From the NCBI GenBank assembly GCA_019638085.1, contig JAHBUL010000019.1:1-64000 (forward strand): a stretch of 64,000 bases of DNA. The letters are read 5' to 3'. A program made the position numbers and the translations under genes. The notes beneath the pieces are model-generated. The model was not told the DNA's origin. It did no database searches and saw nothing but the letters and a program-made list of their open reading frames with translations. Source of the stretch: Flavobacteriales bacterium. Lineage in GTDB: Bacteria; Bacteroidota; Bacteroidia; Flavobacteriales_F; PHOS-HE28. How positions within the stretch are numbered: position 1 is the stretch's first letter; each line of letters starts with the position of its first letter. Of the stretch, positions 1-64,000 are shown piece after piece.

Positions 1-32
1 CTCCGGCCTTTCGGATCCCCGATCCCTTGGGC

Positions 33-40
33 TACCTTTG
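33..40 (+). promoter_or_regulatory. TAnnTTTG -7 box of the serC operon
   Basis: TACCTTTG matches the Bacteroidota sigma-A -7 consensus TAnnTTTG. It ends 23 bases before the serC ATG. No convincing -33 TTG element is visible in the short upstream stretch available. Confidence 0.6.
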
Positions 41-63
41 CGGTCCTAAAAACCAGCCCGGAT

Positions 64-1152
64 ATGCCTGCTATAACAAGTACCAAGGTCCACAACTTCA
101 GCGCCGGACCATGCATACTGCCCCCTGAGGTCTTCCAAAAAGCAGCCCAAGCGGTGCTGGACCTGGACGGAAGCGGGCTGAGCATCCTGGAGATCAGCCA
201 TCGCAGCAAGCCCTTCGAGGCGATCATGGCCAACGCGCGGCAACTCGTGAAGGACCTCTTGGATGCGCCTTCACATTATGAGACGATCTTCCTCGGTGGT
301 GGTGCAAGCATGGGCTTCCACTTGGTCCCACAGAATTTCATGAAGCCCGGCGGCAAAGGAGCGTATGCCCATACGGGCGAATGGTCCAAGCGTGCCATCA
401 AGGAAGCCAAAATTGCCGGGGAGGCCGTGGTAGTGGCCAGCAGCGAGGACCAGAACTTCAATTACATCCCCAAGGGATTCGAGGTACCCGGTGATGCGGA
501 CTACTTCCACTTCACCAGCAACAACACGATCTACGGGACCCAGTACAAGCAGTTCCCCAAGAGCGCGGTACCGATGATCTGCGACATGAGCAGCGACATC
601 TTCAGCCGCCCGGTGAAGGTGTCGGACTTTGCCCTGATCTATGCCGGTGCCCAGAAGAACATGGGGCCGGCGGGTGCCACGATGTACCTCTTCAACCCAG
701 AAGCACTGGGGAAAACAGGCCGCACCTTGAGCCCGATGATGGACCTGGCCAACCATGCCGCCAAGGACAGCATGTACAACACCCCTCCGGTATTTCCGGT
801 CTATGTGATCATGCTCACCCTGGAGTGGATGAAAAGCATGGGAGGCATTGCGGGGATCCAGAAAAGGAACACGGCCAAGGCCGAACTGCTCTACTCCACC
901 GTGGACCGCCTACCGATCTTCCAAGGCACCACCGCGAAGGAGGACCGCTCGGACATGAACGCCACCTTCGTCCTCAAGGATGCCGCCTTGGAGCCTGCCT
1001 TTGATGAGCTGTGGAAGGCAGCCGGGATCAGCGGGATCCGCGGGCATCGGAGCGTGGGAGGCTATCGCGCCAGCATGTATAATGCGTTGCCTCTGGAAAG
1101 CGTGAAGGCGTTGACGGAAGTGATGGAGGAATTTGCAAAAAAGAACGGTTAA
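64..1152 (+). CDS. serC: Phosphoserine aminotransferase
   Basis: SerC is a PLP-dependent fold-type I transaminase that converts 3-phosphohydroxypyruvate plus glutamate to O-phosphoserine, the second step of serine synthesis in the cytosol. The 362-residue protein has the normal full length. It opens with NFSAGPCILP, the conserved SerC N-terminus that helps bind phosphate, and has AGAQKNMGPAG with the PLP lysine at K198. The C-terminal GIRGHRSVGGYRASMYNA segment is also typical. The start is the first ATG after a TAnnTTTG box. The stop lies 5 bases before serA, so the two form one operon. Confidence 0.97.
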   Translation: MPAITSTKVHNFSAGPCILPPEVFQKAAQAVLDLDGSGLSILEISHRSKPFEAIMANARQLVKDLLDAPSHYETIFLGGGASMGFHLVPQNFMKPGGKGAYAHTGEWSKRAIKEAKIAGEAVVVASSEDQNFNYIPKGFEVPGDADYFHFTSNNTIYGTQYKQFPKSAVPMICDMSSDIFSRPVKVSDFALIYAGAQKNMGPAGATMYLFNPEALGKTGRTLSPMMDLANHAAKDSMYNTPPVFPVYVIMLTLEWMKSMGGIAGIQKRNTAKAELLYSTVDRLPIFQGTTAKEDRSDMNATFVLKDAALEPAFDELWKAAGISGIRGHRSVGGYRASMYNALPLESVKALTEVMEEFAKKNG

Positions 1153-1157
1153 GCACC

Positions 1158-2132
1158 ATGCGCATTCACGCGAACGACGGTATTTCGGATGAGGCCAAGA
1201 GCCTTTTGAAGGAACAGGATTTCACGATCACCACGGACCATGTTCCGCAGGAGAAGCTCGTGGACTACATCAATAAGGAAAAGGTGGATGCCCTACTGGT
1301 GCGCAGTGCCACAAAAGTGCGCAAGGAGCTCATCGATGCCTGCCCCAGCCTGAAGCTGATCGGACGCGGTGGCGTGGGAATGGACAATATCGATGTGGAA
1401 TACGCCAAAAAGAAGGGCCTGCGGGTGATCAACACCCCGGCCAGCAGCAGCATCAGCGTTGCTGAGCTGGTGATGGGCCACCTCTTCAACCTCATGCGCG
1501 ACATGTACAAGGCGAACCGGCGCATGCCGACCGAAGGGAGTACGGCCTTCAAGGAATTGAAGAAGGAGTATGGCAGCGGTGCGGAGCTTCGCGGCAAGAC
1601 CTTGGGGATCATCGGCTTCGGTCGGATCGGTCGCTGGGTGGCCCGCTATGCCGTGGGGGCAGGCATGAAGGTGATCTACACCGACAACAGCGCCACGGTG
1701 GATTATATCGAAATGGAGTTCAACGGCAGTAACTGTCGTGTAGGTATCAAGATGGTCCCTCTCGAAGAGCTGTTGGCCATAAGTGATGCGATCTCCGTAC
1801 ATGTCAACTCCAAGGGGGACGGGAAATTCGCTTTGGGTGAGGAGGAATTTGCGAAGATGAAACCGGGTGTGGTGCTCGTGAATACGGCACGTGGAAACTC
1901 CATCGATGAGAAGGTCCTGATCGCCGCATTGAAGGACGGTCGCGTGAAGGCTGCCGGTCTCGATGTCTTCATGGATGAACCCACCCCCCACGCAGAGCTG
2001 CTGACGCTACCCAATGTCTGCCTGAGCCCGCATATCGGTGCTGCTACCAAGGAAGCACAGGAACGGGTAGGCAATGAGCTTGCCGACCTGCTGATCTCAT
2101 GGCGGGATGAGGTGACGGTGGGTCGCGGATGA
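1158..2132 (+). CDS. serA: D-3-phosphoglycerate dehydrogenase, short form without ACT domain
   Basis: SerA oxidises 3-phosphoglycerate with NAD+ and supplies the substrate for SerC. The 324 residues match the D-2-hydroxyacid dehydrogenase fold. The Rossmann motif GFGRIG lies at about 153-158. The catalytic residues R245 (in NTARGNSID), E274 (in FMDEP) and H292 (in SPHIGAA) are present. There is no C-terminal ACT domain, so the classical serine allosteric feedback seen in E. coli SerA is not expected. It lies between serC and the DUF1015 gene, which it overlaps by 4 bases (ATGA). Confidence 0.95.
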   Translation: MRIHANDGISDEAKSLLKEQDFTITTDHVPQEKLVDYINKEKVDALLVRSATKVRKELIDACPSLKLIGRGGVGMDNIDVEYAKKKGLRVINTPASSSISVAELVMGHLFNLMRDMYKANRRMPTEGSTAFKELKKEYGSGAELRGKTLGIIGFGRIGRWVARYAVGAGMKVIYTDNSATVDYIEMEFNGSNCRVGIKMVPLEELLAISDAISVHVNSKGDGKFALGEEEFAKMKPGVVLVNTARGNSIDEKVLIAALKDGRVKAAGLDVFMDEPTPHAELLTLPNVCLSPHIGAATKEAQERVGNELADLLISWRDEVTVGRG

Positions 2133-3346
2133 TCCACGTGCGCCCCTTCAGGGCTTGGCGCCCAGCGCCCCATACTGCGCACCTGGTGGGTTCGCGTTCC
2201 TTCCTGAACTATTCCAGCGAGGAACTACGGGCCAAATTGGCCGGCAACCCCTATTCCTTCCTGCATATTGTGTATGCCGATCACGATCGTGAAGGGCTGT
2301 CACGCGCTGAACATTTCGATGGAGTGCGGAACAAGTTCATGGAGTTTGCCCAGCGGGGGATCCTTCAGCGGGAGGAGCATCCTGCATTCTATCTCTACGA
2401 ACAAAGCTGCGGCGCATTCACCTCCCGGGGCATCATTGGAGCCGTGGATGTGGCGGATTACTTCGAGGGCCGCATCAAAGTGCATGAGCAAACCCTCACC
2501 GCTCGGGAGGAACTCTTCATGGATTACTTGGACCACACAGGCATCAATGCGGAGCCGGTGCTGTTGGCCGTACCCGATGCCCCTGACCTTGAGGCTGCCT
2601 TGGATGCCATTGCCATGCGCCCAACGATGTATGACTTCTGTACCACGGACCAAGTGCGCCACCGGTTCTGGAAGGTGGATGATCTGGTGGATCTGGCAGC
2701 ACTGGGAGGCTACTTCGAAAAAATGGCCGCCATGTACATCGCCGACGGGCACCATCGCTGTGCCAGCAGTGCGCGCCTGGCCAAAAGCTCCGGCGCGGAA
2801 ACCGGCTCTCCCAAGGCGGCATTCCTGGCTTTCATGGTGCCTGAGCCACAGCTGCACATCTATAATTTCGATCGGACCGTGAAGGGCCTGAACGGGCTTT
2901 CCAAACAGGAGCTTTTGGAAGCTCTGAGCAAAGTAGGGTCGTTGACGGGACTACCTGACGGACCGGGTGTGCCGGAGTCCGCCACGGTGCAGGTATTCTT
3001 GGACGGCACTTGGTACACGTTGGCATTGCCGTCGCCTTCCAGCAAGGATCCCGTGCATGCCCTGGACGCAAGCCGCCTCAGTGAATTCGTTCTCGCTCCG
3101 GTGCTTGGCATTACCGATCTGCGGACCGATCCGCGTGTTCGTTTTGTACCGGGTACCCAGGGAACCAAGCAGCTGGAACAGCAGGTACGTTCCGGAAATG
3201 CCGATGTGGCGTTCCATCTCCGGGCAGTTTCCTTCAATGAATTGAGGGCCGTTGCCGATAGTGGTGCATGCATGCCGCCCAAGACCACGTGGATCGAACC
3301 GAAGTTGCGCAGCGGCCTCACCATTTACTCATTGGACGACCATTGA
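2129..3346 (+). CDS. DUF1015 family protein in the serine operon
   Basis: The 405-residue protein matches the DUF1015 family, whose biochemical role is not established as far as I know. Visible features are an N-terminal RPFRAWRP segment, a KVHEQT motif near 118 and the strongly conserved DGHHR at 206-210 followed by a helix (CASSARLAK). The DGHHR pattern resembles the catalytic loop of ParB/Srx-fold enzymes such as the free-serine kinases SerK and SbnI; this is my comparison, not a computed match. It overlaps serA by 4 bases, and its stop overlaps the next start as TGATG. Translational coupling to serC-serA points to a role in serine metabolism. Confidence 0.85.
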   Translation: MIHVRPFRAWRPAPHTAHLVGSRSFLNYSSEELRAKLAGNPYSFLHIVYADHDREGLSRAEHFDGVRNKFMEFAQRGILQREEHPAFYLYEQSCGAFTSRGIIGAVDVADYFEGRIKVHEQTLTAREELFMDYLDHTGINAEPVLLAVPDAPDLEAALDAIAMRPTMYDFCTTDQVRHRFWKVDDLVDLAALGGYFEKMAAMYIADGHHRCASSARLAKSSGAETGSPKAAFLAFMVPEPQLHIYNFDRTVKGLNGLSKQELLEALSKVGSLTGLPDGPGVPESATVQVFLDGTWYTLALPSPSSKDPVHALDASRLSEFVLAPVLGITDLRTDPRVRFVPGTQGTKQLEQQVRSGNADVAFHLRAVSFNELRAVADSGACMPPKTTWIEPKLRSGLTIYSLDDH

Positions 3347-4023
3347 TGGACAAGGTGGCGCTAGCGGAACGATATGCCCAGGTGAAGGCCTCCATTCCCA
3401 ACGGTGTGGAACTGATCGCCGTGAGCAAGACCCGCACTGTGGAAGAGATACAGGCCTTGTATGATCTGGGTCAGCGGGCATTCGGCGAGAACTATCCGCA
3501 GGAACTCCGGGACAAGCAGCCCTTGCTACCGGATGATATTCAATGGCACTTCATCGGCCACCTCCAAGGCAATAAGGTGAAGTACGTCGCTCCTTTTGTT
3601 CACTTGGTACACGGCGTGGATCGCGAACGCCTTCTGAATGAATTGAATAAAAGAGCAGCCAACGCCGAGCGGACGATCGATGTGCTGCTGCAAGTACATA
3701 TCGCTCAGGAGGACACCAAGCATGGCTTCCTTCCCGAGGAACTCCGCGCCTTGGTCAGTGCTGGTAAGCTCACCGACCGCTGGCCCGAACTGCGTTTTCG
3801 CGGATTGATGGGCATGGCCACCAACACCGACGACCTCAGCCAGGTCCGGCGCGAATTCGACGGATTGGCCGCTTTGAGGGTCGAACTCTTGGAGAGCGGT
3901 GCGGTATCCACCGATCGGTTCACGGAGCTTTCCATGGGCATGAGCGCAGACCTTACCGAAGCCCTCGCAGCCGGCAGCACCATGGTGCGCATCGGCACCG
4001 CTATTTTCGGGGAGCGCTCATAG
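3346..4023 (+). CDS. yggS: YggS/PROSC family PLP homeostasis protein
   Basis: A PLP-binding TIM-barrel protein, the bacterial PLPBP homologue, that buffers pyridoxal phosphate and affects amino-acid pools. The 225 residues fit the family. K28 in IAVSKTRT is the PLP Schiff-base lysine, followed by GENYPQEL, WHFIGHLQGNK, the RGLMGM strand and the phosphate-binding LSMGMSADL and VRIGTAIFG segments. I start it at the ATG in the TGATG overlap with DUF1015; an in-frame upstream extension would lie inside DUF1015 and has no family similarity. Its place behind the PLP enzyme SerC makes functional sense. Confidence 0.93.
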   Translation: MDKVALAERYAQVKASIPNGVELIAVSKTRTVEEIQALYDLGQRAFGENYPQELRDKQPLLPDDIQWHFIGHLQGNKVKYVAPFVHLVHGVDRERLLNELNKRAANAERTIDVLLQVHIAQEDTKHGFLPEELRALVSAGKLTDRWPELRFRGLMGMATNTDDLSQVRREFDGLAALRVELLESGAVSTDRFTELSMGMSADLTEALAAGSTMVRIGTAIFGERS

Positions 4024-4070
4024 TTGCACCTGCCCTAAGCAACCAAAGGTCCAGGTGGCCGTCTTTTAAG

Positions 4071-4078
4071 TACCTTCG
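4071..4078 (+). promoter_or_regulatory. TACCTTCG -7 box
   Basis: A near-consensus TAnnTTTG box (TACCTTCG) directly abuts an ATG at 4079. It supports the second ATG at 4100 as the real start of the following outer-membrane protein, because that gives a 21-base spacing like other genes in the window. Confidence 0.45.
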
Positions 4079-4099
4079 ATGGCCCCAAGCCCCATTCCC

Positions 4100-5119
4100 A
4101 TGGTCAGAACGTTCTGCCTCATTTGCCTTTCCGTATTCCTCCTCATGACGTCGGGACTTCATGCCCAACGCAACTTGGATGTCGGACTCCAACTCGGTGT
4201 GGACCATTTTTCCGGTGACCTCGGCAATTGGGACGGTCCCATTCAGTGGAATGGTATCCGCCCCGCCATGTCCATCACCTTCCGTGACTACCTGAACAAT
4301 CCGAAGCGGTACATCACACGCGCTCTCACTACTGAAACAAGATTGAGCTGGCACCGCTTGGGCTATAACGAGGCGGAACCAACCGGAGGAAAAGCAGGAA
4401 TTGAGCTGCGCAATTACAGGCGCGGCCTGAATTTCCGGACCGACCTCTTCGGCATCAGCCAGCATCTGGTCCTCAATATGTACAGGGAACCATTCCAGTC
4501 CTTATACAAGCAGCGCTTCTTTGCCTTTTCCTTCATCGGAGTGGGGCTCTTTTATGGAAGACCCAAGGCCGACCTTTTCAACGGACCGGCCGATCTGGAT
4601 AATCAATATTACTTCTGGGCCGATGGCACCGTCCGCGATAAACCACGCGGTGATGCGAGCGCCAATGTGATCGGACAGGATGGGAAGTACGAAACGGACC
4701 TGTACAGCTGGGTCACGGAAGGGACCGGTGGCGGGAAGGAAGGACATGCATTGACCACACCTCCCAGCCCATGGCATGTTGGCGTACCTATCGGCTTCGG
4801 CATGCGCTACATGGTCACTCGACAAATTTCCGTGGGGGTGGAGTTCAGCTACTACATGTTCTTCACCGACATGTTGGACGCGGTAAGTGATCGTTACGCC
4901 ACATACGCGGAGATCGGTCAGGCTTACCCCGACAGCACGCAACAGTTCATGGCCCGTTATATCAGTGACCCCACCGGTTGGGGCACCACTGGAAAGGAGA
5001 GTCTATTCACCAGCCCAAGGGGGAATCCGGGATTGCCGGATTCATTCAGCTACCTAAGCTTCGAGGTCTGTTACAAGTTCAAGCGTAGCCACATGCGCCG
5101 CAGCTTCGTGACGTTGTAG
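4100..5119 (+). CDS. Secreted outer-membrane beta-barrel protein, DUF6089-like
   Basis: About 339 residues with a signal peptide (VRTFCLICLSVFLLMT, cleavage near GLHAQ). The mature part opens with LDVGLQLGVDHFSGDLG, the pattern of Bacteroidota small outer-membrane barrel proteins of the DUF6089 type. Alternating aromatic and hydrophobic strands follow (FFAFSFIGVGLFYG, VGVEFSYYMFF, FSYLSFEVCYKFK), which suggests a beta-barrel. No catalytic motif is seen. Function unknown. An ATG at 4079 is in frame but sits against the promoter box, so I prefer 4100. It is probably a separate unit after the serine operon. Confidence 0.7.
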   Translation: MVRTFCLICLSVFLLMTSGLHAQRNLDVGLQLGVDHFSGDLGNWDGPIQWNGIRPAMSITFRDYLNNPKRYITRALTTETRLSWHRLGYNEAEPTGGKAGIELRNYRRGLNFRTDLFGISQHLVLNMYREPFQSLYKQRFFAFSFIGVGLFYGRPKADLFNGPADLDNQYYFWADGTVRDKPRGDASANVIGQDGKYETDLYSWVTEGTGGGKEGHALTTPPSPWHVGVPIGFGMRYMVTRQISVGVEFSYYMFFTDMLDAVSDRYATYAEIGQAYPDSTQQFMARYISDPTGWGTTGKESLFTSPRGNPGLPDSFSYLSFEVCYKFKRSHMRRSFVTL

Positions 5120-5128
5120 ACAGTACCC

Positions 5129-5350
5129 CTAAGCCTTGGCCGGAGCGGCTTTTGCTGCCGTGTTCTTCTTCTTCTTGGCAGCCACGGGAGGTTTGGCGGC
5201 AGCCTTTATCGTTGCGGCAGCTTCCCTTGCAGCAGCGGCCATACGCTTCTCCGTCAATGCTTTGCGCCGGGCTCTCGTGTTCTTGAAACTGGAGACGGTC
5301 TTGCCAAGAACACTCTTCGTTTTTCGCAGGCGAGCTTTCTTCGTGGTCAT
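5129..5350 (-). CDS. Small lysine/alanine-rich histone H1-like protein
   Basis: A 73-residue, strongly basic protein. The N-terminal half is lysine/arginine rich (TTKKARLRKTKSVLGKT, KNTRARRKAL). The C-terminal half is an Ala-Lys-Pro tail (AAKPPVAAKKKK, AAKAAPAKA) like bacterial histone H1/Hc1-type or other nucleoid-associated tails. I take ATG 5350 as the start; an in-frame extension to 5419 has no basic character. It converges with the outer-membrane gene on the plus strand. DNA or RNA binding is inferred from composition only. The tail is low complexity, so homology is uncertain. Confidence 0.6.
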   Translation of the reverse strand: MTTKKARLRKTKSVLGKTVSSFKNTRARRKALTEKRMAAAAREAAATIKAAAKPPVAAKKKKNTAAKAAPAKA

Positions 5351-5437
5351 CTTGATCTGATTTTCAGCAAGATAACCTTCCCAGCGCGAAATCTGTTCGC
5401 TACACGGCCGGTTCACCAAGCGGAGTTGGCGATCTCA

Positions 5438-5824
5438 TCATAAGCCGTGCGCGGACTGGTTGATCTCGGCGCACTCCTGTGTGGTATCAACTTGGGCTTG
5501 GAGGGATTGAACACCTCCATCGACCCACACCTGAATATCACCGAAGGCCGTATCTGGCCGCAAGCGGCAGGCCCGAAGATAGATATTGTCCCCATCCTTC
5601 AGTTGTAGGCTCCATTGGCGTTCCTCGGCCACGGTATCGCCGGAAGCCGGATCCACCACGCCCAACAACGTATCCTTCTTGGATTGCGCTGCCCCTGCGG
5701 CATAGCTCACCACGCAGTCCCTGCATTTGGCATGGAGCGTGGCCGTGAGTACGGGTTCCTCCTTCGCGCAACCCAACGAAAGCAGCACTCCCGCGAAAAT
5801 GACCAACAGATACCGATGTTGCAT
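5438..5824 (-). CDS. Small lipoprotein of unknown function
   Basis: 128 residues with a lipoprotein signal: QHRYLLVIFAGVLLSLGCAK, lipobox LSLGC, so the mature protein should start at that cysteine. Mature cysteines in the AKCRDCVVSY and ECAEIN segments could bridge. The spacing CRDC also resembles a small CxxC site, but no partner domain is visible. ATG 5824 is chosen because it gives the signal peptide. No family recognised. It is downstream of kdnB on the same strand with a 29-base gap, so it may share the kdnB transcript. Confidence 0.7.
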   Translation of the reverse strand: MQHRYLLVIFAGVLLSLGCAKEEPVLTATLHAKCRDCVVSYAAGAAQSKKDTLLGVVDPASGDTVAEERQWSLQLKDGDNIYLRACRLRPDTAFGDIQVWVDGGVQSLQAQVDTTQECAEINQSAHGL

Positions 5825-5853
5825 GGGCCGAAAGGTATTCACACAGCCCGGAA

Positions 5854-6936
5854 TCACATCCGACGGTACCAACCCTTGATCCGCTCGCGGTCCAGCACCT
5901 TCTCCCAATCGGGGCCGAAGGCATGGTCCCACATGTGCGGTAGGTTATAGGCCACTTCGGCCATCGCATCGATCGTTCCCTCGCTCCAGCCCTTTGCTAG
6001 CCCTTGGGGAATATGGATATTGTTGTGCTGCACCATGCGCTTGAACTCCTGCACGTTGTCCCCATACACATCCTCCAACTTATCGAACGCAATGCAGTTG
6101 GCCAGGCAATGGTGGATCTCCAGCACCTTGCCCAAGCCATAGCTCAACGCATGGCACACACCCACCTCGCTGTAGGTCAGGCTCAATCCGCCCATATAGC
6201 TGGCCACCATCAGGAATTCATCGCTCTTCGGATCCGTACGATCACGCTTGAGGAAGACCTCGCGGCAGAGGTCAAGGGCCTTTTCGCTGTATGCTTCCGC
6301 AAACGTGTTCTTCTTCGTGCCCGTGATCGCCTCCACGCTGTGGATGTACGTGTCCATACCCGTGTAGAACCATTGGTCCTGCGGCACGGTGGCAATGAGG
6401 TCGGGATCGAGCACGATCTGGTCCAGTACCGTCCAATCGCACTTCAGGCCGAGCTTCTTTACCGGCCCGGTAAGCACGGCCGTCATGCTCACTTCGGCAC
6501 CCGTGCCACTGATCGTGGGCACACCACAATGGTAGATCCCGGGCATTTTCACCAGGTTCAATCCTTGATATTGAACGCTGCTCCCTTCATTGGTGAACAT
6601 CAACGAAGTGGCCTTGGCAATGTCCAACAACGTGCCCCCGCCGATACCGATGATGCCCGCCGGCAGGCCGCGACGAGCGAGAATGTCATCCCGCAGCGCA
6701 TCCACCTGTTCCGTGCTCGGCTCCTTCAACGAACTGATGAAATGGATCTCATCATCGGAGTGTACCGGGATCCGCCCCTTGAAATCATCCTTGTCGGCGA
6801 AGTAATCATCCACCACAAAGACCAGAAAGCCCTTGTTCGCGGAGCGTTGTGGCGCAAGGATCTCGCCGAGCTTATCGAAGGAGCCACGGCCATAGCAGGT
6901 TTTGGTAACCGATTTGAAATTGCGGAAGAGGTTCAT
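5854..6936 (-). CDS. kdnB: 3-deoxy-alpha-D-manno-octulosonate 8-oxidase (KdnB-type iron alcohol dehydrogenase)
   Basis: KdnB oxidises C8 of Kdo to the aldehyde, the first step of making 8-amino-3,8-dideoxy-manno-octulosonate (Kdo8N) for lipopolysaccharide, as known from Shewanella. The 360-residue protein is a group III metal alcohol dehydrogenase. The NAD(P)-binding GIGGGTLLD lies at 97-105. Metal ligands D195 and H199 (GMDTYIHS), H262 (VCHAL) and H275/H276 (EIHHCLA) are present. Its assignment as KdnB rather than a generic alcohol dehydrogenase is supported by a KdnA-type aminotransferase 2 kb away. The 3' neighbour is a lipoprotein. Confidence 0.85.
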   Translation of the reverse strand: MNLFRNFKSVTKTCYGRGSFDKLGEILAPQRSANKGFLVFVVDDYFADKDDFKGRIPVHSDDEIHFISSLKEPSTEQVDALRDDILARRGLPAGIIGIGGGTLLDIAKATSLMFTNEGSSVQYQGLNLVKMPGIYHCGVPTISGTGAEVSMTAVLTGPVKKLGLKCDWTVLDQIVLDPDLIATVPQDQWFYTGMDTYIHSVEAITGTKKNTFAEAYSEKALDLCREVFLKRDRTDPKSDEFLMVASYMGGLSLTYSEVGVCHALSYGLGKVLEIHHCLANCIAFDKLEDVYGDNVQEFKRMVQHNNIHIPQGLAKGWSEGTIDAMAEVAYNLPHMWDHAFGPDWEKVLDRERIKGWYRRM

Positions 6937-7239
6937 TGCCGAACAGATGATTGGTCGATCAGATGATCAGATGATCACCGACTTCGATGTTGATGGTGCA
7001 AAGGAAAGGATGAAAGACTTGGGCGTGTCCCTTCCTGCGCACGCGCACCCCCCGCACAGGGTCCGGCTGTCCGCTGTGGCCGTCCTGGTCCGCATTACGG
7101 CGCATCGGCCTGCGGAGTCCCGTCTGCGCCGGGCCTCCTCGCTCCGTGTGCCACAAGCGCGTCCTGTGGCCGGGCCGCCGCTGCCATCCGTCACGCACGA
7201 TCAGCCCGTGCCTATCCTTGTGCTTCCAACCGCGCTACC
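6937..7239. other. Divergent intergenic region between kdnB and DoxX-like gene
   Basis: 303 bases without a convincing gene. Near the kdnB side is a short tandem GATCAGAT-GATCAGAT-GATCAC run (about 6957-6976). Reading frames crossing the region have no start context or recognisable protein. It must carry the promoters of both flanking genes, but I cannot point to a clear TAnnTTTG box in either direction. Confidence 0.5.
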
Positions 7240-7671
7240 ATGAATTGCACCGCATCCTGCCTCGCTGACCTCGGCCTCACCCCTACACACCTGATGCAAC
7301 TGGCCTTTTCTGCCTTTGCTGCCGTGCTCTTTATCCAGTCCGGCCTGGACAAGGTCTTCAACTGGACCAGCGAGAAGAACTTCTACAAGGCGCACTTCGG
7401 CAAGAGCATTCTCAAGGGCTCGGTCTTCCTCCTGATGCCCGTGATCACGCTGGTGGAGCTTTCAGCCGGGCTGCTTTCCGCCGCAGGCTTTTTCCAGGTC
7501 CTTCTCACCGGCAGCACCGGCATCGGCACGCTCGGCATGCTCTGCGCAGTTGCGGGCCTTACCATGCTGTTCTTCGGCCAACGCGTGGCCAAGGATTACA
7601 AAGGGGCTGCGGTGCTGGTGCCGTATTTTCTGATGGCCGCTGGTGGGTTATATGTCTTCCTGCTGTATTGA
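7240..7671 (+). CDS. DoxX-like four-helix membrane protein
   Basis: 143 residues with four hydrophobic helices (around 18-35, 60-80, 83-105 and 122-142). The segment AVLFIQSGLDKVFNW near 30-44 has the DoxX/MauE pattern of a first helix ending in GLDKxFxW. It is an inner-membrane protein. DoxX relatives act in thiosulfate oxidation or thiol redox homeostasis in other bacteria, but no catalytic residue identifies the role here. It starts at ATG 7240 in a stand-alone unit, divergent from kdnB and convergent with the GNAT-like gene. Confidence 0.75.
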   Translation: MNCTASCLADLGLTPTHLMQLAFSAFAAVLFIQSGLDKVFNWTSEKNFYKAHFGKSILKGSVFLLMPVITLVELSAGLLSAAGFFQVLLTGSTGIGTLGMLCAVAGLTMLFFGQRVAKDYKGAAVLVPYFLMAAGGLYVFLLY

Positions 7672-7719
7672 GTCCATGTCATCGATGGACCAACTGATCA
7701 GGTCACAAGCCGTGGGTGA

Positions 7720-8844
7720 TCAAGAGATCATCCGCTCATAGACCCGGTATCGCTTCCACACCCGTGCGCCCAAGCGTTCAAGCTCCGCACACATCCTTGT
7801 GTTGCGCTCCATGATCAGGTGACTGTCCAGGTGGGTGAAGCCATGCGTGCGCGCCGCATCGAACAATGAAATACCCATCGCTGCCGTAAGCCCCTTCCCT
7901 TGTAGATCCGGGCGCACGGCTCCCAGAAGCAGGTCCATTTGCTTCGCCTGCTTCATGGCCCGCAGGATGTGAAGGAAGCCCAATGGGAACAGTCTGCCAT
8001 TCGCTCGCCGCAGGCCCTCGCTCATGTCCGGACTGGCGATCACAAAGGCTACCGGTGTATTGTGCTCATCCGCGATCAGGTGAACGAGTTCGGGCCGCAG
8101 GATGAACATGTACTTCGCGGCCAGGGCATGCATCTCCGCTTCGGACATCGGCGTAAAGCCGAGCAGCTTTCCATAGGTTTCGTTCACCAAACGCAGGACA
8201 GGCACCACCCAAGGCTTCAACTCGCGCTTGGAGCGGATCGTGACCAGATGTAGGCCCAGGTTCCTGAGGCACCGATCCGCCACGGCGTGATAGCTGGCTG
8301 GCAACTGAGCCGGTATGGCCAAGTGGTAGCTTACAAGGTCCTCCGATCGGCCGTACGCACAGGTCTCCAGCTGTGGCGGCAGCCATGCCGGGTTGGTAGG
8401 CGTGGAGATCACGGGCAGATGCGCGAAGCCCTCCACCTGCAGGCCTTGGGGGTCCTTGTCACTGAAACCGAACGGCCCGATGATGCGGTCCATGCCCCGT
8501 TCGCGCGCCCAGTCCTCCACAGCAACCACGAGTAGGCGAACGACTTCCGCATCGTTAATGCAGTCCAGTTGGAAGAAGCGGGCGGTATGTTCACCATGTG
8601 AGGCATTATGGCTGCGATGGATGATGCCCATGATCCGACCTACGGCCCGGTTCCCTTGCCAGGCGATCCAACGCTCCACTTCACAATGGGCCAATTGTGG
8701 GTTCCGCTTTGGATCAAGCAGGTCCCGATCATCAACCAGCAAGATGGGCACAGCGTTGGGACGACGATCGGGCAGTTCGAGCGGCAGCCTGAGGTACCGG
8801 CGATGTTCCTTGGCGGAGGCCACTGGCCGCAACTGTACTGGCAT
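7720..8844 (-). CDS. GNAT-like acetyltransferase, long form
   Basis: About 374 residues. The C-terminal third has GNAT features (LIADEHNTPVAFVIASPD, then a helix and GAVRPDLQGKGLTAAMG near 310-326, matching the acetyl-CoA pyrophosphate loop, followed by MERNTRMCAELERLGA). The N-terminal half (WIAWQGNRAVGRIMGIIH and a second RIIGPFGFSDKDPQG stretch) looks like another, more divergent GNAT fold, so a two-domain arrangement is likely. ATG 8844 is preferred; the longer frame to 8967 lacks similarity. Substrate unknown. It sits between kdnA and the DoxX-like gene on the kdnA strand. Confidence 0.7.
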   Translation of the reverse strand: MPVQLRPVASAKEHRRYLRLPLELPDRRPNAVPILLVDDRDLLDPKRNPQLAHCEVERWIAWQGNRAVGRIMGIIHRSHNASHGEHTARFFQLDCINDAEVVRLLVVAVEDWARERGMDRIIGPFGFSDKDPQGLQVEGFAHLPVISTPTNPAWLPPQLETCAYGRSEDLVSYHLAIPAQLPASYHAVADRCLRNLGLHLVTIRSKRELKPWVVPVLRLVNETYGKLLGFTPMSEAEMHALAAKYMFILRPELVHLIADEHNTPVAFVIASPDMSEGLRRANGRLFPLGFLHILRAMKQAKQMDLLLGAVRPDLQGKGLTAAMGISLFDAARTHGFTHLDSHLIMERNTRMCAELERLGARVWKRYRVYERMIS

Positions 8845-8980
8845 CTGATCGGATCGTGCGGCCAAGGTGGGGAAAATCGCGGCTTGTCCGACTGGTGCGG
8901 GCATGTGCGAAACGGCGCTATCGGACTCAGAACAGAAAGGTCCGATAACGCCCTTCAACCCGCGCACGAGTGGTGAACGA

Positions 8981-10186
8981 TCAAGCCGTCACCCCCTCCA
9001 TCGCCTTCTTCACCGCCTTCTCCACCTTGCCCAAGTAGGCATTCAGCTCGGCCTCGGTCCAAGTCACTCGAATGTTGAAGCTGATCAAACGGCTGAGCAC
9101 CGCGTCGCTCTTGGGGAACTTCTGCGTCTTGAGGTCTTGCGGCAGGCCGAGCTCGTGGGCCACCGTGCGGAACGGCATCTTCATGTCCTTCAAGTGGTCC
9201 CACTGCTTGATGTAGTGGTACATGTTGTCATACCAGTAGGCACCGCCCACGCCGGCCTCGCCCATCGCGGTGTTCGCGGCGCGCGCCGTGGCCTCATCCG
9301 GGAAGAGCATGTGGAAGAAGGTGGCGCTGTCGCCTGCATCGTCACATTGCTTGCGGAATGCCAGACCTGGGATCTTCGACAGCCGCTCTTGGATGATCGC
9401 TTTGTGCTTCCGTTGCTGGCTGAGGATGTAGGGAAGCTTCCGCGCCTGCGCCAGACCGATCGCCGCATTGATCTCGCCGATGCGGTAGTTGGTCCCCATG
9501 ATGTAGTGCGGCTCCATCCCGCGGTTGTCGCCCTCGTGGCTATGACCGTGATCGCTGAAGTGTTCAGCCGTCTTGATCAGTTGCTCATCGTCACTGATCA
9601 GCATTCCACCTTCACCACAGGTGTTGATCTTGAAGAAATCGAAGCTGAAGCTGCCCACCTTGCCGTAGAGGCCCAGATGCTTGCCCTTGTAGGTGGCGCC
9701 CAACGCTTGTGCGGTGTCTTCGATCAGCATGACGTCCTTCTCCTTGCACACGGCCATGATGCCGTCGAGGTCCGCGGCGGCGCCGCACATGTGTACGAGC
9801 AGCACGGCCTTCGTCTTCGGGCCACAAACCGCGCGGATGCCTTCCGCGCTCAGGCACAGCGTCTCATCGATCTCCGCGAAAACAGGGATCGCGCCCGCAA
9901 GCAACACGCTCTCGATGGTGGCGATAAAGGTGAAGGGCGGCACGATCACTTCGTCGCCATAACCCACGCCACAAGCGGCCAGCATGGTGCTGACGGCAGT
10001 GCTGCCGCTGCTGACGGCCAGCGCATGTTCCGCTCCGGTGAACTTCGCGATCTCCGCTTCGAATTCCTTCGCCTTCCAGTGGCCCTTGCGCTGGGCATCG
10101 TGGTTGTAGCGGAAAAGCACACCTGTCTCCAGGACGTCCATCACTTCCTTCCTCTCTTCTTCACCAAAAAGTTCTGTACCGGGCAT
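8981..10186 (-). CDS. kdnA: 8-amino-3,8-dideoxy-manno-octulosonate transaminase (KdnA-type)
   Basis: KdnA transfers an amino group from glutamate to the KdnB aldehyde product and yields 8-amino-Kdo. The 401 residues belong to the DegT/DnrJ/EryC1/StrS PLP sugar aminotransferases. Key sites are GSTAVSTML (61-69, phosphate loop), the cofactor aspartate D157 in LIEDTAQALG, and the PLP lysine K186 in SFDFFKINTCGEGGM. The KdnA call rests on overall resemblance and on kdnB nearby; other members of the family act on NDP-sugars, so a different sugar substrate is the alternative. A TACCTTTG box ends 19 bases before the ATG. Confidence 0.82.
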   Translation of the reverse strand: MPGTELFGEEERKEVMDVLETGVLFRYNHDAQRKGHWKAKEFEAEIAKFTGAEHALAVSSGSTAVSTMLAACGVGYGDEVIVPPFTFIATIESVLLAGAIPVFAEIDETLCLSAEGIRAVCGPKTKAVLLVHMCGAAADLDGIMAVCKEKDVMLIEDTAQALGATYKGKHLGLYGKVGSFSFDFFKINTCGEGGMLISDDEQLIKTAEHFSDHGHSHEGDNRGMEPHYIMGTNYRIGEINAAIGLAQARKLPYILSQQRKHKAIIQERLSKIPGLAFRKQCDDAGDSATFFHMLFPDEATARAANTAMGEAGVGGAYWYDNMYHYIKQWDHLKDMKMPFRTVAHELGLPQDLKTQKFPKSDAVLSRLISFNIRVTWTEAELNAYLGKVEKAVKKAMEGVTA

Positions 10187-10205
10187 CTCTATTGGGATTA
10201 TCCGG

Positions 10206-10213
10206 CAAAGGTA
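10206..10213 (-). promoter_or_regulatory. TACCTTTG -7 box of kdnA
   Basis: Perfect TAnnTTTG on the minus strand, 19 bases upstream of the kdnA start codon. Confidence 0.6.
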
Positions 10214-10351
10214 GGATCCACCCTCCGTTTGGTAGATCTATCGACGCGAACGTTCTTCAGTCCCATCTGTTGTAGATGTGCATACAAGGCCATGGCTGTC
10301 AAAGTCTACGGCCAGTGAAAGGAGATCATTCATCCAAATCCTACAAACATC

Positions 10352-10798
10352 ATGGAACGCACATCAAAAGCACAATGGAAAGGCAACATCAAGGAAGGAA
10401 AGGGCACGCTTACCGCTCCCAGTGGAGTTCTCAGCGATAGTCCCTATTCCTTTCACGCGCGGTTCGAGGATGCCATGGGCACCAATCCAGAGGAACTGAT
10501 CGGTGCAGCCCATGCCGGCTGCTTCGCGATGATGACCACACTTCTGCTCACAGAGGCGGGGCACACGGCTGATCAGCTGGACACGCAGGCTACTGTCGTG
10601 CTGAAAGAAATGGATGGGCTGCCGACCATCACGGAGATCCGCTTGATGATCCACGGCAAGGTGCCCGGCATCGATGAGCCCACCTTCAAGAAGATCGCGC
10701 AAGAGGCCAAGGAGAAATGTCCTGTTTCCCGTTTGATGACAGGAGCCAAAACGAGCTTGGAAGTCACCTTCGGGCAAATGGAAAAGGCGACCGCATAA
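10352..10798 (+). CDS. OsmC family peroxiredoxin
   Basis: 148 residues of the OsmC/Ohr family, which reduce organic hydroperoxides in the cytosol using two cysteines. The peroxidatic cysteine is C57 in GAAHAGCFAMM and the resolving one is C123 in KEKCPVSRLM. The N-terminal WKGNIKEGKGTLTAPSG is typical of the OsmC (rather than Ohr) branch. The gene is monocistronic: a Rho-independent terminator follows at 10821-10844. Confidence 0.93.
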   Translation: MERTSKAQWKGNIKEGKGTLTAPSGVLSDSPYSFHARFEDAMGTNPEELIGAAHAGCFAMMTTLLLTEAGHTADQLDTQATVVLKEMDGLPTITEIRLMIHGKVPGIDEPTFKKIAQEAKEKCPVSRLMTGAKTSLEVTFGQMEKATA

Positions 10799-10820
10799 AG
10801 GCGAAGATGCAACAGCGGAG

Positions 10821-10844
10821 AAGCCCCGGTCTTGGGGCTTTTTT
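10821..10844 (+). terminator. Rho-independent terminator of the osmC-like gene
   Basis: AAGCCCC (10821-10827) pairs with GGGGCTT (10834-10840) around a 6-base loop and is followed by four more Ts. It lies 23 bases after the stop. Confidence 0.85.
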
Positions 10845-10884
10845 GCTTGTGCATCTACCTTCGCTGGCATAATTGCCACCGGAA

Positions 10885-11220
10885 ATGAAGAAACGGACCA
10901 CCGGAGGAATGGTGTACAGCACCAACCCCGACTTTCAGGGAAGTAATACCGGGGACCGCGAACCTGCTACGGTTCTGCCAGCACAGCAGGACCTGCGCAT
11001 CCATCTCGATCGCCTCAAGGGCAACAAGGAAGTGACGCGCATTGTGGGCTTCGTGGGAAAGAACGACGACCTCTCCGATCTGGGAAAGTTGCTGAAGAGC
11101 AAGTGCGGTGTTGGTGGAAACACCAAGGACGGCGTGATCCTGCTGCAAGGCGACCACCGGGACAAAGTGCTGAAGCTGCTGGCGGAAGCGGGCTACAGAA
11201 GCAAGAAGGCCGGAGGATAA
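10885..11220 (+). CDS. SUI1/YciH family translation factor homologue
   Basis: 111 residues related to eukaryotic eIF1 (SUI1) and E. coli YciH, small factors that influence start-site fidelity on the ribosome. Visible signs are the leading MVYSTNPDF, the LRIHLDRLKGNKEVTRIVGF strand-helix unit, the conserved LKSKCGVGGNTKDGVILLQGD block (split here into its two halves) and the terminal GYRSKKAG. ATG 10885 is chosen over an in-frame TTG at 10873. The next gene begins 29 bases downstream and may be co-transcribed. Confidence 0.9.
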   Translation: MKKRTTGGMVYSTNPDFQGSNTGDREPATVLPAQQDLRIHLDRLKGNKEVTRIVGFVGKNDDLSDLGKLLKSKCGVGGNTKDGVILLQGDHRDKVLKLLAEAGYRSKKAGG

Positions 11221-11249
11221 CTCTCCATGGGATTACCGATCTTAGCCGC

Positions 11250-11648
11250 ATGAAACATCTACTCGTTCTTTTCGCCTTGGCATTCACTTGCCTATCGCTT
11301 ACCATGCAAGCCCAGATCGGGCACGACATCACGGTCTTCTCGGAAGACGGCCTGCCCTTTACCTTGATATTGAACGGCCAGACGATCAACGCAGAGCCGT
11401 CCACAAGCGTTACCGCGAAGGATATCAATTTCGATTTCGTAAAGGTGGAGGTGAACTTCGTTGATGCCGCGATCCCGAGGATCGAGCGTAAGAACGTACA
11501 GATCGCTACACCGGGTACAGCACCTTCCGGACCGGTGGCCGTGGTCTATGCCATCAAGGAGAAGAAGGGGGAACAGAAACTACGCTTCGTCTCCCGCTCG
11601 CCAAAGCATATCCAGAACGCACCGGTGATCATCATCAACAACAACTGA
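11250..11648 (+). CDS. Secreted protein related to the N-terminal part of DUF4476 proteins
   Basis: 132 residues. A signal peptide (KHLLVLFALAFTCLSLTMQA, ending at AQ) precedes DITVFSEDGLPFTLILNGQ, the beta-rich opening seen in Bacteroidota proteins that end in a DUF4476 domain. Here the protein stops after that domain with a short KHIQNAPVIIINNN tail, and no DUF4476 helices follow. Probably periplasmic or surface located. Function unknown. ATG 11250 gives the signal peptide; a longer frame inside the SUI1 gene is discarded. Confidence 0.65.
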   Translation: MKHLLVLFALAFTCLSLTMQAQIGHDITVFSEDGLPFTLILNGQTINAEPSTSVTAKDINFDFVKVEVNFVDAAIPRIERKNVQIATPGTAPSGPVAVVYAIKEKKGEQKLRFVSRSPKHIQNAPVIIINNN

Positions 11649-11770
11649 TCGCCTCTGTGTCTGCCGTTTCTCGCACTCGATAAAAATCCGAGTATCCGGG
11701 CGACCTTGTGGAGCGGCGCTCACGAACGAACTTGCTCACGGTCCAAGTGTTTACATGGCACGTACAGTGC

Positions 11771-12121
11771 ATGGACATCCACATCAAACGGATCTACGAA
11801 GAGCCCGCCAAGGACGATGGCTATCGTCTGCTGGTGGACCGCTTGTGGCCGCGCGGCATGAAGAAGGAGGATGCACACATTGATGAATGGGACAAGGAGA
11901 TCGGTCCCTCCACGGAATTGCGGAAGTGGTTCGGCCACGAACCACCCAAATACCCTGAATTCAAGAAGCGCTATACGAAGGAGTTGCAGGCGATGCCCGA
12001 TCACCTGGATCACATCAAAGCCTTGGCGCGGAAACATCGGGTGACCTTGCTCTATGGCGCCAAGGACGAGGAACACAACCAAGCCGTGGTGCTGCGTGAA
12101 GTGCTTCTGGAAAAAGCATAG
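11771..12121 (+). CDS. DUF488 family protein (YeaO-like)
   Basis: 116 residues matching the DUF488/YeaO family: IKRIYEEPAKDDGYRLLVDR then RLWPRG at 24-29, EIGPSTELRKWFGH near 50, and a final TLLYGAKDEEHNQAVVL segment. The family is small, cytosolic and biochemically uncharacterised, with conserved Arg/Trp/His residues that suggest a ligand site. ATG 11771 matches the family N-terminus (MDIHIKRIY). A strong hairpin terminator follows at 12223. Confidence 0.88.
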   Translation: MDIHIKRIYEEPAKDDGYRLLVDRLWPRGMKKEDAHIDEWDKEIGPSTELRKWFGHEPPKYPEFKKRYTKELQAMPDHLDHIKALARKHRVTLLYGAKDEEHNQAVVLREVLLEKA

Positions 12122-12222
12122 AGCTTTCCTGTCAAGGCCGCAAAGCCTCTGCAAGGCTTTGCGAAGTTCAAAGCTCCATCCAGTCTCACGAAGTGGACCG
12201 TGATGCCCAACGCCCCTCAGAT

Positions 12223-12269
12223 AGCATAAGGCCGCGCCATCTTGCAGATAGCGCGGCCTTATGCTTTTT
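12223..12269 (+). terminator. Strong hairpin terminator after DUF488
   Basis: A 15-base perfect stem, AGCATAAGGCCGCGC (12223-12237) and its complement (12251-12265), with a 13-base loop and a following T run. It lies between convergent genes and may stop transcription from both sides, though only the plus strand has a T tract. Confidence 0.8.
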
Positions 12270-12287
12270 GAAGAGAACGGTTTCCTC

Positions 12288-13148
12288 TTACTTCATCACC
12301 ACCCGTTGGCGATGGGCACCAGTTGCGGTGCGCAACTCCAGCACACCAAGGCCATGGAATTTGGACACATCAATGCTGAAGCGATCGTTCCCGGCAGGAA
12401 CGCCTTGGGCCAGCACACGCCCGGTAGCATCGTACAAGGTCCACGCGTGTACGCTACCCATCGCTGTGGAAAGCTCCACTTGGAGCACATCCTTCGCGGG
12501 GATCGGCCATGCACGGAAATCAGCAGAACTGCCCTCGGTAATGGCTTGTGGTGTGCTGGAGCAAGCGGTTACGGTCACATCATCGATATACCATCCGGCC
12601 CGGTTCACCACGGTGGTGGCCCACAGGTCGAAGACAATGGAAACACTTGCCTGCCCCAAATAGGGCGTAAGGTCCATGGTCTGAATTACCCAGCCATTGC
12701 TCATTGCAACAGAATCATTCCTGTACACCTCCACACCATTGATCGTGATCCGGCGGTAATCGAAGCTGGTGAACACCTCGAACCAATTGGCGAATTCCAT
12801 CTCTGCCGAAGTGAAGTCCGGATCGCTCAGGTCCACGGTGAAACCCACACTACTGAAGGCCCCCAAGTTTTGATGGCAATCATCCAGTAATGTGCCCCAG
12901 CCCTTTGTGCCCGAATGTGCTCCACCAGGTGAATTGATGGTCGCGCTTTCACAATTCGTTCCGGTAATGACGACCGGTATGATCCCGTACTCCCAGTCAC
13001 CTCCACCGCTTTCAACGAATCCGCCATCGTCCGTTTCAAAGTCGGTGGCATACACTGTTACCAAAGTGCCTCCCGGGCATTGTGCCCAGCTGGACAAGGT
13101 CAACGAACCGGCCAAAACCGCCGTAATGAAGGGTAAAGCTTTCACCAT
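12288..13148 (-). CDS. T9SS-exported protein with C-terminal sorting domain
   Basis: 286 residues. The signal peptide (residues 1-22, ending SLTLSSWA) is followed by a jelly-roll-like region, with DFETDDGGF near 37 and a WYIDDVTVTAC strand near 190, as in MAM/LamG-like ectodomains of Bacteroidota. The last 80 residues (from about 207: FRAWPIPAKDVLQVEL ... ATGRVLAQG ... GLGVLELRTATG ... RVVMK) are a type A type IX secretion sorting domain, so the protein should cross the outer membrane by T9SS and be released or anchored at the surface. Binding target unknown. It is convergent with DUF488 and divergent from the TPR gene. Confidence 0.85.
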   Translation of the reverse strand: MVKALPFITAVLAGSLTLSSWAQCPGGTLVTVYATDFETDDGGFVESGGGDWEYGIIPVVITGTNCESATINSPGGAHSGTKGWGTLLDDCHQNLGAFSSVGFTVDLSDPDFTSAEMEFANWFEVFTSFDYRRITINGVEVYRNDSVAMSNGWVIQTMDLTPYLGQASVSIVFDLWATTVVNRAGWYIDDVTVTACSSTPQAITEGSSADFRAWPIPAKDVLQVELSTAMGSVHAWTLYDATGRVLAQGVPAGNDRFSIDVSKFHGLGVLELRTATGAHRQRVVMK

Positions 13149-13292
13149 CGTAATAGGGTTTTAATGTCATCAATAATAGTAGATATTCCCGTCCTGCACC
13201 AACATGCAGCATTCACACATGCTGTTGCCGACCTGCCAAACACCCTGCACGCATACACGAATCCCGCATCAGGCTTTCCGGCATCTTTTTTG

Positions 13293-13300
13293 TACCTTGG
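13293..13300 (+). promoter_or_regulatory. TACCTTGG box overlapping GGAGG
   Basis: TACCTTGG resembles the TAnnTTTG box but overlaps a Shine-Dalgarno-like GGAGG (13299-13303) just before ATG 13306. The two readings compete: promoter for a leaderless mRNA, or ribosome binding site. Confidence 0.35.
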
Positions 13301-13305
13301 AGGAC

Positions 13306-14058
13306 ATGATGACAATCAAGAAACTCGCACTACTCCTACTCTTTTTGCTACCACACCTGCCTGTAAGCGCACAATCCAAGCCTTATGATGACCTTTTGGT
13401 CCTCTACGTGGACGAGGATTACGAGAAATGTGTCTACAAGGCTGAGCGCTATGTGGACCGCAAGGCCACGCATCGCGACCCACTCCCCTACCTGTATGCC
13501 AGCATGTGCTACTTCGAGATGAGCAAGATCCCGAAGTATCAGGAAATGGACGAATACAAACGCGCTGGCAGGGATGCGTTGAAGTGGGCAGCGAAGTACC
13601 GCAGGAAGGACAAGAACATGGATTTCTTCGCCAACTACGAGGACTATTGGAGCGAACTGAACACCGTTACCCAAGAGATCGGCATGAACTATTTGGATGA
13701 GGGATCCTTCAGCAAAGCCAAGTCGCAGTTCCAGCGGATGACACGCTATTACCCCGAAAACCCCGGTGCCTGGGCCATGCTGGCCTTGGCCCAGAAAAAG
13801 ATGAAAGCGACCCGTGATGCCCAGGATAACACAACGAAGTTCCACGAGGTGTTGGATGCCATCCCCAATGTGGCACGCCTACCCAAGGATGAGCGCATCC
13901 TGCTGCGCGAAAGTTTGGTGCGCACAGCCATGTACTGGGAAGATCAGGGTGAACTGAGCGAAGCACGAAAGGTGATCGACCTCGGAAAGGACTATTTCAT
14001 GGAGAACCCCGAGTTCAAGTCGCTCTACGAAGAATTGGAAGGCTCGGCGAGCAGATAG
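13306..14058 (+). CDS. Secreted TPR-like protein
   Basis: About 250 residues with a signal peptide (TIKKLALLLLFLLPHLPVSA, cut before Q). The mature part is helical and repeat-like: KCVYKAERYVDRKATH, FSKAKSQFQRMTRYYPENPGAWAMLALAQKK and LSEARKVIDLGKDYF fit tetratricopeptide pairs. Likely periplasmic scaffold; no enzyme motif. Start is ATG 13306 or 13309, preceded by GGAGG, a rare clear ribosome site in this window. It ends 2 bases before the stop of the convergent dehydrogenase gene. Confidence 0.72.
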   Translation: MMTIKKLALLLLFLLPHLPVSAQSKPYDDLLVLYVDEDYEKCVYKAERYVDRKATHRDPLPYLYASMCYFEMSKIPKYQEMDEYKRAGRDALKWAAKYRRKDKNMDFFANYEDYWSELNTVTQEIGMNYLDEGSFSKAKSQFQRMTRYYPENPGAWAMLALAQKKMKATRDAQDNTTKFHEVLDAIPNVARLPKDERILLRESLVRTAMYWEDQGELSEARKVIDLGKDYFMENPEFKSLYEELEGSASR

Positions 14059-14059
14059 G

Positions 14060-16084
14060 TCAATAGGCCGCCAGCTTCTTCAAGGCGGCCTGGAGCCTGC
14101 CCTTCGGAAGGAACTGTGCCTCCAGCGCCTGTGAGAACGGTATTGCTGTATCGATGGAGGCCACCCGCATCACAGGTGCATCCAGATCGGTGAAGCATTC
14201 CTCCATGATCGTTGCCGAGATCTCGCCGCCGATGCCGCCGGTGAGGGTATCCTCGTGAAGCACCAAGGCTTTCCCGGTCTTGCGCACACTTTCCAGTACG
14301 CGCTGCTTATCCCAAGGCAGCAAGCTCCGTAGATCGATCAGGTCCGCACCGATATCCGGTTCGGCATCAAGCGCCTGCAGCGCCCAATGCACACCCATGC
14401 CGTATGTAATGATGCTGAGATCCGTGCCTTCGCGTAGCAATGCCGCCTCGCCGATCGGCAAGGTGAACCAGCCTTCACGCATTTTCCCGTGCAAGCTGCG
14501 GTAAAGATTCTTGTGCTCGAAATACATCACCGGGTCCGGATCCTCAAAAGCCGCACAAAGCAAGCCCTTGGCATCATTCGGGAAGGCGGGGTATACAACC
14601 TTCAATCCGGGGGTCTTGAAAAACCAGGCCTCGTTGCTTTGGCTGTGGAATGGTCCTGCGCCGGAACCTGCACCGGTGGGCATACGAACGACCACATCCG
14701 CGTTCTGGCCCCAGCGCCAATGTGTCTTCGCCAAGTTATTGCAGATCTGGGTCATGCCCTCGCTTACGAAATCGGCGAACTGCATCTCCACCATGGCTTT
14801 CATGCCATTGATGCTCAGGCCAAGCCCAGCACCTAGAATGGCGCTCTCGCATAAGGGCGTGTTCCGCACACGGTCCTTGCCGAACTCCAGCATCAGTCCG
14901 TCAGTGACCTTGAAGGCACCGCCGTAATCGGCGATGTCCTGCCCCATCAGTACAAGGTTGTCATAGCGCTTCATGCTTTCCCGAAGCCCGTCGGTGATGG
15001 CATCGATAAAGCGGACCTCCTTCCCTTCCACCGAGGGCTCCACCATGGCCGGGCCGCGGTCACCGAGCACGATCGGTTTGGCATAAACATCATTCAGCTC
15101 CGTAGCGAGATCGGCCTTGATCGGCTCTTCCGAGAAAGCAGTCTCCACCGCATGAGTGATCTCCTGCTTGATGGCATTTCGCGTCGCATCCCGTACCGTC
15201 TCGGTCAAGATGCCTTGGGTCATCAGCCAGTGCTCGTAGTTGACCACGGGATCCTTTTTCTCCCATTCCGCCATCAATTCCTTCGGCACATATTTGGTGC
15301 CGCTGGCTTCTTCATGGCCACGCATCCGGAAGGTCATGCATTCCACCAGGATCGGGCGTGGACGGCGCCGGATGCTTTCCGCCACCTCGCGCAGGGTGTT
15401 CACCACCTCCAGGATGTTGTTCCCCGCAACTACGCGGCTTTCCATCCCGTAGCCAAGCGCTTTGTCACTGATGTAGCGGCATTTGAACTGCTCACTGCTC
15501 GGTGTGCTGAGTCCGTAGCCATTGTTCTCCACAACGATGATGACAGGAAGGTCCCACACGGCGGCGACGTTCACACTCTCATGGAAATCGCCTTCACTGG
15601 TGGCACCATCACCGGTGAAGACGAGGGTACACTTGTTCTCCTTGCGCAGCTTGTGTGCCAAGGCGATCCCATCGGCCACACCGAGTTGTGGCCCCAAATG
15701 GCTGATCATACCCACCATTTTGTATTCCTGCGTACCGAAGTGGAAACTGCGATCGCGCCCCTTGGTGAAGCCGTTCGCGTAACCTTGGAACTGGCTGAAC
15801 AAACGCGCCATGGGCACACCACGAGTGGTGAAGGTGCCCAGGTTCCGGTGCATGGGCAGGATGTACTCATCGGGCTCCATCGCCAGAGCGGCCCCAACGG
15901 CCACAGCCTCCTGACCGATGCCGCTGAACCATTTACTGATGCGCCCTTGGCGGAGCATGCTCAGCATCTTCTCCTCGATAAGCCGAGGACGTAGCAGATG
16001 CTCATAGATGTCCAATAATTCAGCGTCCTTCAGCTTCTTCCGATCGAAAGCAAGCTGCTTCTTTTCAATGGTATCGAGGAACAT
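14060..16084 (-). CDS. Fused alpha/beta E1 of a 2-oxoacid dehydrogenase (branched-chain type)
   Basis: A thiamine-pyrophosphate enzyme that decarboxylates a 2-oxoacid and passes the acyl group to the lipoyl E2. In 674 residues the alpha subunit (1 to about 335, TPP motif GDGATSEGDFHES through VVENNGYG at 158-190) is joined to the beta subunit (from about 350: FIDAITDGLRESMKRYD, ADYGGAFKVTDGL, ESAILGAGLGLS). Such fusions are common in Bacteroidota and are usually called branched-chain 2-oxoacid (isovalerate) E1; pyruvate specificity cannot be excluded. The E2 partner may be the gene at 42.2 kb. The start is the ATG after a TACCTTTG box 30 bases away. Confidence 0.9.
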   Translation of the reverse strand: MFLDTIEKKQLAFDRKKLKDAELLDIYEHLLRPRLIEEKMLSMLRQGRISKWFSGIGQEAVAVGAALAMEPDEYILPMHRNLGTFTTRGVPMARLFSQFQGYANGFTKGRDRSFHFGTQEYKMVGMISHLGPQLGVADGIALAHKLRKENKCTLVFTGDGATSEGDFHESVNVAAVWDLPVIIVVENNGYGLSTPSSEQFKCRYISDKALGYGMESRVVAGNNILEVVNTLREVAESIRRRPRPILVECMTFRMRGHEEASGTKYVPKELMAEWEKKDPVVNYEHWLMTQGILTETVRDATRNAIKQEITHAVETAFSEEPIKADLATELNDVYAKPIVLGDRGPAMVEPSVEGKEVRFIDAITDGLRESMKRYDNLVLMGQDIADYGGAFKVTDGLMLEFGKDRVRNTPLCESAILGAGLGLSINGMKAMVEMQFADFVSEGMTQICNNLAKTHWRWGQNADVVVRMPTGAGSGAGPFHSQSNEAWFFKTPGLKVVYPAFPNDAKGLLCAAFEDPDPVMYFEHKNLYRSLHGKMREGWFTLPIGEAALLREGTDLSIITYGMGVHWALQALDAEPDIGADLIDLRSLLPWDKQRVLESVRKTGKALVLHEDTLTGGIGGEISATIMEECFTDLDAPVMRVASIDTAIPFSQALEAQFLPKGRLQAALKKLAAY

Positions 16085-16114
16085 GACGTGTAGCCGTGCT
16101 TTTGCAGGCGGTGG

Positions 16115-16122
16115 CAAAGGTA
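16115..16122 (-). promoter_or_regulatory. TACCTTTG -7 box of the fused E1 gene
   Basis: Perfect TAnnTTTG on the minus strand, 30 bases upstream of ATG 16084. Confidence 0.6.
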
Positions 16123-16320
16123 GCGGCGAAGATCAGCGGTTCCCCGGCCGTCCTCGGTGGTTGTACACCACTACATGTCCAATGCATGAAATCGAAAGCT
16201 ACTTAGTTCCTGTGAGCACCAGTAGCTTCTTCTGACCGGCGAACCAGATACTGATCTGCGGAGATCCACTGTTTCCTTGTCAACAGCGTTCAATCTATCC
16301 CGCATCACGATCTTCGCGCC

Positions 16321-18174
16321 GTGCCGAACCTGCGTCCACTTCGTGTCCTGTTGCTCCGTATCGGGGTACTGGTGTTGATCTTTACCCTGCAACGGGTTCT
16401 GTTCGGCATGCTCAACCACGATGCCTTTCCCTCACCGCCCGCATCGGTGTACCTGGGCGGAATACGCTTCGACCTGAGCGCCATTGCTTGGCTGTACATG
16501 CCTTGGCTACTCACGGTATTGGTCTACCCTGCCCCTCTTGGATGGTTCGCCATCGTGCAGAAGGTCCTGTTCCATATCAGTAATGTGATCTGCTTTTTCC
16601 TGAACAGCATTGATCTGGAATACTTCAGGTTCACCTTGAAACGCAGTACCGCGGATCTCTTCGGCATCGCCACCGGCGGCAGCGACCTGGTCAATCTCAT
16701 TCCTGTATTCCTGAAGGATTACTGGTACGTGGTACTGATCTTCCTAGGCTCCATCGCGCTGGCGGAGTGGGGATACCGATGGGCTGGCCGAGGAGTACGC
16801 GAAGAACAAGCAAGACCTTGGTGGCTATGGCGTGCTGCTTTCATCGGCCTGGTGGTGCTTTTCTCCCGTGGTGGCTTCCAGTACATCCCCATCGGCGTGC
16901 TGGATTCAAGCAAATACGCTCCACCGGCGTACATGCCCATGGTGCTGAATACGCCTTTCACCTTCATGAAAAGCCTGGGCAAGCCAAGGATGAAGGAAGT
17001 CGCATACATGTCTGGCGAGGAAGCCGACCGGTTATGGCCTGTAATACATCACTATGGCGATTCGTCATGGACGATATCCCATCCCAATGTGGTGTTGATC
17101 ATTCTGGAAAGCTTCAGTGCCTCGTACAGTGGAAGGCTCAATGGTACCGGCAACGGCTATATGCCCTTTCTGGATTCGCTTATGGGCGAGAGCCTGAATT
17201 ATGACCATGCCTACGCCAATGGCAGGCGGAGCATCGACGGGATCCCCTCGATAGTGGCCGCCTTACCCAAGATGATGAACGAGGCCTTCATCGAATCCTC
17301 CTATGCCCAGCAACCCATCAGCAGCCTGCCGGGATTGCTCAAGGCCGACGGCTACAGCTCAGCATTCTTCCACGGTGGGCATAACGGCACCATGGGCTTT
17401 GATGCTTTTGCAAAGGTCGCCGGATTTCAACGCTATGTGGGGCGGAATCAGTACCCGGACCCCAAGGACAGTGACGGTATCTGGGGGATCCGCGATCGGC
17501 CATTCCTGCAGTTCTTTGCCCATGAAATGGCCGAACAAGAGCAGCCTTTTGTGAATTGTGTCTTCACGCTTTCCTCGCACCATCCCTACAAATTGCCGGA
17601 GGCAGAGGCGGAACGCTTTGCCGGTGGTGAGCTCCCGATCATGCCCACACTGCGGTATACCGATGATGCCCTGCGGGAATTTTTCGCCACGGCGCGCAAC
17701 ATGCCGTGGTACCACAACACACTCTTCGTGATCACTGCCGACCACACCGCGGATCTTGTGCGTAAGGGTGAGGTCAGTGGTGCCGCGTTCGACCATTGGG
17801 TGCCTTTACTTTACTACATGCCTTCTGCCATTCCCGCTCGCACGGAAAGCCGCGTGACCCAACACATCGACATTCTGCCGACAGTGCTGGATCTTATCGG
17901 ATATCCCGAACCGTTCTTCTCTTTCGGAAGCAGCTCTTTGCGACAGGAGCGCATACCGGCCGCCGTGAGTGAAAGCAACGCCACGTGGCTGATCATTGGG
18001 GACCACGCACAATTGCGTTCGGATGGCGAACGCATCCTTTGGTCCGCCGGAGTGCGCAGTGGATCCGAAGGGCGTGCGGATGCGGCGGAAGCGTTGATGC
18101 CCACGCTGCAGGCCGCCATTCAGCAGTACAACAACCACGTGCTCCACCAGGATATGGTACTGAAGCCCGAATGA
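16321..18174 (+). CDS. LTA synthase family membrane phosphoglycerol transferase-like protein
   Basis: 617 residues of the alkaline-phosphatase superfamily (LtaS/OpgB/MdoB type). Five hydrophobic segments occupy about 8-28, 46-70, 80-96, 130-148 and 168-186. The periplasmic catalytic domain starts near 250: VVLIILESFSAS with metal ligand E263, the nucleophile S304 in GRRSIDGIPS (Thr in LtaS), and ITADHTADL with the metal-binding Asp-His. It should move phosphoglycerol (or a similar alcohol phosphate) from a lipid to a glycan and release diacylglycerol. The start codon is GTG. It overlaps the lipid-kinase gene by 4 bases. Confidence 0.87.
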   Translation: MPNLRPLRVLLLRIGVLVLIFTLQRVLFGMLNHDAFPSPPASVYLGGIRFDLSAIAWLYMPWLLTVLVYPAPLGWFAIVQKVLFHISNVICFFLNSIDLEYFRFTLKRSTADLFGIATGGSDLVNLIPVFLKDYWYVVLIFLGSIALAEWGYRWAGRGVREEQARPWWLWRAAFIGLVVLFSRGGFQYIPIGVLDSSKYAPPAYMPMVLNTPFTFMKSLGKPRMKEVAYMSGEEADRLWPVIHHYGDSSWTISHPNVVLIILESFSASYSGRLNGTGNGYMPFLDSLMGESLNYDHAYANGRRSIDGIPSIVAALPKMMNEAFIESSYAQQPISSLPGLLKADGYSSAFFHGGHNGTMGFDAFAKVAGFQRYVGRNQYPDPKDSDGIWGIRDRPFLQFFAHEMAEQEQPFVNCVFTLSSHHPYKLPEAEAERFAGGELPIMPTLRYTDDALREFFATARNMPWYHNTLFVITADHTADLVRKGEVSGAAFDHWVPLLYYMPSAIPARTESRVTQHIDILPTVLDLIGYPEPFFSFGSSSLRQERIPAAVSESNATWLIIGDHAQLRSDGERILWSAGVRSGSEGRADAAEALMPTLQAAIQQYNNHVLHQDMVLKPE

Positions 18175-19055
18175 AGGTCCTCACGGTGATCAATCCCCGA
18201 TCGGGAAAAGGGCGGGCGGAGAGCTTGCGGGAAGCGGCTGTTGCACTGGCAAAGCAGCGCGGTGATGAATTGGAGATAAGAACCATTGCTGCACCCGGCG
18301 ACGGAATGCGTTTTGCCCATGAAGCCAAGGATGCCGGCTTCGAAAGGATCATTTCCATCGGAGGGGATGGCACCCTGAATGGCGTGGCTGCCGGTATAGT
18401 GGGTTCTCCGTTGCAACTCGGCATCGTGCCCATGGGATCCGGCAACGGCTATGCGCGATCGTTGATGATCCCGCGCGGCCCCATGCAGGCATTGCACTTG
18501 GCATTCACCGGAAATGCCCGACAGATGGACGTTTGCTACCTGAACGACCGGCTCTTCCTGGGCACTGCCGGTATCGGCTTCGATGCACGGGTGGCTTGGG
18601 AATTCGACAAGAGTGAAGGTCGCGGCATGTGGAATTACATGCGCTTGATCATGAAGCACGTGCTGAGCGCCAAGCCCATGCGCGTGGTCTTGAAAGTGAA
18701 CAAGGAGACCCGTGAGGACAAGGTGCTGATGCTCGTGTTCTGCAATACCCGCGAGTTCGGTAACGGTGCCGTAATCAGCCCCGGCTCGCTCCCCGACGAC
18801 GGCCTTGCGGAACTGCGTATTGTAGCCAAGCCCCCGTTGCTCCCCATGCTCATGGCCTTCATTCGCATGTACAATGGGAGCATCGACTCCAGCCCCTACA
18901 TCACCAACATTGTTACGGACCAGGCCATGGCACACCAGGATGGCATGCTCGCGCACTTGGATGGTGAGCCGGTGGAGATCGGGCAGGACGTGCAGTTCCG
19001 CTTGGATCCGAAGCAGCTTTGGGTGGTGAATAACTCCTCAGCGAACAGAGCGTAG
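18171..19055 (+). CDS. Diacylglycerol/lipid kinase family protein
   Basis: 294 residues of the DgkB/YegS soluble lipid-kinase family, which phosphorylate diacylglycerol or sphingoid lipids with ATP at the membrane surface. VINPRSGKGR at 6-15 and the nucleotide-binding GGDGTLNGVA at 64-73 are intact, followed by GIVPMGSGNGYARSL and GIGFDARVAW. The ATGA overlap with the LtaS-like gene implies translational coupling, and the pair makes sense as release and recycling of diacylglycerol. Confidence 0.9.
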   Translation: MKVLTVINPRSGKGRAESLREAAVALAKQRGDELEIRTIAAPGDGMRFAHEAKDAGFERIISIGGDGTLNGVAAGIVGSPLQLGIVPMGSGNGYARSLMIPRGPMQALHLAFTGNARQMDVCYLNDRLFLGTAGIGFDARVAWEFDKSEGRGMWNYMRLIMKHVLSAKPMRVVLKVNKETREDKVLMLVFCNTREFGNGAVISPGSLPDDGLAELRIVAKPPLLPMLMAFIRMYNGSIDSSPYITNIVTDQAMAHQDGMLAHLDGEPVEIGQDVQFRLDPKQLWVVNNSSANRA

Positions 19056-19064
19056 TTCACGGAG

Positions 19065-19988
19065 CTATCTCCTTGCACCTTCGGGAAATTGAACTTTATC
19101 CGGCGCTCCGTTCATCAGAGGTAAGGCCAGTTTCAGAATGCGGTTCCGGCGGCCAGTGGTGTCTGCCGGTTCCACTGGATAGGAAACGACGGCTTCCATC
19201 CACGCGAAGGCATTGATCCTGAAATACACCGCAGGTTCCCACAGCTTGTGCTCTGTGATCGGGAACTGTGGATACCGTTCTTCAAAATCCTTGGTGGCGG
19301 CAGCAAGTAGGCATGCTTCCACGAATTGCAGATCGCTGGTGTATGCCACTTGGATCGGGGTCTCATTCCAGATAAAGGGGATCTCAGGGCCGGAATAATT
19401 GATGACCTCTTCCTTCAACACTAAACTATTGGGGAATCGAATGATCCTGCCACTCCTTCTATCGTTGACCAGATAGTCGCCGCTGCATTCCAGAATGGAA
19501 GTATCCAGATAGCTAATCGATACTACATCCCCACGAAATCCCTTGATCTGGATCCGGTCGCCTACCAAGTACGATCGGCGGAATATTAAATAGACCCACG
19601 CAATGAATGAAGCGATCGGGGCCTGTAAGGCAAAGCCAACAACCAGGGATATGAGTCCGAAACTGACCGCCGCTGCATACAGGTTCTGGAACAAAAAGGA
19701 GGCTACTACGATAAGACTGAACACGATCGCGAGCAAGCGTATGATACGCAACAGGTTGTACTGGTCTCCTTCGATGTGTGCCCGGACGCTGACCAGCCGT
19801 GTAATGACCTTGCTTATCAAGAAGATCATGGCGATCAAGAACAGGCTCATGCTGAGCTTTTCCACGAATGGAACATATTCCGCCCATGGATGGAAGACCT
19901 TCAAGTTCAGAGAATAATGAAGGGCAAGCAGCAACACCGCAACTGCCGCATACACCTTGATCCAGTACTTCGTCCTTCGAATTTCCAT
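19065..19988 (-). CDS. MscS-family mechanosensitive ion channel
   Basis: 307 residues. About four transmembrane helices precede the MscS pore helix and beta domain: SFGLISLVVGFALQAPIASFIAWVYL (given in two parts: SFGLISLVVGFALQ and APIASFIAWVYL) near 118-143, RSYLVGDRIQIKGFRGDV near 147, then YLDTSIL and the IRFPNSLVLKEEVINYS loop. It should open under membrane tension in the inner membrane. ATG 19988 is preceded by AAGGAG and gives a proper N-terminus; a frame extending to 20330 has no membrane features and overlaps nth. Confidence 0.88.
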   Translation of the reverse strand: MEIRRTKYWIKVYAAVAVLLLALHYSLNLKVFHPWAEYVPFVEKLSMSLFLIAMIFLISKVITRLVSVRAHIEGDQYNLLRIIRLLAIVFSLIVVASFLFQNLYAAAVSFGLISLVVGFALQAPIASFIAWVYLIFRRSYLVGDRIQIKGFRGDVVSISYLDTSILECSGDYLVNDRRSGRIIRFPNSLVLKEEVINYSGPEIPFIWNETPIQVAYTSDLQFVEACLLAAATKDFEERYPQFPITEHKLWEPAVYFRINAFAWMEAVVSYPVEPADTTGRRNRILKLALPLMNGAPDKVQFPEGARR

Positions 19989-20234
19989 GGGCTCTCCTTC
20001 CTTTTCCGGTCCATATGATGTGGATCCTTGACGAAAGTAGCGTGCGCATCTCCAGTAAAACGCGGGCGGAAGACTCCCTGTTTGCCCCCACGACACCCGG
20101 ATGGATGGTTCGAACGTGGACAGTGCAACGGAAGAGGCAGGTTGGCACCTTGCTGTATTACCCTGAACGGAAGCGTTCTCCATCGGGCTGCTCATCCTGC
20201 ATAGGGCCGTTGCCGCTGTTGTGCATACTTCCTC

Positions 20235-20242
20235 CACCTTTG
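20235..20242 (+). promoter_or_regulatory. CACCTTTG box before nth
   Basis: One base off the TAnnTTTG consensus. It ends 7 bases before the nth ATG, a spacing too short for a normal leader. Confidence 0.35.
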
Positions 20243-20249
20243 TAGAGCC

Positions 20250-20885
20250 ATGACCAAGAAAGAGAAAGCCGCCTTCGTGGCGAAAACGCTGAACCGCCTC
20301 TACCCACGACCTTCGATCCCGTTGGATCACACGGATCCGTATACGTTGCTGGTGGCCGTGGTCCTCAGTGCGCAGTCCACGGATAAGAAGGTGAATGAGA
20401 TAACGCCACTGCTTTTCGCGAAGGCGAATACGCCCAAGGCAATGTCGAGCATGGAAGTGGAGGAGATCCGCGAGATCATTAAGCCCTGCGGGCTTTCACC
20501 TGCGAAGAGCAAGGCACTCCACGGCCTTTCGGAGATCATCCTGAAAAAGCATGGCGGACAAGTACCGCAAACTTTCGAAGAGCTGGAAGCCCTGCCCGGC
20601 GTGGGTCATAAAACGGCCAGCGTAGTGATGTCCCAAGCATTCGGCATACCCGCATTCCCCGTGGACACACACATCCACCGCTTGGCGTGGCGTTGGGGGT
20701 TGAGCACGGGCAAGAACGTGGAGCGTACGGAGGTGGACCTGAAACGATTGTTCCCAAGGGACACCTGGAGTACGATCCATATCCAGATCATCTACTTCGG
20801 GCGTGAGCACTGCCCTGCAAGGGGCCACGATCCGCTGAAGTGCCCTATCTGTAAGGAGATCGGACGGAAGGTGCTTTTTAAGTGA
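20250..20885 (+). CDS. nth: Endonuclease III, DNA glycosylase/AP lyase
   Basis: Nth removes oxidised pyrimidines in base excision repair. The 211 residues have the helix-hairpin-helix LPGVGHKTASVV with catalytic K121 and the catalytic D139 in FPVDTHIHRLA. The C-terminal iron-sulfur loop is altered: cysteines C188, C198 and C201 are present (C-x9-C-x2-C) but the fourth cysteine of the usual C-x6-C-x2-C-x5-C motif is replaced by KEIGRKVLFK. The cluster may therefore be absent or unusually ligated. It lies upstream of the small protein/sigma factor block. Confidence 0.95.
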   Translation: MTKKEKAAFVAKTLNRLYPRPSIPLDHTDPYTLLVAVVLSAQSTDKKVNEITPLLFAKANTPKAMSSMEVEEIREIIKPCGLSPAKSKALHGLSEIILKKHGGQVPQTFEELEALPGVGHKTASVVMSQAFGIPAFPVDTHIHRLAWRWGLSTGKNVERTEVDLKRLFPRDTWSTIHIQIIYFGREHCPARGHDPLKCPICKEIGRKVLFK

Positions 20886-20946
20886 AAGGTCGCTGGTGAC
20901 CGGCGACCGGACTAGTCACAAACCACCAGCCACCATGCACGATAAC

Positions 20947-21108
20947 CTAGTTCAGCACCACATGTACTTGGCCAACCGGCGGCACTTCCACCACCTTCAA
21001 CGCTTTGCTGTAGTTGAGGATGGCGTTGACTGTTGACGGCCGGGGGCCGGAAAGAGCGGGCATTTCAGCGCGGTTACGAGAAGGTCTCCTAAGTGTAGAG
21101 TGTGCCAT
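20947..21108 (-). CDS. Possible small protein downstream of the sigma factor
   Basis: A 53-residue reading frame starting at ATG 21108. The C-terminal part (TVNAILNYSKALKVVEVPPV then GQVHVVLN) looks like a compact helix-strand protein rather than random sequence, and I have the impression of similar short proteins beside the same sigma factor in other Flavobacteriia, though this is not verified. The N-terminus is basic (STLRRPSRNRAEM). It is co-oriented with the sigma factor, 236 bases downstream of it. Function unknown. Confidence 0.5.
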   Translation of the reverse strand: MAHSTLRRPSRNRAEMPALSGPRPSTVNAILNYSKALKVVEVPPVGQVHVVLN

Positions 21109-21168
21109 ATCAGTGGATTTTTGCTTAGAACGCCGGGGCATCAGCGCATATTGCATAGCCGGGGAAAT

Positions 21169-21277
21169 CCTTATGGAGCATCAAGGTCCCGTATCGGAGA
21201 CCTTGATGGAGCTTCCGGGTCAGGAAGCCTTGGGGGCTCTGGCATCCAAGCCCGAGGCGGAAAACCTTGATGGAGCA
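21169..21277. repeat. Three CCTTnATGGAGC repeats with an inverted repeat
   Basis: Copies of CCTT(A/GA)TGGAGC lie at 21169-21180, 21201-21213 and 21265-21277. CATCAAGGTC (21179-21188) and GACCTTGATG (21199-21208) form a perfect 10-base stem with a 10-base loop. The block lies between the small protein and the sigma-factor gene, in the intergenic stretch 21109-21344 that otherwise shows no gene. Confidence 0.6.
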
Positions 21278-21344
21278 TGTACCAAAACACGAACGCCGGC
21301 TTACGGGCCGACGTTCCTGGGGCGGGATCCCTCACGCGTAGGGA

Positions 21345-21932
21345 TCAGGCCCGTTCAAGCTGCATGCCGTGCTGCTTGATCAGTCTTCGCATATTGATCA
21401 GGGCGTAGCGCATGCGACCCAACGCCGTGTTGATGCTCACATCGGTGTGCTCCGCGATCTCTTTGAAGCTCATGCCCAAGTAGGTACGCATCACCACCAC
21501 TTCCTTCTGCTCGGGAGGTAGCTTCTCGATCAGCTTGCGTACATCCTCATCGATCTGTGCGTTCACCATGCGCTCCTCCACGTTCTTGTCTGGCTGGGAG
21601 TGCGTGGCGAAGACATCATACTCATCGTTGCTGCGCACCATCGGCATTTTCTTCCTCCGCCTGAAATGGTCGATGACCAAGTTGTGGGCGATGCGCATCA
21701 CCCAAGGCAGGAACTTGCCTTCCTCGTTGTATTTGCCCGCTTTGAGATGATGTACCACCTTGATAAAGGCTTCCTGGAAGATATCCTCAGTGACCTCTCG
21801 GTCACGTACCATCAAAAAGATGTGGGACCACACTTTCCGCTTGTGGCGGAGAAGAAGGATCTCGAACGCATGCTCATCGCCACCGATGTAGTGACGCACG
21901 AGCTCAATGTCTGAAAGTGACTTGGACAGCAT
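21345..21932 (-). CDS. RNA polymerase sigma-70 family (ECF-type) sigma factor
   Basis: 195 residues. Region 2 spans about 10-95 (ELVRHYIGGDEHAFEILL, then DIFQEAFIKVVHHL and FLPWVMRIAHNLVIDHFRRR). Region 4 spans about 130-185 (LPPEQKEVVVMRTYLGMSFKEIAEH and SINTALGRMRYALINMRR). No anti-sigma gene is adjacent. This resembles the widely conserved flavobacterial ECF sigma factor that is often beside uvrA, which is the case here (divergent, 248-base gap). A short inverted repeat GATCCCT/AGGGATC (21326-21346) overlaps the stop codon. Confidence 0.93.
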   Translation of the reverse strand: MLSKSLSDIELVRHYIGGDEHAFEILLLRHKRKVWSHIFLMVRDREVTEDIFQEAFIKVVHHLKAGKYNEEGKFLPWVMRIAHNLVIDHFRRRKKMPMVRSNDEYDVFATHSQPDKNVEERMVNAQIDEDVRKLIEKLPPEQKEVVVMRTYLGMSFKEIAEHTDVSINTALGRMRYALINMRRLIKQHGMQLERA

Positions 21933-22165
21933 GACCTTTTCCCGTTTAGGTCCGAAGGAGTATGAAGGGCACTTCGGTGTAGAGGTCTTGCTATGCGCTG
22001 TCCGTTTGGGTGTTGTGAAGATCCCGCTAAAGGGAAGATCCGGTGAACTGAATGCAGACGTGTGGTGTTCTGTAAACGTTGCCTGAGGACGGTCTATTGT
22101 GCAAGTAGACCAAATTCCTCACGGCCAAATATATGCGGTTGGATCCAATCCGGAATACTGCGGTG

Positions 22166-22173
22166 TAAATTTG
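22166..22173 (+). promoter_or_regulatory. TAAATTTG -7 box of uvrA
   Basis: Perfect TAnnTTTG, ending 7 bases before a TTG codon in the uvrA frame (22181) and 100 bases before the alternative GTG (22274). Confidence 0.6.
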
Positions 22174-22180
22174 CGCCCCC

Positions 22181-25060
22181 TTGTCCCAGCCCTCACATAG
22201 CACCCCGGCCCCGGCCGGACCCAAACAAGCTGCCACCAATGGGCGAGCGAGCAGCCGCCCCCGCGCTTCCGGAGTGATCAGTGTGCAGGGTGCCCGTGTC
22301 CACAACCTGAAGAATGTGAACGTGGACATTCCCCGTGGAAAGCTTGTGGTGATAACCGGGCTGAGCGGCAGCGGCAAAAGTTCCTTGGCGTTCGATACGC
22401 TATATGCTGAAGGACAGCGCCGCTATGTGGTAAGCTTGAGCAGCTACGCCCGGCAGTTCCTGGGGCGCTTGGAGAAACCCGACGTGGACCGCATCACCGG
22501 CATCAGCCCGGCCATCGCCATTGAGCAGAAGGTGATGACAAGCAATCCGCGCAGTACCGTTGGGACCAGCACCGAGGTGTATGACCACCTGAAGTTGCTC
22601 TTCGCACGGGTTGGCCGCACCTATAGTCCAGTGACCGGACGCGAGGTTAAGCGTGATACCATTGAGGATGTAGTTGCCGCCGCCAACGAATTCCCGAAGG
22701 AGAGCACGGTGCTTTTGATGAGTCCGATCAACTTGCCTGATGGAAGGAGCCTGCGCGAACATCTGGATGTATTGCAGCAACAAGGATTCGCACGCGTGCA
22801 TGACGGCGCGAAGGTGCAGCGGATCGAGGATCTGCTGATCGAGAAGAAATTAGGTGAAGGACCGTGGAGCTTGGTGCTTGATCGTATTACAGTGGATCCG
22901 GGCAATGAGGAGACCGAAAGCCGCGTGGCCGATAGTGCCGAGACCGCCTTTTTCGAAGGCCAAGGTGCGTGCATGTTGCTGGGTGTGGACATGAACGGCA
23001 AACCGCTGCAGCTGGACTTCAGCGACCGCTTCGAGCTGGATGGGATCACCTTCGAGGAACCCATACCGAATTTCTTCAGCTTCAACGACCCTGTGGGTGC
23101 CTGTCCACGTTGCGAAGGCTACGGCAACATCATCGGCATTGATGCCGACCTAGTGATCCCGGACAAGAGCCTCTCCCTGTACGACGATTGCGTTGCTCCA
23201 TGGCGTGGTGAAAAGCTCAGCGAGTGGAAACGTGATTTCATCCGCGATTCCGCGAAGCACGACTTCCCCATCCACCGCGCATACCGCGAGCTGAACGAGG
23301 CCCAACGCCACCTCCTATGGAACGGCGCACGTGGAGTACACGGCATCGATGCATTCTTCCAGTACTGCGAGCAGAAGAGCTACAAGATCCAATACCGGGT
23401 GCTCGCCAGCCGCTACCGCGGAAAGACCACCTGTACGCTCTGCCACGGCAGCCGTTTGAAGCCTGAGACCCGCCATGTGAAAGTGGCCGATCGCGACATC
23501 ACCGAACTGGTGCGCTTACCCATTACCGAATGCTTGGACTTCTTCAAGCAGATCGACCTCTCCCCTGCCGACCACAAGATCGCGGAACGCCTGCTGAAGG
23601 AGATCGTGAACCGACTGCGCTATCTGGATGAAGTGGGCGTAGGCTACCTCACCTTAAATCGGCGCAGCAATACCCTCAGCGGCGGCGAGACCCAGCGCAT
23701 CGATCTGGCCACCTCGCTCGGCAGTAGCTTGGTAGGCAGCATGTACATCCTGGACGAGCCCAGCATCGGATTGCATCCGCGCGATACCAACCGCCTGATC
23801 GATGTCCTTAAGCAACTGCGCGACCTGGGCAACACCGTGATCGTGGTGGAACATGACGAAGATGTTATGCGCGCTGCGGACCACATCATCGACATGGGAC
23901 CGGAAGCCGGCACCCATGGTGGAGAAGTGGTGTTCAGTGGCACACACGACCAGCTGATCCAAAGCGATAGCCTCACGGCCAAGTATCTCACAGGGCGCAT
24001 GCAGATCCCTCGGCCCACGCGTCGCCGTCCGGTCAAGGACCGGCTGATCGTGAAGGGCGCCCACGAGAACAACCTGAAGGGGATTGATGCGGTGTTCCCA
24101 CTGAACATGCTGACGGTGGTCACCGGTGTGAGTGGCAGTGGCAAGACCACTTTGGTGAAGCGCATCCTCTACCCTGCCTTGCGCCGCGAACTGGAAGGCG
24201 GTGGTGGTGAACGGCCCGGTGAATTCAAGGAATTGGCTGGCGATGTGCGTCGCGTGCAGGCTGTGGAGATGGTGGACCAGAACCCGATCGGCCGCTCATC
24301 ACGCAGCAATCCAGTGACCTATGTGAAGGCTTGGGACGACATCCGGCAATTGTATAGTGAACTGGAGATCGCCAAGATGCGTGGATACAAACCAGCCTAC
24401 TTCAGCTTCAACGTGGATGGTGGCCGATGCGAGGTATGCCAAGGCGAAGGAGAAGTGCATATCGAGATGCAGTTCATGGCGGACATCAATTTGCGCTGCG
24501 ACGCATGCCATGGCAAGCGGTTCAAGGAGGAGATCCTGGACGTGAAATTCCAAGGAAAGGATGTGGCCGATCTACTGGACCTCACGGTGGATGATGCGTT
24601 GGAGTTCTTCCAAGCACATGTCGACAAGCACAATTCCGTGAAGCGCATTGTGGAAAAGCTCATGCCTTTGCAGGAAACCGGACTTGGCTATGTGAAGCTC
24701 GGACAGAGCAGTAGCACACTTTCGGGTGGTGAGGCACAACGCATCAAGCTCGCTTCCTTCCTCGGTAAAGGCCACGATGCACAGGCCACGCTCTTCATCT
24801 TTGATGAACCCACGACCGGATTGCACTTTCATGATATCGCCAAGCTGCTCAAAGCCTTGAATGCCTTGATCGAGAACGGGCACAGCGTGTTGGTGATCGA
24901 GCACAACTTGGAGGTGATCGCCTGCGCGGACCATCTGCTCGACCTCGGCCCGGAAGCCGGGGACGCTGGCGGGTCCATTGTTTTTGAAGGCACACCGGAG
25001 GAGCTGGTGCTGAATGATGTCGGGCATACCGCGCATTATTTGAAGGCGGTGCTTCGCTAG
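22181..25060 (+). CDS. uvrA: Excinuclease ABC subunit A
   Basis: UvrA is the damage-recognition ATPase of nucleotide excision repair. The protein (959 residues from TTG 22181) holds two ABC modules: Walker A GLSGSGKSSLAF near 60, signature TLSGGETQRIDLA, Walker B YILDEPSIGLH; second Walker A GVSGSGKTTLVKR, TLSGGEAQRIKLA, IFDEPTTGLH. Zinc sites CPRCEGYG, CTLCHG and CEVCQG/CDACHGKR are intact. The start is uncertain: no ATG is available; TTG 22181 lies 7 bases after the promoter box, while GTG 22274 begins exactly at the conserved GARVHNLKN block. Stand-alone gene divergent from the sigma factor. Confidence 0.96.
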   Translation: MSQPSHSTPAPAGPKQAATNGRASSRPRASGVISVQGARVHNLKNVNVDIPRGKLVVITGLSGSGKSSLAFDTLYAEGQRRYVVSLSSYARQFLGRLEKPDVDRITGISPAIAIEQKVMTSNPRSTVGTSTEVYDHLKLLFARVGRTYSPVTGREVKRDTIEDVVAAANEFPKESTVLLMSPINLPDGRSLREHLDVLQQQGFARVHDGAKVQRIEDLLIEKKLGEGPWSLVLDRITVDPGNEETESRVADSAETAFFEGQGACMLLGVDMNGKPLQLDFSDRFELDGITFEEPIPNFFSFNDPVGACPRCEGYGNIIGIDADLVIPDKSLSLYDDCVAPWRGEKLSEWKRDFIRDSAKHDFPIHRAYRELNEAQRHLLWNGARGVHGIDAFFQYCEQKSYKIQYRVLASRYRGKTTCTLCHGSRLKPETRHVKVADRDITELVRLPITECLDFFKQIDLSPADHKIAERLLKEIVNRLRYLDEVGVGYLTLNRRSNTLSGGETQRIDLATSLGSSLVGSMYILDEPSIGLHPRDTNRLIDVLKQLRDLGNTVIVVEHDEDVMRAADHIIDMGPEAGTHGGEVVFSGTHDQLIQSDSLTAKYLTGRMQIPRPTRRRPVKDRLIVKGAHENNLKGIDAVFPLNMLTVVTGVSGSGKTTLVKRILYPALRRELEGGGGERPGEFKELAGDVRRVQAVEMVDQNPIGRSSRSNPVTYVKAWDDIRQLYSELEIAKMRGYKPAYFSFNVDGGRCEVCQGEGEVHIEMQFMADINLRCDACHGKRFKEEILDVKFQGKDVADLLDLTVDDALEFFQAHVDKHNSVKRIVEKLMPLQETGLGYVKLGQSSSTLSGGEAQRIKLASFLGKGHDAQATLFIFDEPTTGLHFHDIAKLLKALNALIENGHSVLVIEHNLEVIACADHLLDLGPEAGDAGGSIVFEGTPEELVLNDVGHTAHYLKAVLR

Positions 25061-25065
25061 GGCGT

Positions 25066-25160
25066 AGTTGTCGGTTCTCAGTTGTTAGTTGTCAGGCTGG
25101 CCGCACTGAACTTCGAATACGGATGAAGGTGATAGCACGGACCTGACAACTGAGAACCGG
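25066..25160. repeat. Inverted GTTGTCA-type intergenic repeat (copy 1)
   Basis: GTTGTCGGTTCTCAGTTGTT continuing to AGTTGTCAGG (to 25095) is mirrored by CCTGACAACTGAGAACCGG (25142-25160). It lies between the convergent ends of uvrA and the ClC gene and can fold into a long imperfect hairpin. Related copies occur at about 35975-36113 and 37143-37185. Confidence 0.7.
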
Positions 25161-25177
25161 CTACGGCCAACTGAACT

Positions 25178-27040
25178 TCAACTGCGCCCCGTCACCTTCC
25201 GGTACAGCTGCTTGCCCTGTGCCATCACCTTCAGCCTGCGCCGATGGAGCAGGATACTGGCGTCGTGCTCCGTATGTATTTCCTGATGCTTGCCGTACAC
25301 CTTCAGCACATCGGCCAACGTGAGCAGGCCCACCACGGTTCCATCCTCCACCACCGCCAATGGTTCCTGACCGGAGGAACGAGCCAACTCGCTAGCTGCG
25401 ATGCGCAGATCATCATGGATTCGCACAACGCTGGGCATGATCGCTTTGCTGCCGATGGAGATATCACCCTGAACATCCCGCAGATCCGCTATACGCACGA
25501 CCCCCTTAAAAGCATCAACATCATCGGTGACGAATACATGATCCAACTTCGGTCCTATCGTGGCCAAAAGCTCCTTGGCCGACATGCTCCCTTGAGCCGT
25601 GGGTACTCCACGATGCATGACCTCGCCCGCCTGCACGCGTTCCAAGGGATCGGGCTCATAGGAATCAGGAGCGCGCACGCCCCGTCGAGCGATCTTCTCC
25701 GTCATGATCGTGTTGGCCAGGAAAAAATAAGAGATCAAATAGGAAGCTGCACAAGCACTCAGCAAAGGCAACAGCGCTTCAATGCGCCCCGTGGTTTCCA
25801 CGGCAAATACAACGCTGGTAAGGAAAGCACGAGAGGCACCTGCGAACATGGAGGCCATGCCTACCAACACCGCCAGGGGAAGGACCACGCCCACTGAAGG
25901 GAACAACTGTATGGCGGCCATGCCCAGCAAGCAGCCGATGGCACCGCCGATGGTCATCATCGGCGCAAGGGTTCCCCCGGAAGTACCACTGCCCAATGCG
26001 ATGCCCCAGGACAGCAGTTTCAGCAAGGCTAAGCTGAGGATCAAGTGCATGGTGGCCGTGCCGCTCAACAGTTCGGTAATGTTCTCGTAGCCTACGCCCA
26101 AGGTCCTTGGAGCGAAGTACCCGATGATGCCCACTGCAAGGCCACCGATCGCGGGCCACCACATCCAGTGGATCGGCAGCTTTTCAAATCCATCCTCGAT
26201 CCAATACACCGCCTTGGTGATCAGCAAGGAAAGCACTCCGATCAGAAGACCGATGATGCTATAAATGAAGAGCGCGTGGTTCCCCGGCAGATCGATCGGC
26301 GGCATGGCGAACATGGGGTCGCCGCCGAACATCAGGTGATGCATGGCGGCTCCGGTGATGCAACCCATGGTCACGGGCAGGAGTGATCGCGGAGCGAACT
26401 CGAACAAGAGGAGTTCGATGGCCAGGAAGATCGCAGCGATGGGGCTTCCGAAGATGGCGGCCATACCAGCCGTGGCACCGGCGGCCAGTAACACTTTTCG
26501 TTCGTTAGGTGTTATCCGCAGCAACTGCCCCACCATGGAACCCAAGGCACCACCAGTGGAAATGATCGGCCCTTCCGCACCAAAAGGCCCACCGGTGCCG
26601 ATGCTGATGGCGGAAGAGATCGGCTTCAAATAGGTGATCGCAGGCTTGATCTTGCTCTCATTGGTGAGGATCATCTCCATGGCTTCCGGGATGCCATGCC
26701 CGCGGATGGCCTTGGAGCCATACAACGCCATCAGGCCAACCACTACCCCGCCCAAGGCAGGTACCAGGGCCACCCACCAGCCCAACTGGTTATCGCCCGG
26801 TGGGATGTAACCGAATGTGAACGTGCCGTGGAAGGAAAGATTGGTGATCAGGTCGATGAGCAAGATCATGCCCTCGGCCAGGAAACCGATGATCACCGCT
26901 GAGACGACGGCAAGGAAGGTGATCCACAACAACCTGCGTTTGTCCGTTCCAGCGGAAGGCTTCAGGTGGGCCTGGCGCAGGGTGGCATCCAATGAAACCG
27001 AGATCGGGATGCCTCCCTTCAAGTTCGTGGGTTCTTTCAT
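25178..27040 (-). CDS. ClC family chloride channel/transporter with CBS pair
   Basis: 620 residues. Around ten membrane segments carry the ClC signatures: GTGGPFGAEGPI, the anion-path element GSGTSGGTLAPMM, and IAAIFLAIELLLFEF. The external glutamate in GAEGP is kept, which usually goes with H+/Cl- exchange rather than a pure channel. A cytosolic C-terminal part from about 485 holds CBS domains (GEVMHRGVPTAQGSM, LAVVEDGTVVGLLTLADVLK). ATG 27040 (MKEPTNLKGG) is preferred. The stop converges on uvrA across the repeat. Confidence 0.92.
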   Translation of the reverse strand: MKEPTNLKGGIPISVSLDATLRQAHLKPSAGTDKRRLLWITFLAVVSAVIIGFLAEGMILLIDLITNLSFHGTFTFGYIPPGDNQLGWWVALVPALGGVVVGLMALYGSKAIRGHGIPEAMEMILTNESKIKPAITYLKPISSAISIGTGGPFGAEGPIISTGGALGSMVGQLLRITPNERKVLLAAGATAGMAAIFGSPIAAIFLAIELLLFEFAPRSLLPVTMGCITGAAMHHLMFGGDPMFAMPPIDLPGNHALFIYSIIGLLIGVLSLLITKAVYWIEDGFEKLPIHWMWWPAIGGLAVGIIGYFAPRTLGVGYENITELLSGTATMHLILSLALLKLLSWGIALGSGTSGGTLAPMMTIGGAIGCLLGMAAIQLFPSVGVVLPLAVLVGMASMFAGASRAFLTSVVFAVETTGRIEALLPLLSACAASYLISYFFLANTIMTEKIARRGVRAPDSYEPDPLERVQAGEVMHRGVPTAQGSMSAKELLATIGPKLDHVFVTDDVDAFKGVVRIADLRDVQGDISIGSKAIMPSVVRIHDDLRIAASELARSSGQEPLAVVEDGTVVGLLTLADVLKVYGKHQEIHTEHDASILLHRRRLKVMAQGKQLYRKVTGRS

Positions 27041-27218
27041 CCGGCACGCAAATGTATCGGACAGGACAGTCCTTGGCCTCCTCTCCATTTTCAACATCCT
27101 CACGCACCATCGCGATCATCAGCACAAGGAGCCGTGGATCCACTTGCGCGTTCTTCCATCGCAATGGCCGAACTTTATCCCCTGCTGAACGATCCCTTGC
27201 GTACGTCCCCTGACCATC

Positions 27219-28148
27219 ATGCCCATCGAGCAAAAGCATATTCAAGCCCTCAGTCAACTGGAATTTCATGCCCGTCAGGTGGTGGAAGGTTTTCTAGCTG
27301 GCTTGCACAAGAGTCCCTTTCACGGCTTCAGTGTGGAATTCGCGGAGCATCGCGCCTACAATCCAGGCGAAAGCACGCGCCATATCGACTGGAAGCTCTA
27401 TGCACGCACCGACAAACTTTTTGTGAAGCGTTACGAAGAGGAGACCAATCTGCGCTGCCAGCTGGTGATCGATGCCAGTAGCAGCATGTATTACCCGAAG
27501 ACCTCCGAAAAGGCACCCAAGCAGTTCAACAAGATCGAGTTCGGGGTGTATGCAGCTGCTGCGCTGATCACACTGTTGCGCAAGCAACGCGATGCCGTAG
27601 GGTTGACCGTTTTTTCGGACCATGTGCTCCTCACTGAAGAGGCACGTAGCAATGCCGTTCACCTCCGCCATCTGATGGCGCAACTGGAGGAACTGCTCAG
27701 CGCGGAAGCGCCTGCCGAACAGCAAAAGACCAGTGCGGTGGATGCTTTGCACGATATAGCCCGCCGTACCCATCGCCGTTCGCTCATCGTGCTCTTCAGC
27801 GATATGATGGACAACAGTGCCCGAAGTGAAGAGCTCTTCGATGCACTGCAGCACCTCCGCTACAACAAGCACGATGTGATCCTCTTCCACGTAGTGGACC
27901 GCAAGCGGGAACTGGAACTGGATCTGGAGGATCGCCCATACACCTTCGTGGACCTGGAGAGCGGTACGCAGGTGAAGGCCCATGCCGCCGAAGTGCGCGA
28001 TGAGTACAAGGCTGCCATGGCCGCATACTGGCACGAACTGAAGCTGAAGTGCGGCCAGTACCGCATCGAGCTGGTGGAAGCTGATATCAACGCGGGGTTC
28101 GAGAACATCCTGTTGCAGTTCCTATTGAAGCGCAGCAAGTTGTACTGA
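27219..28148 (+). CDS. DUF58 domain protein (vWA-like)
   Basis: 309 residues of the DUF58 family, often found with MoxR AAA ATPases in BatABCDE-like loci; no MoxR gene is adjacent here. Signature blocks are GLHKSPFHGFSVEFAEHR, YNPGESTRHIDWKLYARTDKL (one residue longer than typical), and the MIDAS-like DASSSM of the von Willebrand A fold near 88. Cytosolic, probable metal-ion-dependent protein interaction module. It starts at ATG 27219, 178 bases from the divergent ClC gene. Confidence 0.88.
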   Translation: MPIEQKHIQALSQLEFHARQVVEGFLAGLHKSPFHGFSVEFAEHRAYNPGESTRHIDWKLYARTDKLFVKRYEEETNLRCQLVIDASSSMYYPKTSEKAPKQFNKIEFGVYAAAALITLLRKQRDAVGLTVFSDHVLLTEEARSNAVHLRHLMAQLEELLSAEAPAEQQKTSAVDALHDIARRTHRRSLIVLFSDMMDNSARSEELFDALQHLRYNKHDVILFHVVDRKRELELDLEDRPYTFVDLESGTQVKAHAAEVRDEYKAAMAAYWHELKLKCGQYRIELVEADINAGFENILLQFLLKRSKLY

Positions 28149-28267
28149 GGTTAATAAGGCTTCACCCCACTGGCCAAAGATGAAATCCTCCGTAAGGTGA
28201 CGGCCTGTTGCCCATATGTTTATTCCTGTTAGCTTTGCAGCCGCTCCGGCGAAAGTCAGAATGGAAC

Positions 28268-28341
28268 GGTTCGGTAGTTCAGCTGGTTAGAATGCCGCCC
28301 TGTCACGGCGGAGGTCGCGGGTTCGAGTCCCGTCCGGACCG
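28268..28341 (+). tRNA. tRNA-Asp (GTC anticodon)
   Basis: A 74-base cloverleaf. Acceptor arm GGTTCGG (28268-28274) pairs with CCGGACC (28334-28340) with one G-U pair. Anticodon stem CCGCC/GGCGG encloses loop CTGTCAC with anticodon GTC at 28302-28304. The T loop GTTCGAGTC is present, and the discriminator is G28341 as expected for tRNA-Asp. The CCA end is not encoded. A terminator follows immediately. Confidence 0.97.
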
Positions 28342-28343
28342 CA

Positions 28344-28369
28344 GAAAAGCCCCTCACGAGGGGCTTTTC
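28344..28369 (+). terminator. Terminator of tRNA-Asp
   Basis: GAAAAGCCCCTC (28344-28355) and its complement (28358-28369) form a 12-base stem with a tiny loop. Starts 3 bases after the tRNA. Confidence 0.8.
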
Positions 28370-28444
28370 CCGTTTTCGTGAGCGCAAATTCCCGGCGTAG
28401 CCACTGTGTCCCTGGCCGGCGCTCCTACTTGTATCAGCATTGCA

Positions 28445-28452
28445 TATCTTTG
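28445..28452 (+). promoter_or_regulatory. TATCTTTG -7 box
   Basis: Perfect TAnnTTTG, 22 bases before the ATG of the lipoprotein gene at 28475. Confidence 0.55.
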
Positions 28453-28474
28453 CGTTAACCAAAAACCCAACGCA

Positions 28475-28903
28475 ATGAAAAGAGTGGATCTCTTTGGTGG
28501 CTGTGTTGCTTTGATAGCCTTTTTCTTGGGTTGCTCCGAGGCCGGTGCCCCCCAAGCTGAAGCCAAAGCCAAGGACATGGGCTTTGAGCAGCAAATGCTG
28601 GCTGTGCTACCCGTATTGGACCAAGGCACCGTGCTGAAGGTGTGCAACATGAACGCCCGACCAGGCGACCAGGGCAGCTTGCAGTTCTCCATCGAAGCAG
28701 CCCAGGCCGCCCCGAATGATCCAGGGAAGCTCATTCCAATGGAGCAGCGTTCCTTGGAGCAACAACTCGCCGAGATCCTTCCCTTGGTGGATGAACACCA
28801 TGCGTTGAATATCCGGTCCGTCACGGACGGTTCCAACGGGCAAGCACACCTCGTCTTTACCATTCAGCCCAATGCGGAAAGGATGAAGGGAAAGGACAGC
28901 TGA
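28475..28903 (+). CDS. Small lipoprotein of unknown function
   Basis: 142 residues. The signal KRVDLFGGCVALIAFFLGCS has the lipobox FFLGC; mature lipoprotein begins at that Cys (about residue 20). The rest shows two similar units, each with an (E)QQML/LEQQLAE helix, LPVLDQ/LPLVDEH and a strand ending LQFSIE or LVFTIQ, so it may be an internal duplication. No known family. ATG 28475 is fixed by the promoter box 22 bases upstream and by the signal peptide. Confidence 0.72.
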   Translation: MKRVDLFGGCVALIAFFLGCSEAGAPQAEAKAKDMGFEQQMLAVLPVLDQGTVLKVCNMNARPGDQGSLQFSIEAAQAAPNDPGKLIPMEQRSLEQQLAEILPLVDEHHALNIRSVTDGSNGQAHLVFTIQPNAERMKGKDS

Positions 28904-29204
28904 GCGGATCGGGGCTCTACACCGCTTGGTTCCACCACGTACTACGCCATACACCGAAACCAGGCGTTGGCGTATTCCGACGGGCTGGTGGGTAAGGGCT
29001 CTAAGCCAAACCTGATTTCAAGCGTACGTATCACACAGGAAAGCCCCTCACGAGGGGCTTTCCTCGCTTTATGGCCTTGTGTGATCGAAGGTCAAGCAGA
29101 TGGACGTTCAGATAGGTCCTTGAAGAATGCGGAGGTCCGGTCACTGTCCCGGAGCGCCACCTCGGATGATGATCGATTAGATTCATGCCCAATCCATTAC
29201 TTCC
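28904..29204. other. Gene-poor stretch containing an orphan terminator
   Basis: 301 bases with no convincing protein or tRNA. It holds a hairpin at 29038-29063 whose 22-base core is identical to the tRNA-Asp terminator. I see no cloverleaf upstream of it. Confidence 0.5.
29038..29063 (+). terminator. Orphan hairpin, twin of the tRNA-Asp terminator
   Basis: GGAAAGCCCCTC (29038-29049), two-base AC loop, GAGGGGCTTTCC (29052-29063). It may end the lipoprotein transcript, 135 bases after that stop. Confidence 0.6.
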
Positions 29205-29651
29205 ATGGAAATTACCGACCTACGCCTATTGATCGCTCGGGACCTGAGACAGCTTTGCAACGAGATCGACGCTTTCACCAGCGAGGCGAACATTTGGCGC
29301 ACAGAGGGGTCCGTTAAGAACAGCGCTGGCAATCTTTGCCTGCACCTCTGCGGAAACCTGCGCTATTTCATCGGCTCCGTGCTCGGGGGCGGCACGTACC
29401 GCCGGGATAGGGAACGTGAATTCTCCGCCAGCGATGTGCCTACAGCAGAGTTGTTGCAAGAGGTGAAACGCACCATGGATACCGTAGATGCAACTTTGGC
29501 AGGATTATCTGCCGACGTTCTGAAAAACCCCTATCCCGTGAAGGTCCTCACCGAAATGATCACCACGGGACATTTCCTCCTTCACCTGTATGGTCATTTA
29601 GGCTACCATCTGGGCCAAGTGAATTACATACGCCGCGTATTGGAAAAGTGA
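29205..29651 (+). CDS. DinB-like/DUF1572 four-helix protein
   Basis: 148 residues with the DinB/DUF1572 pattern: an N-terminal helix, NLCLHLCGNLRYFIG near 43-57 (metal-type histidine), and LLHLYGHLGYHLGQVNYIRR near 125-143, with the closing HLGYHLGQ pair. The three histidines form a probable metal site. Such proteins are small cytosolic enzymes, for example bacillithiol S-transferase relatives, but the substrate is not predictable. Starts at ATG 29205 with no obvious promoter box. Confidence 0.75.
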   Translation: MEITDLRLLIARDLRQLCNEIDAFTSEANIWRTEGSVKNSAGNLCLHLCGNLRYFIGSVLGGGTYRRDREREFSASDVPTAELLQEVKRTMDTVDATLAGLSADVLKNPYPVKVLTEMITTGHFLLHLYGHLGYHLGQVNYIRRVLEK

Positions 29652-29718
29652 TCGCCTACCCTTGGCGCGATACTTGGAGATCAGGCAAGGAGACCAAGCC
29701 CTCCCCTATCCCGTTGTT

Positions 29719-29726
29719 TAACTTCG
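29719..29726 (+). promoter_or_regulatory. TAACTTCG -7 box of the 29.7-35.3 kb operon
   Basis: Near-consensus box 27 bases before ATG 29754, the first gene of a chain of overlapping genes that ends at 35306. Confidence 0.45.
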
Positions 29727-29753
29727 CGGCGCGCTGAACGCGTGTACTTGAGC

Positions 29754-30776
29754 ATGACCATTCGCCACCTTCCTCTTTTCCTGTTCCTGTTGCTGGCCAC
29801 GGCCATTGTGGCCCAATCCGTTGACGCACCATCCAACCGGACCGATGCCCAAGGCCGCAAACAAGGCCCTTGGGTACGTACTTGGGCGGGAAGTGACCAG
29901 GTCCGCTATACCGGTCAGTTCAAGGACGACAAGCCCGTGGGCAGTTTCACCTATTACAGCACCAAAGGCGTGGTGGAGAGCAAGGTCGATCACTACGCCG
30001 GCAGCAATGCTTCACACGGCCGCCACTTCCACCCGAACGGAACGCTGATGGCTGAGGGACGCTATGTGGGACAGGAAAAGGATAGTACCTGGAACTACTT
30101 CGATAAGCAGGGCGTGTTGAGGAGCACTGAAAACTGGAAAGCTGGGAAGCTGGAAGGAGAAATGACGACCTTCTATCCCGATGGAAAGATCGCCGAAAGA
30201 AGGCACTTCAAGAATGGTTTGTCCCATGGGCTGGCCGAACAATTCCATGCGGATGGAAAGCCACGCTACAAAGCGAACTTCGTGAATGGGGAGCCCGAAG
30301 GGAAGGAGACGTTCTACTTCCCCAACGGGAACAAGGAGATCGAGGGCCGCTATGTGAACGGCAACCGCGACGGTGGCTGGATGTACTACAATGAGAACGG
30401 TTCCGTGCAGATGCAGATCCTTTACGCACAAGGAAAGTTGGTGCGGCAGAAATACGAGAATGGCACCTTCAAGGAATATTGGGAGGATGAACAAGTGAAG
30501 AGCGAAGAGACCTATAAGAACGGCAAACGCGAAGGTCCCTTCACGGAGTGGTACAACAATGGAGTGTGGACCGAGGTGCCGGTGAAGCTGGGGCCTCAAG
30601 GTGGAGAGAAGAACGAAGTGGAGCGGGTGCTCAAGGGGCAGACCAAGAAACGGGAAGGCACCTATAAAAATGATATCTTAGAGGGGCCTGTAAAGGAGTA
30701 CGACGAAAAAGGAAAGTTGATCTCGACACTGATCTATGTGAACGGAGCTCCCGCTACGGGCGGGACGAAACCATGA
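29754..30776 (+). CDS. Secreted MORN/YwqK-repeat protein
   Basis: About 340 residues with a signal peptide (TIRHLPLFLFLLLATAIVAQ). The mature part is a run of roughly ten 20-25-residue repeats of the type G-x-Y-x-N-G-x-x-x-G-x-W/F-x-x-Y-x-x-x-G-x-x (for example YTGQFKDDKPVGSFTYYSTKG, shortened here; FYPDGKIAERRHFKNG; YVNGNRDGGWMYYNENG). These are the MORN/YwqK-type repeats found in many Bacteroidota surface proteins, sometimes annotated as antitoxin YwqK without real evidence. Surface or periplasmic scaffold. The ATGA overlap with mnmA couples the two. Confidence 0.8.
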   Translation: MTIRHLPLFLFLLLATAIVAQSVDAPSNRTDAQGRKQGPWVRTWAGSDQVRYTGQFKDDKPVGSFTYYSTKGVVESKVDHYAGSNASHGRHFHPNGTLMAEGRYVGQEKDSTWNYFDKQGVLRSTENWKAGKLEGEMTTFYPDGKIAERRHFKNGLSHGLAEQFHADGKPRYKANFVNGEPEGKETFYFPNGNKEIEGRYVNGNRDGGWMYYNENGSVQMQILYAQGKLVRQKYENGTFKEYWEDEQVKSEETYKNGKREGPFTEWYNNGVWTEVPVKLGPQGGEKNEVERVLKGQTKKREGTYKNDILEGPVKEYDEKGKLISTLIYVNGAPATGGTKP

Positions 30777-31900
30777 GTAAGCACGGAAGAGTATTGGTGG
30801 CCATGAGCGGCGGAGTGGATAGCTCCGTTACCGCTCTGATGCTTCACGATCAAGGATATGAAGTGATCGGGGTCACGATGAAGACCTGGGATTATGCGGC
30901 CAATGGCACGGGGAAGCGCATCACAGGATGCTGCGATCTGGACAGCATCAACGATGCCCGCGATATGGCCGTGAGCCGTGGTTTCCACCATATGATCATC
31001 GACATCCGCGAGGAGTTCGGGACTTCCATCATCGGGAACTTCACCAGCGAGTACATGGCAGGGCGCACACCGAACCCTTGTGTGCTGTGCAACACCTTCA
31101 TCAAGTGGGAGGCGCTGCTGAAGCGTGCCAATATGTTGGACTGCGAGCTGATCGCCACTGGGCATTATGCCAAGGTGCGATCAGAGGAGGTCGTTACTTC
31201 CTCTGGAACAGAGAACCGTTTCGTGGTGAGCAAGGGCGTGGACCACACCAAGGACCAGAGCTATGTGCTATGGGGCTTGGCACAAGAGAACCTGGCCCGT
31301 ACCCGATTCCCGATCGGAGGCTTCAAGAAAACGGAGATCAGGGAGATGGCCTTGAAGAGCGGCTTTCCACAATTAGCCTCCAAGGGCGACAGCTATGAGA
31401 TCTGCTTCATCCCCGACAACGACTACCGGGGTTTCCTCAAGCGCAGGGATCCTGTGGCCTTCGAGAAACTGGCGCACGGCAGGTTCGTGGGCACGGACGG
31501 GGCATCCTTGGGTGAGCACGATGGCTATCCCTTCTTCACGGTGGGTCAGCGCAAAGGATTGGGCATTGCCTTGGGCACGCCCATGTACGTAACAGAGATC
31601 ATTCCGGAGACCAATACCGTGGTGCTGGGCAATAAGGAAGACCTCGATAAACACACCGCTTGGGTGCGCCAGCCGAACTTCCAGAAAGTGCCGGAACTAG
31701 TGGGTGAGATGGAGACGACGACCAAGATCCGATACAAGGACAAAGGAACGCCAGCCACCATCAGCATGGAGAATGAACATGTGCGTGTGGATTTTCATTC
31801 CAAGGTGAAAGGCATCGCACCGGGGCAGAGTGCCGTCTTTTATGAGGGGGATGATGTGATCGGTGGCGGTTTCATCGATCGCGAACCCCAACAGCCATGA
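30773..31900 (+). CDS. mnmA: tRNA-specific 2-thiouridylase
   Basis: MnmA installs sulfur at U34 of tRNA for Lys, Glu and Gln, using ATP and a persulfide donor. The 375-residue protein has the PP-loop SGGVDSS at 12-18, the catalytic cysteine C106 in NPCVLCNTFIKW, the tRNA-contact ATGHYAKV, and the second catalytic cysteine C211 in SYEICFIPD. The C-terminal beta-barrel domain is present. It overlaps both neighbours by 4 bases (ATGA) within an operon of otherwise envelope genes. Confidence 0.97.
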   Translation: MSKHGRVLVAMSGGVDSSVTALMLHDQGYEVIGVTMKTWDYAANGTGKRITGCCDLDSINDARDMAVSRGFHHMIIDIREEFGTSIIGNFTSEYMAGRTPNPCVLCNTFIKWEALLKRANMLDCELIATGHYAKVRSEEVVTSSGTENRFVVSKGVDHTKDQSYVLWGLAQENLARTRFPIGGFKKTEIREMALKSGFPQLASKGDSYEICFIPDNDYRGFLKRRDPVAFEKLAHGRFVGTDGASLGEHDGYPFFTVGQRKGLGIALGTPMYVTEIIPETNTVVLGNKEDLDKHTAWVRQPNFQKVPELVGEMETTTKIRYKDKGTPATISMENEHVRVDFHSKVKGIAPGQSAVFYEGDDVIGGGFIDREPQQP

Positions 31901-32574
31901 AGAACACGTTCATCGTCCTTGTCGTTTTGCTGCTGGTCGTTCCCGGATGCAAGAAGGACGACCCTCCACCTCCCATCGATCTGGGCCATGCCTACTTTCC
32001 AACGGATACGGGCCGGTGGATCGATTACGCCGTGGACACGGTCTGGAGGAACGATTTAACCGGGGTAACCGACAGCACCAGCTACGCGCTCCGTGAAAAG
32101 ATCGTGAATGACTTCACGGATCCGGAAGGGCGCCCGGCACAGCGCTTGATCCGTTTCAAACAGGATTCTGCTTCCGGCAATTGGATGCCCAAGGATGTCT
32201 GGTGGCAAGTACGTGGAACTACTCAAGCGGAACGTTCCGAGGAGAACCAGCGACGCATCAAGCTGATCTTCCCTCCGCGCACGGGACAATATTGGAATAC
32301 CAATGCGCTCAATACGGAACGTGAATACGAACTCACATATCTGGAAGTGGATGTGCCTTGGAGCATCAACGGCATGAGCTTCGACAGTACGTTGCTGGTG
32401 AAGACCACCTATCCGAACAATGCGGTGATCACCAACACCTACTATGAGCGATACGCCAAGCATGTTGGCTTGGTCTATCGGCAAGTGGACAGCACGAACA
32501 CGCAGATCGTGAACGGCGTGGTGAAGATCCGGGGTACTTGGTATAAGCAAGTGATCACAGGCTACGGTCAGTGA
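31897..32574 (+). CDS. Lipoprotein of unknown function
   Basis: 225 residues with a lipoprotein signal (KNTFIVLVVLLLVVPGCKK, Cys at about 18). The mature part is beta-rich (YFPTDTGRWIDYAVDT, REYELTYLEVDVPWSING, RYAKHVGLVYRQVD) with the shape of Bacteroidota single-domain surface lipoproteins that sense or bind in the periplasm. No family recognised. It overlaps mnmA (ATGA) and its stop overlaps the start of the subtilase gene (TGATG). Confidence 0.75.
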   Translation: MKNTFIVLVVLLLVVPGCKKDDPPPPIDLGHAYFPTDTGRWIDYAVDTVWRNDLTGVTDSTSYALREKIVNDFTDPEGRPAQRLIRFKQDSASGNWMPKDVWWQVRGTTQAERSEENQRRIKLIFPPRTGQYWNTNALNTEREYELTYLEVDVPWSINGMSFDSTLLVKTTYPNNAVITNTYYERYAKHVGLVYRQVDSTNTQIVNGVVKIRGTWYKQVITGYGQ

Positions 32575-34289
32575 TGTTTGCTCGCCGGAACGCTGAAGCG
32601 CAGCGGAAAATGATAATGCGCTTGCTCTGTACCGTCATGCGCCTGAACGTGCTGGTGGTCATCCTTCTGCTCTCCCCCTCCCTCATCGCCCAAACGGCTC
32701 CAGCCATCTACTGGGTTCAATTCACGGATAAGGACCATACGCCGTATAGTCTTTCAGCGCCCGAAGCTTATCTCTCCCAGCGCGCTATTGAGCGGCGTGC
32801 GCGCCAGAACATCCCCATCGATTCCTTGGACCTGCCTGTGGACCCCACCTACATCGCACAGCTGCTTGCCGCCGGACAGATCGAACTGTTGAACATTAGC
32901 AAGTGGTTCAACGCTGTCACCATTCGCAGCACCGACACCTTGGCGCTGGATAGCCTCGGTTTGCTCCCCTTCGTACATGAAGTGCGGATGACCATGGACG
33001 GAAAGCCCCGCCCTACGCGATTTGCGCAAAAGTTCGGGACCGGCGCGAAGACCTTCCAACAGGATTACGGCGCCTCCTTCCGGCAGATCGAAATGATGAA
33101 CGGGCACTTGCTCCACGAGGTCGGTGCTGCCAAGGGCGAGGGCTTGCTCATTGGTGTGCTCGACTCGGGTTACGAGAATGCGGATATCCTGCCCGGCTTC
33201 GCTGATCTACGCAACCGCAACGGGATCATTTACACGCAGGACATGGTGGATCCGGGTGGCAATGTCTATGCGAATCACTACCACGGGCGTAGCGTGCTTT
33301 CACTGATGGCCGGGCATGTGGAAGGAAAACTGACCGGTACTGCACCCATGGCGGATTATGTACTTATCCGCACGGAGAACACCGCCAGTGAATACCTCGT
33401 GGAGGAAGACAATTGGGTGAGTGGCGCGGAAGTATGTGACAGTATCGGCTGTGATGTATTGAATACTTCACTGGGCTATACCACCTTCGACGACAGCACC
33501 CAGAACCACAGCTACGCAGACCTGAACGGCCTCACCTCGCGCATGACCCTTGCTGCCGATATCGCTTCGCGCAAAGGCATGATCCCGGTGAACAGCGCAG
33601 GGAATAGCGGGACATTGCCCTGGCACTACATCAGCGTGCCTGCCGACGCTTTCGACATTCTTGCCGTGGGTGCGGTAGGCATGGATCGTTCCGTTGCTGA
33701 TTTCAGCTCACGCGGTCCAAGCGCAGATGGACGGGTAAAGCCGGACGTGAGCGCGGTAGGCTTCGGCACCATCGGCATTGGGATCGGTGGGGAGAACGTC
33801 TACGGCATCAACGGCACATCCTTCGCTTCCCCGCTGGTGGCCGGCCTCACCGCTTGTTTGTGGCAATTACACCGGGATCGTACCTCCCATGAGATCATGG
33901 ATGCAGTGCGGCGCAGCGCCTCCCGACACAACACCCCCGATGATGACCTTGGCTATGGTATCCCGGATTTCTGGCGGGCCCACTTGTTGCTCGGCGGAAG
34001 AGATATCACGAACGTCACGAATGCTACGGCCTTCCAAGTGATGCCGGTGCCGTTCACGAATTTCTTGGACATCGAGGTGTTCGCAGGCGATGCAACCAGC
34101 ATGGACCTCCGGATCCATGACGTGTTGGGCCGTGAGCTCTGGTCCACCACCACGGGCTTGGAGCCGCACACGTATTCCCGCGTGCGTATCCAGAACGACC
34201 TATTGACGCAGCTACGTGCCGGGACCTATATAGTGAAGGTGCAAGTTGGTGACTCGAAGCTGACCCAACGCGTGATCAAGGCCGGGTAG
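32574..34289 (+). CDS. S8 subtilisin-like serine protease with T9SS sorting domain
   Basis: About 571 residues. A basic leader and hydrophobic core (MRLNVLVVILLLSPSLIAQ at 22-40) form the signal peptide. The subtilase domain has the triad D197 (GVLDSGYEN), H237 (NHYHGRS) and S416 (NGTSFASP), with the oxyanion NSAGNSG near 340. The last 85 residues (VMPVPFTNFLDIEVF, DVLGRELW, RAGTYIVKV) are a type A T9SS sorting domain, so the protease should be exported through T9SS. ATG 32574 follows TGATG coupling with the lipoprotein; an internal ATG at 32637 is another possible start. Confidence 0.92.
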   Translation: MFARRNAEAQRKMIMRLLCTVMRLNVLVVILLLSPSLIAQTAPAIYWVQFTDKDHTPYSLSAPEAYLSQRAIERRARQNIPIDSLDLPVDPTYIAQLLAAGQIELLNISKWFNAVTIRSTDTLALDSLGLLPFVHEVRMTMDGKPRPTRFAQKFGTGAKTFQQDYGASFRQIEMMNGHLLHEVGAAKGEGLLIGVLDSGYENADILPGFADLRNRNGIIYTQDMVDPGGNVYANHYHGRSVLSLMAGHVEGKLTGTAPMADYVLIRTENTASEYLVEEDNWVSGAEVCDSIGCDVLNTSLGYTTFDDSTQNHSYADLNGLTSRMTLAADIASRKGMIPVNSAGNSGTLPWHYISVPADAFDILAVGAVGMDRSVADFSSRGPSADGRVKPDVSAVGFGTIGIGIGGENVYGINGTSFASPLVAGLTACLWQLHRDRTSHEIMDAVRRSASRHNTPDDDLGYGIPDFWRAHLLLGGRDITNVTNATAFQVMPVPFTNFLDIEVFAGDATSMDLRIHDVLGRELWSTTTGLEPHTYSRVRIQNDLLTQLRAGTYIVKVQVGDSKLTQRVIKAG

Positions 34290-34292
34290 GAA

Positions 34293-34886
34293 ATGCTCTG
34301 CACGGACAATACGCCACCGTTCACTCCGCAGCTTTTACTGGGTACGTATGCACAGGGGATTTTCCCCATGGCTGATGGGGATGGCACCATCCAATGGTAC
34401 GACCCCGATCCACGCGCCATTTTCCCCTTGGATGCGATCGCGCCGAACGCTCGCTTCCGTCGCTTTCTCCGCAACAGTGATCTGCGCTGCACGCTGGACC
34501 TAGCCTTCGAAGAGGTGATCGGTCACTGTGCTACGGTGCATGGCGAAAGTTGGATCGATCAGCGGATCATCGCGACGTATACAGCCTTGCATTTCATGGG
34601 CCATGCTCAAAGCGTGGAGACCTGGCAAGGCGAACAATTGGTGGGTGGACTGTACGGCGTGAGCTTGGGTGGGGCTTTCTTCGGTGAGAGCATGTTCAGC
34701 TTGGTCCCGAACGGCAGCAAAGCTGCTTTTTACCACTTGGTCGAACATTTGAAGGAACGGGGATTTTCGCTCTTCGATACGCAGTTCCTGAATGCCCATA
34801 CGGCATCCCTCGGAGCCATCGAGGTGCCCCGGAAAGAATTCAGCACGATGCTTGCCAAAGCACTGCGATCACCCAGCCGATCCTGA
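34293..34886 (+). CDS. aat: Leucyl/phenylalanyl-tRNA--protein transferase
   Basis: Aat adds Leu or Phe to N-terminal Arg or Lys of proteins and makes them N-end-rule substrates for ClpS/ClpAP. The 197 residues carry the family blocks LLLGTYAQGIFPM near 15-27, IQWYDPDPRAIFPLD, GLYGVSLGGAFFGESMF near 118-134, and LFDTQFLNAHTASLGA. It is the usual size for the enzyme. It starts 3 bases after the protease stop and lies 3 bases before DUF2141, so it shares their transcript. Confidence 0.96.
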   Translation: MLCTDNTPPFTPQLLLGTYAQGIFPMADGDGTIQWYDPDPRAIFPLDAIAPNARFRRFLRNSDLRCTLDLAFEEVIGHCATVHGESWIDQRIIATYTALHFMGHAQSVETWQGEQLVGGLYGVSLGGAFFGESMFSLVPNGSKAAFYHLVEHLKERGFSLFDTQFLNAHTASLGAIEVPRKEFSTMLAKALRSPSRS

Positions 34887-34889
34887 ACC

Positions 34890-35306
34890 ATGCGCACATT
34901 TGCACCTCTTGCTCTGCTCCTGCTTTCCGCTTCCGGTTTTGCACAATCCGACCTGAAAGTGGAGGTGATCCTGAACAAGCCTGACGCTGGTGGCAAGTTG
35001 CACTTTGCTCTCTGTCCTTCCGCAGAGGCGTACAAAACCGAAACGGGTTGTTCAACGAAAAGCGTGGAAGCTGACGCTCGTACGGTTAGTTGCACCTTCA
35101 GCGCGATCACTCCGGGAACCTATGCCATCAAGGTCTTCCACGATGTGAACAGCAACGGTGAACTGGACAAAAGCTGGATCGGCTGGCCGAAAGAACCCTA
35201 TGGCTTCAGTAATGATGCACCCGTCAATACGGGTCCCCCACCCTTCAAGTTGGCTGCGTTTGAAGTGAAGGAAGGAAAACAGACCGAGCGGATCCGCTTA
35301 CAATGA
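34890..35306 (+). CDS. Secreted DUF2141 protein
   Basis: 138 residues with a signal peptide (RTFAPLALLLLSASGFAQ). The mature part matches DUF2141, a transthyretin-like beta domain of Bacteroidota and others: SDLKVEVILN, GKLHFALCPSAEAY, then TPGTYAIKVFHDVNSNGELD and PKEPYGFSNDA. Two cysteines (CPSA and TGCST) may form a disulfide in the periplasm. Function unknown. Last gene of the operon; it converges with the KdsC-like gene 12 bases away. Confidence 0.88.
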   Translation: MRTFAPLALLLLSASGFAQSDLKVEVILNKPDAGGKLHFALCPSAEAYKTETGCSTKSVEADARTVSCTFSAITPGTYAIKVFHDVNSNGELDKSWIGWPKEPYGFSNDAPVNTGPPPFKLAAFEVKEGKQTERIRLQ

Positions 35307-35318
35307 GCTTACGGACCA

Positions 35319-35972
35319 TTAACGCCTACCCTTTTCCACACGCGGTTCCGTGGCATTCCGCTCCTGCAGGTATCGCTGGTACGGCTCCGTAAAAGCCGCA
35401 CGATGCTCGAAGACATCCGCGAAATTCCCGATCAGCTCGATCACTGCTTCAGTGGCTTCCCGCAGACCATTCTCCCCGCCACTGTTGGCCGTTACGATAT
35501 CAGTCTCACCCCTCGCGATCACATGGTTGGTGAACCGTTCACCCCCCTTCCGGCCGATCATTACCCGCAAACCACATTCCTTCGCAAGGGCCAGGTCGAT
35601 GGCATCATCGAAGAAAAAGGCCACTTCTTGAGGTTTCAGATCGTTGTCCCTCAAGAAAACCTCAAAGGCATCGGGCTTGTTTATGTAACCCATGTAGATC
35701 GCATGGAACTTCTCCCGCTGCACGAACTTCTCCGCATGCGGATTGATCTGTCCGGTGATCACAGCGGCCGGTGGGTTCACGCCGTTCTTCAGCCACAAGG
35801 CAAAGCGCAGCATGTTCACGCCCATGCTGCCCACCTCGCTGAATGGGCTGCCACCATCGATGTCCTTCCAACCGTCGTTGAACACGCCGTCCCAATCGAA
35901 GAGGACAGCTTTGATGTTCTGCATTCGGCGCTGTAGTTCCGCTGGCTCGTGCAGGTAGCGGGTTTCGTGCAT
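35319..35972 (-). CDS. KdsC-like HAD phosphatase
   Basis: 217 residues of the HAD superfamily C0 type (no cap). FDWDGVFNDGW carries nucleophile D26 and acid/base D28; ITGQ supplies motif II threonine; K in INKPDAF is motif III; FFFDDAIDLALAKECG supplies the metal aspartates. This matches KdsC/YrbI, which dephosphorylates Kdo 8-phosphate. The final metal motif is FDDAID rather than GDDxxD and there is a 16-residue N-terminal addition, so it is a divergent member. Its position in a row with transaldolase-CBS and kdsA supports the Kdo role. Confidence 0.8.
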   Translation of the reverse strand: MHETRYLHEPAELQRRMQNIKAVLFDWDGVFNDGWKDIDGGSPFSEVGSMGVNMLRFALWLKNGVNPPAAVITGQINPHAEKFVQREKFHAIYMGYINKPDAFEVFLRDNDLKPQEVAFFFDDAIDLALAKECGLRVMIGRKGGERFTNHVIARGETDIVTANSGGENGLREATEAVIELIGNFADVFEHRAAFTEPYQRYLQERNATEPRVEKGRR

Positions 35973-35974
35973 TT

Positions 35975-36113
35975 CAGTTGTCAGTTGTTCGTTGTCAGTT
36001 GTCAGGTCCGAACTTGAAACTTTAGTGTATACCCGGTTGTTCAGTTCAGTTTGCATCGCGGCAACGCGTTGGCAGCCTAACAACTGACAACCGACAACTC
36101 AGCCTTGACAACT
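35975..36113. repeat. Inverted GTTGTCA-type intergenic repeat (copy 2)
   Basis: CAGTTGTCAGTTGTTCGTTG and TCAGTTGTCAGG (about 35975-36005) are mirrored by CCTAACAACTGACAACCGAC (36076-36095) and more TGACAAC units up to 36113. It fills the whole gap between the transaldolase-CBS and KdsC-like genes. Confidence 0.7.
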
Positions 36114-37136
36114 CTACCCCGCAATTGCCTTCATCATATCCTGGATGTCCAGCATGCCGAGCTGCTTGCCGTTCTCGCTTACACTCAGGGTATCCACCTT
36201 ATGCTCTTTGAACAGCTTCTGGGCCTCGTCCAACAAGGCTTCAGGAGACACGGTGTACGGCGCGTTGAATGTCAATGCGCTCAGCTTCTTGCTAAGGAAC
36301 TTGTTTCCGTCCTTCTCGATGCCGCGGCGTAGGCCACCATCCGTGAAGACGCCCTTGTTCTTCCCTTTGGCGTCCACCACCATCACAGCGCCGAAGCCGT
36401 GCTTGGTCATTTCCACCAAGGCCTCGCTTACAGTTGCACCTTCCTTCACGATCGGATTGCTGCGTGAGAGCACGTCCTTCACCTTCATGGTGATCAAGCG
36501 GGTGTGCTCATAGAACTGTTGTGTGCCAATGGTGGTGAAATGGTTGTCCGTAAGTTGCTTCATCAGCTTCCAAGGGACCGTGATGGTGTGTACCCCGATC
36601 TCCACCGCATTGCGCACATGCTCTACTGTACGCACGCTGCTGAACATGATCTTGCTATCGTAGCCATAATAGTTCACGGCATCCACGCACTGCTGAACGA
36701 GGCTGAGCGCATCGTGCCCTTGGTCCTGTAAACGCCCCACGAGCGGACACACGTAATTGGCACCCGCTTGCATGGCCATGTAGGCCTGCTGCAGCGTGTA
36801 CACCAAGTGCACGTTCACCATGATGCCTTGATCGCGTAGCATTTTGCACGCACGCAATCCCTCAAGGCTTACCGGGATCTTGAAGACTGTGGTCTCCTTC
36901 TTCAGACCCATCTTCAGTTGGCGTTTGGCCTCCTTCACCACTTCTTCAGCGGTTTCGCCCAAGGCTTCCACCTGCAGGATGGGCACCTTCTTGGCAAGGT
37001 CGAGGATCATCTTGTCGATGTTCGTGACCCCCCCACGATGCATGAAAGTGGGCGTGGTGGTGAGACCGGTGAGAAAACCAAGCTTGAAGGCTTCGTCGAT
37101 CTCCTTGATGTCGGCACTGTCTAAGTAGAGTTCCAT
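36114..37136 (-). CDS. Transaldolase/fructose-6-phosphate aldolase domain fused to a CBS pair
   Basis: 340 residues. The first 220 are a class I aldolase of the transaldolase family: MELYLDSADI with D6, GLTTTPT at 24-30, the Schiff-base lysine K86 in FKIPVSLEGLRACKML, and FSSVRTVEH. Compared by eye with E. coli FSA, N28 is T, Y131 is L and A129 is C, while E57 sits where FSA has Q59. The last 115 residues are two CBS domains (DVLSRSNPIVKEGATVSEAL; GVFTDGGLRRGIEKDG; YTVSPEALLDEAQKLF), the type that follows the SIS domain in KdsD. The locus between KdsC-like and KdsA genes is where kdsD would be expected, so a role in making or sensing arabinose 5-phosphate is a strong inference. ATG 37136 matches the family start. 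Confidence 0.9.
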   Translation of the reverse strand: MELYLDSADIKEIDEAFKLGFLTGLTTTPTFMHRGGVTNIDKMILDLAKKVPILQVEALGETAEEVVKEAKRQLKMGLKKETTVFKIPVSLEGLRACKMLRDQGIMVNVHLVYTLQQAYMAMQAGANYVCPLVGRLQDQGHDALSLVQQCVDAVNYYGYDSKIMFSSVRTVEHVRNAVEIGVHTITVPWKLMKQLTDNHFTTIGTQQFYEHTRLITMKVKDVLSRSNPIVKEGATVSEALVEMTKHGFGAVMVVDAKGKNKGVFTDGGLRRGIEKDGNKFLSKKLSALTFNAPYTVSPEALLDEAQKLFKEHKVDTLSVSENGKQLGMLDIQDMMKAIAG

Positions 37137-37142
37137 GTGGGA

Positions 37143-37185
37143 ATGTTGGTTGTCTTGTATCTGTTGTCTTATGCTGGTTGTCAAA
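37143..37185. repeat. GTTGTC-type repeat (copy 3)
   Basis: A degenerate direct run of GTTGTC/TGTTGTC units in the gap upstream of the transaldolase-CBS gene. It shares sequence with the copies at 25.1 and 36.0 kb but lacks the inverted half. Confidence 0.5.
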
Positions 37186-37252
37186 TGTCCAATGCGCTAT
37201 GTCCGGTCAAAGCATGGGACATAAGACGCAGGTCAGTACTGATCTCCGAAAC

Positions 37253-38101
37253 TCATCCTTTCACCTCCACATTTTCCCTGTACTTCACCTCCACCGCATG
37301 CAGATCCAGCAGCGGCTTCAGGAATTCCTCCAGATCATAGACACAAAGCTGGCTGGCTGCATCACAGAGCGCAGTGCTTGGGTCGGGGTGTGTTTCAATG
37401 AAGACACCATCAACGCCCGCTGCCACACCGGCACGGGCAATGGTGGGAAGGAACTCGCGATTGCCGCCCCGAGGGTCGGCACTGGGGATGCCATACTTGC
37501 GGATGCTGTGTGTGATGTCGAATACCACGGGATAGCCTGCTTGGCGAAGGTGATAGAACGCTCGGGGGTCCACCACCAGATCATTGTATCCAAGAACAAA
37601 TCCGCGCTCCGTGAGGATGATCTTCTCGTTACCCACACTCTCGATCTTCCTCACCGGTTTTACCATATTGTCCGGGGCTAGGAACTGGCCGTGTTTCAGG
37701 TTGATCACTGCACCGGTCCTGGCCGCCTCCGTGACCAAGGTGGTCTGCATGCAGAGGTAGGCAGGGATCTGGAGTACATCGCACACTTCCGCAGCAGCTT
37801 TCACCTGGCTCGGATAGTGTACATCCGTGAGGATGGGAAATCCGAACTCCTTTTTCACCTTCTCCAGTGTCTTCAACCCCTCATCGAGCCCTGGGCCCAT
37901 GTAGAACTCCACACTGCTGCGGTTGTCCTTCATGAAGCTGCTCTTGTATATGATGGGGACCTTAGTGCGCTCGCTTACCTCGCGAAGCTTCTCCGCCGTC
38001 CTCATCATGATGCTTTCCTCCTCGATCACGCAAGGACCCGAGATCAGAAAGAGTTGATCTCCTCCGCAATCGATGTTACCGACTTGTACGTGCTTGGTCA
38101 T
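37253..38101 (-). CDS. kdsA: 3-deoxy-8-phosphooctulonate synthase
   Basis: KdsA condenses arabinose 5-phosphate with phosphoenolpyruvate to Kdo 8-phosphate in the cytosol, the committed step of lipopolysaccharide inner core. The 282 residues hold ISGPCVIEEES near 19-29, YKSSFMKDNRSS, LTDVHYPSQV, LKHGQFLAPDNM, VVFDITHS and FIETHPDPSTALCDAASQ (ligand block). Start is ATG 38101; a longer frame to 38230 is unrelated to KdsA. A TAGATTTG box lies further upstream at 38250-38257. It is the first gene of a probable kdsA/transaldolase-CBS/KdsC-like unit. Confidence 0.96.
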   Translation of the reverse strand: MTKHVQVGNIDCGGDQLFLISGPCVIEEESIMMRTAEKLREVSERTKVPIIYKSSFMKDNRSSVEFYMGPGLDEGLKTLEKVKKEFGFPILTDVHYPSQVKAAAEVCDVLQIPAYLCMQTTLVTEAARTGAVINLKHGQFLAPDNMVKPVRKIESVGNEKIILTERGFVLGYNDLVVDPRAFYHLRQAGYPVVFDITHSIRKYGIPSADPRGGNREFLPTIARAGVAAGVDGVFIETHPDPSTALCDAASQLCVYDLEEFLKPLLDLHAVEVKYRENVEVKG

Positions 38102-38249
38102 GTTGGGCTGATGAGTGGTTCTATATCCGATATGCACGGGACACTGATGGCATGGAATAATGGGAGCAATGCATATCGGAGGAGTGCTTTGGTTAATGGC
38201 GAGGCAAGCCTGGCCACTTAGGACGGACATTAAACATTTGCCCGCTGCG

Positions 38250-38257
38250 CAAATCTA
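38250..38257 (-). promoter_or_regulatory. TAGATTTG -7 box upstream of kdsA
   Basis: Perfect TAnnTTTG on the minus strand. If used for kdsA it implies a leader of about 140 bases before ATG 38101. It overlaps the 3' end of the FAH-family gene. Confidence 0.4.
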
Positions 38258-38875
38258 CCGTTTCCCAACGCTCACATTCAGCAGTGATTTGCCATTCAGG
38301 AATCCTTCGAGTACATCGCCCTCCGCAATGGGTCCAATTCCGGCTGGCGTACCCGTGAACATCAGATCGCCGGGTTCCAAGGTGACAAAGCGTGAAACGT
38401 ATGCGATCAACTCGGGAACGGTAAAGATCATGTTCGCAGTAGTGTCCTGCTGTACAGTTACACCGTTCTTCTTCAGCTCGATCCCAAACCCTTGCAGGTC
38501 GGTGGAGGCCGTCATGGGCAATTCCACCTCTCCCAACACCGCCGATCCATCCCAGGCCTTCGCCTTTTCCCAAGGGAGACCTTTTGCTTTCAATTGATTC
38601 TGGAGGGTGCGTGCGGTAAGATCCAATCCCAAGCTGAAAGAAGCGATCAGGCCCAAGGCCATGTTCACTGGAACATCCTTTGCATAGCTGTCTATCATCA
38701 CCACCAATTCCAGCTCATGCTCGATCTCTCCTGGGATATCCGGAAGGATGATGGGCTGGCCCGGATAGAGGCAAGCGGTAGTGGGCTTCATGAAGAAGAT
38801 CGGTTCCGAAGGGACCTCATTTCCCGTTTCCTTGGCGTGGTCGGCATAGTTGCGACCGATACAGATGATCTTCAT
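38255..38875 (-). CDS. Fumarylacetoacetate hydrolase family protein
   Basis: 206 residues of the FAH fold, which includes acylpyruvases, oxaloacetate decarboxylases and other C-C hydrolases. KIICIGRNYADHAKE at the N-terminus, FMKPTTACLYPG and the metal ligand run EIEHELELVV (Glu-x-Glu) near 68-77, LGLDLTARTLQNQLK and the terminal VTLEPGDLMFTGTPAGIGP are present. The best guess is an acylpyruvate hydrolase or oxaloacetate decarboxylase; substrate is not fixed. ATG 38875 gives the family start. Upstream of kdsA on the same strand with a 153-base gap. Confidence 0.9.
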   Translation of the reverse strand: MKIICIGRNYADHAKETGNEVPSEPIFFMKPTTACLYPGQPIILPDIPGEIEHELELVVMIDSYAKDVPVNMALGLIASFSLGLDLTARTLQNQLKAKGLPWEKAKAWDGSAVLGEVELPMTASTDLQGFGIELKKNGVTVQQDTTANMIFTVPELIAYVSRFVTLEPGDLMFTGTPAGIGPIAEGDVLEGFLNGKSLLNVSVGKR

Positions 38876-39027
38876 TTCAAGGGTGCAAAGCGATGGTTTG
38901 GTGGCTGCAGAGGCGCAAAGAAGGGTTCCTTCCACGAATGGATGGGAACGGCCATCCTTCAGGACACGGCTTTCCGGGGTACCATGTTGTACTCCCCGGT
39001 GCCCCAGCGCCTATACGGCCATCATCA

Positions 39028-39798
39028 TTACTCATGGATATCTGCCAACACGTTTTTCATCACGGCCAAGGTACTTCCCGGCAGCTCGGCCTTGGTCATC
39101 AGCCATTGCATATAGCCGGGATCGTTCCGGCCGATGTTCTCGATGGTCCAGCCCTTGTACTTCCCGAAAGCGAGACATACGGCGCCTTGATCATCGAACA
39201 GAAGTTTCCCGGCCGCATCGGGAGCCCGCTTGCGATCGCCGCAGAATTCACCTAGGGCGGAGGCGGTCCGGGGAAGTTCAGTATAGCGCTCCAATTGGGC
39301 AAGCAGCACATCGGCGGTCATCTCCACATCGGCCAAGGCATCGTGGGCGCCCGTATGCTCACGATCCAAGTAAAAGCGTGCAGCAGCGGTGAGGTCGCGC
39401 CTCTCAAAGTGATGGTAGATCCGCAAGGCATCGATCACCCGCAGGGTGGACGAATCCCATGTCGCCCCCACCCGGTAGAGTTCCTCGCTGAGAAAGGGCA
39501 GGTCGAAACGGAGAACATTGAAACCGCACAGGTCGCAACCATTCAACTCGCGCAGTAGCTCGCCGGAAAGCTCCGCGAGCACCGGAGCATCGGCGACATC
39601 GGCATTGGAGATCCCATGCACCGCAGTGGCCTCTGGAGGAATGGGCATTTCGGGATTCACCAAGCTCTGCCATTTCTCACGCGTGCCGTCGGGCATCAGG
39701 CGTACCACGGCGATCTGCACGATGCGGTCACGGCCGATACGGACACCGGTGGTCTCCAGATCAAAAACCGCCAAAGGACGTTCCAATTCCATTGTCAT
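39028..39798 (-). CDS. DnaQ-like 3'-5' exonuclease
   Basis: About 256 residues. The first 180 are a DEDD exonuclease: VFDLETTG with D13 and E15 (Exo I), FNVLRFDLPFL (Exo II), and HTGAHDALADVEMTADVL (Exo III with His, DEDDh type). The last 60 residues (LLFDDQGAVCLAFGKYKGWTIENI split here; ends QWLMTKAELPG) match the small domain found behind exonucleases of Bacteroidota. It may act as a stand-alone epsilon-like proofreading or RNA 3' exonuclease. ATG 39798 (or 39792) lies only 16 bases after the upstream gene's terminator hairpin. Confidence 0.85.
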   Translation of the reverse strand: MTMELERPLAVFDLETTGVRIGRDRIVQIAVVRLMPDGTREKWQSLVNPEMPIPPEATAVHGISNADVADAPVLAELSGELLRELNGCDLCGFNVLRFDLPFLSEELYRVGATWDSSTLRVIDALRIYHHFERRDLTAAARFYLDREHTGAHDALADVEMTADVLLAQLERYTELPRTASALGEFCGDRKRAPDAAGKLLFDDQGAVCLAFGKYKGWTIENIGRNDPGYMQWLMTKAELPGSTLAVMKNVLADIHE

Positions 39799-39814
39799 GG
39801 CTGCAAGTTGGCAT

Positions 39815-39846
39815 GAAAAAGCCCCCGTGGTTGCGGGGGCTTTTTC
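39815..39846 (-). terminator. Terminator of the PorE-like gene
   Basis: AAAAAGCCCCC (39816-39826) pairs with GGGGGCTTTTT (39835-39845). Read on the minus strand it ends in a T5 tract. It lies 20 bases after the stop at 39867 and directly upstream of the exonuclease start. Confidence 0.85.
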
Positions 39847-39866
39847 ATTTTTTGAACAGGGTATGC

Positions 39867-42095
39867 TCAACGGACCTTGAGCTTTACGAACTGGAATTTG
39901 CCGTACTTCTCCTTGTTCTTGTAATCTCCACGATATTTTGGGCCTTGTACCAAGTGGTTCACGGAGCCGAGCAGGAGGTTCTTGGGGTCCTTGCCGGCCG
40001 CCTTAACCGCATCCAGCAGGGCCTTCCGTGCAACCTCCATGCGGAGATTGCTCAGCTTGTCATTAGTGCCGTAGGTCTTTGTCGGCACATGTGAAGCACT
40101 GGCCTCAATGGTCACGTTCACGGTTTCCTGCTTGTCGAACAAGGCGATCACCTTACCAGCGAATTCCTTCCATTGCGCGCTGTTCACATCGATCGCGGAT
40201 TCGTTGTAGTCGTGGTATTTCACGAACTCAGCCTCGAACGTAGCATCCGGTGTCACGTGTTTCTCTCCTTCTTCCTTGCGTTCCGCATCGGTCTTCGGGG
40301 TGGCTCCGGGGACCACCTTTATTGGGGTCTTCACCTTGCTATCCGGTCCTACCACGGTAACGCCTCCCTTCACCGGCTCGCCCTTCTCCTTGCTTCCGGG
40401 GGGAGCGCCTTCAGGCAGGTCCACGATACTTGCAGCTCCATCCAATGATACAGGGTTCAAGTACACCTCCTTGTTGATCTCCTGGTAGGCGCTTTCGCAC
40501 TCCACGAAGATGTCTTCGGTGTGGATGGTCTTATCGTTCACCCGGTAATCCAGGTTGTAGTTCTTGCACGGAGCAAGAATGGCCACGTAAACGCCATCAC
40601 GCTGGCGGGGCTTGTAGCTCTTCACTTCGCCCGTGGCCTTATCCGTGACATATAAAGTGGTAGTGGGCGAAAGCTGCTCACCTGGAGGGGGAATGATGAA
40701 GCCTTTCAGCACGGCCAGTCCCTCAGCCCCCATTTCCCCTGGAAAGTCCACAAAGTAGATGTCCTTTTCACCGTAGCCACCGATCTTGTCGGAGCTGAAG
40801 TATCCGCGCTTACCATCGGCCGTGGTCACGAAGAAGACATCATCATCCACGGTGTTCAAGGGATATCCGATGTTCACCGGGGTGCTCCACGTTCCATCGG
40901 CCTGCATCTCGGACGTGAAGATGTCGAACCCGCCCATGCTATTATGGCCTTTGCTGGAGAAGTACATCGTGCGCCCGTTCGGGTGGATGAACACGCCATC
41001 TTCCTCGTAAGGCGTGTTGATCGTGTTGCCCAGGTTCTGGGCCTTGCTCCACTCCCCTGTGGGTAGCTTCACCACGCGATAGATATCGCGACCACCATAG
41101 CCACCGGAACGGTTGCTCACGAAGTAGAAGGTGTTCCCATCCCCGCTCAAGGCGCCGTGGGTTTCCCATGACTTGGTATTGATGTCCGAACCCATTTTCA
41201 CGGGATCGCTCCAGATCTCACCTACAAGCTTGCTCTCGTACAGGTTCCCGTCGCCATCGTCATCCTTGTAGATGATCAAGGTCTGTCCGTCGGCCGATAC
41301 GTTCACCGTGCCCAAGTGACCCACCTCCGGATTGATGTTCAGCGGTTCCGGGGTCTGCCATTTGCCGTTCCGGTCCTTGTAGCTCACATAGATGTTCTCG
41401 AACGGAAGGTTTGCAACCGGATCGATAAGGCCCAAATTGCTGCTATCCGACCTGATCCGGCGCGAGGTGAAGAACAAGGCGTTCCCGTCCACACTGATCA
41501 CCGGGCTGAAATCAGGATACTCGGAGTTGATGACCGGTCCGATGTTGCTGATCTCAAAATTCTTGGGGTCAGCCATCAGTTTTCGTGCATTGGCCGTTTC
41601 TTCCAAGCCGCGAACCGCCATCGGCTTGAAGTCACTGCGGTCGCCAGCTTCAGCAATGAACTTCCGATAGGATGCATCGGCCTTATCGAATTCGTTATTC
41701 AGATGGTACGCCTTCCCCAGCCAGTAGTCCACCTTGGGTGGAGCATTCCTCTCTTTGGGGTCGAAGGGGTTATAACCCGAAGTATTCAACCCGCCATAGC
41801 TGGAACCACGTTTGGCCGCTGCCGCTTCCAAGTATGGCAGCGCTTTGGACTTTTCGTTATAGGATAGCATGTAGGCTTCGCCCACCTTCCAATTCAGGTT
41901 GGAGTTCTCGGGGTCCTTGGCCAACAGATCTTTCCAGACCATTGCTGCCTGCCCATAGAACTTCTCCTCCATCAATTGGCTCGCCTCCTCGAATGTGGAG
42001 GTGGAAGGAACGGTGGGAGGGCCTTGGGCTCTAAGGTTCATACCTATTGCGAGCAACGGAATGGCAAGAAGGGTGGCGTGTAGTTTTCGGATCAT
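39867..42095 (-). CDS. PorE-like protein: TPR, PD40 propeller, CNA/CRD-type domain, OmpA-like C-terminus
   Basis: 742 residues. Signal peptide (IRKLHATLLAIPLLAIGMNL, end AQ). TPR units about 35-170 (FYGQAAMVWKDLLAKDPENS, EFDKADASYRKFIAEAG). PD40/WD40-like blades about 190-460, with motifs such as DGNALFFTSRR, DGNTFYFVSNRSGGYGG, NGRTMYFSSKGHNSMGGFD. A carboxypeptidase-regulatory-like domain about 480-560. C-terminal degenerate OmpA/peptidoglycan-binding region after a Lys/Glu/Pro linker (NDKLSNLRMEVARKAL). This is the PorE architecture that links T9SS to peptidoglycan. PorE is a lipoprotein; here no lipobox cysteine is seen. Confidence 0.82.
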   Translation of the reverse strand: MIRKLHATLLAIPLLAIGMNLRAQGPPTVPSTSTFEEASQLMEEKFYGQAAMVWKDLLAKDPENSNLNWKVGEAYMLSYNEKSKALPYLEAAAAKRGSSYGGLNTSGYNPFDPKERNAPPKVDYWLGKAYHLNNEFDKADASYRKFIAEAGDRSDFKPMAVRGLEETANARKLMADPKNFEISNIGPVINSEYPDFSPVISVDGNALFFTSRRIRSDSSNLGLIDPVANLPFENIYVSYKDRNGKWQTPEPLNINPEVGHLGTVNVSADGQTLIIYKDDDGDGNLYESKLVGEIWSDPVKMGSDINTKSWETHGALSGDGNTFYFVSNRSGGYGGRDIYRVVKLPTGEWSKAQNLGNTINTPYEEDGVFIHPNGRTMYFSSKGHNSMGGFDIFTSEMQADGTWSTPVNIGYPLNTVDDDVFFVTTADGKRGYFSSDKIGGYGEKDIYFVDFPGEMGAEGLAVLKGFIIPPPGEQLSPTTTLYVTDKATGEVKSYKPRQRDGVYVAILAPCKNYNLDYRVNDKTIHTEDIFVECESAYQEINKEVYLNPVSLDGAASIVDLPEGAPPGSKEKGEPVKGGVTVVGPDSKVKTPIKVVPGATPKTDAERKEEGEKHVTPDATFEAEFVKYHDYNESAIDVNSAQWKEFAGKVIALFDKQETVNVTIEASASHVPTKTYGTNDKLSNLRMEVARKALLDAVKAAGKDPKNLLLGSVNHLVQGPKYRGDYKNKEKYGKFQFVKLKVR

Positions 42096-42180
42096 TACGT
42101 GCTACGATCTATTGCTCATTTCACAGAGCGGTGTGGTTAGTGGCTAAATGTAGAAGTTTTCCCTTGTAGGATCCATTTCG

Positions 42181-43536
42181 TCAGATCTCAGTATCGATGG
42201 ACCACCCTTCCAGAATGTCAGCCACCCGACGAACGAACTTACCTCCTAGGGCACCATCCACTACGCGGTGATCGTAGCTATGGCTGAGGAACATCATATG
42301 GCGGACGGCAATAACATCTCCTGTGGGCGTTTCCAGTACGGCGGGTTTCTTCTTGATCGCACCCATGGCCATGATGGCCACTTGGGGCTGGTTGATGATC
42401 GGTGTGCCCAGCACATTGCCGAACGTGCCCACATTGGTCACCGTGTAGGTTCCCCCACTGACCTCATCCGGCGAAAGTTTACCGTTGCGTGCCCGGTTCG
42501 CCAGGTCATTTACCGCTTTGGCAAGACCCATCAAATTCAAGCGGTCGGCGTTGCGCACCACCGGCACGATCAAATTGCCTGAGGGAAGTGCAGCAGCCAT
42601 GCCGATGTTGATGTCCTTCTTCTTGATGATCTTATCCCCGTTCACTTGGATGTTGATCAATGGCATCTCCTTGATGGCTTGTGCGATCGCCATGATGAAA
42701 ATGGGCGTGAAGGTGATCTTCTCCCCTTCCCGCTTTTCGAACGCACCCTTCACCTTGTTCCGCCAGAGCACCAAGTTCGTCACATCAGCCTCTACAAAGC
42801 TGGTGACATGCGGGCTGGTGCGTTTGCTCATCACCATATGGTCGGCGATCAGCTTGCGCATGCGATCCATCTCCACCAGCTCATCACCCGGGGCGAGTTT
42901 GATCTCCGATGGAGCGGCAGCCGGTGCAGTTGCGGCCTGAGTGGTGGTGGGAGTGGGTTGTGGTGCTGGAGCTTTGGCAACCGCTGAGACAGCAGTTTCC
43001 GTTTCCCCGTTGCTTGTCTCCACCCGCTTGGGCAGGTAATCCAACAGGTCCTTTTTAGTGACCCGGCCTCCTTGTCCGCTTCCTTCAATGGCCTCCAGTT
43101 CTTCCATGGTCACGCCTTCGCTTTCCGCGATGTTGCGCACCAATGGACTATAGAATTTCCCGCTCGGGCCGGAACGTTCCACCGGGGAACCTCCACTTGC
43201 CATGGTGGATGGATCGGCCGTGGCCTGTACACGGGGTGCAGCATGTTCTACGGCAGGGGCTGCATGAGCTGCCGGTGCCACTTGCGCGGTATCGCCTGCG
43301 GCACCGAGTTGGGCGATCAATTGCCCAACCTGTACCACATCGCCTTCCTGTACTGTTCTTTTCAGCAGGATGCCATCCTGTGGGGCCGGCACCTCACTAT
43401 CTACCTTGTCCGTGGCGATCTCCACCAACGGCTCATCGGCTTCCACACGGTCCCCTTCATTCTTCAACCACTTGATGATGGTGGCTTCCGCCACACTCTC
43501 GCCCATTTTGGGCAATAGGATATCGATCTGTGCCAT
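42181..43536 (-). CDS. Dihydrolipoyl acyltransferase, E2 of a 2-oxoacid dehydrogenase
   Basis: 451 residues. Lipoyl domain with the modified lysine K44 in EIATDKVDSEVP; Ala/Pro-rich hinge; E3/E1-binding domain near 130-170 (FYSPLVRNIAESEGVTMEEL, GSGQGGRVTKKDLLDYL); second hinge; catalytic acyltransferase core with H423 and D427 in DHRVVDGALGG. It moves the acyl group from lipoate to CoA. It is the likely partner of the fused E1 at 14.1-16.1 kb. A TAACTTCG box lies at 43571-43578, 34 bases upstream. Confidence 0.94.
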   Translation of the reverse strand: MAQIDILLPKMGESVAEATIIKWLKNEGDRVEADEPLVEIATDKVDSEVPAPQDGILLKRTVQEGDVVQVGQLIAQLGAAGDTAQVAPAAHAAPAVEHAAPRVQATADPSTMASGGSPVERSGPSGKFYSPLVRNIAESEGVTMEELEAIEGSGQGGRVTKKDLLDYLPKRVETSNGETETAVSAVAKAPAPQPTPTTTQAATAPAAAPSEIKLAPGDELVEMDRMRKLIADHMVMSKRTSPHVTSFVEADVTNLVLWRNKVKGAFEKREGEKITFTPIFIMAIAQAIKEMPLINIQVNGDKIIKKKDINIGMAAALPSGNLIVPVVRNADRLNLMGLAKAVNDLANRARNGKLSPDEVSGGTYTVTNVGTFGNVLGTPIINQPQVAIMAMGAIKKKPAVLETPTGDVIAVRHMMFLSHSYDHRVVDGALGGKFVRRVADILEGWSIDTEI

Positions 43537-43570
43537 TCAGTTCCGCTTCTGGAAGATAGCTTGCGGGCTG

Positions 43571-43578
43571 CGAAGTTA
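43571..43578 (-). promoter_or_regulatory. TAACTTCG -7 box of the E2 gene
   Basis: Near-consensus box on the minus strand, 34 bases upstream of ATG 43536. Confidence 0.45.
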
Positions 43579-43636
43579 TCCGAGCCGTGGGAACAAGCGG
43601 TCCTCGGGTCGTACTTAAACCTCCGTTTCGCCCATT

Positions 43637-45547
43637 TCAGCCCATATCAGCCCTGGTTCCCAGGGATCGAAAATTGGCGAACACGCGCCCCATGTCCTTC
43701 CATACCCGATAGTCCTTGGCGTATTCAAGATCCATTCGGTGTACGGTCAGGGGAGCGCGTTTCCGGTGGTCAGTACGCGCCGGATCCAATACCCCCGGCC
43801 TGATGCGTGGCATGCGCCTGTCGGCGCCCGGCATCACATAGCCCACCCAAGTGCGCTTGCCCAATAGCACCAGGAAGAGGTTCCGGATGAAACCGACCTT
43901 GGCCTCCACGAACCAGATCCCCACGGGTAGCGTGATCAGCAGGAACAGCGAGACCAGTAGGTCCATGGTCCTCCGGCGACGTTTAGCGGAGGAGCTGTCA
44001 ACCGCATGGTCCCGGAGGATCAACAGGTCCTGTAAGCTTTCCGTGGTGCTGGGGCCGATGATGAATTCCGAGGCCGGCTGCGCGATCTTGAAGATCACCC
44101 CCGTGTTCTGCAATTGTTCAAGCATGCGGATGATCCGCTGGGAGGAGAGGTCCTTGGCACAGAACACCACTTCATCCAAGCGTTGCTTCCGAATGGCCTC
44201 TTTGACCTGTGCTGCCCCTGTAGGTTCGTCCACCGTGCCGGCATCCATGGTGATCTCCAGGTCCAGACCGTAGTGGGTCTGCCAGAGCAGGCCCAAGGCG
44301 CGCTTGGTCTCTTCTTCGGACCCGATGGCCAGTATCCGCGCACGTTCTACCGGAGAGGTGGAAATGCGACGGATCTCCAACATGTACAACAACAGCCGAA
44401 CGCATACGACCACGGCCCCTGACATGGCCAGCATGGTAAAGACCTCCGCCAATTTCAGTCCCGTCCACTGCTGTGTGGCTAAGCCACACAGGAACAATGC
44501 AACGAGCCCTTTCAGGATGTTTGCGGCCTTGAGTGGAAGGTCGTACACGCCGAAGAGGGCCATGATGCCCAAAGTCGCCGCAGCCATTAGCACGCGGTCA
44601 CTTGTCGCCAGCGTACCCAGGATGTTCAGGTGTTCCATGAGCACCAAGCCAGAGTACAGCAAGACCAAGTCCACGATGGGCAACAGGGCTTCCCACAAAA
44701 AACGGAGAACAAGGGCCGCCGCTGCGCTTAGATAAATGGCACCGCGGATGATGAATGAGAAGAGCTGCGGGCCCCGTCTGGTGAAATGCTTCTTGGCGAA
44801 GATCACCATCGCGTTATAGAACACGAAGACGTAGTTCACGCTGCTCTTTTTTGTGCTTTCTCCTTTGTAGTGGATGATGGGTGCATCAGGGAAGTACCAG
44901 TTCTCGTAGCCACCCAGCGTGATGCGATAGCTCAGGTCGATATCCTCCCCATACATGAAGAAGCTCTCGTCCAGAAGACCTATTTCGTCCAACATCTCCT
45001 TCCGCAGGAACATACATGCTCCGGACAGGATCTCGATGGGGGCTACTTCATTTTCCGGCAGGTGACCCAAATGGTAGCGGCCGAAGAGCTTGCTGTGCGG
45101 AAAAAGCCTGGACAAGCCCATGATCTTGAAGAAGGCCACGGTAGGTGTTGGCAGCCCACGCTTGCTTTCCGGAAGGAAGCGACCGGTGCCATCGATCATC
45201 TTCACACCGAGCCCGCCGGCTTTGGGGTGTGCATCGAGAAAATCGACCACTTTCCGGAACACGTCCTCTCCAACTACAGTGTCCGGATTGAGCAGCAGCA
45301 CGTACTCGCCGCTGCTTTCACGGATGGCCTGGTTGTTTGCCCGGCTGAAGCCGACGTTCTCCGTGTTGGCGATCAGCTTCACTTGTGGGAATTTCATCCG
45401 GACCATCCCCGTACTTCCATCCGTGCTCTGGTTGTCCACCACGAACACCTCACCATCCATCCCCTCCAATGCCTCAAAGACTGTCCGGAGGCATTGCTCC
45501 AAGAACGCCTTGACGTTATAGTTCACAACGATGATGCTGAGCTTCAT
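43637..45547 (-). CDS. Fusion of a GT2 glycosyltransferase with a degenerate bacterial sugar transferase
   Basis: 636 residues. The first 240 are a GT-A family 2 transferase (SIIVVNYNVKAFLEQCL, VVDNQSTDGST, LLNPDTV metal motif, FFMYGEDIDLSYR). Membrane helices follow at about 270-390, then a Rossmann-like domain (ILAIGSEEETKRALG, DEVVFCAKDLS) as in WbaP-type enzymes. The end (RRRRTMDLLVSLFLLITLPV, then GKRTWVGYV and YAKDYRVWKDMGRVF) is a polyisoprenyl-phosphate glycosyl-1-phosphate transferase tail lacking the usual GxxFxxxKFRSM catalytic stretch. Envelope polysaccharide role inferred. ATG 45547 is canonical; 45553 is also in frame. Confidence 0.85.
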   Translation of the reverse strand: MKLSIIVVNYNVKAFLEQCLRTVFEALEGMDGEVFVVDNQSTDGSTGMVRMKFPQVKLIANTENVGFSRANNQAIRESSGEYVLLLNPDTVVGEDVFRKVVDFLDAHPKAGGLGVKMIDGTGRFLPESKRGLPTPTVAFFKIMGLSRLFPHSKLFGRYHLGHLPENEVAPIEILSGACMFLRKEMLDEIGLLDESFFMYGEDIDLSYRITLGGYENWYFPDAPIIHYKGESTKKSSVNYVFVFYNAMVIFAKKHFTRRGPQLFSFIIRGAIYLSAAAALVLRFLWEALLPIVDLVLLYSGLVLMEHLNILGTLATSDRVLMAAATLGIMALFGVYDLPLKAANILKGLVALFLCGLATQQWTGLKLAEVFTMLAMSGAVVVCVRLLLYMLEIRRISTSPVERARILAIGSEEETKRALGLLWQTHYGLDLEITMDAGTVDEPTGAAQVKEAIRKQRLDEVVFCAKDLSSQRIIRMLEQLQNTGVIFKIAQPASEFIIGPSTTESLQDLLILRDHAVDSSSAKRRRRTMDLLVSLFLLITLPVGIWFVEAKVGFIRNLFLVLLGKRTWVGYVMPGADRRMPRIRPGVLDPARTDHRKRAPLTVHRMDLEYAKDYRVWKDMGRVFANFRSLGTRADMG

Positions 45548-45563
45548 GGGCATCGGTAAGGCC

Positions 45564-46181
45564 TCATCTCCGTACGCTTTGCTCGTAGGGCTTCCGGTCA
45601 GCGATGCTGCGGCCCAAGGTCACCTCATCCACTTGGTCCAGGTCGCCGCCCACGCTGATCCCGCGAGCGATCATGCTGACGGAGATACCGAGCTCATGCA
45701 ACTTCCGGTGCAGAAAGAAGCTGGTGGTGTCGCCCTCCAAGGTGGCCCCTAACGCCAACACCACCTCCGCCACTCCCCCATTGCCGATGCGCGCCAAGAG
45801 CTCCTTGGTGTGCAGGTCGTCCGGTCCGATTCCGTCCATGGGGCTGATCACCCCGCCGAGCACGTGATACAGTCCCTTGAACTGGCGGGTGTTCTCAATG
45901 GCGATCACATCGCGGATATCCTCAACCACGCAGATCAATGAGCGATCCCGTGCCGGGTTGGCGCAGATGTCGCAGACAGGTCGATCACTGATGTTGCAGC
46001 ATTCGGAACAGTACATCACGTCTTCACGCAATCGGCGCACGGCTTCACTGAAGCGTACCACTTCGTGCCGTTCCCTGCGCAGTAGGTCCAAGGCCAAGCG
46101 CATGGCCGTGCGGCGACCAATTCCCGGCAAGGTGGCCAATTGATCCACGGCCTGATCGAGCAATGCGGAGCTGAGCGCCAT
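45564..46181 (-). CDS. recR: Recombination mediator RecR
   Basis: RecR works with RecO and RecF to load RecA at gaps. The 205 residues hold the N-terminal helix-hairpin-helix (LATLPGIGRRTAMRLALDLL near 16-35), a Cys4 zinc finger (CSECCNISDRPVCDIC, 58-73) and the Toprim domain (ICVVED near 84, then ALGATLEGDTTSFFL). ATG 46181 lies 4 bases after a CATCTTTG box at 46186-46193, so the mRNA may be leaderless. The stop is 16 bases before the GT2 fusion gene. Confidence 0.95.
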   Translation of the reverse strand: MALSSALLDQAVDQLATLPGIGRRTAMRLALDLLRRERHEVVRFSEAVRRLREDVMYCSECCNISDRPVCDICANPARDRSLICVVEDIRDVIAIENTRQFKGLYHVLGGVISPMDGIGPDDLHTKELLARIGNGGVAEVVLALGATLEGDTTSFFLHRKLHELGISVSMIARGISVGGDLDQVDEVTLGRSIADRKPYEQSVRR

Positions 46182-46185
46182 GGCG

Positions 46186-46193
46186 CAAAGATG
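46186..46193 (-). promoter_or_regulatory. CATCTTTG -7-like box before recR
   Basis: One base off TAnnTTTG on the minus strand. It ends 4 bases before the recR ATG. Confidence 0.35.
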
Positions 46194-46326
46194 CAAAGGC
46201 TTCACCGCAGGTCAACGTTAAACCTCGGATCGATGCAATAGCACCGGCCGGCATTGCTTGTTGATCCCCCGTTGCGACCGATCATCACGTGACAGGATGG
46301 TCGGCTTGGCAAGCTCTATCGCTTGC

Positions 46327-47088
46327 TCAGAGTTGCACCTTCAACCCATCGAATGCCAAGTGGACGTTCGGAGGAAGGATCACGCTGGCATGCAGGCCCA
46401 TCAGATGGCTGATATGCGTGAGATAGGCCCGGTCGGGCGCCAGTTCTTCGATCAGCGCCAAGGCTTCTTCGAGGTTGAAGTGCGAGATATGCGCTTTCTT
46501 ACGGAGTGCATTCACCACCAACACTTCACTTCCACGGATCTTCTCCTTTTCCGCCGGAGCGATGGATTTAGCGTCCGTGATATACGTAAGACCGCCGATC
46601 CGAAAACCCAGGACGGGCATATGATGATGCATCACTTCCAGCGGTATCACGTTAAGTCCTTCCACTTGGAACGGCTCGCGCCCGATGGTGTGGAGGTCGA
46701 ACTGGGGAATGCCCGGATACTTCGATCCTGAGAAAGCATAGGCGAACACCCGCCGAACTGCGGTAAGTGTGGGAGGGTCACCATAAATGGATATGGGCTG
46801 CGGAGGTTCATGTGCGAAACTGAAGGACCGTAGATCATCCATGCCTGCGATATGGTCCATGTGCTCGTGCGTGAGCAACACAGCATCCAAGTGGCGGACT
46901 TTTTCGCGCAGCATTTGCTGGCGCAGGTCAGGCCCGGAATCGATCAAAATATGCCGGCCTTCGGACCCTACCAGAACCGAGGACCGCGTTCGTTCATCCC
47001 GGGGGTCCTTGCTCATGCATACCGCACAATCGCAGGCGATCACAGGAACGCCTTGGCTGGTGCCGGTACCTAGGAATGTGAGTTGCAC
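46327..47088 (-). CDS. MBL-fold metallo-hydrolase (PhnP-like)
   Basis: 253 residues of the metallo-beta-lactamase superfamily, closest in pattern to PhnP-like phosphodiesterases. FLGTGTSQGVPVIACDCAVC near 4-23 includes cysteines of the possible zinc-stabilising element; LTHEHMDHIAG near 73-83 is the HxHxDH metal motif; VMHHHMPVLGF, GLTYITDAKSI and LTHISH supply the remaining His and Asp ligands. Cytosolic; the probable substrate is a cyclic phosphodiester. A TACCTTCG box is at 47110-47117. Confidence 0.88.
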   Translation of the reverse strand: MQLTFLGTGTSQGVPVIACDCAVCMSKDPRDERTRSSVLVGSEGRHILIDSGPDLRQQMLREKVRHLDAVLLTHEHMDHIAGMDDLRSFSFAHEPPQPISIYGDPPTLTAVRRVFAYAFSGSKYPGIPQFDLHTIGREPFQVEGLNVIPLEVMHHHMPVLGFRIGGLTYITDAKSIAPAEKEKIRGSEVLVVNALRKKAHISHFNLEEALALIEELAPDRAYLTHISHLMGLHASVILPPNVHLAFDGLKVQL

Positions 47089-47109
47089 TGGAAGAAGTGG
47101 ATTGTCCGG

Positions 47110-47117
47110 CGAAGGTA
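47110..47117 (-). promoter_or_regulatory. TACCTTCG -7 box
   Basis: Near-consensus box on the minus strand, 21 bases before the metallo-hydrolase ATG 47088. Confidence 0.4.
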
Positions 47118-47171
47118 ACGGCCTCGTTCATCCATGCTGATGCAACTACGCTCCGCTTAACCCTGCGCTTG

Positions 47172-49844
47172 CTATTGCACTACGGGACCCACCAACTCCC
47201 GGTTCACGTTGGGGATATCTTCCTTGCTGAAGGACACGCGATCGTCCTCCTCCTTCAGTTTCATCACCAAGGCGAGTGCATCGGGCACCACATCACTGCA
47301 CAGGGTGAGGAAGCTGCCCGGCTTTGCGGTACTGATCGCATACCGAATCGCTTCTTCTTCCTTTTTGATGATGGTGACCTTTTTGGAGGGATTCACTTCA
47401 TGGATGCCTTTCATCATGAGCGCGATGATATCATCGTCGGTCTTGCCGCGCAGGTTTCGGTCCTGCCGTATGATGATCTCGTCGAACATTCCTGCGCTGA
47501 GCCTGCCCAGCGCAATGGTATCCTCGTCGCGGCGGTCCCCAACCCCAGCGATCACGCCCACCTTCGGGCTATCGGGCACCTTGCTGAGGAAACGCCCTAA
47601 CGCTTCAAAGCCATGGGGGTTATGAGCATAATCCACCACCACTTGGAAATTCTTGAACTGGAACAGGTTCAAGCGACCCGGTGTTTGTGCCGGTGATGGA
47701 ACAAACGTGCTGAGTGCCTCACGCAGCTCCTCCATCTTCACACCGCGCACGTACGCTGCGAGCACAGCGGGCAGGATGTTCTGGATGTTAAAGACAGCCT
47801 TGCCGCCTAATGTCAAAGGAACATTCACGGCCTTCTCAATGCGAAGCTTCCACTCCCCTTTGCTGATGGTGATATAGCCGTTCTCATAGATCGCCGCGAG
47901 GCCACCCAGCTTGCAGTGCTGGCGGATGAGGCGGTTCGTTTCATCCAGGCTGAACAGCGCGATCTTGCAATCGCACTGCTTGCGCATGGCCATCACAAGG
48001 TCATCATCGGCGTTCAGGATGGCATAACCGTCGCTGCGCACACTACGTGGAACGGTGCTCTTTACATGCGCCAGATCCTCCAATGTATTGATGTCCTTAA
48101 GGCCAAGATGATCCGCAGCGATGTTGGTACAAATACCTACATCGCAGCTTTCAAACCCAAGGCCGCTTCGGACCATGCCACCGCGCGCCGTTTCCAGCAC
48201 GGCCATGTCCACCAAAGGATCCTTCAGCACGAACTGCGCACTTATGGGGCCGGTACAATCCCCCTGCATCAGCAGGCGATTCATGATATACACGCCATCA
48301 CTACAGGTCATGCCCACCTTGTTGCCGTGGCTACGCATGATGTGCGCGATCAGGCGTGTAGTGGTGGTCTTCCCGTTTGTGCCGGTGACGGCGATGATGG
48401 GAATACGACTGGCGGCACCGGGTGGGAAGAGCATGTCCACCACGGGCTCGGCAACGTTGCGCCCCAACCCTTCGGTCGGATCCAGATGCATCCGGAAACC
48501 GGGCGCTGCGTTCACTTCCAATACTGCCCCGCATTCGTTCAAGGGGCGAGTGATGTCCTCGGTCATGATATCAATGCCGCAGATGTCCAGATCGATGATC
48601 CGCGAGATCCGCTCAGCCATGAAGACATTATAGGAATGGACCTGTTCGGTCACATCCGTGGCCGTACCACCCGTACTGAGGTTGGCGGTGGCCTTCAGGT
48701 AAACCTTCTCCCCTTCTCCCGGTATACTGGCGGGGGTCATCCCGTTCCTGCTCAACAGCTCCAGTGTGTGTGCATCAATGTCCACCTGGGTAAGCACGTT
48801 TTCGTGTCCGAAACCGCGGCGTGGATCCTTGTTCAGTTCCTCCACCAATTCTTCAATGGTGTGCTTTCCATTCCCCACTACGCAAGCAGGTGTGCGCTTG
48901 GCCGCCGCAACGAATTTGTGATCGATCACCAACAGGCGATGATCCAGCCCGGTGATCTCCTTCTCCACCACCACGCTCCGGCTGATCTGCTGCGCCAAGG
49001 CCAAGGCGGTCTTGGCTTCGTCCAGCGTCTTCACCCCGATGGTGGCACCCCGTCCATGGTTGCCCGCGATGGGCTTGATCACACAGGGGAAGCCCACGCT
49101 TTCCAGAGCGGCGATAAGCCCTTCTTCAGTACGTACCACCCGCCCTTTCGGCACGGAGATCTCATAGCTCTCCAGCAGTTCCTTCGTCTCTTCCTTATCA
49201 CAGGCGATCTCCACTCCTATGTTGCTGGTGTTGCTGGTAACGGTGGCCCGGATCCGCTTCTGGTGGATACCGTGCCCCAATTGCACGAGGCTTTGCCCGT
49301 TGAGGCGTAGATAGGGAATGCCACGTCTCACGGCCTCCTCCACGATCGAACCTGTACTGGGACCCATGCGGGTCTCCTCACGGAGCTCCCGCATCCGTTG
49401 GATATCACTCTCCAGATCATAGGCTGTTGCGCTTATCAACGCTTCCGCAATGCGCACCCCTGCCTTGGCGGCGTATAGCCCGACGGCCTCCTCGATATAG
49501 CTGAAGACCACGTTGTATATACCATGCTCACCCGTGGTGCGGGTCCTTCCGAAGCCCGTGTCCATGCCTGCCAAGGTCTGGATCTCCAACGCGATATGCT
49601 CGATCACGTGGCCCATCCACGTGCCGCGTTCCACGCGCTCGAAAAAGCCTCCCTCGTGATCTTCACTACAGCGATGGGTGTAGAGGCTCGGCAACATACC
49701 CTTGAGCCGGTCCAGGAAGCCCGGGATCTTATCCGTAGGCCGTTCCTCGAGTTCCTCGATATCCAGCCGCATTACGATCAGCCGGTGCCGACGTACGGAC
49801 CAGTAGTTAGGGCCACGCATGGCCTTGAGTTCCAAGATCCGCAT
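47172..49844 (-). CDS. cphA: Cyanophycin synthetase
   Basis: CphA makes multi-L-arginyl-poly-aspartate, a nitrogen and carbon reserve, from Asp and Arg with ATP. In 890 residues there is the N-terminal cyanophycin domain (1-160, RGPNYWSVRRHRLIVMRL in two parts), an ATP-grasp domain (about 210-460; FPCVIKPIAGNHGRGATIG, LEVNAAPGFRMHL) and a C-terminal Mur-ligase-like domain (P-loop VTGTNGKTTTTR near 490-501, TARGGMVRSGL, VVDYAHNPHGFEAL, GVGDRRDED). All three catalytic modules look intact. Divergent from cyanophycinase, with 159 bases between. Confidence 0.97.
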   Translation of the reverse strand: MRILELKAMRGPNYWSVRRHRLIVMRLDIEELEERPTDKIPGFLDRLKGMLPSLYTHRCSEDHEGGFFERVERGTWMGHVIEHIALEIQTLAGMDTGFGRTRTTGEHGIYNVVFSYIEEAVGLYAAKAGVRIAEALISATAYDLESDIQRMRELREETRMGPSTGSIVEEAVRRGIPYLRLNGQSLVQLGHGIHQKRIRATVTSNTSNIGVEIACDKEETKELLESYEISVPKGRVVRTEEGLIAALESVGFPCVIKPIAGNHGRGATIGVKTLDEAKTALALAQQISRSVVVEKEITGLDHRLLVIDHKFVAAAKRTPACVVGNGKHTIEELVEELNKDPRRGFGHENVLTQVDIDAHTLELLSRNGMTPASIPGEGEKVYLKATANLSTGGTATDVTEQVHSYNVFMAERISRIIDLDICGIDIMTEDITRPLNECGAVLEVNAAPGFRMHLDPTEGLGRNVAEPVVDMLFPPGAASRIPIIAVTGTNGKTTTTRLIAHIMRSHGNKVGMTCSDGVYIMNRLLMQGDCTGPISAQFVLKDPLVDMAVLETARGGMVRSGLGFESCDVGICTNIAADHLGLKDINTLEDLAHVKSTVPRSVRSDGYAILNADDDLVMAMRKQCDCKIALFSLDETNRLIRQHCKLGGLAAIYENGYITISKGEWKLRIEKAVNVPLTLGGKAVFNIQNILPAVLAAYVRGVKMEELREALSTFVPSPAQTPGRLNLFQFKNFQVVVDYAHNPHGFEALGRFLSKVPDSPKVGVIAGVGDRRDEDTIALGRLSAGMFDEIIIRQDRNLRGKTDDDIIALMMKGIHEVNPSKKVTIIKKEEEAIRYAISTAKPGSFLTLCSDVVPDALALVMKLKEEDDRVSFSKEDIPNVNRELVGPVVQ

Positions 49845-49934
49845 ATCTGTGTGGGGGGTATTGCGCGGTCAATGTATGAAGATAGCGGTGTTGAACAAAT
49901 TTCCCCAGGAACGGTACAAGCGACCGGGGACAGT

Positions 49935-49942
49935 TAGTTTTG
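49935..49942 (+). promoter_or_regulatory. TAGTTTTG -7 box of cphB
   Basis: Perfect TAnnTTTG in the cphA-cphB divergent spacer, 61 bases before ATG 50004. On the other strand a weaker TATCTTCA may serve cphA. Confidence 0.5.
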
Positions 49943-50003
49943 TCCCTGTTGTTCCCGGCCGATCGCCGGATGGACGACCGGGGCGGGGGTTAAAACGAAC
50001 ATC

Positions 50004-50876
50004 ATGGACACAACGCCCAAAGGGAAGTTGATCGCCATCGGAGGTGCCGAGGACAAAGGAAACGGCACGGAGAAGAACGGTGGGGACTCAGGAAGTTTTA
50101 TCGAGGCCGGTATCCTTCGCCGTGTGGTGGACGAAATGGGAGGCCCATCAGCGCGTATCGCCCTGGTCACCACGGCCAGCTCCATTCCGGAGGAGGTGGC
50201 GGAGAACTATGTTGAAGCATTCGGGAAGCTCGGGGTGAAGGACCTGGACATACTGGACATCCGCGAACGCAAGGACGTAACGCCGGAAATGGCCGAACGC
50301 TTGGCAGCAGCCAGCGGTGTAATGATCAGCGGCGGCAACCAGCTCCGGCTTACCACGATCTTCGGTGGCACACCATTCATGAAGGCCATGAAACGCCGCT
50401 ATTATGATGAGGTCGGCTTCGTGATCGCTGGCACCAGTGCAGGGGCGATGTGCATGAGCACTACCATGATCTACCAAGGCCAAAGTGCCACAGGCCTGGT
50501 GAAGGGAGGCGTTAAAATGACCGTTGGGGCGGGGTTGATCAACGATGTGGTGATCGACAGCCACTTCGTGAAGCGGGGTCGCTTCAGCCGACTTACCCAA
50601 GCCATCTCCGGGAACCCTACCTCCATTGGGATCGGCCTCGGCGAGGATACGGGTGTGGTGATCACTGAGGGGGACCATCTGGAGACCATCGGTAGCGGGC
50701 AAGTGATGATCTTCGATGGTCACGATATCTCATACACCAATCTGGCCGACGTGGAAGAGGGCGAGGTCTTCAGCATCGAAGGCATGCGCATCCATATCAT
50801 TTCAAAGGGGCATAGTTATTCCTTGAAGGACCGTCGCTTTACCGCCACACCGGCAACCCATCAGAAGACCACTTGA
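50004..50876 (+). CDS. cphB: Cyanophycinase
   Basis: CphB is a serine-type exopeptidase that cuts cyanophycin into beta-Asp-Arg dipeptides. The 290-residue peptidase S51 protein has LIAIGGAEDK near 9-18, MISGGNQLRL near 107-116 and the nucleophile S145 in AGTSAGAMCM, then DSHFVKRGRFSRL and GIGLGEDTGVVI. Next to the divergent cphA it forms a full make-and-degrade pair for cyanophycin. Confidence 0.96.
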   Translation: MDTTPKGKLIAIGGAEDKGNGTEKNGGDSGSFIEAGILRRVVDEMGGPSARIALVTTASSIPEEVAENYVEAFGKLGVKDLDILDIRERKDVTPEMAERLAAASGVMISGGNQLRLTTIFGGTPFMKAMKRRYYDEVGFVIAGTSAGAMCMSTTMIYQGQSATGLVKGGVKMTVGAGLINDVVIDSHFVKRGRFSRLTQAISGNPTSIGIGLGEDTGVVITEGDHLETIGSGQVMIFDGHDISYTNLADVEEGEVFSIEGMRIHIISKGHSYSLKDRRFTATPATHQKTT

Positions 50877-51071
50877 GGTCCAATACGAGACGGTGACCCG
50901 TCAACGAGCCGCTCCGGAACCGTACAAACTTCGGAAAGTAGTTGGGGCACGACTTCCACGATGTGTAGAGGTCGGCCATGTAATTTCCCCATGTTCGGGG
51001 AATTCCCCGCTCATATTCAATTGGCATACTTCTTCCTTGGGAAGTAGTACATTTAAAACCAAAACCACACC

Positions 51072-51431
51072 ATGAGCACCCAAAGAACATTACTTGGCGT
51101 ACTGCTCGGCCTTACCGCCGGAGCTGCCATCGGTATCCTGTTGGCCCCACGTTCCGGCAAAGAGACCCGCATCCTGCTGAAGAAGAAAGGCGTAAAAGCA
51201 AAGGAAGATCTGAGCGACCTTCTGGACCAAGGGTATGAGCAATGGAAGAAAGCTCGAAACACCATCGTGGAACGCGCCAACATGACGAAAGCTGACATCA
51301 AGGACTTCCTCGGTTTCATGTCCGCTGAAGGTGCTGACCTCAAGGATCGTATCGCAAGCGATGTGAAAAGCAGCGCAAAGAACGTGGCCAATGCAGGTAA
51401 GCGTGCTGTGGACCCCGCCTCGCATAACTGA
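51072..51431 (+). CDS. YtxH domain protein
   Basis: 119 residues. The N-terminal hydrophobic helix LLGVLLGLTAGAAIGILLAPRSGKETR is the YtxH/GvpP signature (GxxxGxxxGxLLAPxSG), followed by a long charged amphipathic helix (KKKGVKAKEDLSDLLDQGYE, ADLKDRIASDVKSSAKNV). Small inner-membrane protein linked to general stress in other bacteria. First gene of a four-gene unit with the holin-like protein, an unknown protein and an AI-2E transporter; a perfect 16-base hairpin separates it from the rest. Confidence 0.9.
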   Translation: MSTQRTLLGVLLGLTAGAAIGILLAPRSGKETRILLKKKGVKAKEDLSDLLDQGYEQWKKARNTIVERANMTKADIKDFLGFMSAEGADLKDRIASDVKSSAKNVANAGKRAVDPASHN

Positions 51432-51444
51432 TCTGAATCCTTGT

Positions 51445-51480
51445 AGCAATACCTGCCGCTAATGAGCGGCAGGTATTGCT
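51445..51480 (+). terminator. Perfect hairpin between the YtxH gene and its operon partners
   Basis: AGCAATACCTGCCGCT (51445-51460), loop AATG, and its perfect complement (51465-51480). There is no T tract after it, so it could be a terminator, an attenuator or an RNA stability element. Confidence 0.55.
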
Positions 51481-51504
51481 TATGTCCCACTTAAGCCTCA
51501 TCAT

Positions 51505-51915
51505 ATGAGTTTCACCACCAAAGGGACCGGTCCTTCCCGCCCACACACTGCCGACCCGGCCGACCACAATGAACTGGGCGAGTATTTTGATTCACTTCGT
51601 GCGCAGGCAAAGGATTATGTGAATACTGAGAAAAAAGTATTGACCCTTTTCATCTATGAGAAGATCGGCAAGGCCGTCGGAGGCTTGGTCGGCATTGTGA
51701 TCTCCGCGATCGCCGTGATCCTCTTTCTCGTTTTCGGCAGCGTCGCCCTTGCGCTCTACCTCGGTTCGCTCCTGGCAAGTGTTGCGTTAGGATTCCTGAT
51801 CGTGGCCGGCCTTTATCTCTTGGTATTTATCATCGTCCATTTCATGGCCCATAAGGCCATTCGTAATTCAACGATGCTGAACGTCATCAACTCCTTCTAT
51901 GATGAAAACGACTGA
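51505..51915 (+). CDS. Phage-holin-3_6-like membrane protein
   Basis: 136 residues. An amphipathic N-terminal region (ELGEYFDSLRAQAKDYVNTE) precedes two long transmembrane helices (about 60-82 and 85-112) and a basic tail. This is the Phage_holin_3_6/ActX-type family found in chromosomes, usually unrelated to phage lysis. Inner membrane. It overlaps the next gene by 17 bases and is followed by the AI-2E gene in the same unit. Confidence 0.82.
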   Translation: MSFTTKGTGPSRPHTADPADHNELGEYFDSLRAQAKDYVNTEKKVLTLFIYEKIGKAVGGLVGIVISAIAVILFLVFGSVALALYLGSLLASVALGFLIVAGLYLLVFIIVHFMAHKAIRNSTMLNVINSFYDEND

Positions 51916-52330
51916 TCGCTTCGCTGACCTGAAGGAATTCCAAGCTGAGAAGGCGCTGCTTCTGATGGAACGGCGGGAGCATTTAGTTCGTCTTGAACGT
52001 CACTTCTCAGTATGGAAGGAACCTCGGTTCCGCAAGGCCATGGTGAATGACGTGGTTGGTGATATCACACGGCAGATACTTCCCAAGGGGATCTTGGGCA
52101 CCTTGCTCGGCAAAGGCGATGTGAGCAGTGGGTTACGCATGGCTTTCGGTACGGGTCAAGGTGGTCTACTTAAACGGGCAGCGCTTTTTGCGTTGGGCAT
52201 TGCGGCTCCTTCACTCCTTCAAAAGTTGGAAAACATTTCCCTTCCGGATATCGGTCACGAACTCCAAGTAAGTTGGCACCGTCTGAAAGAGCACATGCGC
52301 GAACGCAAGGCCGAACGGATGGACGTATGA
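51899..52330 (+). CDS. Unknown small protein of the YtxH/holin operon
   Basis: 143 residues from ATG 51899 (ATG 51902 also possible). Rich in charged helices (FADLKEFQAEKALLLMERRE, RLERHFSVWKEPRFRKAM), a central Gly-rich stretch (GILGTLLGKGDVSSGLRMAF), one short hydrophobic segment around 95-106 and a basic amphipathic tail (RLKEHMRERKAERMDV). No family recognised. Overlap with both neighbours (17 bases with the holin-like gene, ATGA with the AI-2E gene) argues for coupled expression and joint function at the membrane. Confidence 0.7.
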   Translation: MMKTTDRFADLKEFQAEKALLLMERREHLVRLERHFSVWKEPRFRKAMVNDVVGDITRQILPKGILGTLLGKGDVSSGLRMAFGTGQGGLLKRAALFALGIAAPSLLQKLENISLPDIGHELQVSWHRLKEHMRERKAERMDV

Positions 52331-53484
52331 CATCACGCGTGAAGGAAGCGTCCAGGACGGCCCCAGGCCTTCAAGAAAGGATGAGTCCTTTGCTACGTTA
52401 TGTCCTGGTGCTCTTTGCGGTGATCGGCACGGTAACCATCCTTGCATTGGGAAGCAGCTTGTTCATTCTTCTCTTTGTGGCCGGGATATTCAGCTTTCTC
52501 CTGCTCCCATTTTGCCGCAAGCTGGAGCGATGGGGTTCCCCGCTGTGGCTGGCCGCAGCCGTGAGCTGCCTGTTGCTCTTGCTGATCTTCATCGGGTTGA
52601 TCAGTTTTCTGGGATGGCAGTACGCCCACTTCGGCACGGACCTCCCCGCTCTCCAACAGGCCTTGTTGGAACACATCAATAACGGACAGACCTATTTGGA
52701 GCAACGCTTCAACGTGCCCCGGGGGCAACAGGCTGATTGGTTGAACAAGGAACTCTCCGCTCTGGCTGAAAGTGGCGGGGCCATGGCCATGAGCCTGTTC
52801 ACCGCCACCGGAACAGCCTTGGCAACAGCGGTCATCGTGCCCATAGTCACCTTCTTCCTCCTGCTTTTGAAAGGGAGGTTCCGGGTGTTCTTCTCCAAGT
52901 TGCCCTCGAACGCCGATGGAGCGATCCTGCGCGTGGTGAACAATATCGCAATGCTCTCCCGCCAATGGCTCAAGGGAGTCCTTACCGTGGTGCTTTTTCT
53001 GGCCATACTCAACTCCATCGGCTTTCTTGCTTTGGGCTTGGAATATGCCATCCTATTGGGTGTAACAGCTGCCATACTGAACGTGGTACCGTACGTGGGA
53101 CCATGGCTAGGGGCCATCATTCCTGCATTGATCGCCTTGCTGACGAAGGACTCCGCCATGTATGTGCTCGGCGTTGCTGGAGTGATCGCAATAACCCAGT
53201 TCCTCGATAATAACTTCTTCACGCCCAAGGTGGTGGGCTCAAGTGTGAAGCTCAATCCCCTGGCCAGCATCATCGCCTTGATCGCATGGGGTTCCATTTG
53301 GGGCTTGATGGGCCTGATCTTAGCCATTCCGATCACTGGAATGATGAAGCTCGTCTTTGATGAGATCCCGACCCTGCAGCCGTGGGGCTTCCTATTAGGG
53401 GAAGAGGAAAAATGGCCTAGGAAAGATCGGCACAAACTGTCCCTCTCCTTAGCTGGAGACCAGGAAAAGAGAACTGTAAATTAA
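52327..53484 (+). CDS. AI-2E family transporter (PerM-like)
   Basis: 385 residues with about seven membrane helices: LLRYVLVLFAVIGTVTILAL, LFILLFVAGIFSFLLLPF, then a long extracytoplasmic helix region, and C-terminal motifs of the family (LNVVPYVGPWLGAIIPALIA, QFLDNNFFTPKVVGSSVKLNP in parts, and GSIWGLMGLILAIPITGM). Members export autoinducer-2 or move small ions or fatty compounds; substrate cannot be read from sequence. It begins with the ATGA overlap and closes the operon. Confidence 0.9.
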   Translation: MTSRVKEASRTAPGLQERMSPLLRYVLVLFAVIGTVTILALGSSLFILLFVAGIFSFLLLPFCRKLERWGSPLWLAAAVSCLLLLLIFIGLISFLGWQYAHFGTDLPALQQALLEHINNGQTYLEQRFNVPRGQQADWLNKELSALAESGGAMAMSLFTATGTALATAVIVPIVTFFLLLLKGRFRVFFSKLPSNADGAILRVVNNIAMLSRQWLKGVLTVVLFLAILNSIGFLALGLEYAILLGVTAAILNVVPYVGPWLGAIIPALIALLTKDSAMYVLGVAGVIAITQFLDNNFFTPKVVGSSVKLNPLASIIALIAWGSIWGLMGLILAIPITGMMKLVFDEIPTLQPWGFLLGEEEKWPRKDRHKLSLSLAGDQEKRTVN

Positions 53485-53507
53485 TGCCCCCCCGTATGAA
53501 GTTCGGT

Positions 53508-53515
53508 TACATTTG
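53508..53515 (+). promoter_or_regulatory. TACATTTG -7 box with very short spacing
   Basis: Perfect TAnnTTTG ending 5 bases before ATG 53521, the first codon of the DUF5723 gene. Confidence 0.55.
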
Positions 53516-53520
53516 GGGCA

Positions 53521-54984
53521 ATGCGTACGCCACGGCTTCTATTGGCAGTTGCAGTGATCGGAGCTCTTGATCTGCAGGCACAGACCGACCTTAGTGTGTT
53601 TTCCACCACGGGCAGGGCAGCAGCCACCACATTCGTTACGGATTACCAAGCCATCGGTATAAACCCCGCCAATTTGGGATGGCCCGGCCGCTGGCCGGAA
53701 AAAAAGGTGTTCTTCGGCTTCGCCGAGTGCTCCGTATCGGCCAATTCCGAGGCGCTCACGCGCGACGACCTCCGTGCCAGCGTGCTTGGCAAGACCGGAC
53801 GGTTCACGCAAGCACAGAAATTGGATGCCGCGAAAACCATGGCTGGCAAGGGATTTACGCTGAATGCGGATATCATGAGCTTCGGGGCCGCGTTCCGCAC
53901 GGATGCGTTCGGCGGGATCGGGATCCAGGTGCGTGACCGGGCGCATTGGTCCTCCACCTTGGGGCCGCTCGCCACGGACCTGCTTTTCCTCGGATCCACC
54001 TCTTCCTATTTCGATCGCGTGGTGTTGGCCAATGGCGACACCATCCCCAACACCGGGAACTTCTCCCAAGCCACCATCGACCAGGTCGTACAAGGGATCC
54101 GGGACGAGAACCTCCTCACCTTGTCCACCCTGTTGAAAGGTACACGGATCGCCTTCAACTGGTATCGTGAGTACAACGTCTCGTACGGACGACGGATCTT
54201 CCACAGTGAAAATGTGGAACTGTACGCCGGTATCGGGCTGAAGTACCTCTCCGGCTACGGCATCATCGATATTTCGGCCGATGAAAACGGCACGCTTGCA
54301 GCCTTTTCCGCACTTTCACCCTTCTTCGATGTGGATTACGGTAGTGTGGCAGGAGCCACCAATACGGTGCACAAGAGCAGCGGGGGCCTACCGCAAGCCG
54401 TGGGCAAGGGCAGCGGAATGGACCTGGGGCTTAGCGCCCTGATCGCCGAGAAATGGAAGTTCGGCGTTGCCGTTACGAATCTGGGTTCCATCAATTGGCA
54501 AGGGAATGCCTTTTCCGCAAATGATGGTTACCTGGCCGACTTGGCCAGCAGCGGCTTGGACAGCTACAATATGATCGACGGGATCAACGATTTCACCTCA
54601 AAGAACAGCGTCCTTGATTGGTCAGGGGAGCGTAGCCGCAAGGTGCCCCTTCCTGCGAACCTTCGGCTAGGTACCGGAGTGCTCCTCGGCGAGGTGGCCG
54701 AGATCGGCGTGGACGTGGTAGTCCCGTTGAACGATCAACCGGGGAACTTCGACAAGGCCATCATCGGTTTCGGTGGTGATCTCAGGCCTACAAAATGGCT
54801 TCAGTTCAGTCTTGGCGTGATGACAGGTGGAGACTTCCGCACCAGGCTGCCTGCAGGGATCACCTTCAATGTGGCCAAAGGAACCTTTGAGGTCGGGATC
54901 GCATCGCGCGACATGATCACCTTCTTCGCTTCCCACGACCCCACGGTCTCCCTATGTTTCGGTTTCCTCCGCTTCCGGATCTGA
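53521..54984 (+). CDS. DUF5723 family outer-membrane protein
   Basis: 487 residues. Signal peptide (PRLLLAVAVIGALDLQAQ) and a large beta-rich mature part with the DUF5723 hallmarks: a short TTFVTDYQAIGINPANLGW block near 37-55 (as in proteins that follow INPAN) and strands ending in LRLGTGVLLGEVAEIGVDV and FGFLRFRI. The C-terminal strand ends in a basic/aromatic residue pattern suited to barrel insertion. Probably an outer-membrane beta-barrel; function unknown. The ATG is unambiguous because the promoter box ends 5 bases before it. Confidence 0.82.
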   Translation: MRTPRLLLAVAVIGALDLQAQTDLSVFSTTGRAAATTFVTDYQAIGINPANLGWPGRWPEKKVFFGFAECSVSANSEALTRDDLRASVLGKTGRFTQAQKLDAAKTMAGKGFTLNADIMSFGAAFRTDAFGGIGIQVRDRAHWSSTLGPLATDLLFLGSTSSYFDRVVLANGDTIPNTGNFSQATIDQVVQGIRDENLLTLSTLLKGTRIAFNWYREYNVSYGRRIFHSENVELYAGIGLKYLSGYGIIDISADENGTLAAFSALSPFFDVDYGSVAGATNTVHKSSGGLPQAVGKGSGMDLGLSALIAEKWKFGVAVTNLGSINWQGNAFSANDGYLADLASSGLDSYNMIDGINDFTSKNSVLDWSGERSRKVPLPANLRLGTGVLLGEVAEIGVDVVVPLNDQPGNFDKAIIGFGGDLRPTKWLQFSLGVMTGGDFRTRLPAGITFNVAKGTFEVGIASRDMITFFASHDPTVSLCFGFLRFRI

Positions 54985-55022
54985 TCGCCATCCCTTGATC
55001 ACTGAGAACCCGCTGCTCCGAT

Positions 55023-56195
55023 TCAGAGCACTTGCAGCACGAGGCACTTCAGGTAATGGGTTTCAGGGATGGACCAATGGATCGGATGATCGGGAGGCTG
55101 CCCGCCGCTATGGACCTCACGTAATTCGCGATGTGCATCATGCGCAGCATCTGCGATGGTCTTACGAAAAAGCTCCGTGCCCATATGCTGTGAACATGAG
55201 CAGGTAACCAGAAAACCTCCCGGAGGCAGGCTCTTGATCGCCCTCAGATTGATCTCCTTGTATCCGCGGATCGCACCTGGAAGAGCGGTCCTGCTTTTAG
55301 CGAATGCAGGAGGATCCAGAATGATCACCTCCCAGCTGTTGGCCACGTTGCGCGGACCGGAAAGAAAATCGAAGACGTTGGCTGCCTTGAACTCACAAAG
55401 ATCACCTAGGCCGTTGAGCACGGCATTGCGCTGCGCCAGGCTCACCGCATCTTCGCTAATGTCCAGCCCCAATACGCTGGATGCCCCATACTTCGCGGCA
55501 TGCAAGGCGAATCCACCGGTGTGGGTAAAGCAGTCCAGTACCCGCTGGCCTTTTACGATATGCTCCAGCGCCGCGTGGTTCAATCGTTGATCCAGAAAAT
55601 GACCGGTCTTCTGGCCCGCCGCCACATCCACCGCGAACTGTAAGCCATTCTCCTCGATGATGAGGTTGGGGTCGAATTCTGTTCCGATATAGCCGGTGAT
55701 CTGCTCCAGACCTTCCTTCTCCCTGATCGGCACATCATTCCGCTCGTAGATACCGCGCGGTGCGATAACTTTATGCAGCGCCTCTATGATCTCCTTTTTG
55801 AAATTGTCCATCCCCAAGGCCAAGGTTTGGAGCACAAGCACATCATTGAACTTATCCACCACCAGCGCGGGTAGGCCATCGGCTTCACCGAAGACCACTC
55901 GACAACTCACTGGCTGTCCCATACGGATCCGGTGATCCCAGGCTGTTTGTATCTTCCGTTGGAAGAAGCCGGCATCGATCGGTTCGTCCAGGTCCTTCGT
56001 CAGCATCCGCACACTGATCTTCGAGCGCGGATTGAAAAATCCTTGGCCCAGCGGCCCTTTCCGAACATCAAACACCTGAACGATGCCACCCGGCTTGGGG
56101 CGGCCTTCAAAACGCAATACCTGATTGTCATAAACCCACGGGTGCCCGGAACGGATCCGTTGGTTCGTATCATCGATGTAAAGGCGGTCGCGCAT
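55023..56195 (-). CDS. rlmI: 23S rRNA cytosine-C5 methyltransferase, RlmI-type
   Basis: 390 residues. An N-terminal PUA domain (SGHPWVYDNQV near 17-27) is followed by an EEHEE-like domain and a SAM-dependent methyltransferase (FGEADGLPALVVDKF; VLDCFTHTGGFALHAAKYGA; ILDPPAFAKSR with the catalytic DPP; FLVTCSCSQHM with the catalytic cysteines). RlmI methylates C1962 of 23S rRNA in E. coli. ATG 56195 is fixed by the family start RDRLYIDDTNQ and by a TACCTTCG box at 56213-56220. Confidence 0.92.
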   Translation of the reverse strand: MRDRLYIDDTNQRIRSGHPWVYDNQVLRFEGRPKPGGIVQVFDVRKGPLGQGFFNPRSKISVRMLTKDLDEPIDAGFFQRKIQTAWDHRIRMGQPVSCRVVFGEADGLPALVVDKFNDVLVLQTLALGMDNFKKEIIEALHKVIAPRGIYERNDVPIREKEGLEQITGYIGTEFDPNLIIEENGLQFAVDVAAGQKTGHFLDQRLNHAALEHIVKGQRVLDCFTHTGGFALHAAKYGASSVLGLDISEDAVSLAQRNAVLNGLGDLCEFKAANVFDFLSGPRNVANSWEVIILDPPAFAKSRTALPGAIRGYKEINLRAIKSLPPGGFLVTCSCSQHMGTELFRKTIADAAHDAHRELREVHSGGQPPDHPIHWSIPETHYLKCLVLQVL

Positions 56196-56212
56196 GGTCA
56201 AGAAAAGGGGGG

Positions 56213-56220
56213 CGAAGGTA
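56213..56220 (-). promoter_or_regulatory. TACCTTCG -7 box of rlmI
   Basis: Near-consensus box on the minus strand, 17 bases before ATG 56195. Confidence 0.45.
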
Positions 56221-56309
56221 GGTGGTGCCCATACCTCCCCTAATCCCTTGGAATTGACGAACGGTAGCCACGGGAAGGCGAACGGTGCTCCAGCTGTGGC
56301 CACACCGTT

Positions 56310-56317
56310 TAACTTTG
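56310..56317 (+). promoter_or_regulatory. TAACTTTG -7 box with very short spacing
   Basis: Perfect TAnnTTTG ending 4 bases before ATG 56322 of the GWxTD gene. Confidence 0.55.
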
Positions 56318-56321
56318 AGGC

Positions 56322-57725
56322 ATGACGAAGTGTTGTTCTCTACTGGCAGCCGCCATACTCCTACCTTTCACCTTGGTGGGCCAATCCCGGCTCAACGCCG
56401 TGGTGGAGACAAAACGATTTTACGAGCCCGGCAAGGGGGAACTGGTGGACGTGAACATCTCCGTGATCGGTGGTACCGCACTCTGGACAATGGATGAGCG
56501 CGGCTTCCAACAAGCCAAGGTGGAGGCGCTCACTGTGATCGAGCAGGATGGCAGAATAGTGGATTTCAGGAAAACACTGGTACGGTCACCGGAACGCGCC
56601 GATACGCTTCAGAGTGACTTCATCCATCAAGAACGGTTCGTATTGCAACCAGGGGCCTATGCCCTCACGCTGGAACTGCATGATGCGAACTTGGCGGATA
56701 CCGCACGGACATACGTTCACACCCCGTTGGTGGTACCGGCACGGGGTAACGATGTGACCCTTTCCGACATAATGTTCACCCTTCCCGGGCCGGACGGCAA
56801 AGGGATCGCGCCATTCCCGGGCACCTACTTTCCATCGGAAACGGACAAGCTCGGTTTCTATGCGGAGGCGTACGGCACGCTCGACAAGTTCGGCGAGAAC
56901 GGTGCGTTCGTGATATTGGCACGAATAGAGAATTATGAGACGGGCGAAGTGGCCGGTAATTTCAGCCATGTCCGGAGGGTGAAGGCCGATACCGTTGTGC
57001 CCTTCGTCATGGAGTTCGGGATCGGCAAACTACCCAGTGGCAACTACCTGTTGGCGCTGGAGCTCCGTGATCGCAACGACTCCTTGGTCCAACGTCGCGC
57101 GCAGTTCTTCCAGCGGAACAATCCGATATCCTATGATCCCGGTGCCTTGATCGCTGGCGAACTCGGTCCAAACTTTACGGATGTATACACCGACCCGGAT
57201 TCCTTGGCGGAGTACCTGAGTTCCATGCGTCCCATCGCTGATGAAATGGAGCGCAAGATGATCGACGACCGGTGGAAGGACAAGAAGCCGGAACTGATGC
57301 GACAGTTGATGTTCACCTTCTGGTACAACCGTTCACCACAGGACCCCAAGGCCGCCTGGGAGCGTTATCTGGAGGCGGTGAATTATGTGAACCAGCGCTT
57401 CGGATGCCGCAACATGCGTGGCTACCAGAGCGACCAAGGCTACGTATACCTCCGCTACGGCGCACCCAACACCGTGGTGGATCGTGCCAACGAAACGACC
57501 TCAGTGCCTTATATGATCTGGCACTATTACCGGGCAGGCCGATACTCCGATCGCCGTTTTGTCTTCTATCAACCGGAACGCTCCACCACTTGCTGGACCT
57601 TATTGACCTCGGATATGCCCGGCGAAATGACCAACCCGCTTTGGCTGAACTACCTCGTTCCGGGCACGGCAGATGGTGGTGTCAAACGGAATGAAATACT
57701 GGATAACTACAACAATCCACGATAA
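56322..57725 (+). CDS. Secreted GWxTD-domain protein
   Basis: 467 residues with a signal peptide (KCCSLLAAAILLPFTLVGQ). The N-terminal two thirds are beta-rich immunoglobulin-like repeats (FVLQPGAYALTLELHD, LPSGNYLLALELRDRND). The C-terminal third is the GWxTD domain: QLMFTFWYNRSPQDPKAAWE, YVNQRFG and YVYLRYGAPNTV. The GWxTD family is exported and of unknown role. The canonical W-x-T-D motif is degenerate here (FWYNRSPQDP). The gene is alone, with a promoter box 4 bases before the ATG. Confidence 0.85.
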   Translation: MTKCCSLLAAAILLPFTLVGQSRLNAVVETKRFYEPGKGELVDVNISVIGGTALWTMDERGFQQAKVEALTVIEQDGRIVDFRKTLVRSPERADTLQSDFIHQERFVLQPGAYALTLELHDANLADTARTYVHTPLVVPARGNDVTLSDIMFTLPGPDGKGIAPFPGTYFPSETDKLGFYAEAYGTLDKFGENGAFVILARIENYETGEVAGNFSHVRRVKADTVVPFVMEFGIGKLPSGNYLLALELRDRNDSLVQRRAQFFQRNNPISYDPGALIAGELGPNFTDVYTDPDSLAEYLSSMRPIADEMERKMIDDRWKDKKPELMRQLMFTFWYNRSPQDPKAAWERYLEAVNYVNQRFGCRNMRGYQSDQGYVYLRYGAPNTVVDRANETTSVPYMIWHYYRAGRYSDRRFVFYQPERSTTCWTLLTSDMPGEMTNPLWLNYLVPGTADGGVKRNEILDNYNNPR

Positions 57726-57741
57726 CACCAACAAGCCTCAG

Positions 57742-57749
57742 TAATTTTG
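57742..57749 (+). promoter_or_regulatory. TAATTTTG -7 box with very short spacing
   Basis: Perfect TAnnTTTG ending 4 bases before GTG 57754 of mnmH. Confidence 0.55.
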
Positions 57750-57753
57750 GCCC

Positions 57754-58767
57754 GTGCCCACAGCAATCCCCATCGAGGGCTTCCTCCGTTCCGAGCTTCC
57801 GTTGATCGATGTTCGCTCACCAAGCGAATTCGCTCAAGGACATATTCCCCGAGCAGTAAACCTCCCTCTGTTCACTGATGAGGAACGTTCCGTCGTGGGA
57901 ACGCTGTACAAGCAAAGGGGTCGGGATGTCGCCATGTTGGAAGGGTTGCGTATTGCAGGTCCCAAACTAGCCGGTCTGGTGGAGAGTGCCCGACTGATCG
58001 CTCCGGATGGAAATGTAGGCGTGCATTGTTGGCGAGGTGGCGAACGGAGTGCCACCGTGGGCTGGCTGCTTGAGAAGACCGCCTCCATGAAGGTCCTTAC
58101 CCTACAGAAAGGCTACAAGGCATTCCGAAAACTCGTATTGGACTCCTTCGGCCGGAACTGGAACTTGAGGATACTGGGTGGGTATACCGGCTCGGGCAAG
58201 ACCGAATTATTGCAGAAGTTACGCGGGCTGGGGGAGCAGACCTTGGACCTGGAGGGCCTGGCAAACCACAAGGGATCAGCATACGGTGGCATAGGTGCCG
58301 GAATGCAACCTTCCACTGAACAATTCGAGAACCTCATCTGGGACAGCCTTCGCCGTTTCGATCCCCGCCGACCGATATGGGTAGAGGATGAAAGTCGCCT
58401 AGTGGGCTTTGTGAAGATCCCCGATCTGCTCTATGCCCAAATGCGTGCAAATACCGTGGAGTTCGTAAATATGCCAGTGGAACAACGGGCAGCCCGATTA
58501 GTGGAGGAATATGGTGCGCTTCCCAAGGAGGAACTGGCCGCAGCCACCACGCGGATCCAAAAACGATTGGGTCCTCAACATGCGCAGGAGGCACTGGCAG
58601 CGCTGGCAGCGGATGACCTGCACCGGGTTGCGATGATCACCCTGACCTATTACGACAAGACCTATGCTCGAGGACTTGGTGAACGAGACCCCGCGAGCAT
58701 ACACATGCTCGATGTCAATGATATGTCCATCGATGATCTGGCCCGCAAACTGGCTGAAAGGAAATGA
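57754..58767 (+). CDS. mnmH: tRNA 2-selenouridine synthase
   Basis: MnmH replaces the 2-thio group of (m)nm5s2U34 tRNA with selenium, through a geranylated intermediate. The 337-residue protein has an N-terminal rhodanese domain with catalytic C92 in [10 protein letters not shown] and a C-terminal P-loop GGYTGSGKT (142-150). The start codon is GTG, 4 bases after the promoter box, so the mRNA is probably leaderless. The ATGA overlap with selD couples supply of selenophosphate to its use. MnmA, which makes the 2-thio substrate, is also in this window. Confidence 0.94.
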
Positions 58768-59816
58768 ACGGAACGGATAAAAGTGAAGTACGGCTTACGC
58801 AGTTCAGCCACGGTGCAGGTTGTGGGTGCAAGATCGCCCCGGCCGACCTGGATAAGATCCTGGCCAGTACATCGGGCCCCATGCCTGATGACCATCTCTT
58901 GGTGGGCTACCACAACCGGGATGATGCTGCAGTTTATGATCTTGGCGATGGCCGGGCCGTGATCAGCACCACCGACTTCTTCTCCCCCATTGTGGACGAA
59001 GCTTTTGACTTTGGACGGATCGCGGCCACCAATGCACTGAGCGATATTTATGCCATGGGTGGAAAGCCACTGCTCGCGGTGGCCATCCTGGGTTGGCCCT
59101 TGGAAAAGCTCGGGGCTGAACTCGCAGCCCAAGTGGTTGAAGGAGGTCGGCAAGCATGCCGCGATGCCGGCATACCATTGGCCGGTGGCCACAGCATTGA
59201 TGCTCCGGAACCTTTCTTCGGCTTGGCCGTGACAGGTGAGGTGCGAATTGAACATATCAAGCGGAATGATACGGCCCGCGCTGGCGACGTGCTCCTTCTG
59301 ACCAAACCATTGGGGGTGGGTGTATTGAGCACTGCACAAAAGAGGGGGAAGCTTCGTGCAGAACACCAGCATATCGGCAGGGACCTGATGCTGCAACCGA
59401 ATAGCATTGGAACCGCACTCGGTACCATGGCGGGCGTGCATGCCCTTACCGATGTCACAGGTTTCGGCCTACTCGGGCACCTGATGGAAATGTGCCTTGG
59501 CAGCAAACTGAACGCGCGCCTCCAATACTCAGATATCCCCCTGATCCCCGAAGCCGTGGACTACGTAAAGGAAGGTTGCTATGCCGATGGTGCCCTGCGC
59601 AACTGGAAAAGCATCGCCGGGCAAGTGGACGGTGCCAACACGATGGAACGCATGATGTTGCTCTGCGACCCCCAAACAAGTGGCGGCCTGCTGATCGCTT
59701 GTGCCAAGAGCGAACTGGAGAACGTGGAACTGTTGTTAAAGGGATCCCAAGTCTTGTTCAGGCGCATTGGCGAACTCCATGATGACACGAGCAATAAACG
59801 TGTCATTGTTGGATAG
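58764..59816 (+). CDS. selD: Selenide, water dikinase (Cys form)
   Basis: SelD makes selenophosphate from selenide and ATP. The 350 residues open with [14 protein letters not shown], where C20 corresponds to catalytic C17 of E. coli and K23 to K20; it is coded as TGT, not as a selenocysteine TGA. Later blocks [21 protein letters not shown] (split here), [15 protein letters not shown] and [15 protein letters not shown] are normal. With only mnmH beside it and no selA or selB in the window, its role here is selenouridine tRNA. Confidence 0.96.
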
Positions 59817-59880
59817 GACATTACATGGCAACTATTGTGAACAGGGCGAACATATTACCCACCGGAATGTTGTGGTATCG

Positions 59881-59888
59881 TACATTTG
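59881..59888 (+). promoter_or_regulatory. TACATTTG -7 box
   Basis: Perfect TAnnTTTG, 36 bases before ATG 59925 of the AT-hook protein gene. Confidence 0.55.
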
Positions 59889-59924
59889 CAGCGCTCCTAA
59901 AATCAATAAGATCTACACCGAAAC

Positions 59925-60521
59925 ATGGCTAAAAGACGCTTGAGTGAAAAGAACATTGACCAACTCCTGGTCCACTACCGCAATGAACGTCGCCGTCTCA
60001 GCTACCAATTGGATCTGGTAAGAGGCGCGATCGCCGATCTGAAAAAGGAAAAAGAGGTGGTAGCCGCCATGCCCGTGCCTACTTCCACTTCCTCAGCAGA
60101 TGTCCCAAAGCGTGGCCCGGGTCGGCCCAGAAAGGATGCAACGGTCACCGCTTCAGCCGGAAAACCAGGCCGTCCGAAAAAGCGCGAACGCAAGGAACGC
60201 GCCTTGAACGAATGGGACAATATCGTGATCGATGCGATCAATTCCTCAGGCCTCCTGTTGCCCAAGGAAGATATTCTCGAACATGTTAAAACATGGGCCA
60301 CCAAAAACAAACCGGAACTTTCCACTGAGGAGGTGGAGGCCTTTGTTACCCGGGCATTACAGAAGTTAAGCGGGAAGAAGCAATTGCTGGGCACACACCA
60401 CAGCGGTTTGCGCCGAGGCTACCATTATGGGCTGAAGGACTGGTTCTTCCAAAGTAGCGGAAAGCTACGCAAGCAGCACTACGAGCGCTTGGTGCTAACT
60501 CCCGAAAAGGCACCGGCTTAA
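59925..60521 (+). CDS. AT-hook-containing protein of unknown function
   Basis: 198 residues. An N-terminal coiled-coil-like helix (NIDQLLVHYRNERRRLSYQL, 10-29), then a linker with two AT-hook motifs, RGPGRPRK and GKPGRPKK, at about 63-89. A C-terminal 100-residue domain has the look of a winged-helix (NEWDNIVIDAINSSGLLLPK, TEEVEAFVTRALQKL, RGYHYGLKDWFF). A DNA-binding role is inferred from the hooks. No named family recognised. A perfect 30-base palindrome terminator follows. Confidence 0.8.
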   Translation: MAKRRLSEKNIDQLLVHYRNERRRLSYQLDLVRGAIADLKKEKEVVAAMPVPTSTSSADVPKRGPGRPRKDATVTASAGKPGRPKKRERKERALNEWDNIVIDAINSSGLLLPKEDILEHVKTWATKNKPELSTEEVEAFVTRALQKLSGKKQLLGTHHSGLRRGYHYGLKDWFFQSSGKLRKQHYERLVLTPEKAPA

Positions 60522-60549
60522 ACGCGCACACCAACAAATGGAATGGCAT

Positions 60550-60579
60550 GAAAATGGCGACTGATCAGTCGCCATTTTC
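60550..60579 (+). terminator. Perfect palindrome terminator after the AT-hook gene
   Basis: A 30-base perfect palindrome centred on TGATCA, with GAAAATGGCGAC and its complement as arms and TTTT in the 3' arm. Starts 28 bases after the stop. Confidence 0.75.
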
Positions 60580-60630
60580 CCTTTACATGCCTCTGGGAAG
60601 TACCTTGACGCTGTTCCAACAGCCTATATC

Positions 60631-61074
60631 ATGAAGAACATACTCGTTCCCTTGGACCTTAACGCGGAAACAGATCGCGTTCTTGATCGTGCCACTCAGA
60701 TAGCACAAGCCTTCGGTGCGAAGCTCTGGCTGCTTCATGTAGCTGCACCCGATCCCGATTTTGTCGGCTATGAGGCCGGCCCCCAGTACATCCGCGATGT
60801 GCGTGCTGAAACCTTGAAGGAAGAGCGTACCAAGTTGCACCGCATGGTGGCGGAACTGGCCGCCAGCAAACTGGAGGCGCAGCCCATTATGGTGATGGGA
60901 CCCACCGTGGAAACCATATTGGCGGAGGCGGAGCGCCTCCATGCAGACCTGATCGTAATGGGTACCCATGGCAGGCGAGGCTTGGCAAAGGCCTTCCTGG
61001 GGAGCACATCGGATGATGTACTGCGCGCGAACCGTTATTCCGTTCTCATTGTTCCCCCTCCTGTAACCACATGA
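60631..61074 (+). CDS. Universal stress protein (UspA family)
   Basis: 147 residues of a single USP domain: KNILVPLDLNAETD at the start, LWLLHVAAPDPDF near 34-46, and the ATP-binding GTHGRRGLAKAFLGSTSDDV near 110-129 (GxxGx9GS). Complete ATP motif, so it should bind ATP. Cytosolic stress protein. The ATGA overlap with the next gene implies co-translation. Confidence 0.95.
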   Translation: MKNILVPLDLNAETDRVLDRATQIAQAFGAKLWLLHVAAPDPDFVGYEAGPQYIRDVRAETLKEERTKLHRMVAELAASKLEAQPIMVMGPTVETILAEAERLHADLIVMGTHGRRGLAKAFLGSTSDDVLRANRYSVLIVPPPVTT

Positions 61075-62201
61075 ACAATACGTACCCGCTGCTTCGTGCA
61101 TTGCCCCTGCTTGCCCTGATCTTTATCGGAGGCGTTTGTAAACCTACCCTGTTTGCCGGCGATCCGCGGATAGAGGATATCAAACTGCCACCCGGGTTCC
61201 ACTTTTCCATCTATGCCGAAAATGTGACCAATGCCAGAGGCATGAGCTTGGGGCCGGACGGTACGGTGTACGTGGGTTCAAGAGGGGAAGGAAGCGTATA
61301 TGCACTCCAGGACCTGGATGGGAATGGTACTGCGGAAACCAAGCACACCATCGCCACCGGACTGAACATGCCTGTTGGCTTGGCATGGCATCAGGGCGAC
61401 CTCTACATCAGTTCGGTGGACCGGATCGTCAAGCTGCCGAGCATTGCTGAGCACCTCACCGATCCTCCTGCGCCGGTCACGATCTACGATAAGTACCCCT
61501 CGGAGAAGCACCACGGCTGGAAGTATATCGCCTTCGGACCCGATGGGAAACTGTACGTGCCGGTGGGTGCACCGTGCAACATCTGCCTCAGCGAGGACAG
61601 CATCTTCGCTACCATCACGCGATTGAATGCGGATGGGACCAACATGGAGATCATCGCGCACGGTGTGCGCAACAGTGTCGGCTTTGATTGGAACCCACGC
61701 GACAGTTCACTCTGGTTCACGGACAATGGCCGGGATATGATGGGTGACGACCAACCGGACGACGAGCTCAACCGCCTGTCATTCGTTGGTGAGCACTTTG
61801 GCTATCCTTTCTGCCACCAAGGGGATATCCTTGACCCCAAATTCGGGAAGGATATGGATTGTGGGGACTACACCGCGCCCAAAGCGCGTCTAGGTCCCCA
61901 CGTAGCCGCATTGGGCATGAAGTTCTACAAGGGTAACATGTTCCCTGAAAAATACCGGGGGGCCATATTCATCGCGGAGCATGGCAGTTGGAACCGGACC
62001 AAACCCATCGGTTACCGGCTTTCGGTGGCATGGCCTAAAGAGGATGGCACTGCCCGCACGGAGATCTTTGCGGAAGGATGGCTGCAGGGCAACTCGGCGT
62101 GGGGACGTCCAGTGGATGTGCTGGAACTACCCGATGGCTCGCTTCTGTTGAGCGACGATTCCGCCGACCTGATCTACCGGATCACGTACAAGGAGCAATA
62201 G
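61071..62201 (+). CDS. PQQ-type sugar/sorbosone dehydrogenase family beta-propeller
   Basis: 376 residues. N-terminal signal (PLLRALPLLALIFIGG) with GGVC at 20-23 as a weak lipobox. The mature part is a six-bladed propeller of the GDH-B/sorbosone dehydrogenase family: KLPPGFHFSIYAENVTNARG near 38-57, YVGSRGEGSVYALQD, LYVPVGAPCNICLSED, HGVRNSVGFDWNPRD and FTDNGRDMMGDDQPDDELN. Probably periplasmic; PQQ use is inferred from the family. It overlaps the USP gene by 4 bases. Confidence 0.85.
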   Translation: MNNTYPLLRALPLLALIFIGGVCKPTLFAGDPRIEDIKLPPGFHFSIYAENVTNARGMSLGPDGTVYVGSRGEGSVYALQDLDGNGTAETKHTIATGLNMPVGLAWHQGDLYISSVDRIVKLPSIAEHLTDPPAPVTIYDKYPSEKHHGWKYIAFGPDGKLYVPVGAPCNICLSEDSIFATITRLNADGTNMEIIAHGVRNSVGFDWNPRDSSLWFTDNGRDMMGDDQPDDELNRLSFVGEHFGYPFCHQGDILDPKFGKDMDCGDYTAPKARLGPHVAALGMKFYKGNMFPEKYRGAIFIAEHGSWNRTKPIGYRLSVAWPKEDGTARTEIFAEGWLQGNSAWGRPVDVLELPDGSLLLSDDSADLIYRITYKEQ

Positions 62202-62270
62202 TTCTTATGGGGCTGGTCGAACAGTTCACCATTATCCATCGTTCCACCTCCGAACCATACGATCGTCCTC

Positions 62271-62762
62271 ATGAAGTACGTGCTCATCTGCTTTGCCCTC
62301 TTGCTCTCCACCGTGCTGAAAGCCCAATCCAGCGGATTTGGGGCCGGCATCATGGTGGGTGAACCCACTGGTGTCTCGGTAAAAGGCTGGCTCTCCGCCG
62401 ACCGGGCGATCGATGGCGGCTTGGCCTGGTCGCTGCGCGGAGCTTCCTACTTCAGCATTCATGCGGATTACCTCTTCCACAACATGGAATTGATCAAGCT
62501 GAACAAAGGCCGTTTGCCACTGTACTACGGCCCCGGCGTCCGCCTGCGTTCCTGGACCGGGGATCGCTACTGGGACCACGGTGGCTGGCATGGCTACGAA
62601 GGAAGCCGTGCTCGATTAGGGGTTCGATTTCCCGTCGGCCTGGACTACCTGCCGGATAATTCACCGGTGGATGTCTTCTTGGAAGTAGCACCCGCTTTGG
62701 ACCTGCTTCCATCCACATCATTCGATATAGGCGCGGCCATCGGCGTGCGCTACTGGTTCTGA
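62271..62762 (+). CDS. Small outer-membrane barrel-like protein
   Basis: 163 residues. Signal peptide (KYVLICFALLLSTVLKAQ). The mature part alternates glycine and aromatic residues (GAGIMVGEPTGVSVKGWLS, FSIHADYLFHNMEL, LYYGPGVRLRS, IGAAIGVRYWF) with the terminal aromatic typical of outer-membrane barrels. Function unknown. Its 3' end overlaps the PAP2 gene on the other strand by 13 bases. Confidence 0.72.
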   Translation: MKYVLICFALLLSTVLKAQSSGFGAGIMVGEPTGVSVKGWLSADRAIDGGLAWSLRGASYFSIHADYLFHNMELIKLNKGRLPLYYGPGVRLRSWTGDRYWDHGGWHGYEGSRARLGVRFPVGLDYLPDNSPVDVFLEVAPALDLLPSTSFDIGAAIGVRYWF

Positions 62763-63400
62763 CGACGGAAGGGCGACCGGTCCAAGCCGCTATTGTGCGC
62801 CCATTTCCCTCGGTACAATGCCCAGTAGACGCCAATGCCGACCAAGCTACCAAGCAACGCTCCCGCCAAAATATCCTCAGTGAAATGCTGTGATAGATAC
62901 ACCCGGGAGTAGGCAAGTATCGCTGCCACCACCGCCAATATCGCGGCTGGCCAAGGTCTTCCGATCACCACGGCCAAGCCTATGCACAGGGAGAATGCCG
63001 CCGTGGTGTGACCGCTCGGGAAGCTCATATAGCGATGTAGTTCCACACCTGCTACAAGGGATAACCCCGGCATTCCTTCGAGGAAGGCCGACGGACGCAC
63101 CACCTGCGGGAAAATCAACTGCTTAAGCAACTGCACCACTACGGCACTGATAATGGATGTGAGACCCACCATCAGGAAGGCGCGCCAACTTTTGCGTAGC
63201 AGGATCAACGCCAGTGCAGCAGTAAGCCAACCACTGGCCAGATCCGTGATGTAAGGAAAGACCAGGTCCATGAACGAACCATGGTACTGGTTCATGGCCA
63301 TATGCAAGGCGAGGTGATCCATGCGCCACACGGCCACGATCGCCGGAAGTGCAATGCCCAAGGCAACGATCATGAAGATCAGGAGACTGCGCTCTCGCAT
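62750..63400 (-). CDS. PAP2 family lipid phosphatase
   Basis: 216 residues with six membrane helices and the three PAP2 catalytic motifs: KQLIFPQVVRP (motif 1), PSGHTT near 129-134 (motif 2) and SRVYLSQHFTEDILAG near 164-179 (motif 3). It should dephosphorylate a lipid such as undecaprenyl pyrophosphate, phosphatidate or phosphatidylglycerophosphate on the periplasmic side. Tail-to-tail overlap with the barrel protein gene. Confidence 0.94.
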   Translation of the reverse strand: MRERSLLIFMIVALGIALPAIVAVWRMDHLALHMAMNQYHGSFMDLVFPYITDLASGWLTAALALILLRKSWRAFLMVGLTSIISAVVVQLLKQLIFPQVVRPSAFLEGMPGLSLVAGVELHRYMSFPSGHTTAAFSLCIGLAVVIGRPWPAAILAVVAAILAYSRVYLSQHFTEDILAGALLGSLVGIGVYWALYRGKWAHNSGLDRSPFRRQNQ

Positions 63401-63463
63401 GGTTCAAATATCGCTTCCGCTTATCGTTCGTGCGCAAAGGGTAGCGGGCATTATGAGCACAAA

Positions 63464-63495
63464 AAAAGGCGCTGGGGAGGTCCACAGCGCCTTTT
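63464..63495 (-). terminator. Terminator of rpmB
   Basis: AAAAGGCGCTG (63464-63474) pairs with CAGCGCCTTTT (63485-63495). Read on the minus strand it ends in a T7 tract. Lies 18 bases after the rpmB stop. Confidence 0.88.
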
Positions 63496-63513
63496 AAGCG
63501 GGTGCAAGAGGTA

Positions 63514-63753
63514 TCAGGCGTTGAGATAGCCCTTCGCTTTTGCCCGCTTGAGTGCTTCGGTGATGCCGATCTTGCTGATGGTACGCATGCCGGCAGCACT
63601 CACCTTCAGGCTAACGGAACGGTTCTCCTCCGGGATGAAATACTTGTGCTCCTGCAAATTGGGAGCGAAGGTGCGGCGGGTCTTCCGGTTGGAATGGCTC
63701 ACTGAGTTGCCGGTGATGACTTTCTTTCCGGTGATCTGGCAGATACGTGACAT
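63514..63753 (-). CDS. rpmB: 50S ribosomal protein L28
   Basis: 79 residues: SRICQITGKKVITGNSVSHS, the diagnostic L28 N-terminus, then NRKTRRTFAPNLQ and ISKIGITEALKRAKAKGYLNA. A structural protein of the large subunit. A variant TACTTTCG box lies at 63774-63781. It is followed at once by a terminator, so rpmG and other usual neighbours are not on this transcript. Confidence 0.98.
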   Translation of the reverse strand: MSRICQITGKKVITGNSVSHSNRKTRRTFAPNLQEHKYFIPEENRSVSLKVSAAGMRTISKIGITEALKRAKAKGYLNA

Positions 63754-63818
63754 GGCTATGCGATTTCGGGCGGCGAAAGTAATGCAAATTCCTGAAAAAG
63801 AGCAATCTCAAAAGGAGT

Positions 63819-64000
63819 TCATTCGGCAGCCGTTGCCCTAACGGGTATCAGCTCCTTCCGCAGCATGTTCAAAGCTGCAATGGCCGAACGGCGGATCACC
63901 AGGTCCCTTGTGCCCATGAACACCCCCTTGCTCGAGGTTACCCCGTTCGGTCCCGCCACGGCGATCCAAACCGTGCCCACGGGCATCTCCGCCGTGCCAC
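63819..64000 (-). CDS. cinA: CinA C-terminal (nicotinamide-nucleotide amidohydrolase) domain, 3' part only
   Basis: Only the last 60 codons are inside the window; the gene continues past the right edge. The translated end (GTAEMPVGTVWIAVAGP, then MGTRDLVIRRSAIAALNMLR) matches the end of CinA/PncC, which deamidates NMN to NaMN. The stop TGA is at 63819-63821. Synteny cinA next to rpmB is usual in Flavobacteriia. Confidence 0.85.
   Translation of the reverse strand, partial: GTAEMPVGTVWIAVAGPNGVTSSKGVFMGTRDLVIRRSAIAALNMLRKELIPVRATAAE

Follow-up and report, generated by a model that had tools for sequence, protein, structure and literature searches.

Within the window, the whole stretch of 64,000 nucleotides of Flavobacteriales DNA that was analysed, an open reading frame of 340 codons runs from ATG to stop on the minus strand; a plus-strand reading of the same interval (36114-37136) was ruled out, as stops interrupt it. 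The encoded protein joins a transaldolase/FSA barrel to a pair of CBS domains and is referred to here as the fusion. Its gene has kdsA upstream and a kdsC-like gene downstream, and all three genes lie on the minus strand. The features of the locus are as follows.

37253-38101, minus strand: kdsA of the fusion-associated subfamily (NCBIfam, signature D-Y-M-H-R-Y-C plus an inserted Ile, tree)
36114-37136, minus strand: transaldolase/FSA-CBS fusion, 340 aa (translation, Pfam, NCBIfam, 80 relatives)
36531-37136, minus strand: TAL/FSA barrel of the fusion, residues 1-202 (Pfam, residue alignment, fold match with Z 28)
36879-36881, minus strand: codon of Lys86, the Schiff-base lysine (alignment to TalB K132; nucleotide position calculated from the start codon at 37136)
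36126-36500, minus strand: KdsD-type CBS pair of the fusion, residues 213-337 (NCBIfam, closest solved sequence, motif)
35319-35972, minus strand: divergent kdsC-like HAD phosphatase gene (sub-cut-off KdsC scores, conserved position; start codon determined)

Pfam places TAL_FSA at residues 3-202 of the fusion (124.5 bits against a cut-off of 27) and identifies two CBS repeats (60.5 bits against 24). No SIS catalytic domain was found in the protein with Pfam or NCBIfam, the N-terminal part being TAL_FSA, and the match to the KdsD/KpsF model TIGR00393 (63.2 bits, below the cut-off of 203.7) comes from the CBS part only, which aligns to model positions 153-267 (NCBIfam). The score against the FSA/TalC equivalog TIGR00875 is also below cut-off (163 bits against 246). 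Among solved sequences, the CBS pair is closest to 4o9k, which comprises the CBS part of an arabinose 5-phosphate (A5P) isomerase and which we take to have CMP-Kdo bound; the pair carries the motif G-[VI]-F-T-D-G-x-L-R, which KdsD also has. The fusion was retrieved from 80 other loci at 65-98% identity, nearly all labelled Bacteroidota, and is therefore neither a chance product nor an assembly chimera. The reading frame, the Pfam and NCBIfam matches and these 80 loci together confirm the original prediction of an aldolase domain and two CBS domains encoded between a kdsC-like gene and kdsA.

KdsD, KpsF and GutQ combine a SIS domain with two CBS domains and interconvert ribulose 5-phosphate and A5P. 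The fusion is like these enzymes in its CBS pair, which has the same motif and finds in them its best sequence match, in the position of its gene, which adjoins kdsC and kdsA as in many genomes, and in a presence tied to kdsA; it is unlike them in having a transaldolase-type barrel in place of the SIS domain and in falling far below the family cut-off. Single-domain A5P isomerases without CBS domains occur in Bacteroides fragilis and Clostridium tetani (references in PMC11301363). These also depart from the standard KdsD architecture, but whereas they keep the SIS domain and lose the CBS pair, the fusion keeps the CBS pair and replaces the SIS domain.

The AlphaFold2 model of the fusion has a mean pLDDT of 85 and a pTM of 0.57, the latter leaving the relative placement of the two halves unsure. 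Structural comparison was made with model residues 1-222, the CBS half being assessed by sequence and not by fold. The model barrel matches small transaldolases with Z 28 (1vpx and 3s0c; for 1vpx, rmsd 1.4 over 193 residues) and FSA with Z 26. In its fold, Schiff-base lysine, catalytic aspartate and phosphate-binding Arg/Ser/Arg, the fusion is like the TAL_FSA proteins (B. subtilis 3r8r, T. maritima 1vpx and E. coli FsaA 1l6w). In the alignment, Lys86 falls on the Schiff-base lysine of both TalB (K132) and FSA, and all 83 fusion proteins have it, which bears out its earlier assignment as the Schiff-base residue; D6 is found in all 82 that are readable at this position. Asp6, Glu57, Lys86, Arg135, Ser167 and Arg169 are kept in the barrel, and across the 83 fusion proteins the equivalents of TalB D17, E96, K132, N154, R181, S226 and R228 are retained. 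Given that the Schiff-base and phosphate-binding residues are kept, the fusion would be expected to form a Schiff base and to bind a phosphorylated aldose.

The donor pocket, unlike that of TAL_FSA, is altered: the equivalents of TalB N35, T156, S176 and F178 are Thr, His, Cys and Leu in all 83 fusion proteins (Thr28, His110, Cys130 and Leu132, unlike transaldolases), and the Asn/Thr/Ser donor pocket of transaldolases proper (N35, T156, S176) is missing from every one. Further departures from TAL_FSA are the CBS pair, the tie to genomes with kdsA (49/50) and the score under the FSA/TalC cut-off. In transaldolase structures, S176 and the area of T156 surround the C1 hydroxymethyl of bound dihydroxyacetone; given that A5P is fructose 6-phosphate without C1, the changes of S176 to Cys and of T156 to His fit a two-carbon donor. 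As the pocket is unlike both FSA and transaldolases, the substrate may also be another pentose phosphate. That a transaldolase-type site can hold A5P is indicated by PDB entry 3upb, whose title describes a covalent complex of transaldolase and A5P.

The KdsA encoded beside the fusion scores about 330 bits against the KDO8P synthase model TIGR01362, over the cut-off of 314, and has all the catalytic and metal residues of the metal-type enzyme of Aquifex aeolicus (1fwn). Unlike 1fwn, it belongs to a clade with seven substitutions and an insertion that, in the sample studied, occurs only with the fusion. The KdsA sequences of fusion genomes group as a single, long-branched clade (SH-aLRT 100, from a short tree search) and are at least 67% identical to the KdsA of the window, against 40-52% for classical KdsA. 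In Aquifex numbering, the changes are A47D, F103Y, R106M, K125H, Q188R, P190Y, an inserted Ile and S232C; D, Y, M, H, R, Y and C stand in 72 of 72 fusion-genome sequences and the classical ones are seen in 43 or 44 of the 44 others, so that the full signature separates the two sets with zero overlap. For 10 of the 72, kdsA lies on a different contig from the fusion gene, and as the signature is kept when the genes are unlinked, the association reflects more than linkage. K46, N48, R49, S50, K124, H185, E222 and D233, which comprise catalytic, metal and A5P-binding residues, are unchanged in the fusion type. When aligned with Neisseria KdsA, positions 47 and 103 adjoin or coincide with Asn57, Arg58 and Phe112, residues reported to lie close to the A5P portion of the site (PMC6650799). 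Judged from its sequence, the neighbouring KdsA is a special, co-evolved subfamily, a feature not visible to the original prediction; either its pocket has been adapted to a different mode of A5P delivery, or its acceptor differs. G263 and G272, two genomes with KdsD as well as the fusion, carry both a classical and a fusion-type kdsA gene. In G272 a single, ordinary KdsB accompanies both KdsA types, which favours the same product for both, and in a third genome (G277) KdsD is present, yet the only KdsA is of the fusion type.

The scores of the kdsC-like gene lie well below the KdsC cut-offs (50 against 208 bits and 42 against 107, NCBIfam), and Pfam gives no match to it, suggesting that the KdsC of fusion operons is also divergent. 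Among relatives of at least 89% identity whose loci have enough flank, kdsA precedes the fusion in 22 of 22 and kdsC follows it in 25 of 25; among distant relatives the figures are 27 of 42 and 35 of 46, respectively. In several genomes kdsB adjoins the fusion. At three distant loci (L040, L050 and L053), a 3-oxoacid CoA-transferase subunit A is encoded directly upstream of the fusion, in place of kdsA.

The window belongs to a genome of 4.0 Mb that is 99% complete. A search of this genome with the KpsF/KdsD model found no SIS-CBS KdsD over cut-off, a result that leaves the original prediction standing. The CBS half of the fusion gave the top match to the model; the second was IMP dehydrogenase and was rejected as a KdsD. 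Every SIS match above the Pfam cut-off was assigned, to GlmS, GmhA, MurQ and PGI/PMI, the last three identified by curated models; for GlmS, we infer this identity for a 617-codon frame from its two SIS domains. GmhA was considered as a hidden A5P isomerase and rejected, as it is an ordinary GmhA with no solved A5P isomerase among its matches at E 1e-5. The genome also encodes an ordinary KdsB and a separate standalone small transaldolase (294 bits against the TIGR00875 cut-off of 246), so the fusion is not needed for the housekeeping role of transaldolase.

When 247 genomes were sampled evenly across the phylum, the fusion was found in four, each of a different family; kdsA is present in 4/4 and KdsD in 0/4. 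KdsD occurs in 177 of the 179 other genomes with kdsA (counted from rows), and in two of the four families (f3 and f9) other genera have KdsD instead of the fusion. The window's order is represented by 31 genomes of one genus: fusion and kdsA each occur in 30 of them, KdsD in none. The exception (G312, of the window's genus; rated 100% complete, 9 contigs) is without fusion, KdsD and kdsA; as the fusion gene adjoins kdsA, the loss of both could stem from a single deletion or gap. With all three absent, this organism may make no Kdo.

For 50 fusion genomes reached through the loci, completeness figures for which are not given, kdsA was present in 49 and KdsD missing in 45. The other five carry fusion and KdsD together, and in these KdsD adjoins a frame of 731-754 aa in divergent orientation, which is recQ in the one tested; their KdsD locus looks ancestral. 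Two genomes with kdsA have neither KdsD nor the fusion (G200, locus L196, and G023, locus L197). They were rejected as hidden fusion genomes, the KdsA signature being classical in both; they may have a third source of A5P or an assembly gap. KdsB was over cut-off in 28 of 28 genomes tested. In summary, the absence of KdsD from the genome and from the order, the near mutual exclusion of KdsD and fusion across Bacteroidota, the tight co-occurrence with kdsA and the KdsD-type CBS pair make the genomic half of the original prediction, that the fusion sits in the position of KdsD and replaces it, well supported; the interpretation as a whole, which included a chemistry, is partly supported.

It is suggested, with a probability of about 0.6, that the fusion is a feedback-regulated, A5P-forming Schiff-base enzyme that would supply KdsA and has displaced a lost KdsD. 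The CBS pair would be the feedback sensor, probably for CMP-Kdo; we infer both this ligand and the reaction. An imine would arise between Lys86 and the C1 of an aldose, and from it two routes can be drawn. In route (a), glycolaldehyde and glyceraldehyde 3-phosphate would be joined to A5P by aldol addition, as E. coli FsaA can do; in route (b), ribose 5-phosphate would be inverted at C2 by way of an imine/enamine at C1, for which Asp6 and the new His110 would act as acid/base pair. From A5P, KdsA, KdsC and KdsB would lead to CMP-Kdo, the steps from Kdo 8-phosphate onward being the known pathway. Route (b) would draw on an abundant substrate and give His110 a role; to our knowledge, C2 inversion of ribose 5-phosphate is without precedent. 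Route (a), the chemistry originally put forward, is possible by analogy and has precedent in the use of E. coli FsaA as an A5P aldolase acting on glycolaldehyde and glyceraldehyde 3-phosphate (PMC9947464), but requires a supply of glycolaldehyde. Conversion of ribulose 5-phosphate via a C2 imine was set aside as chemically awkward, since the lysine would remain bound at C2.

A bolder version is advanced tentatively: the Schiff-base aldolase fold, an unprecedented chemistry (for example the C2 inversion of ribose 5-phosphate) and a dedicated KdsA could constitute an independent second entry into Kdo or, as a variant, start from a different aldehyde and yield a Kdo-like sugar. Two observations run against the A5P reading. 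The fusion-type KdsA is changed on the A5P side, which might mean another acceptor, and KdsD is kept beside the fusion in five genomes.

Human and yeast GFAT are able to form A5P and rescue an E. coli kdsD gutQ mutant, which lacks A5P isomerase (PMC11301363), so that the absence of KdsD alone is no proof that the fusion must make A5P. This raises the possibility that the fusion is a regulator or side-drain that tunes pentose phosphates and that the A5P is supplied by a promiscuous SIS enzyme, for instance GlmS or GmhA, both of which are present in the genome; the coexistence of KdsD and fusion in the five double carriers would agree with it. Such a role is nevertheless unlikely: first, E. coli kdsD gutQ mutants are auxotrophic despite having their own GlmS. 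Second, the GmhA of this genome is an ordinary GmhA and, third, near mutual exclusion of fusion and KdsD is not predicted for a mere regulator.

It is also conceivable, though rather improbable, that the fusion makes some other phosphorylated aldehyde, which the special KdsA would condense with phosphoenolpyruvate to a Kdo-like ulosonate and not to Kdo. The seven fixed substitutions and the insertion in KdsA, several of them at the A5P side, the divergent KdsC and the two genomes that pair both KdsA types with both KdsD and the fusion would all be consistent with such a product. However, KdsB is ordinary in every genome tested, including G272, where one KdsB serves beside two KdsA types, the eight KdsA residues listed above are unchanged, and G277 has KdsD but solely a fusion-type KdsA. 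That the fusion is an ordinary transaldolase which gained a CBS pair and lies near kdsA by chance is very improbable, for although its barrel fold and most of its catalytic residues are transaldolase-like, the same genome has a normal transaldolase, the tie to kdsA and the KdsA signature persist when the genes are unlinked, and the TalB N35, T156, S176 and F178 equivalents are replaced in every fusion.

Kdo is essential for the lipopolysaccharide of most Gram-negative bacteria, and KdsD is the standard source of its A5P. In the open literature, which leaves most subscription papers outside, no description of a transaldolase-CBS protein in Kdo synthesis was found. The fusion would fill a gap in the Kdo pathway of many Bacteroidota genomes and points to an undescribed route. 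As an A5P-forming enzyme it would be a natural one, the use of FsaA for this purpose having so far been engineered, and the lineage-wide swap to an unrelated catalytic fold with the same kind of regulatory domain would be a clear case of non-orthologous displacement.
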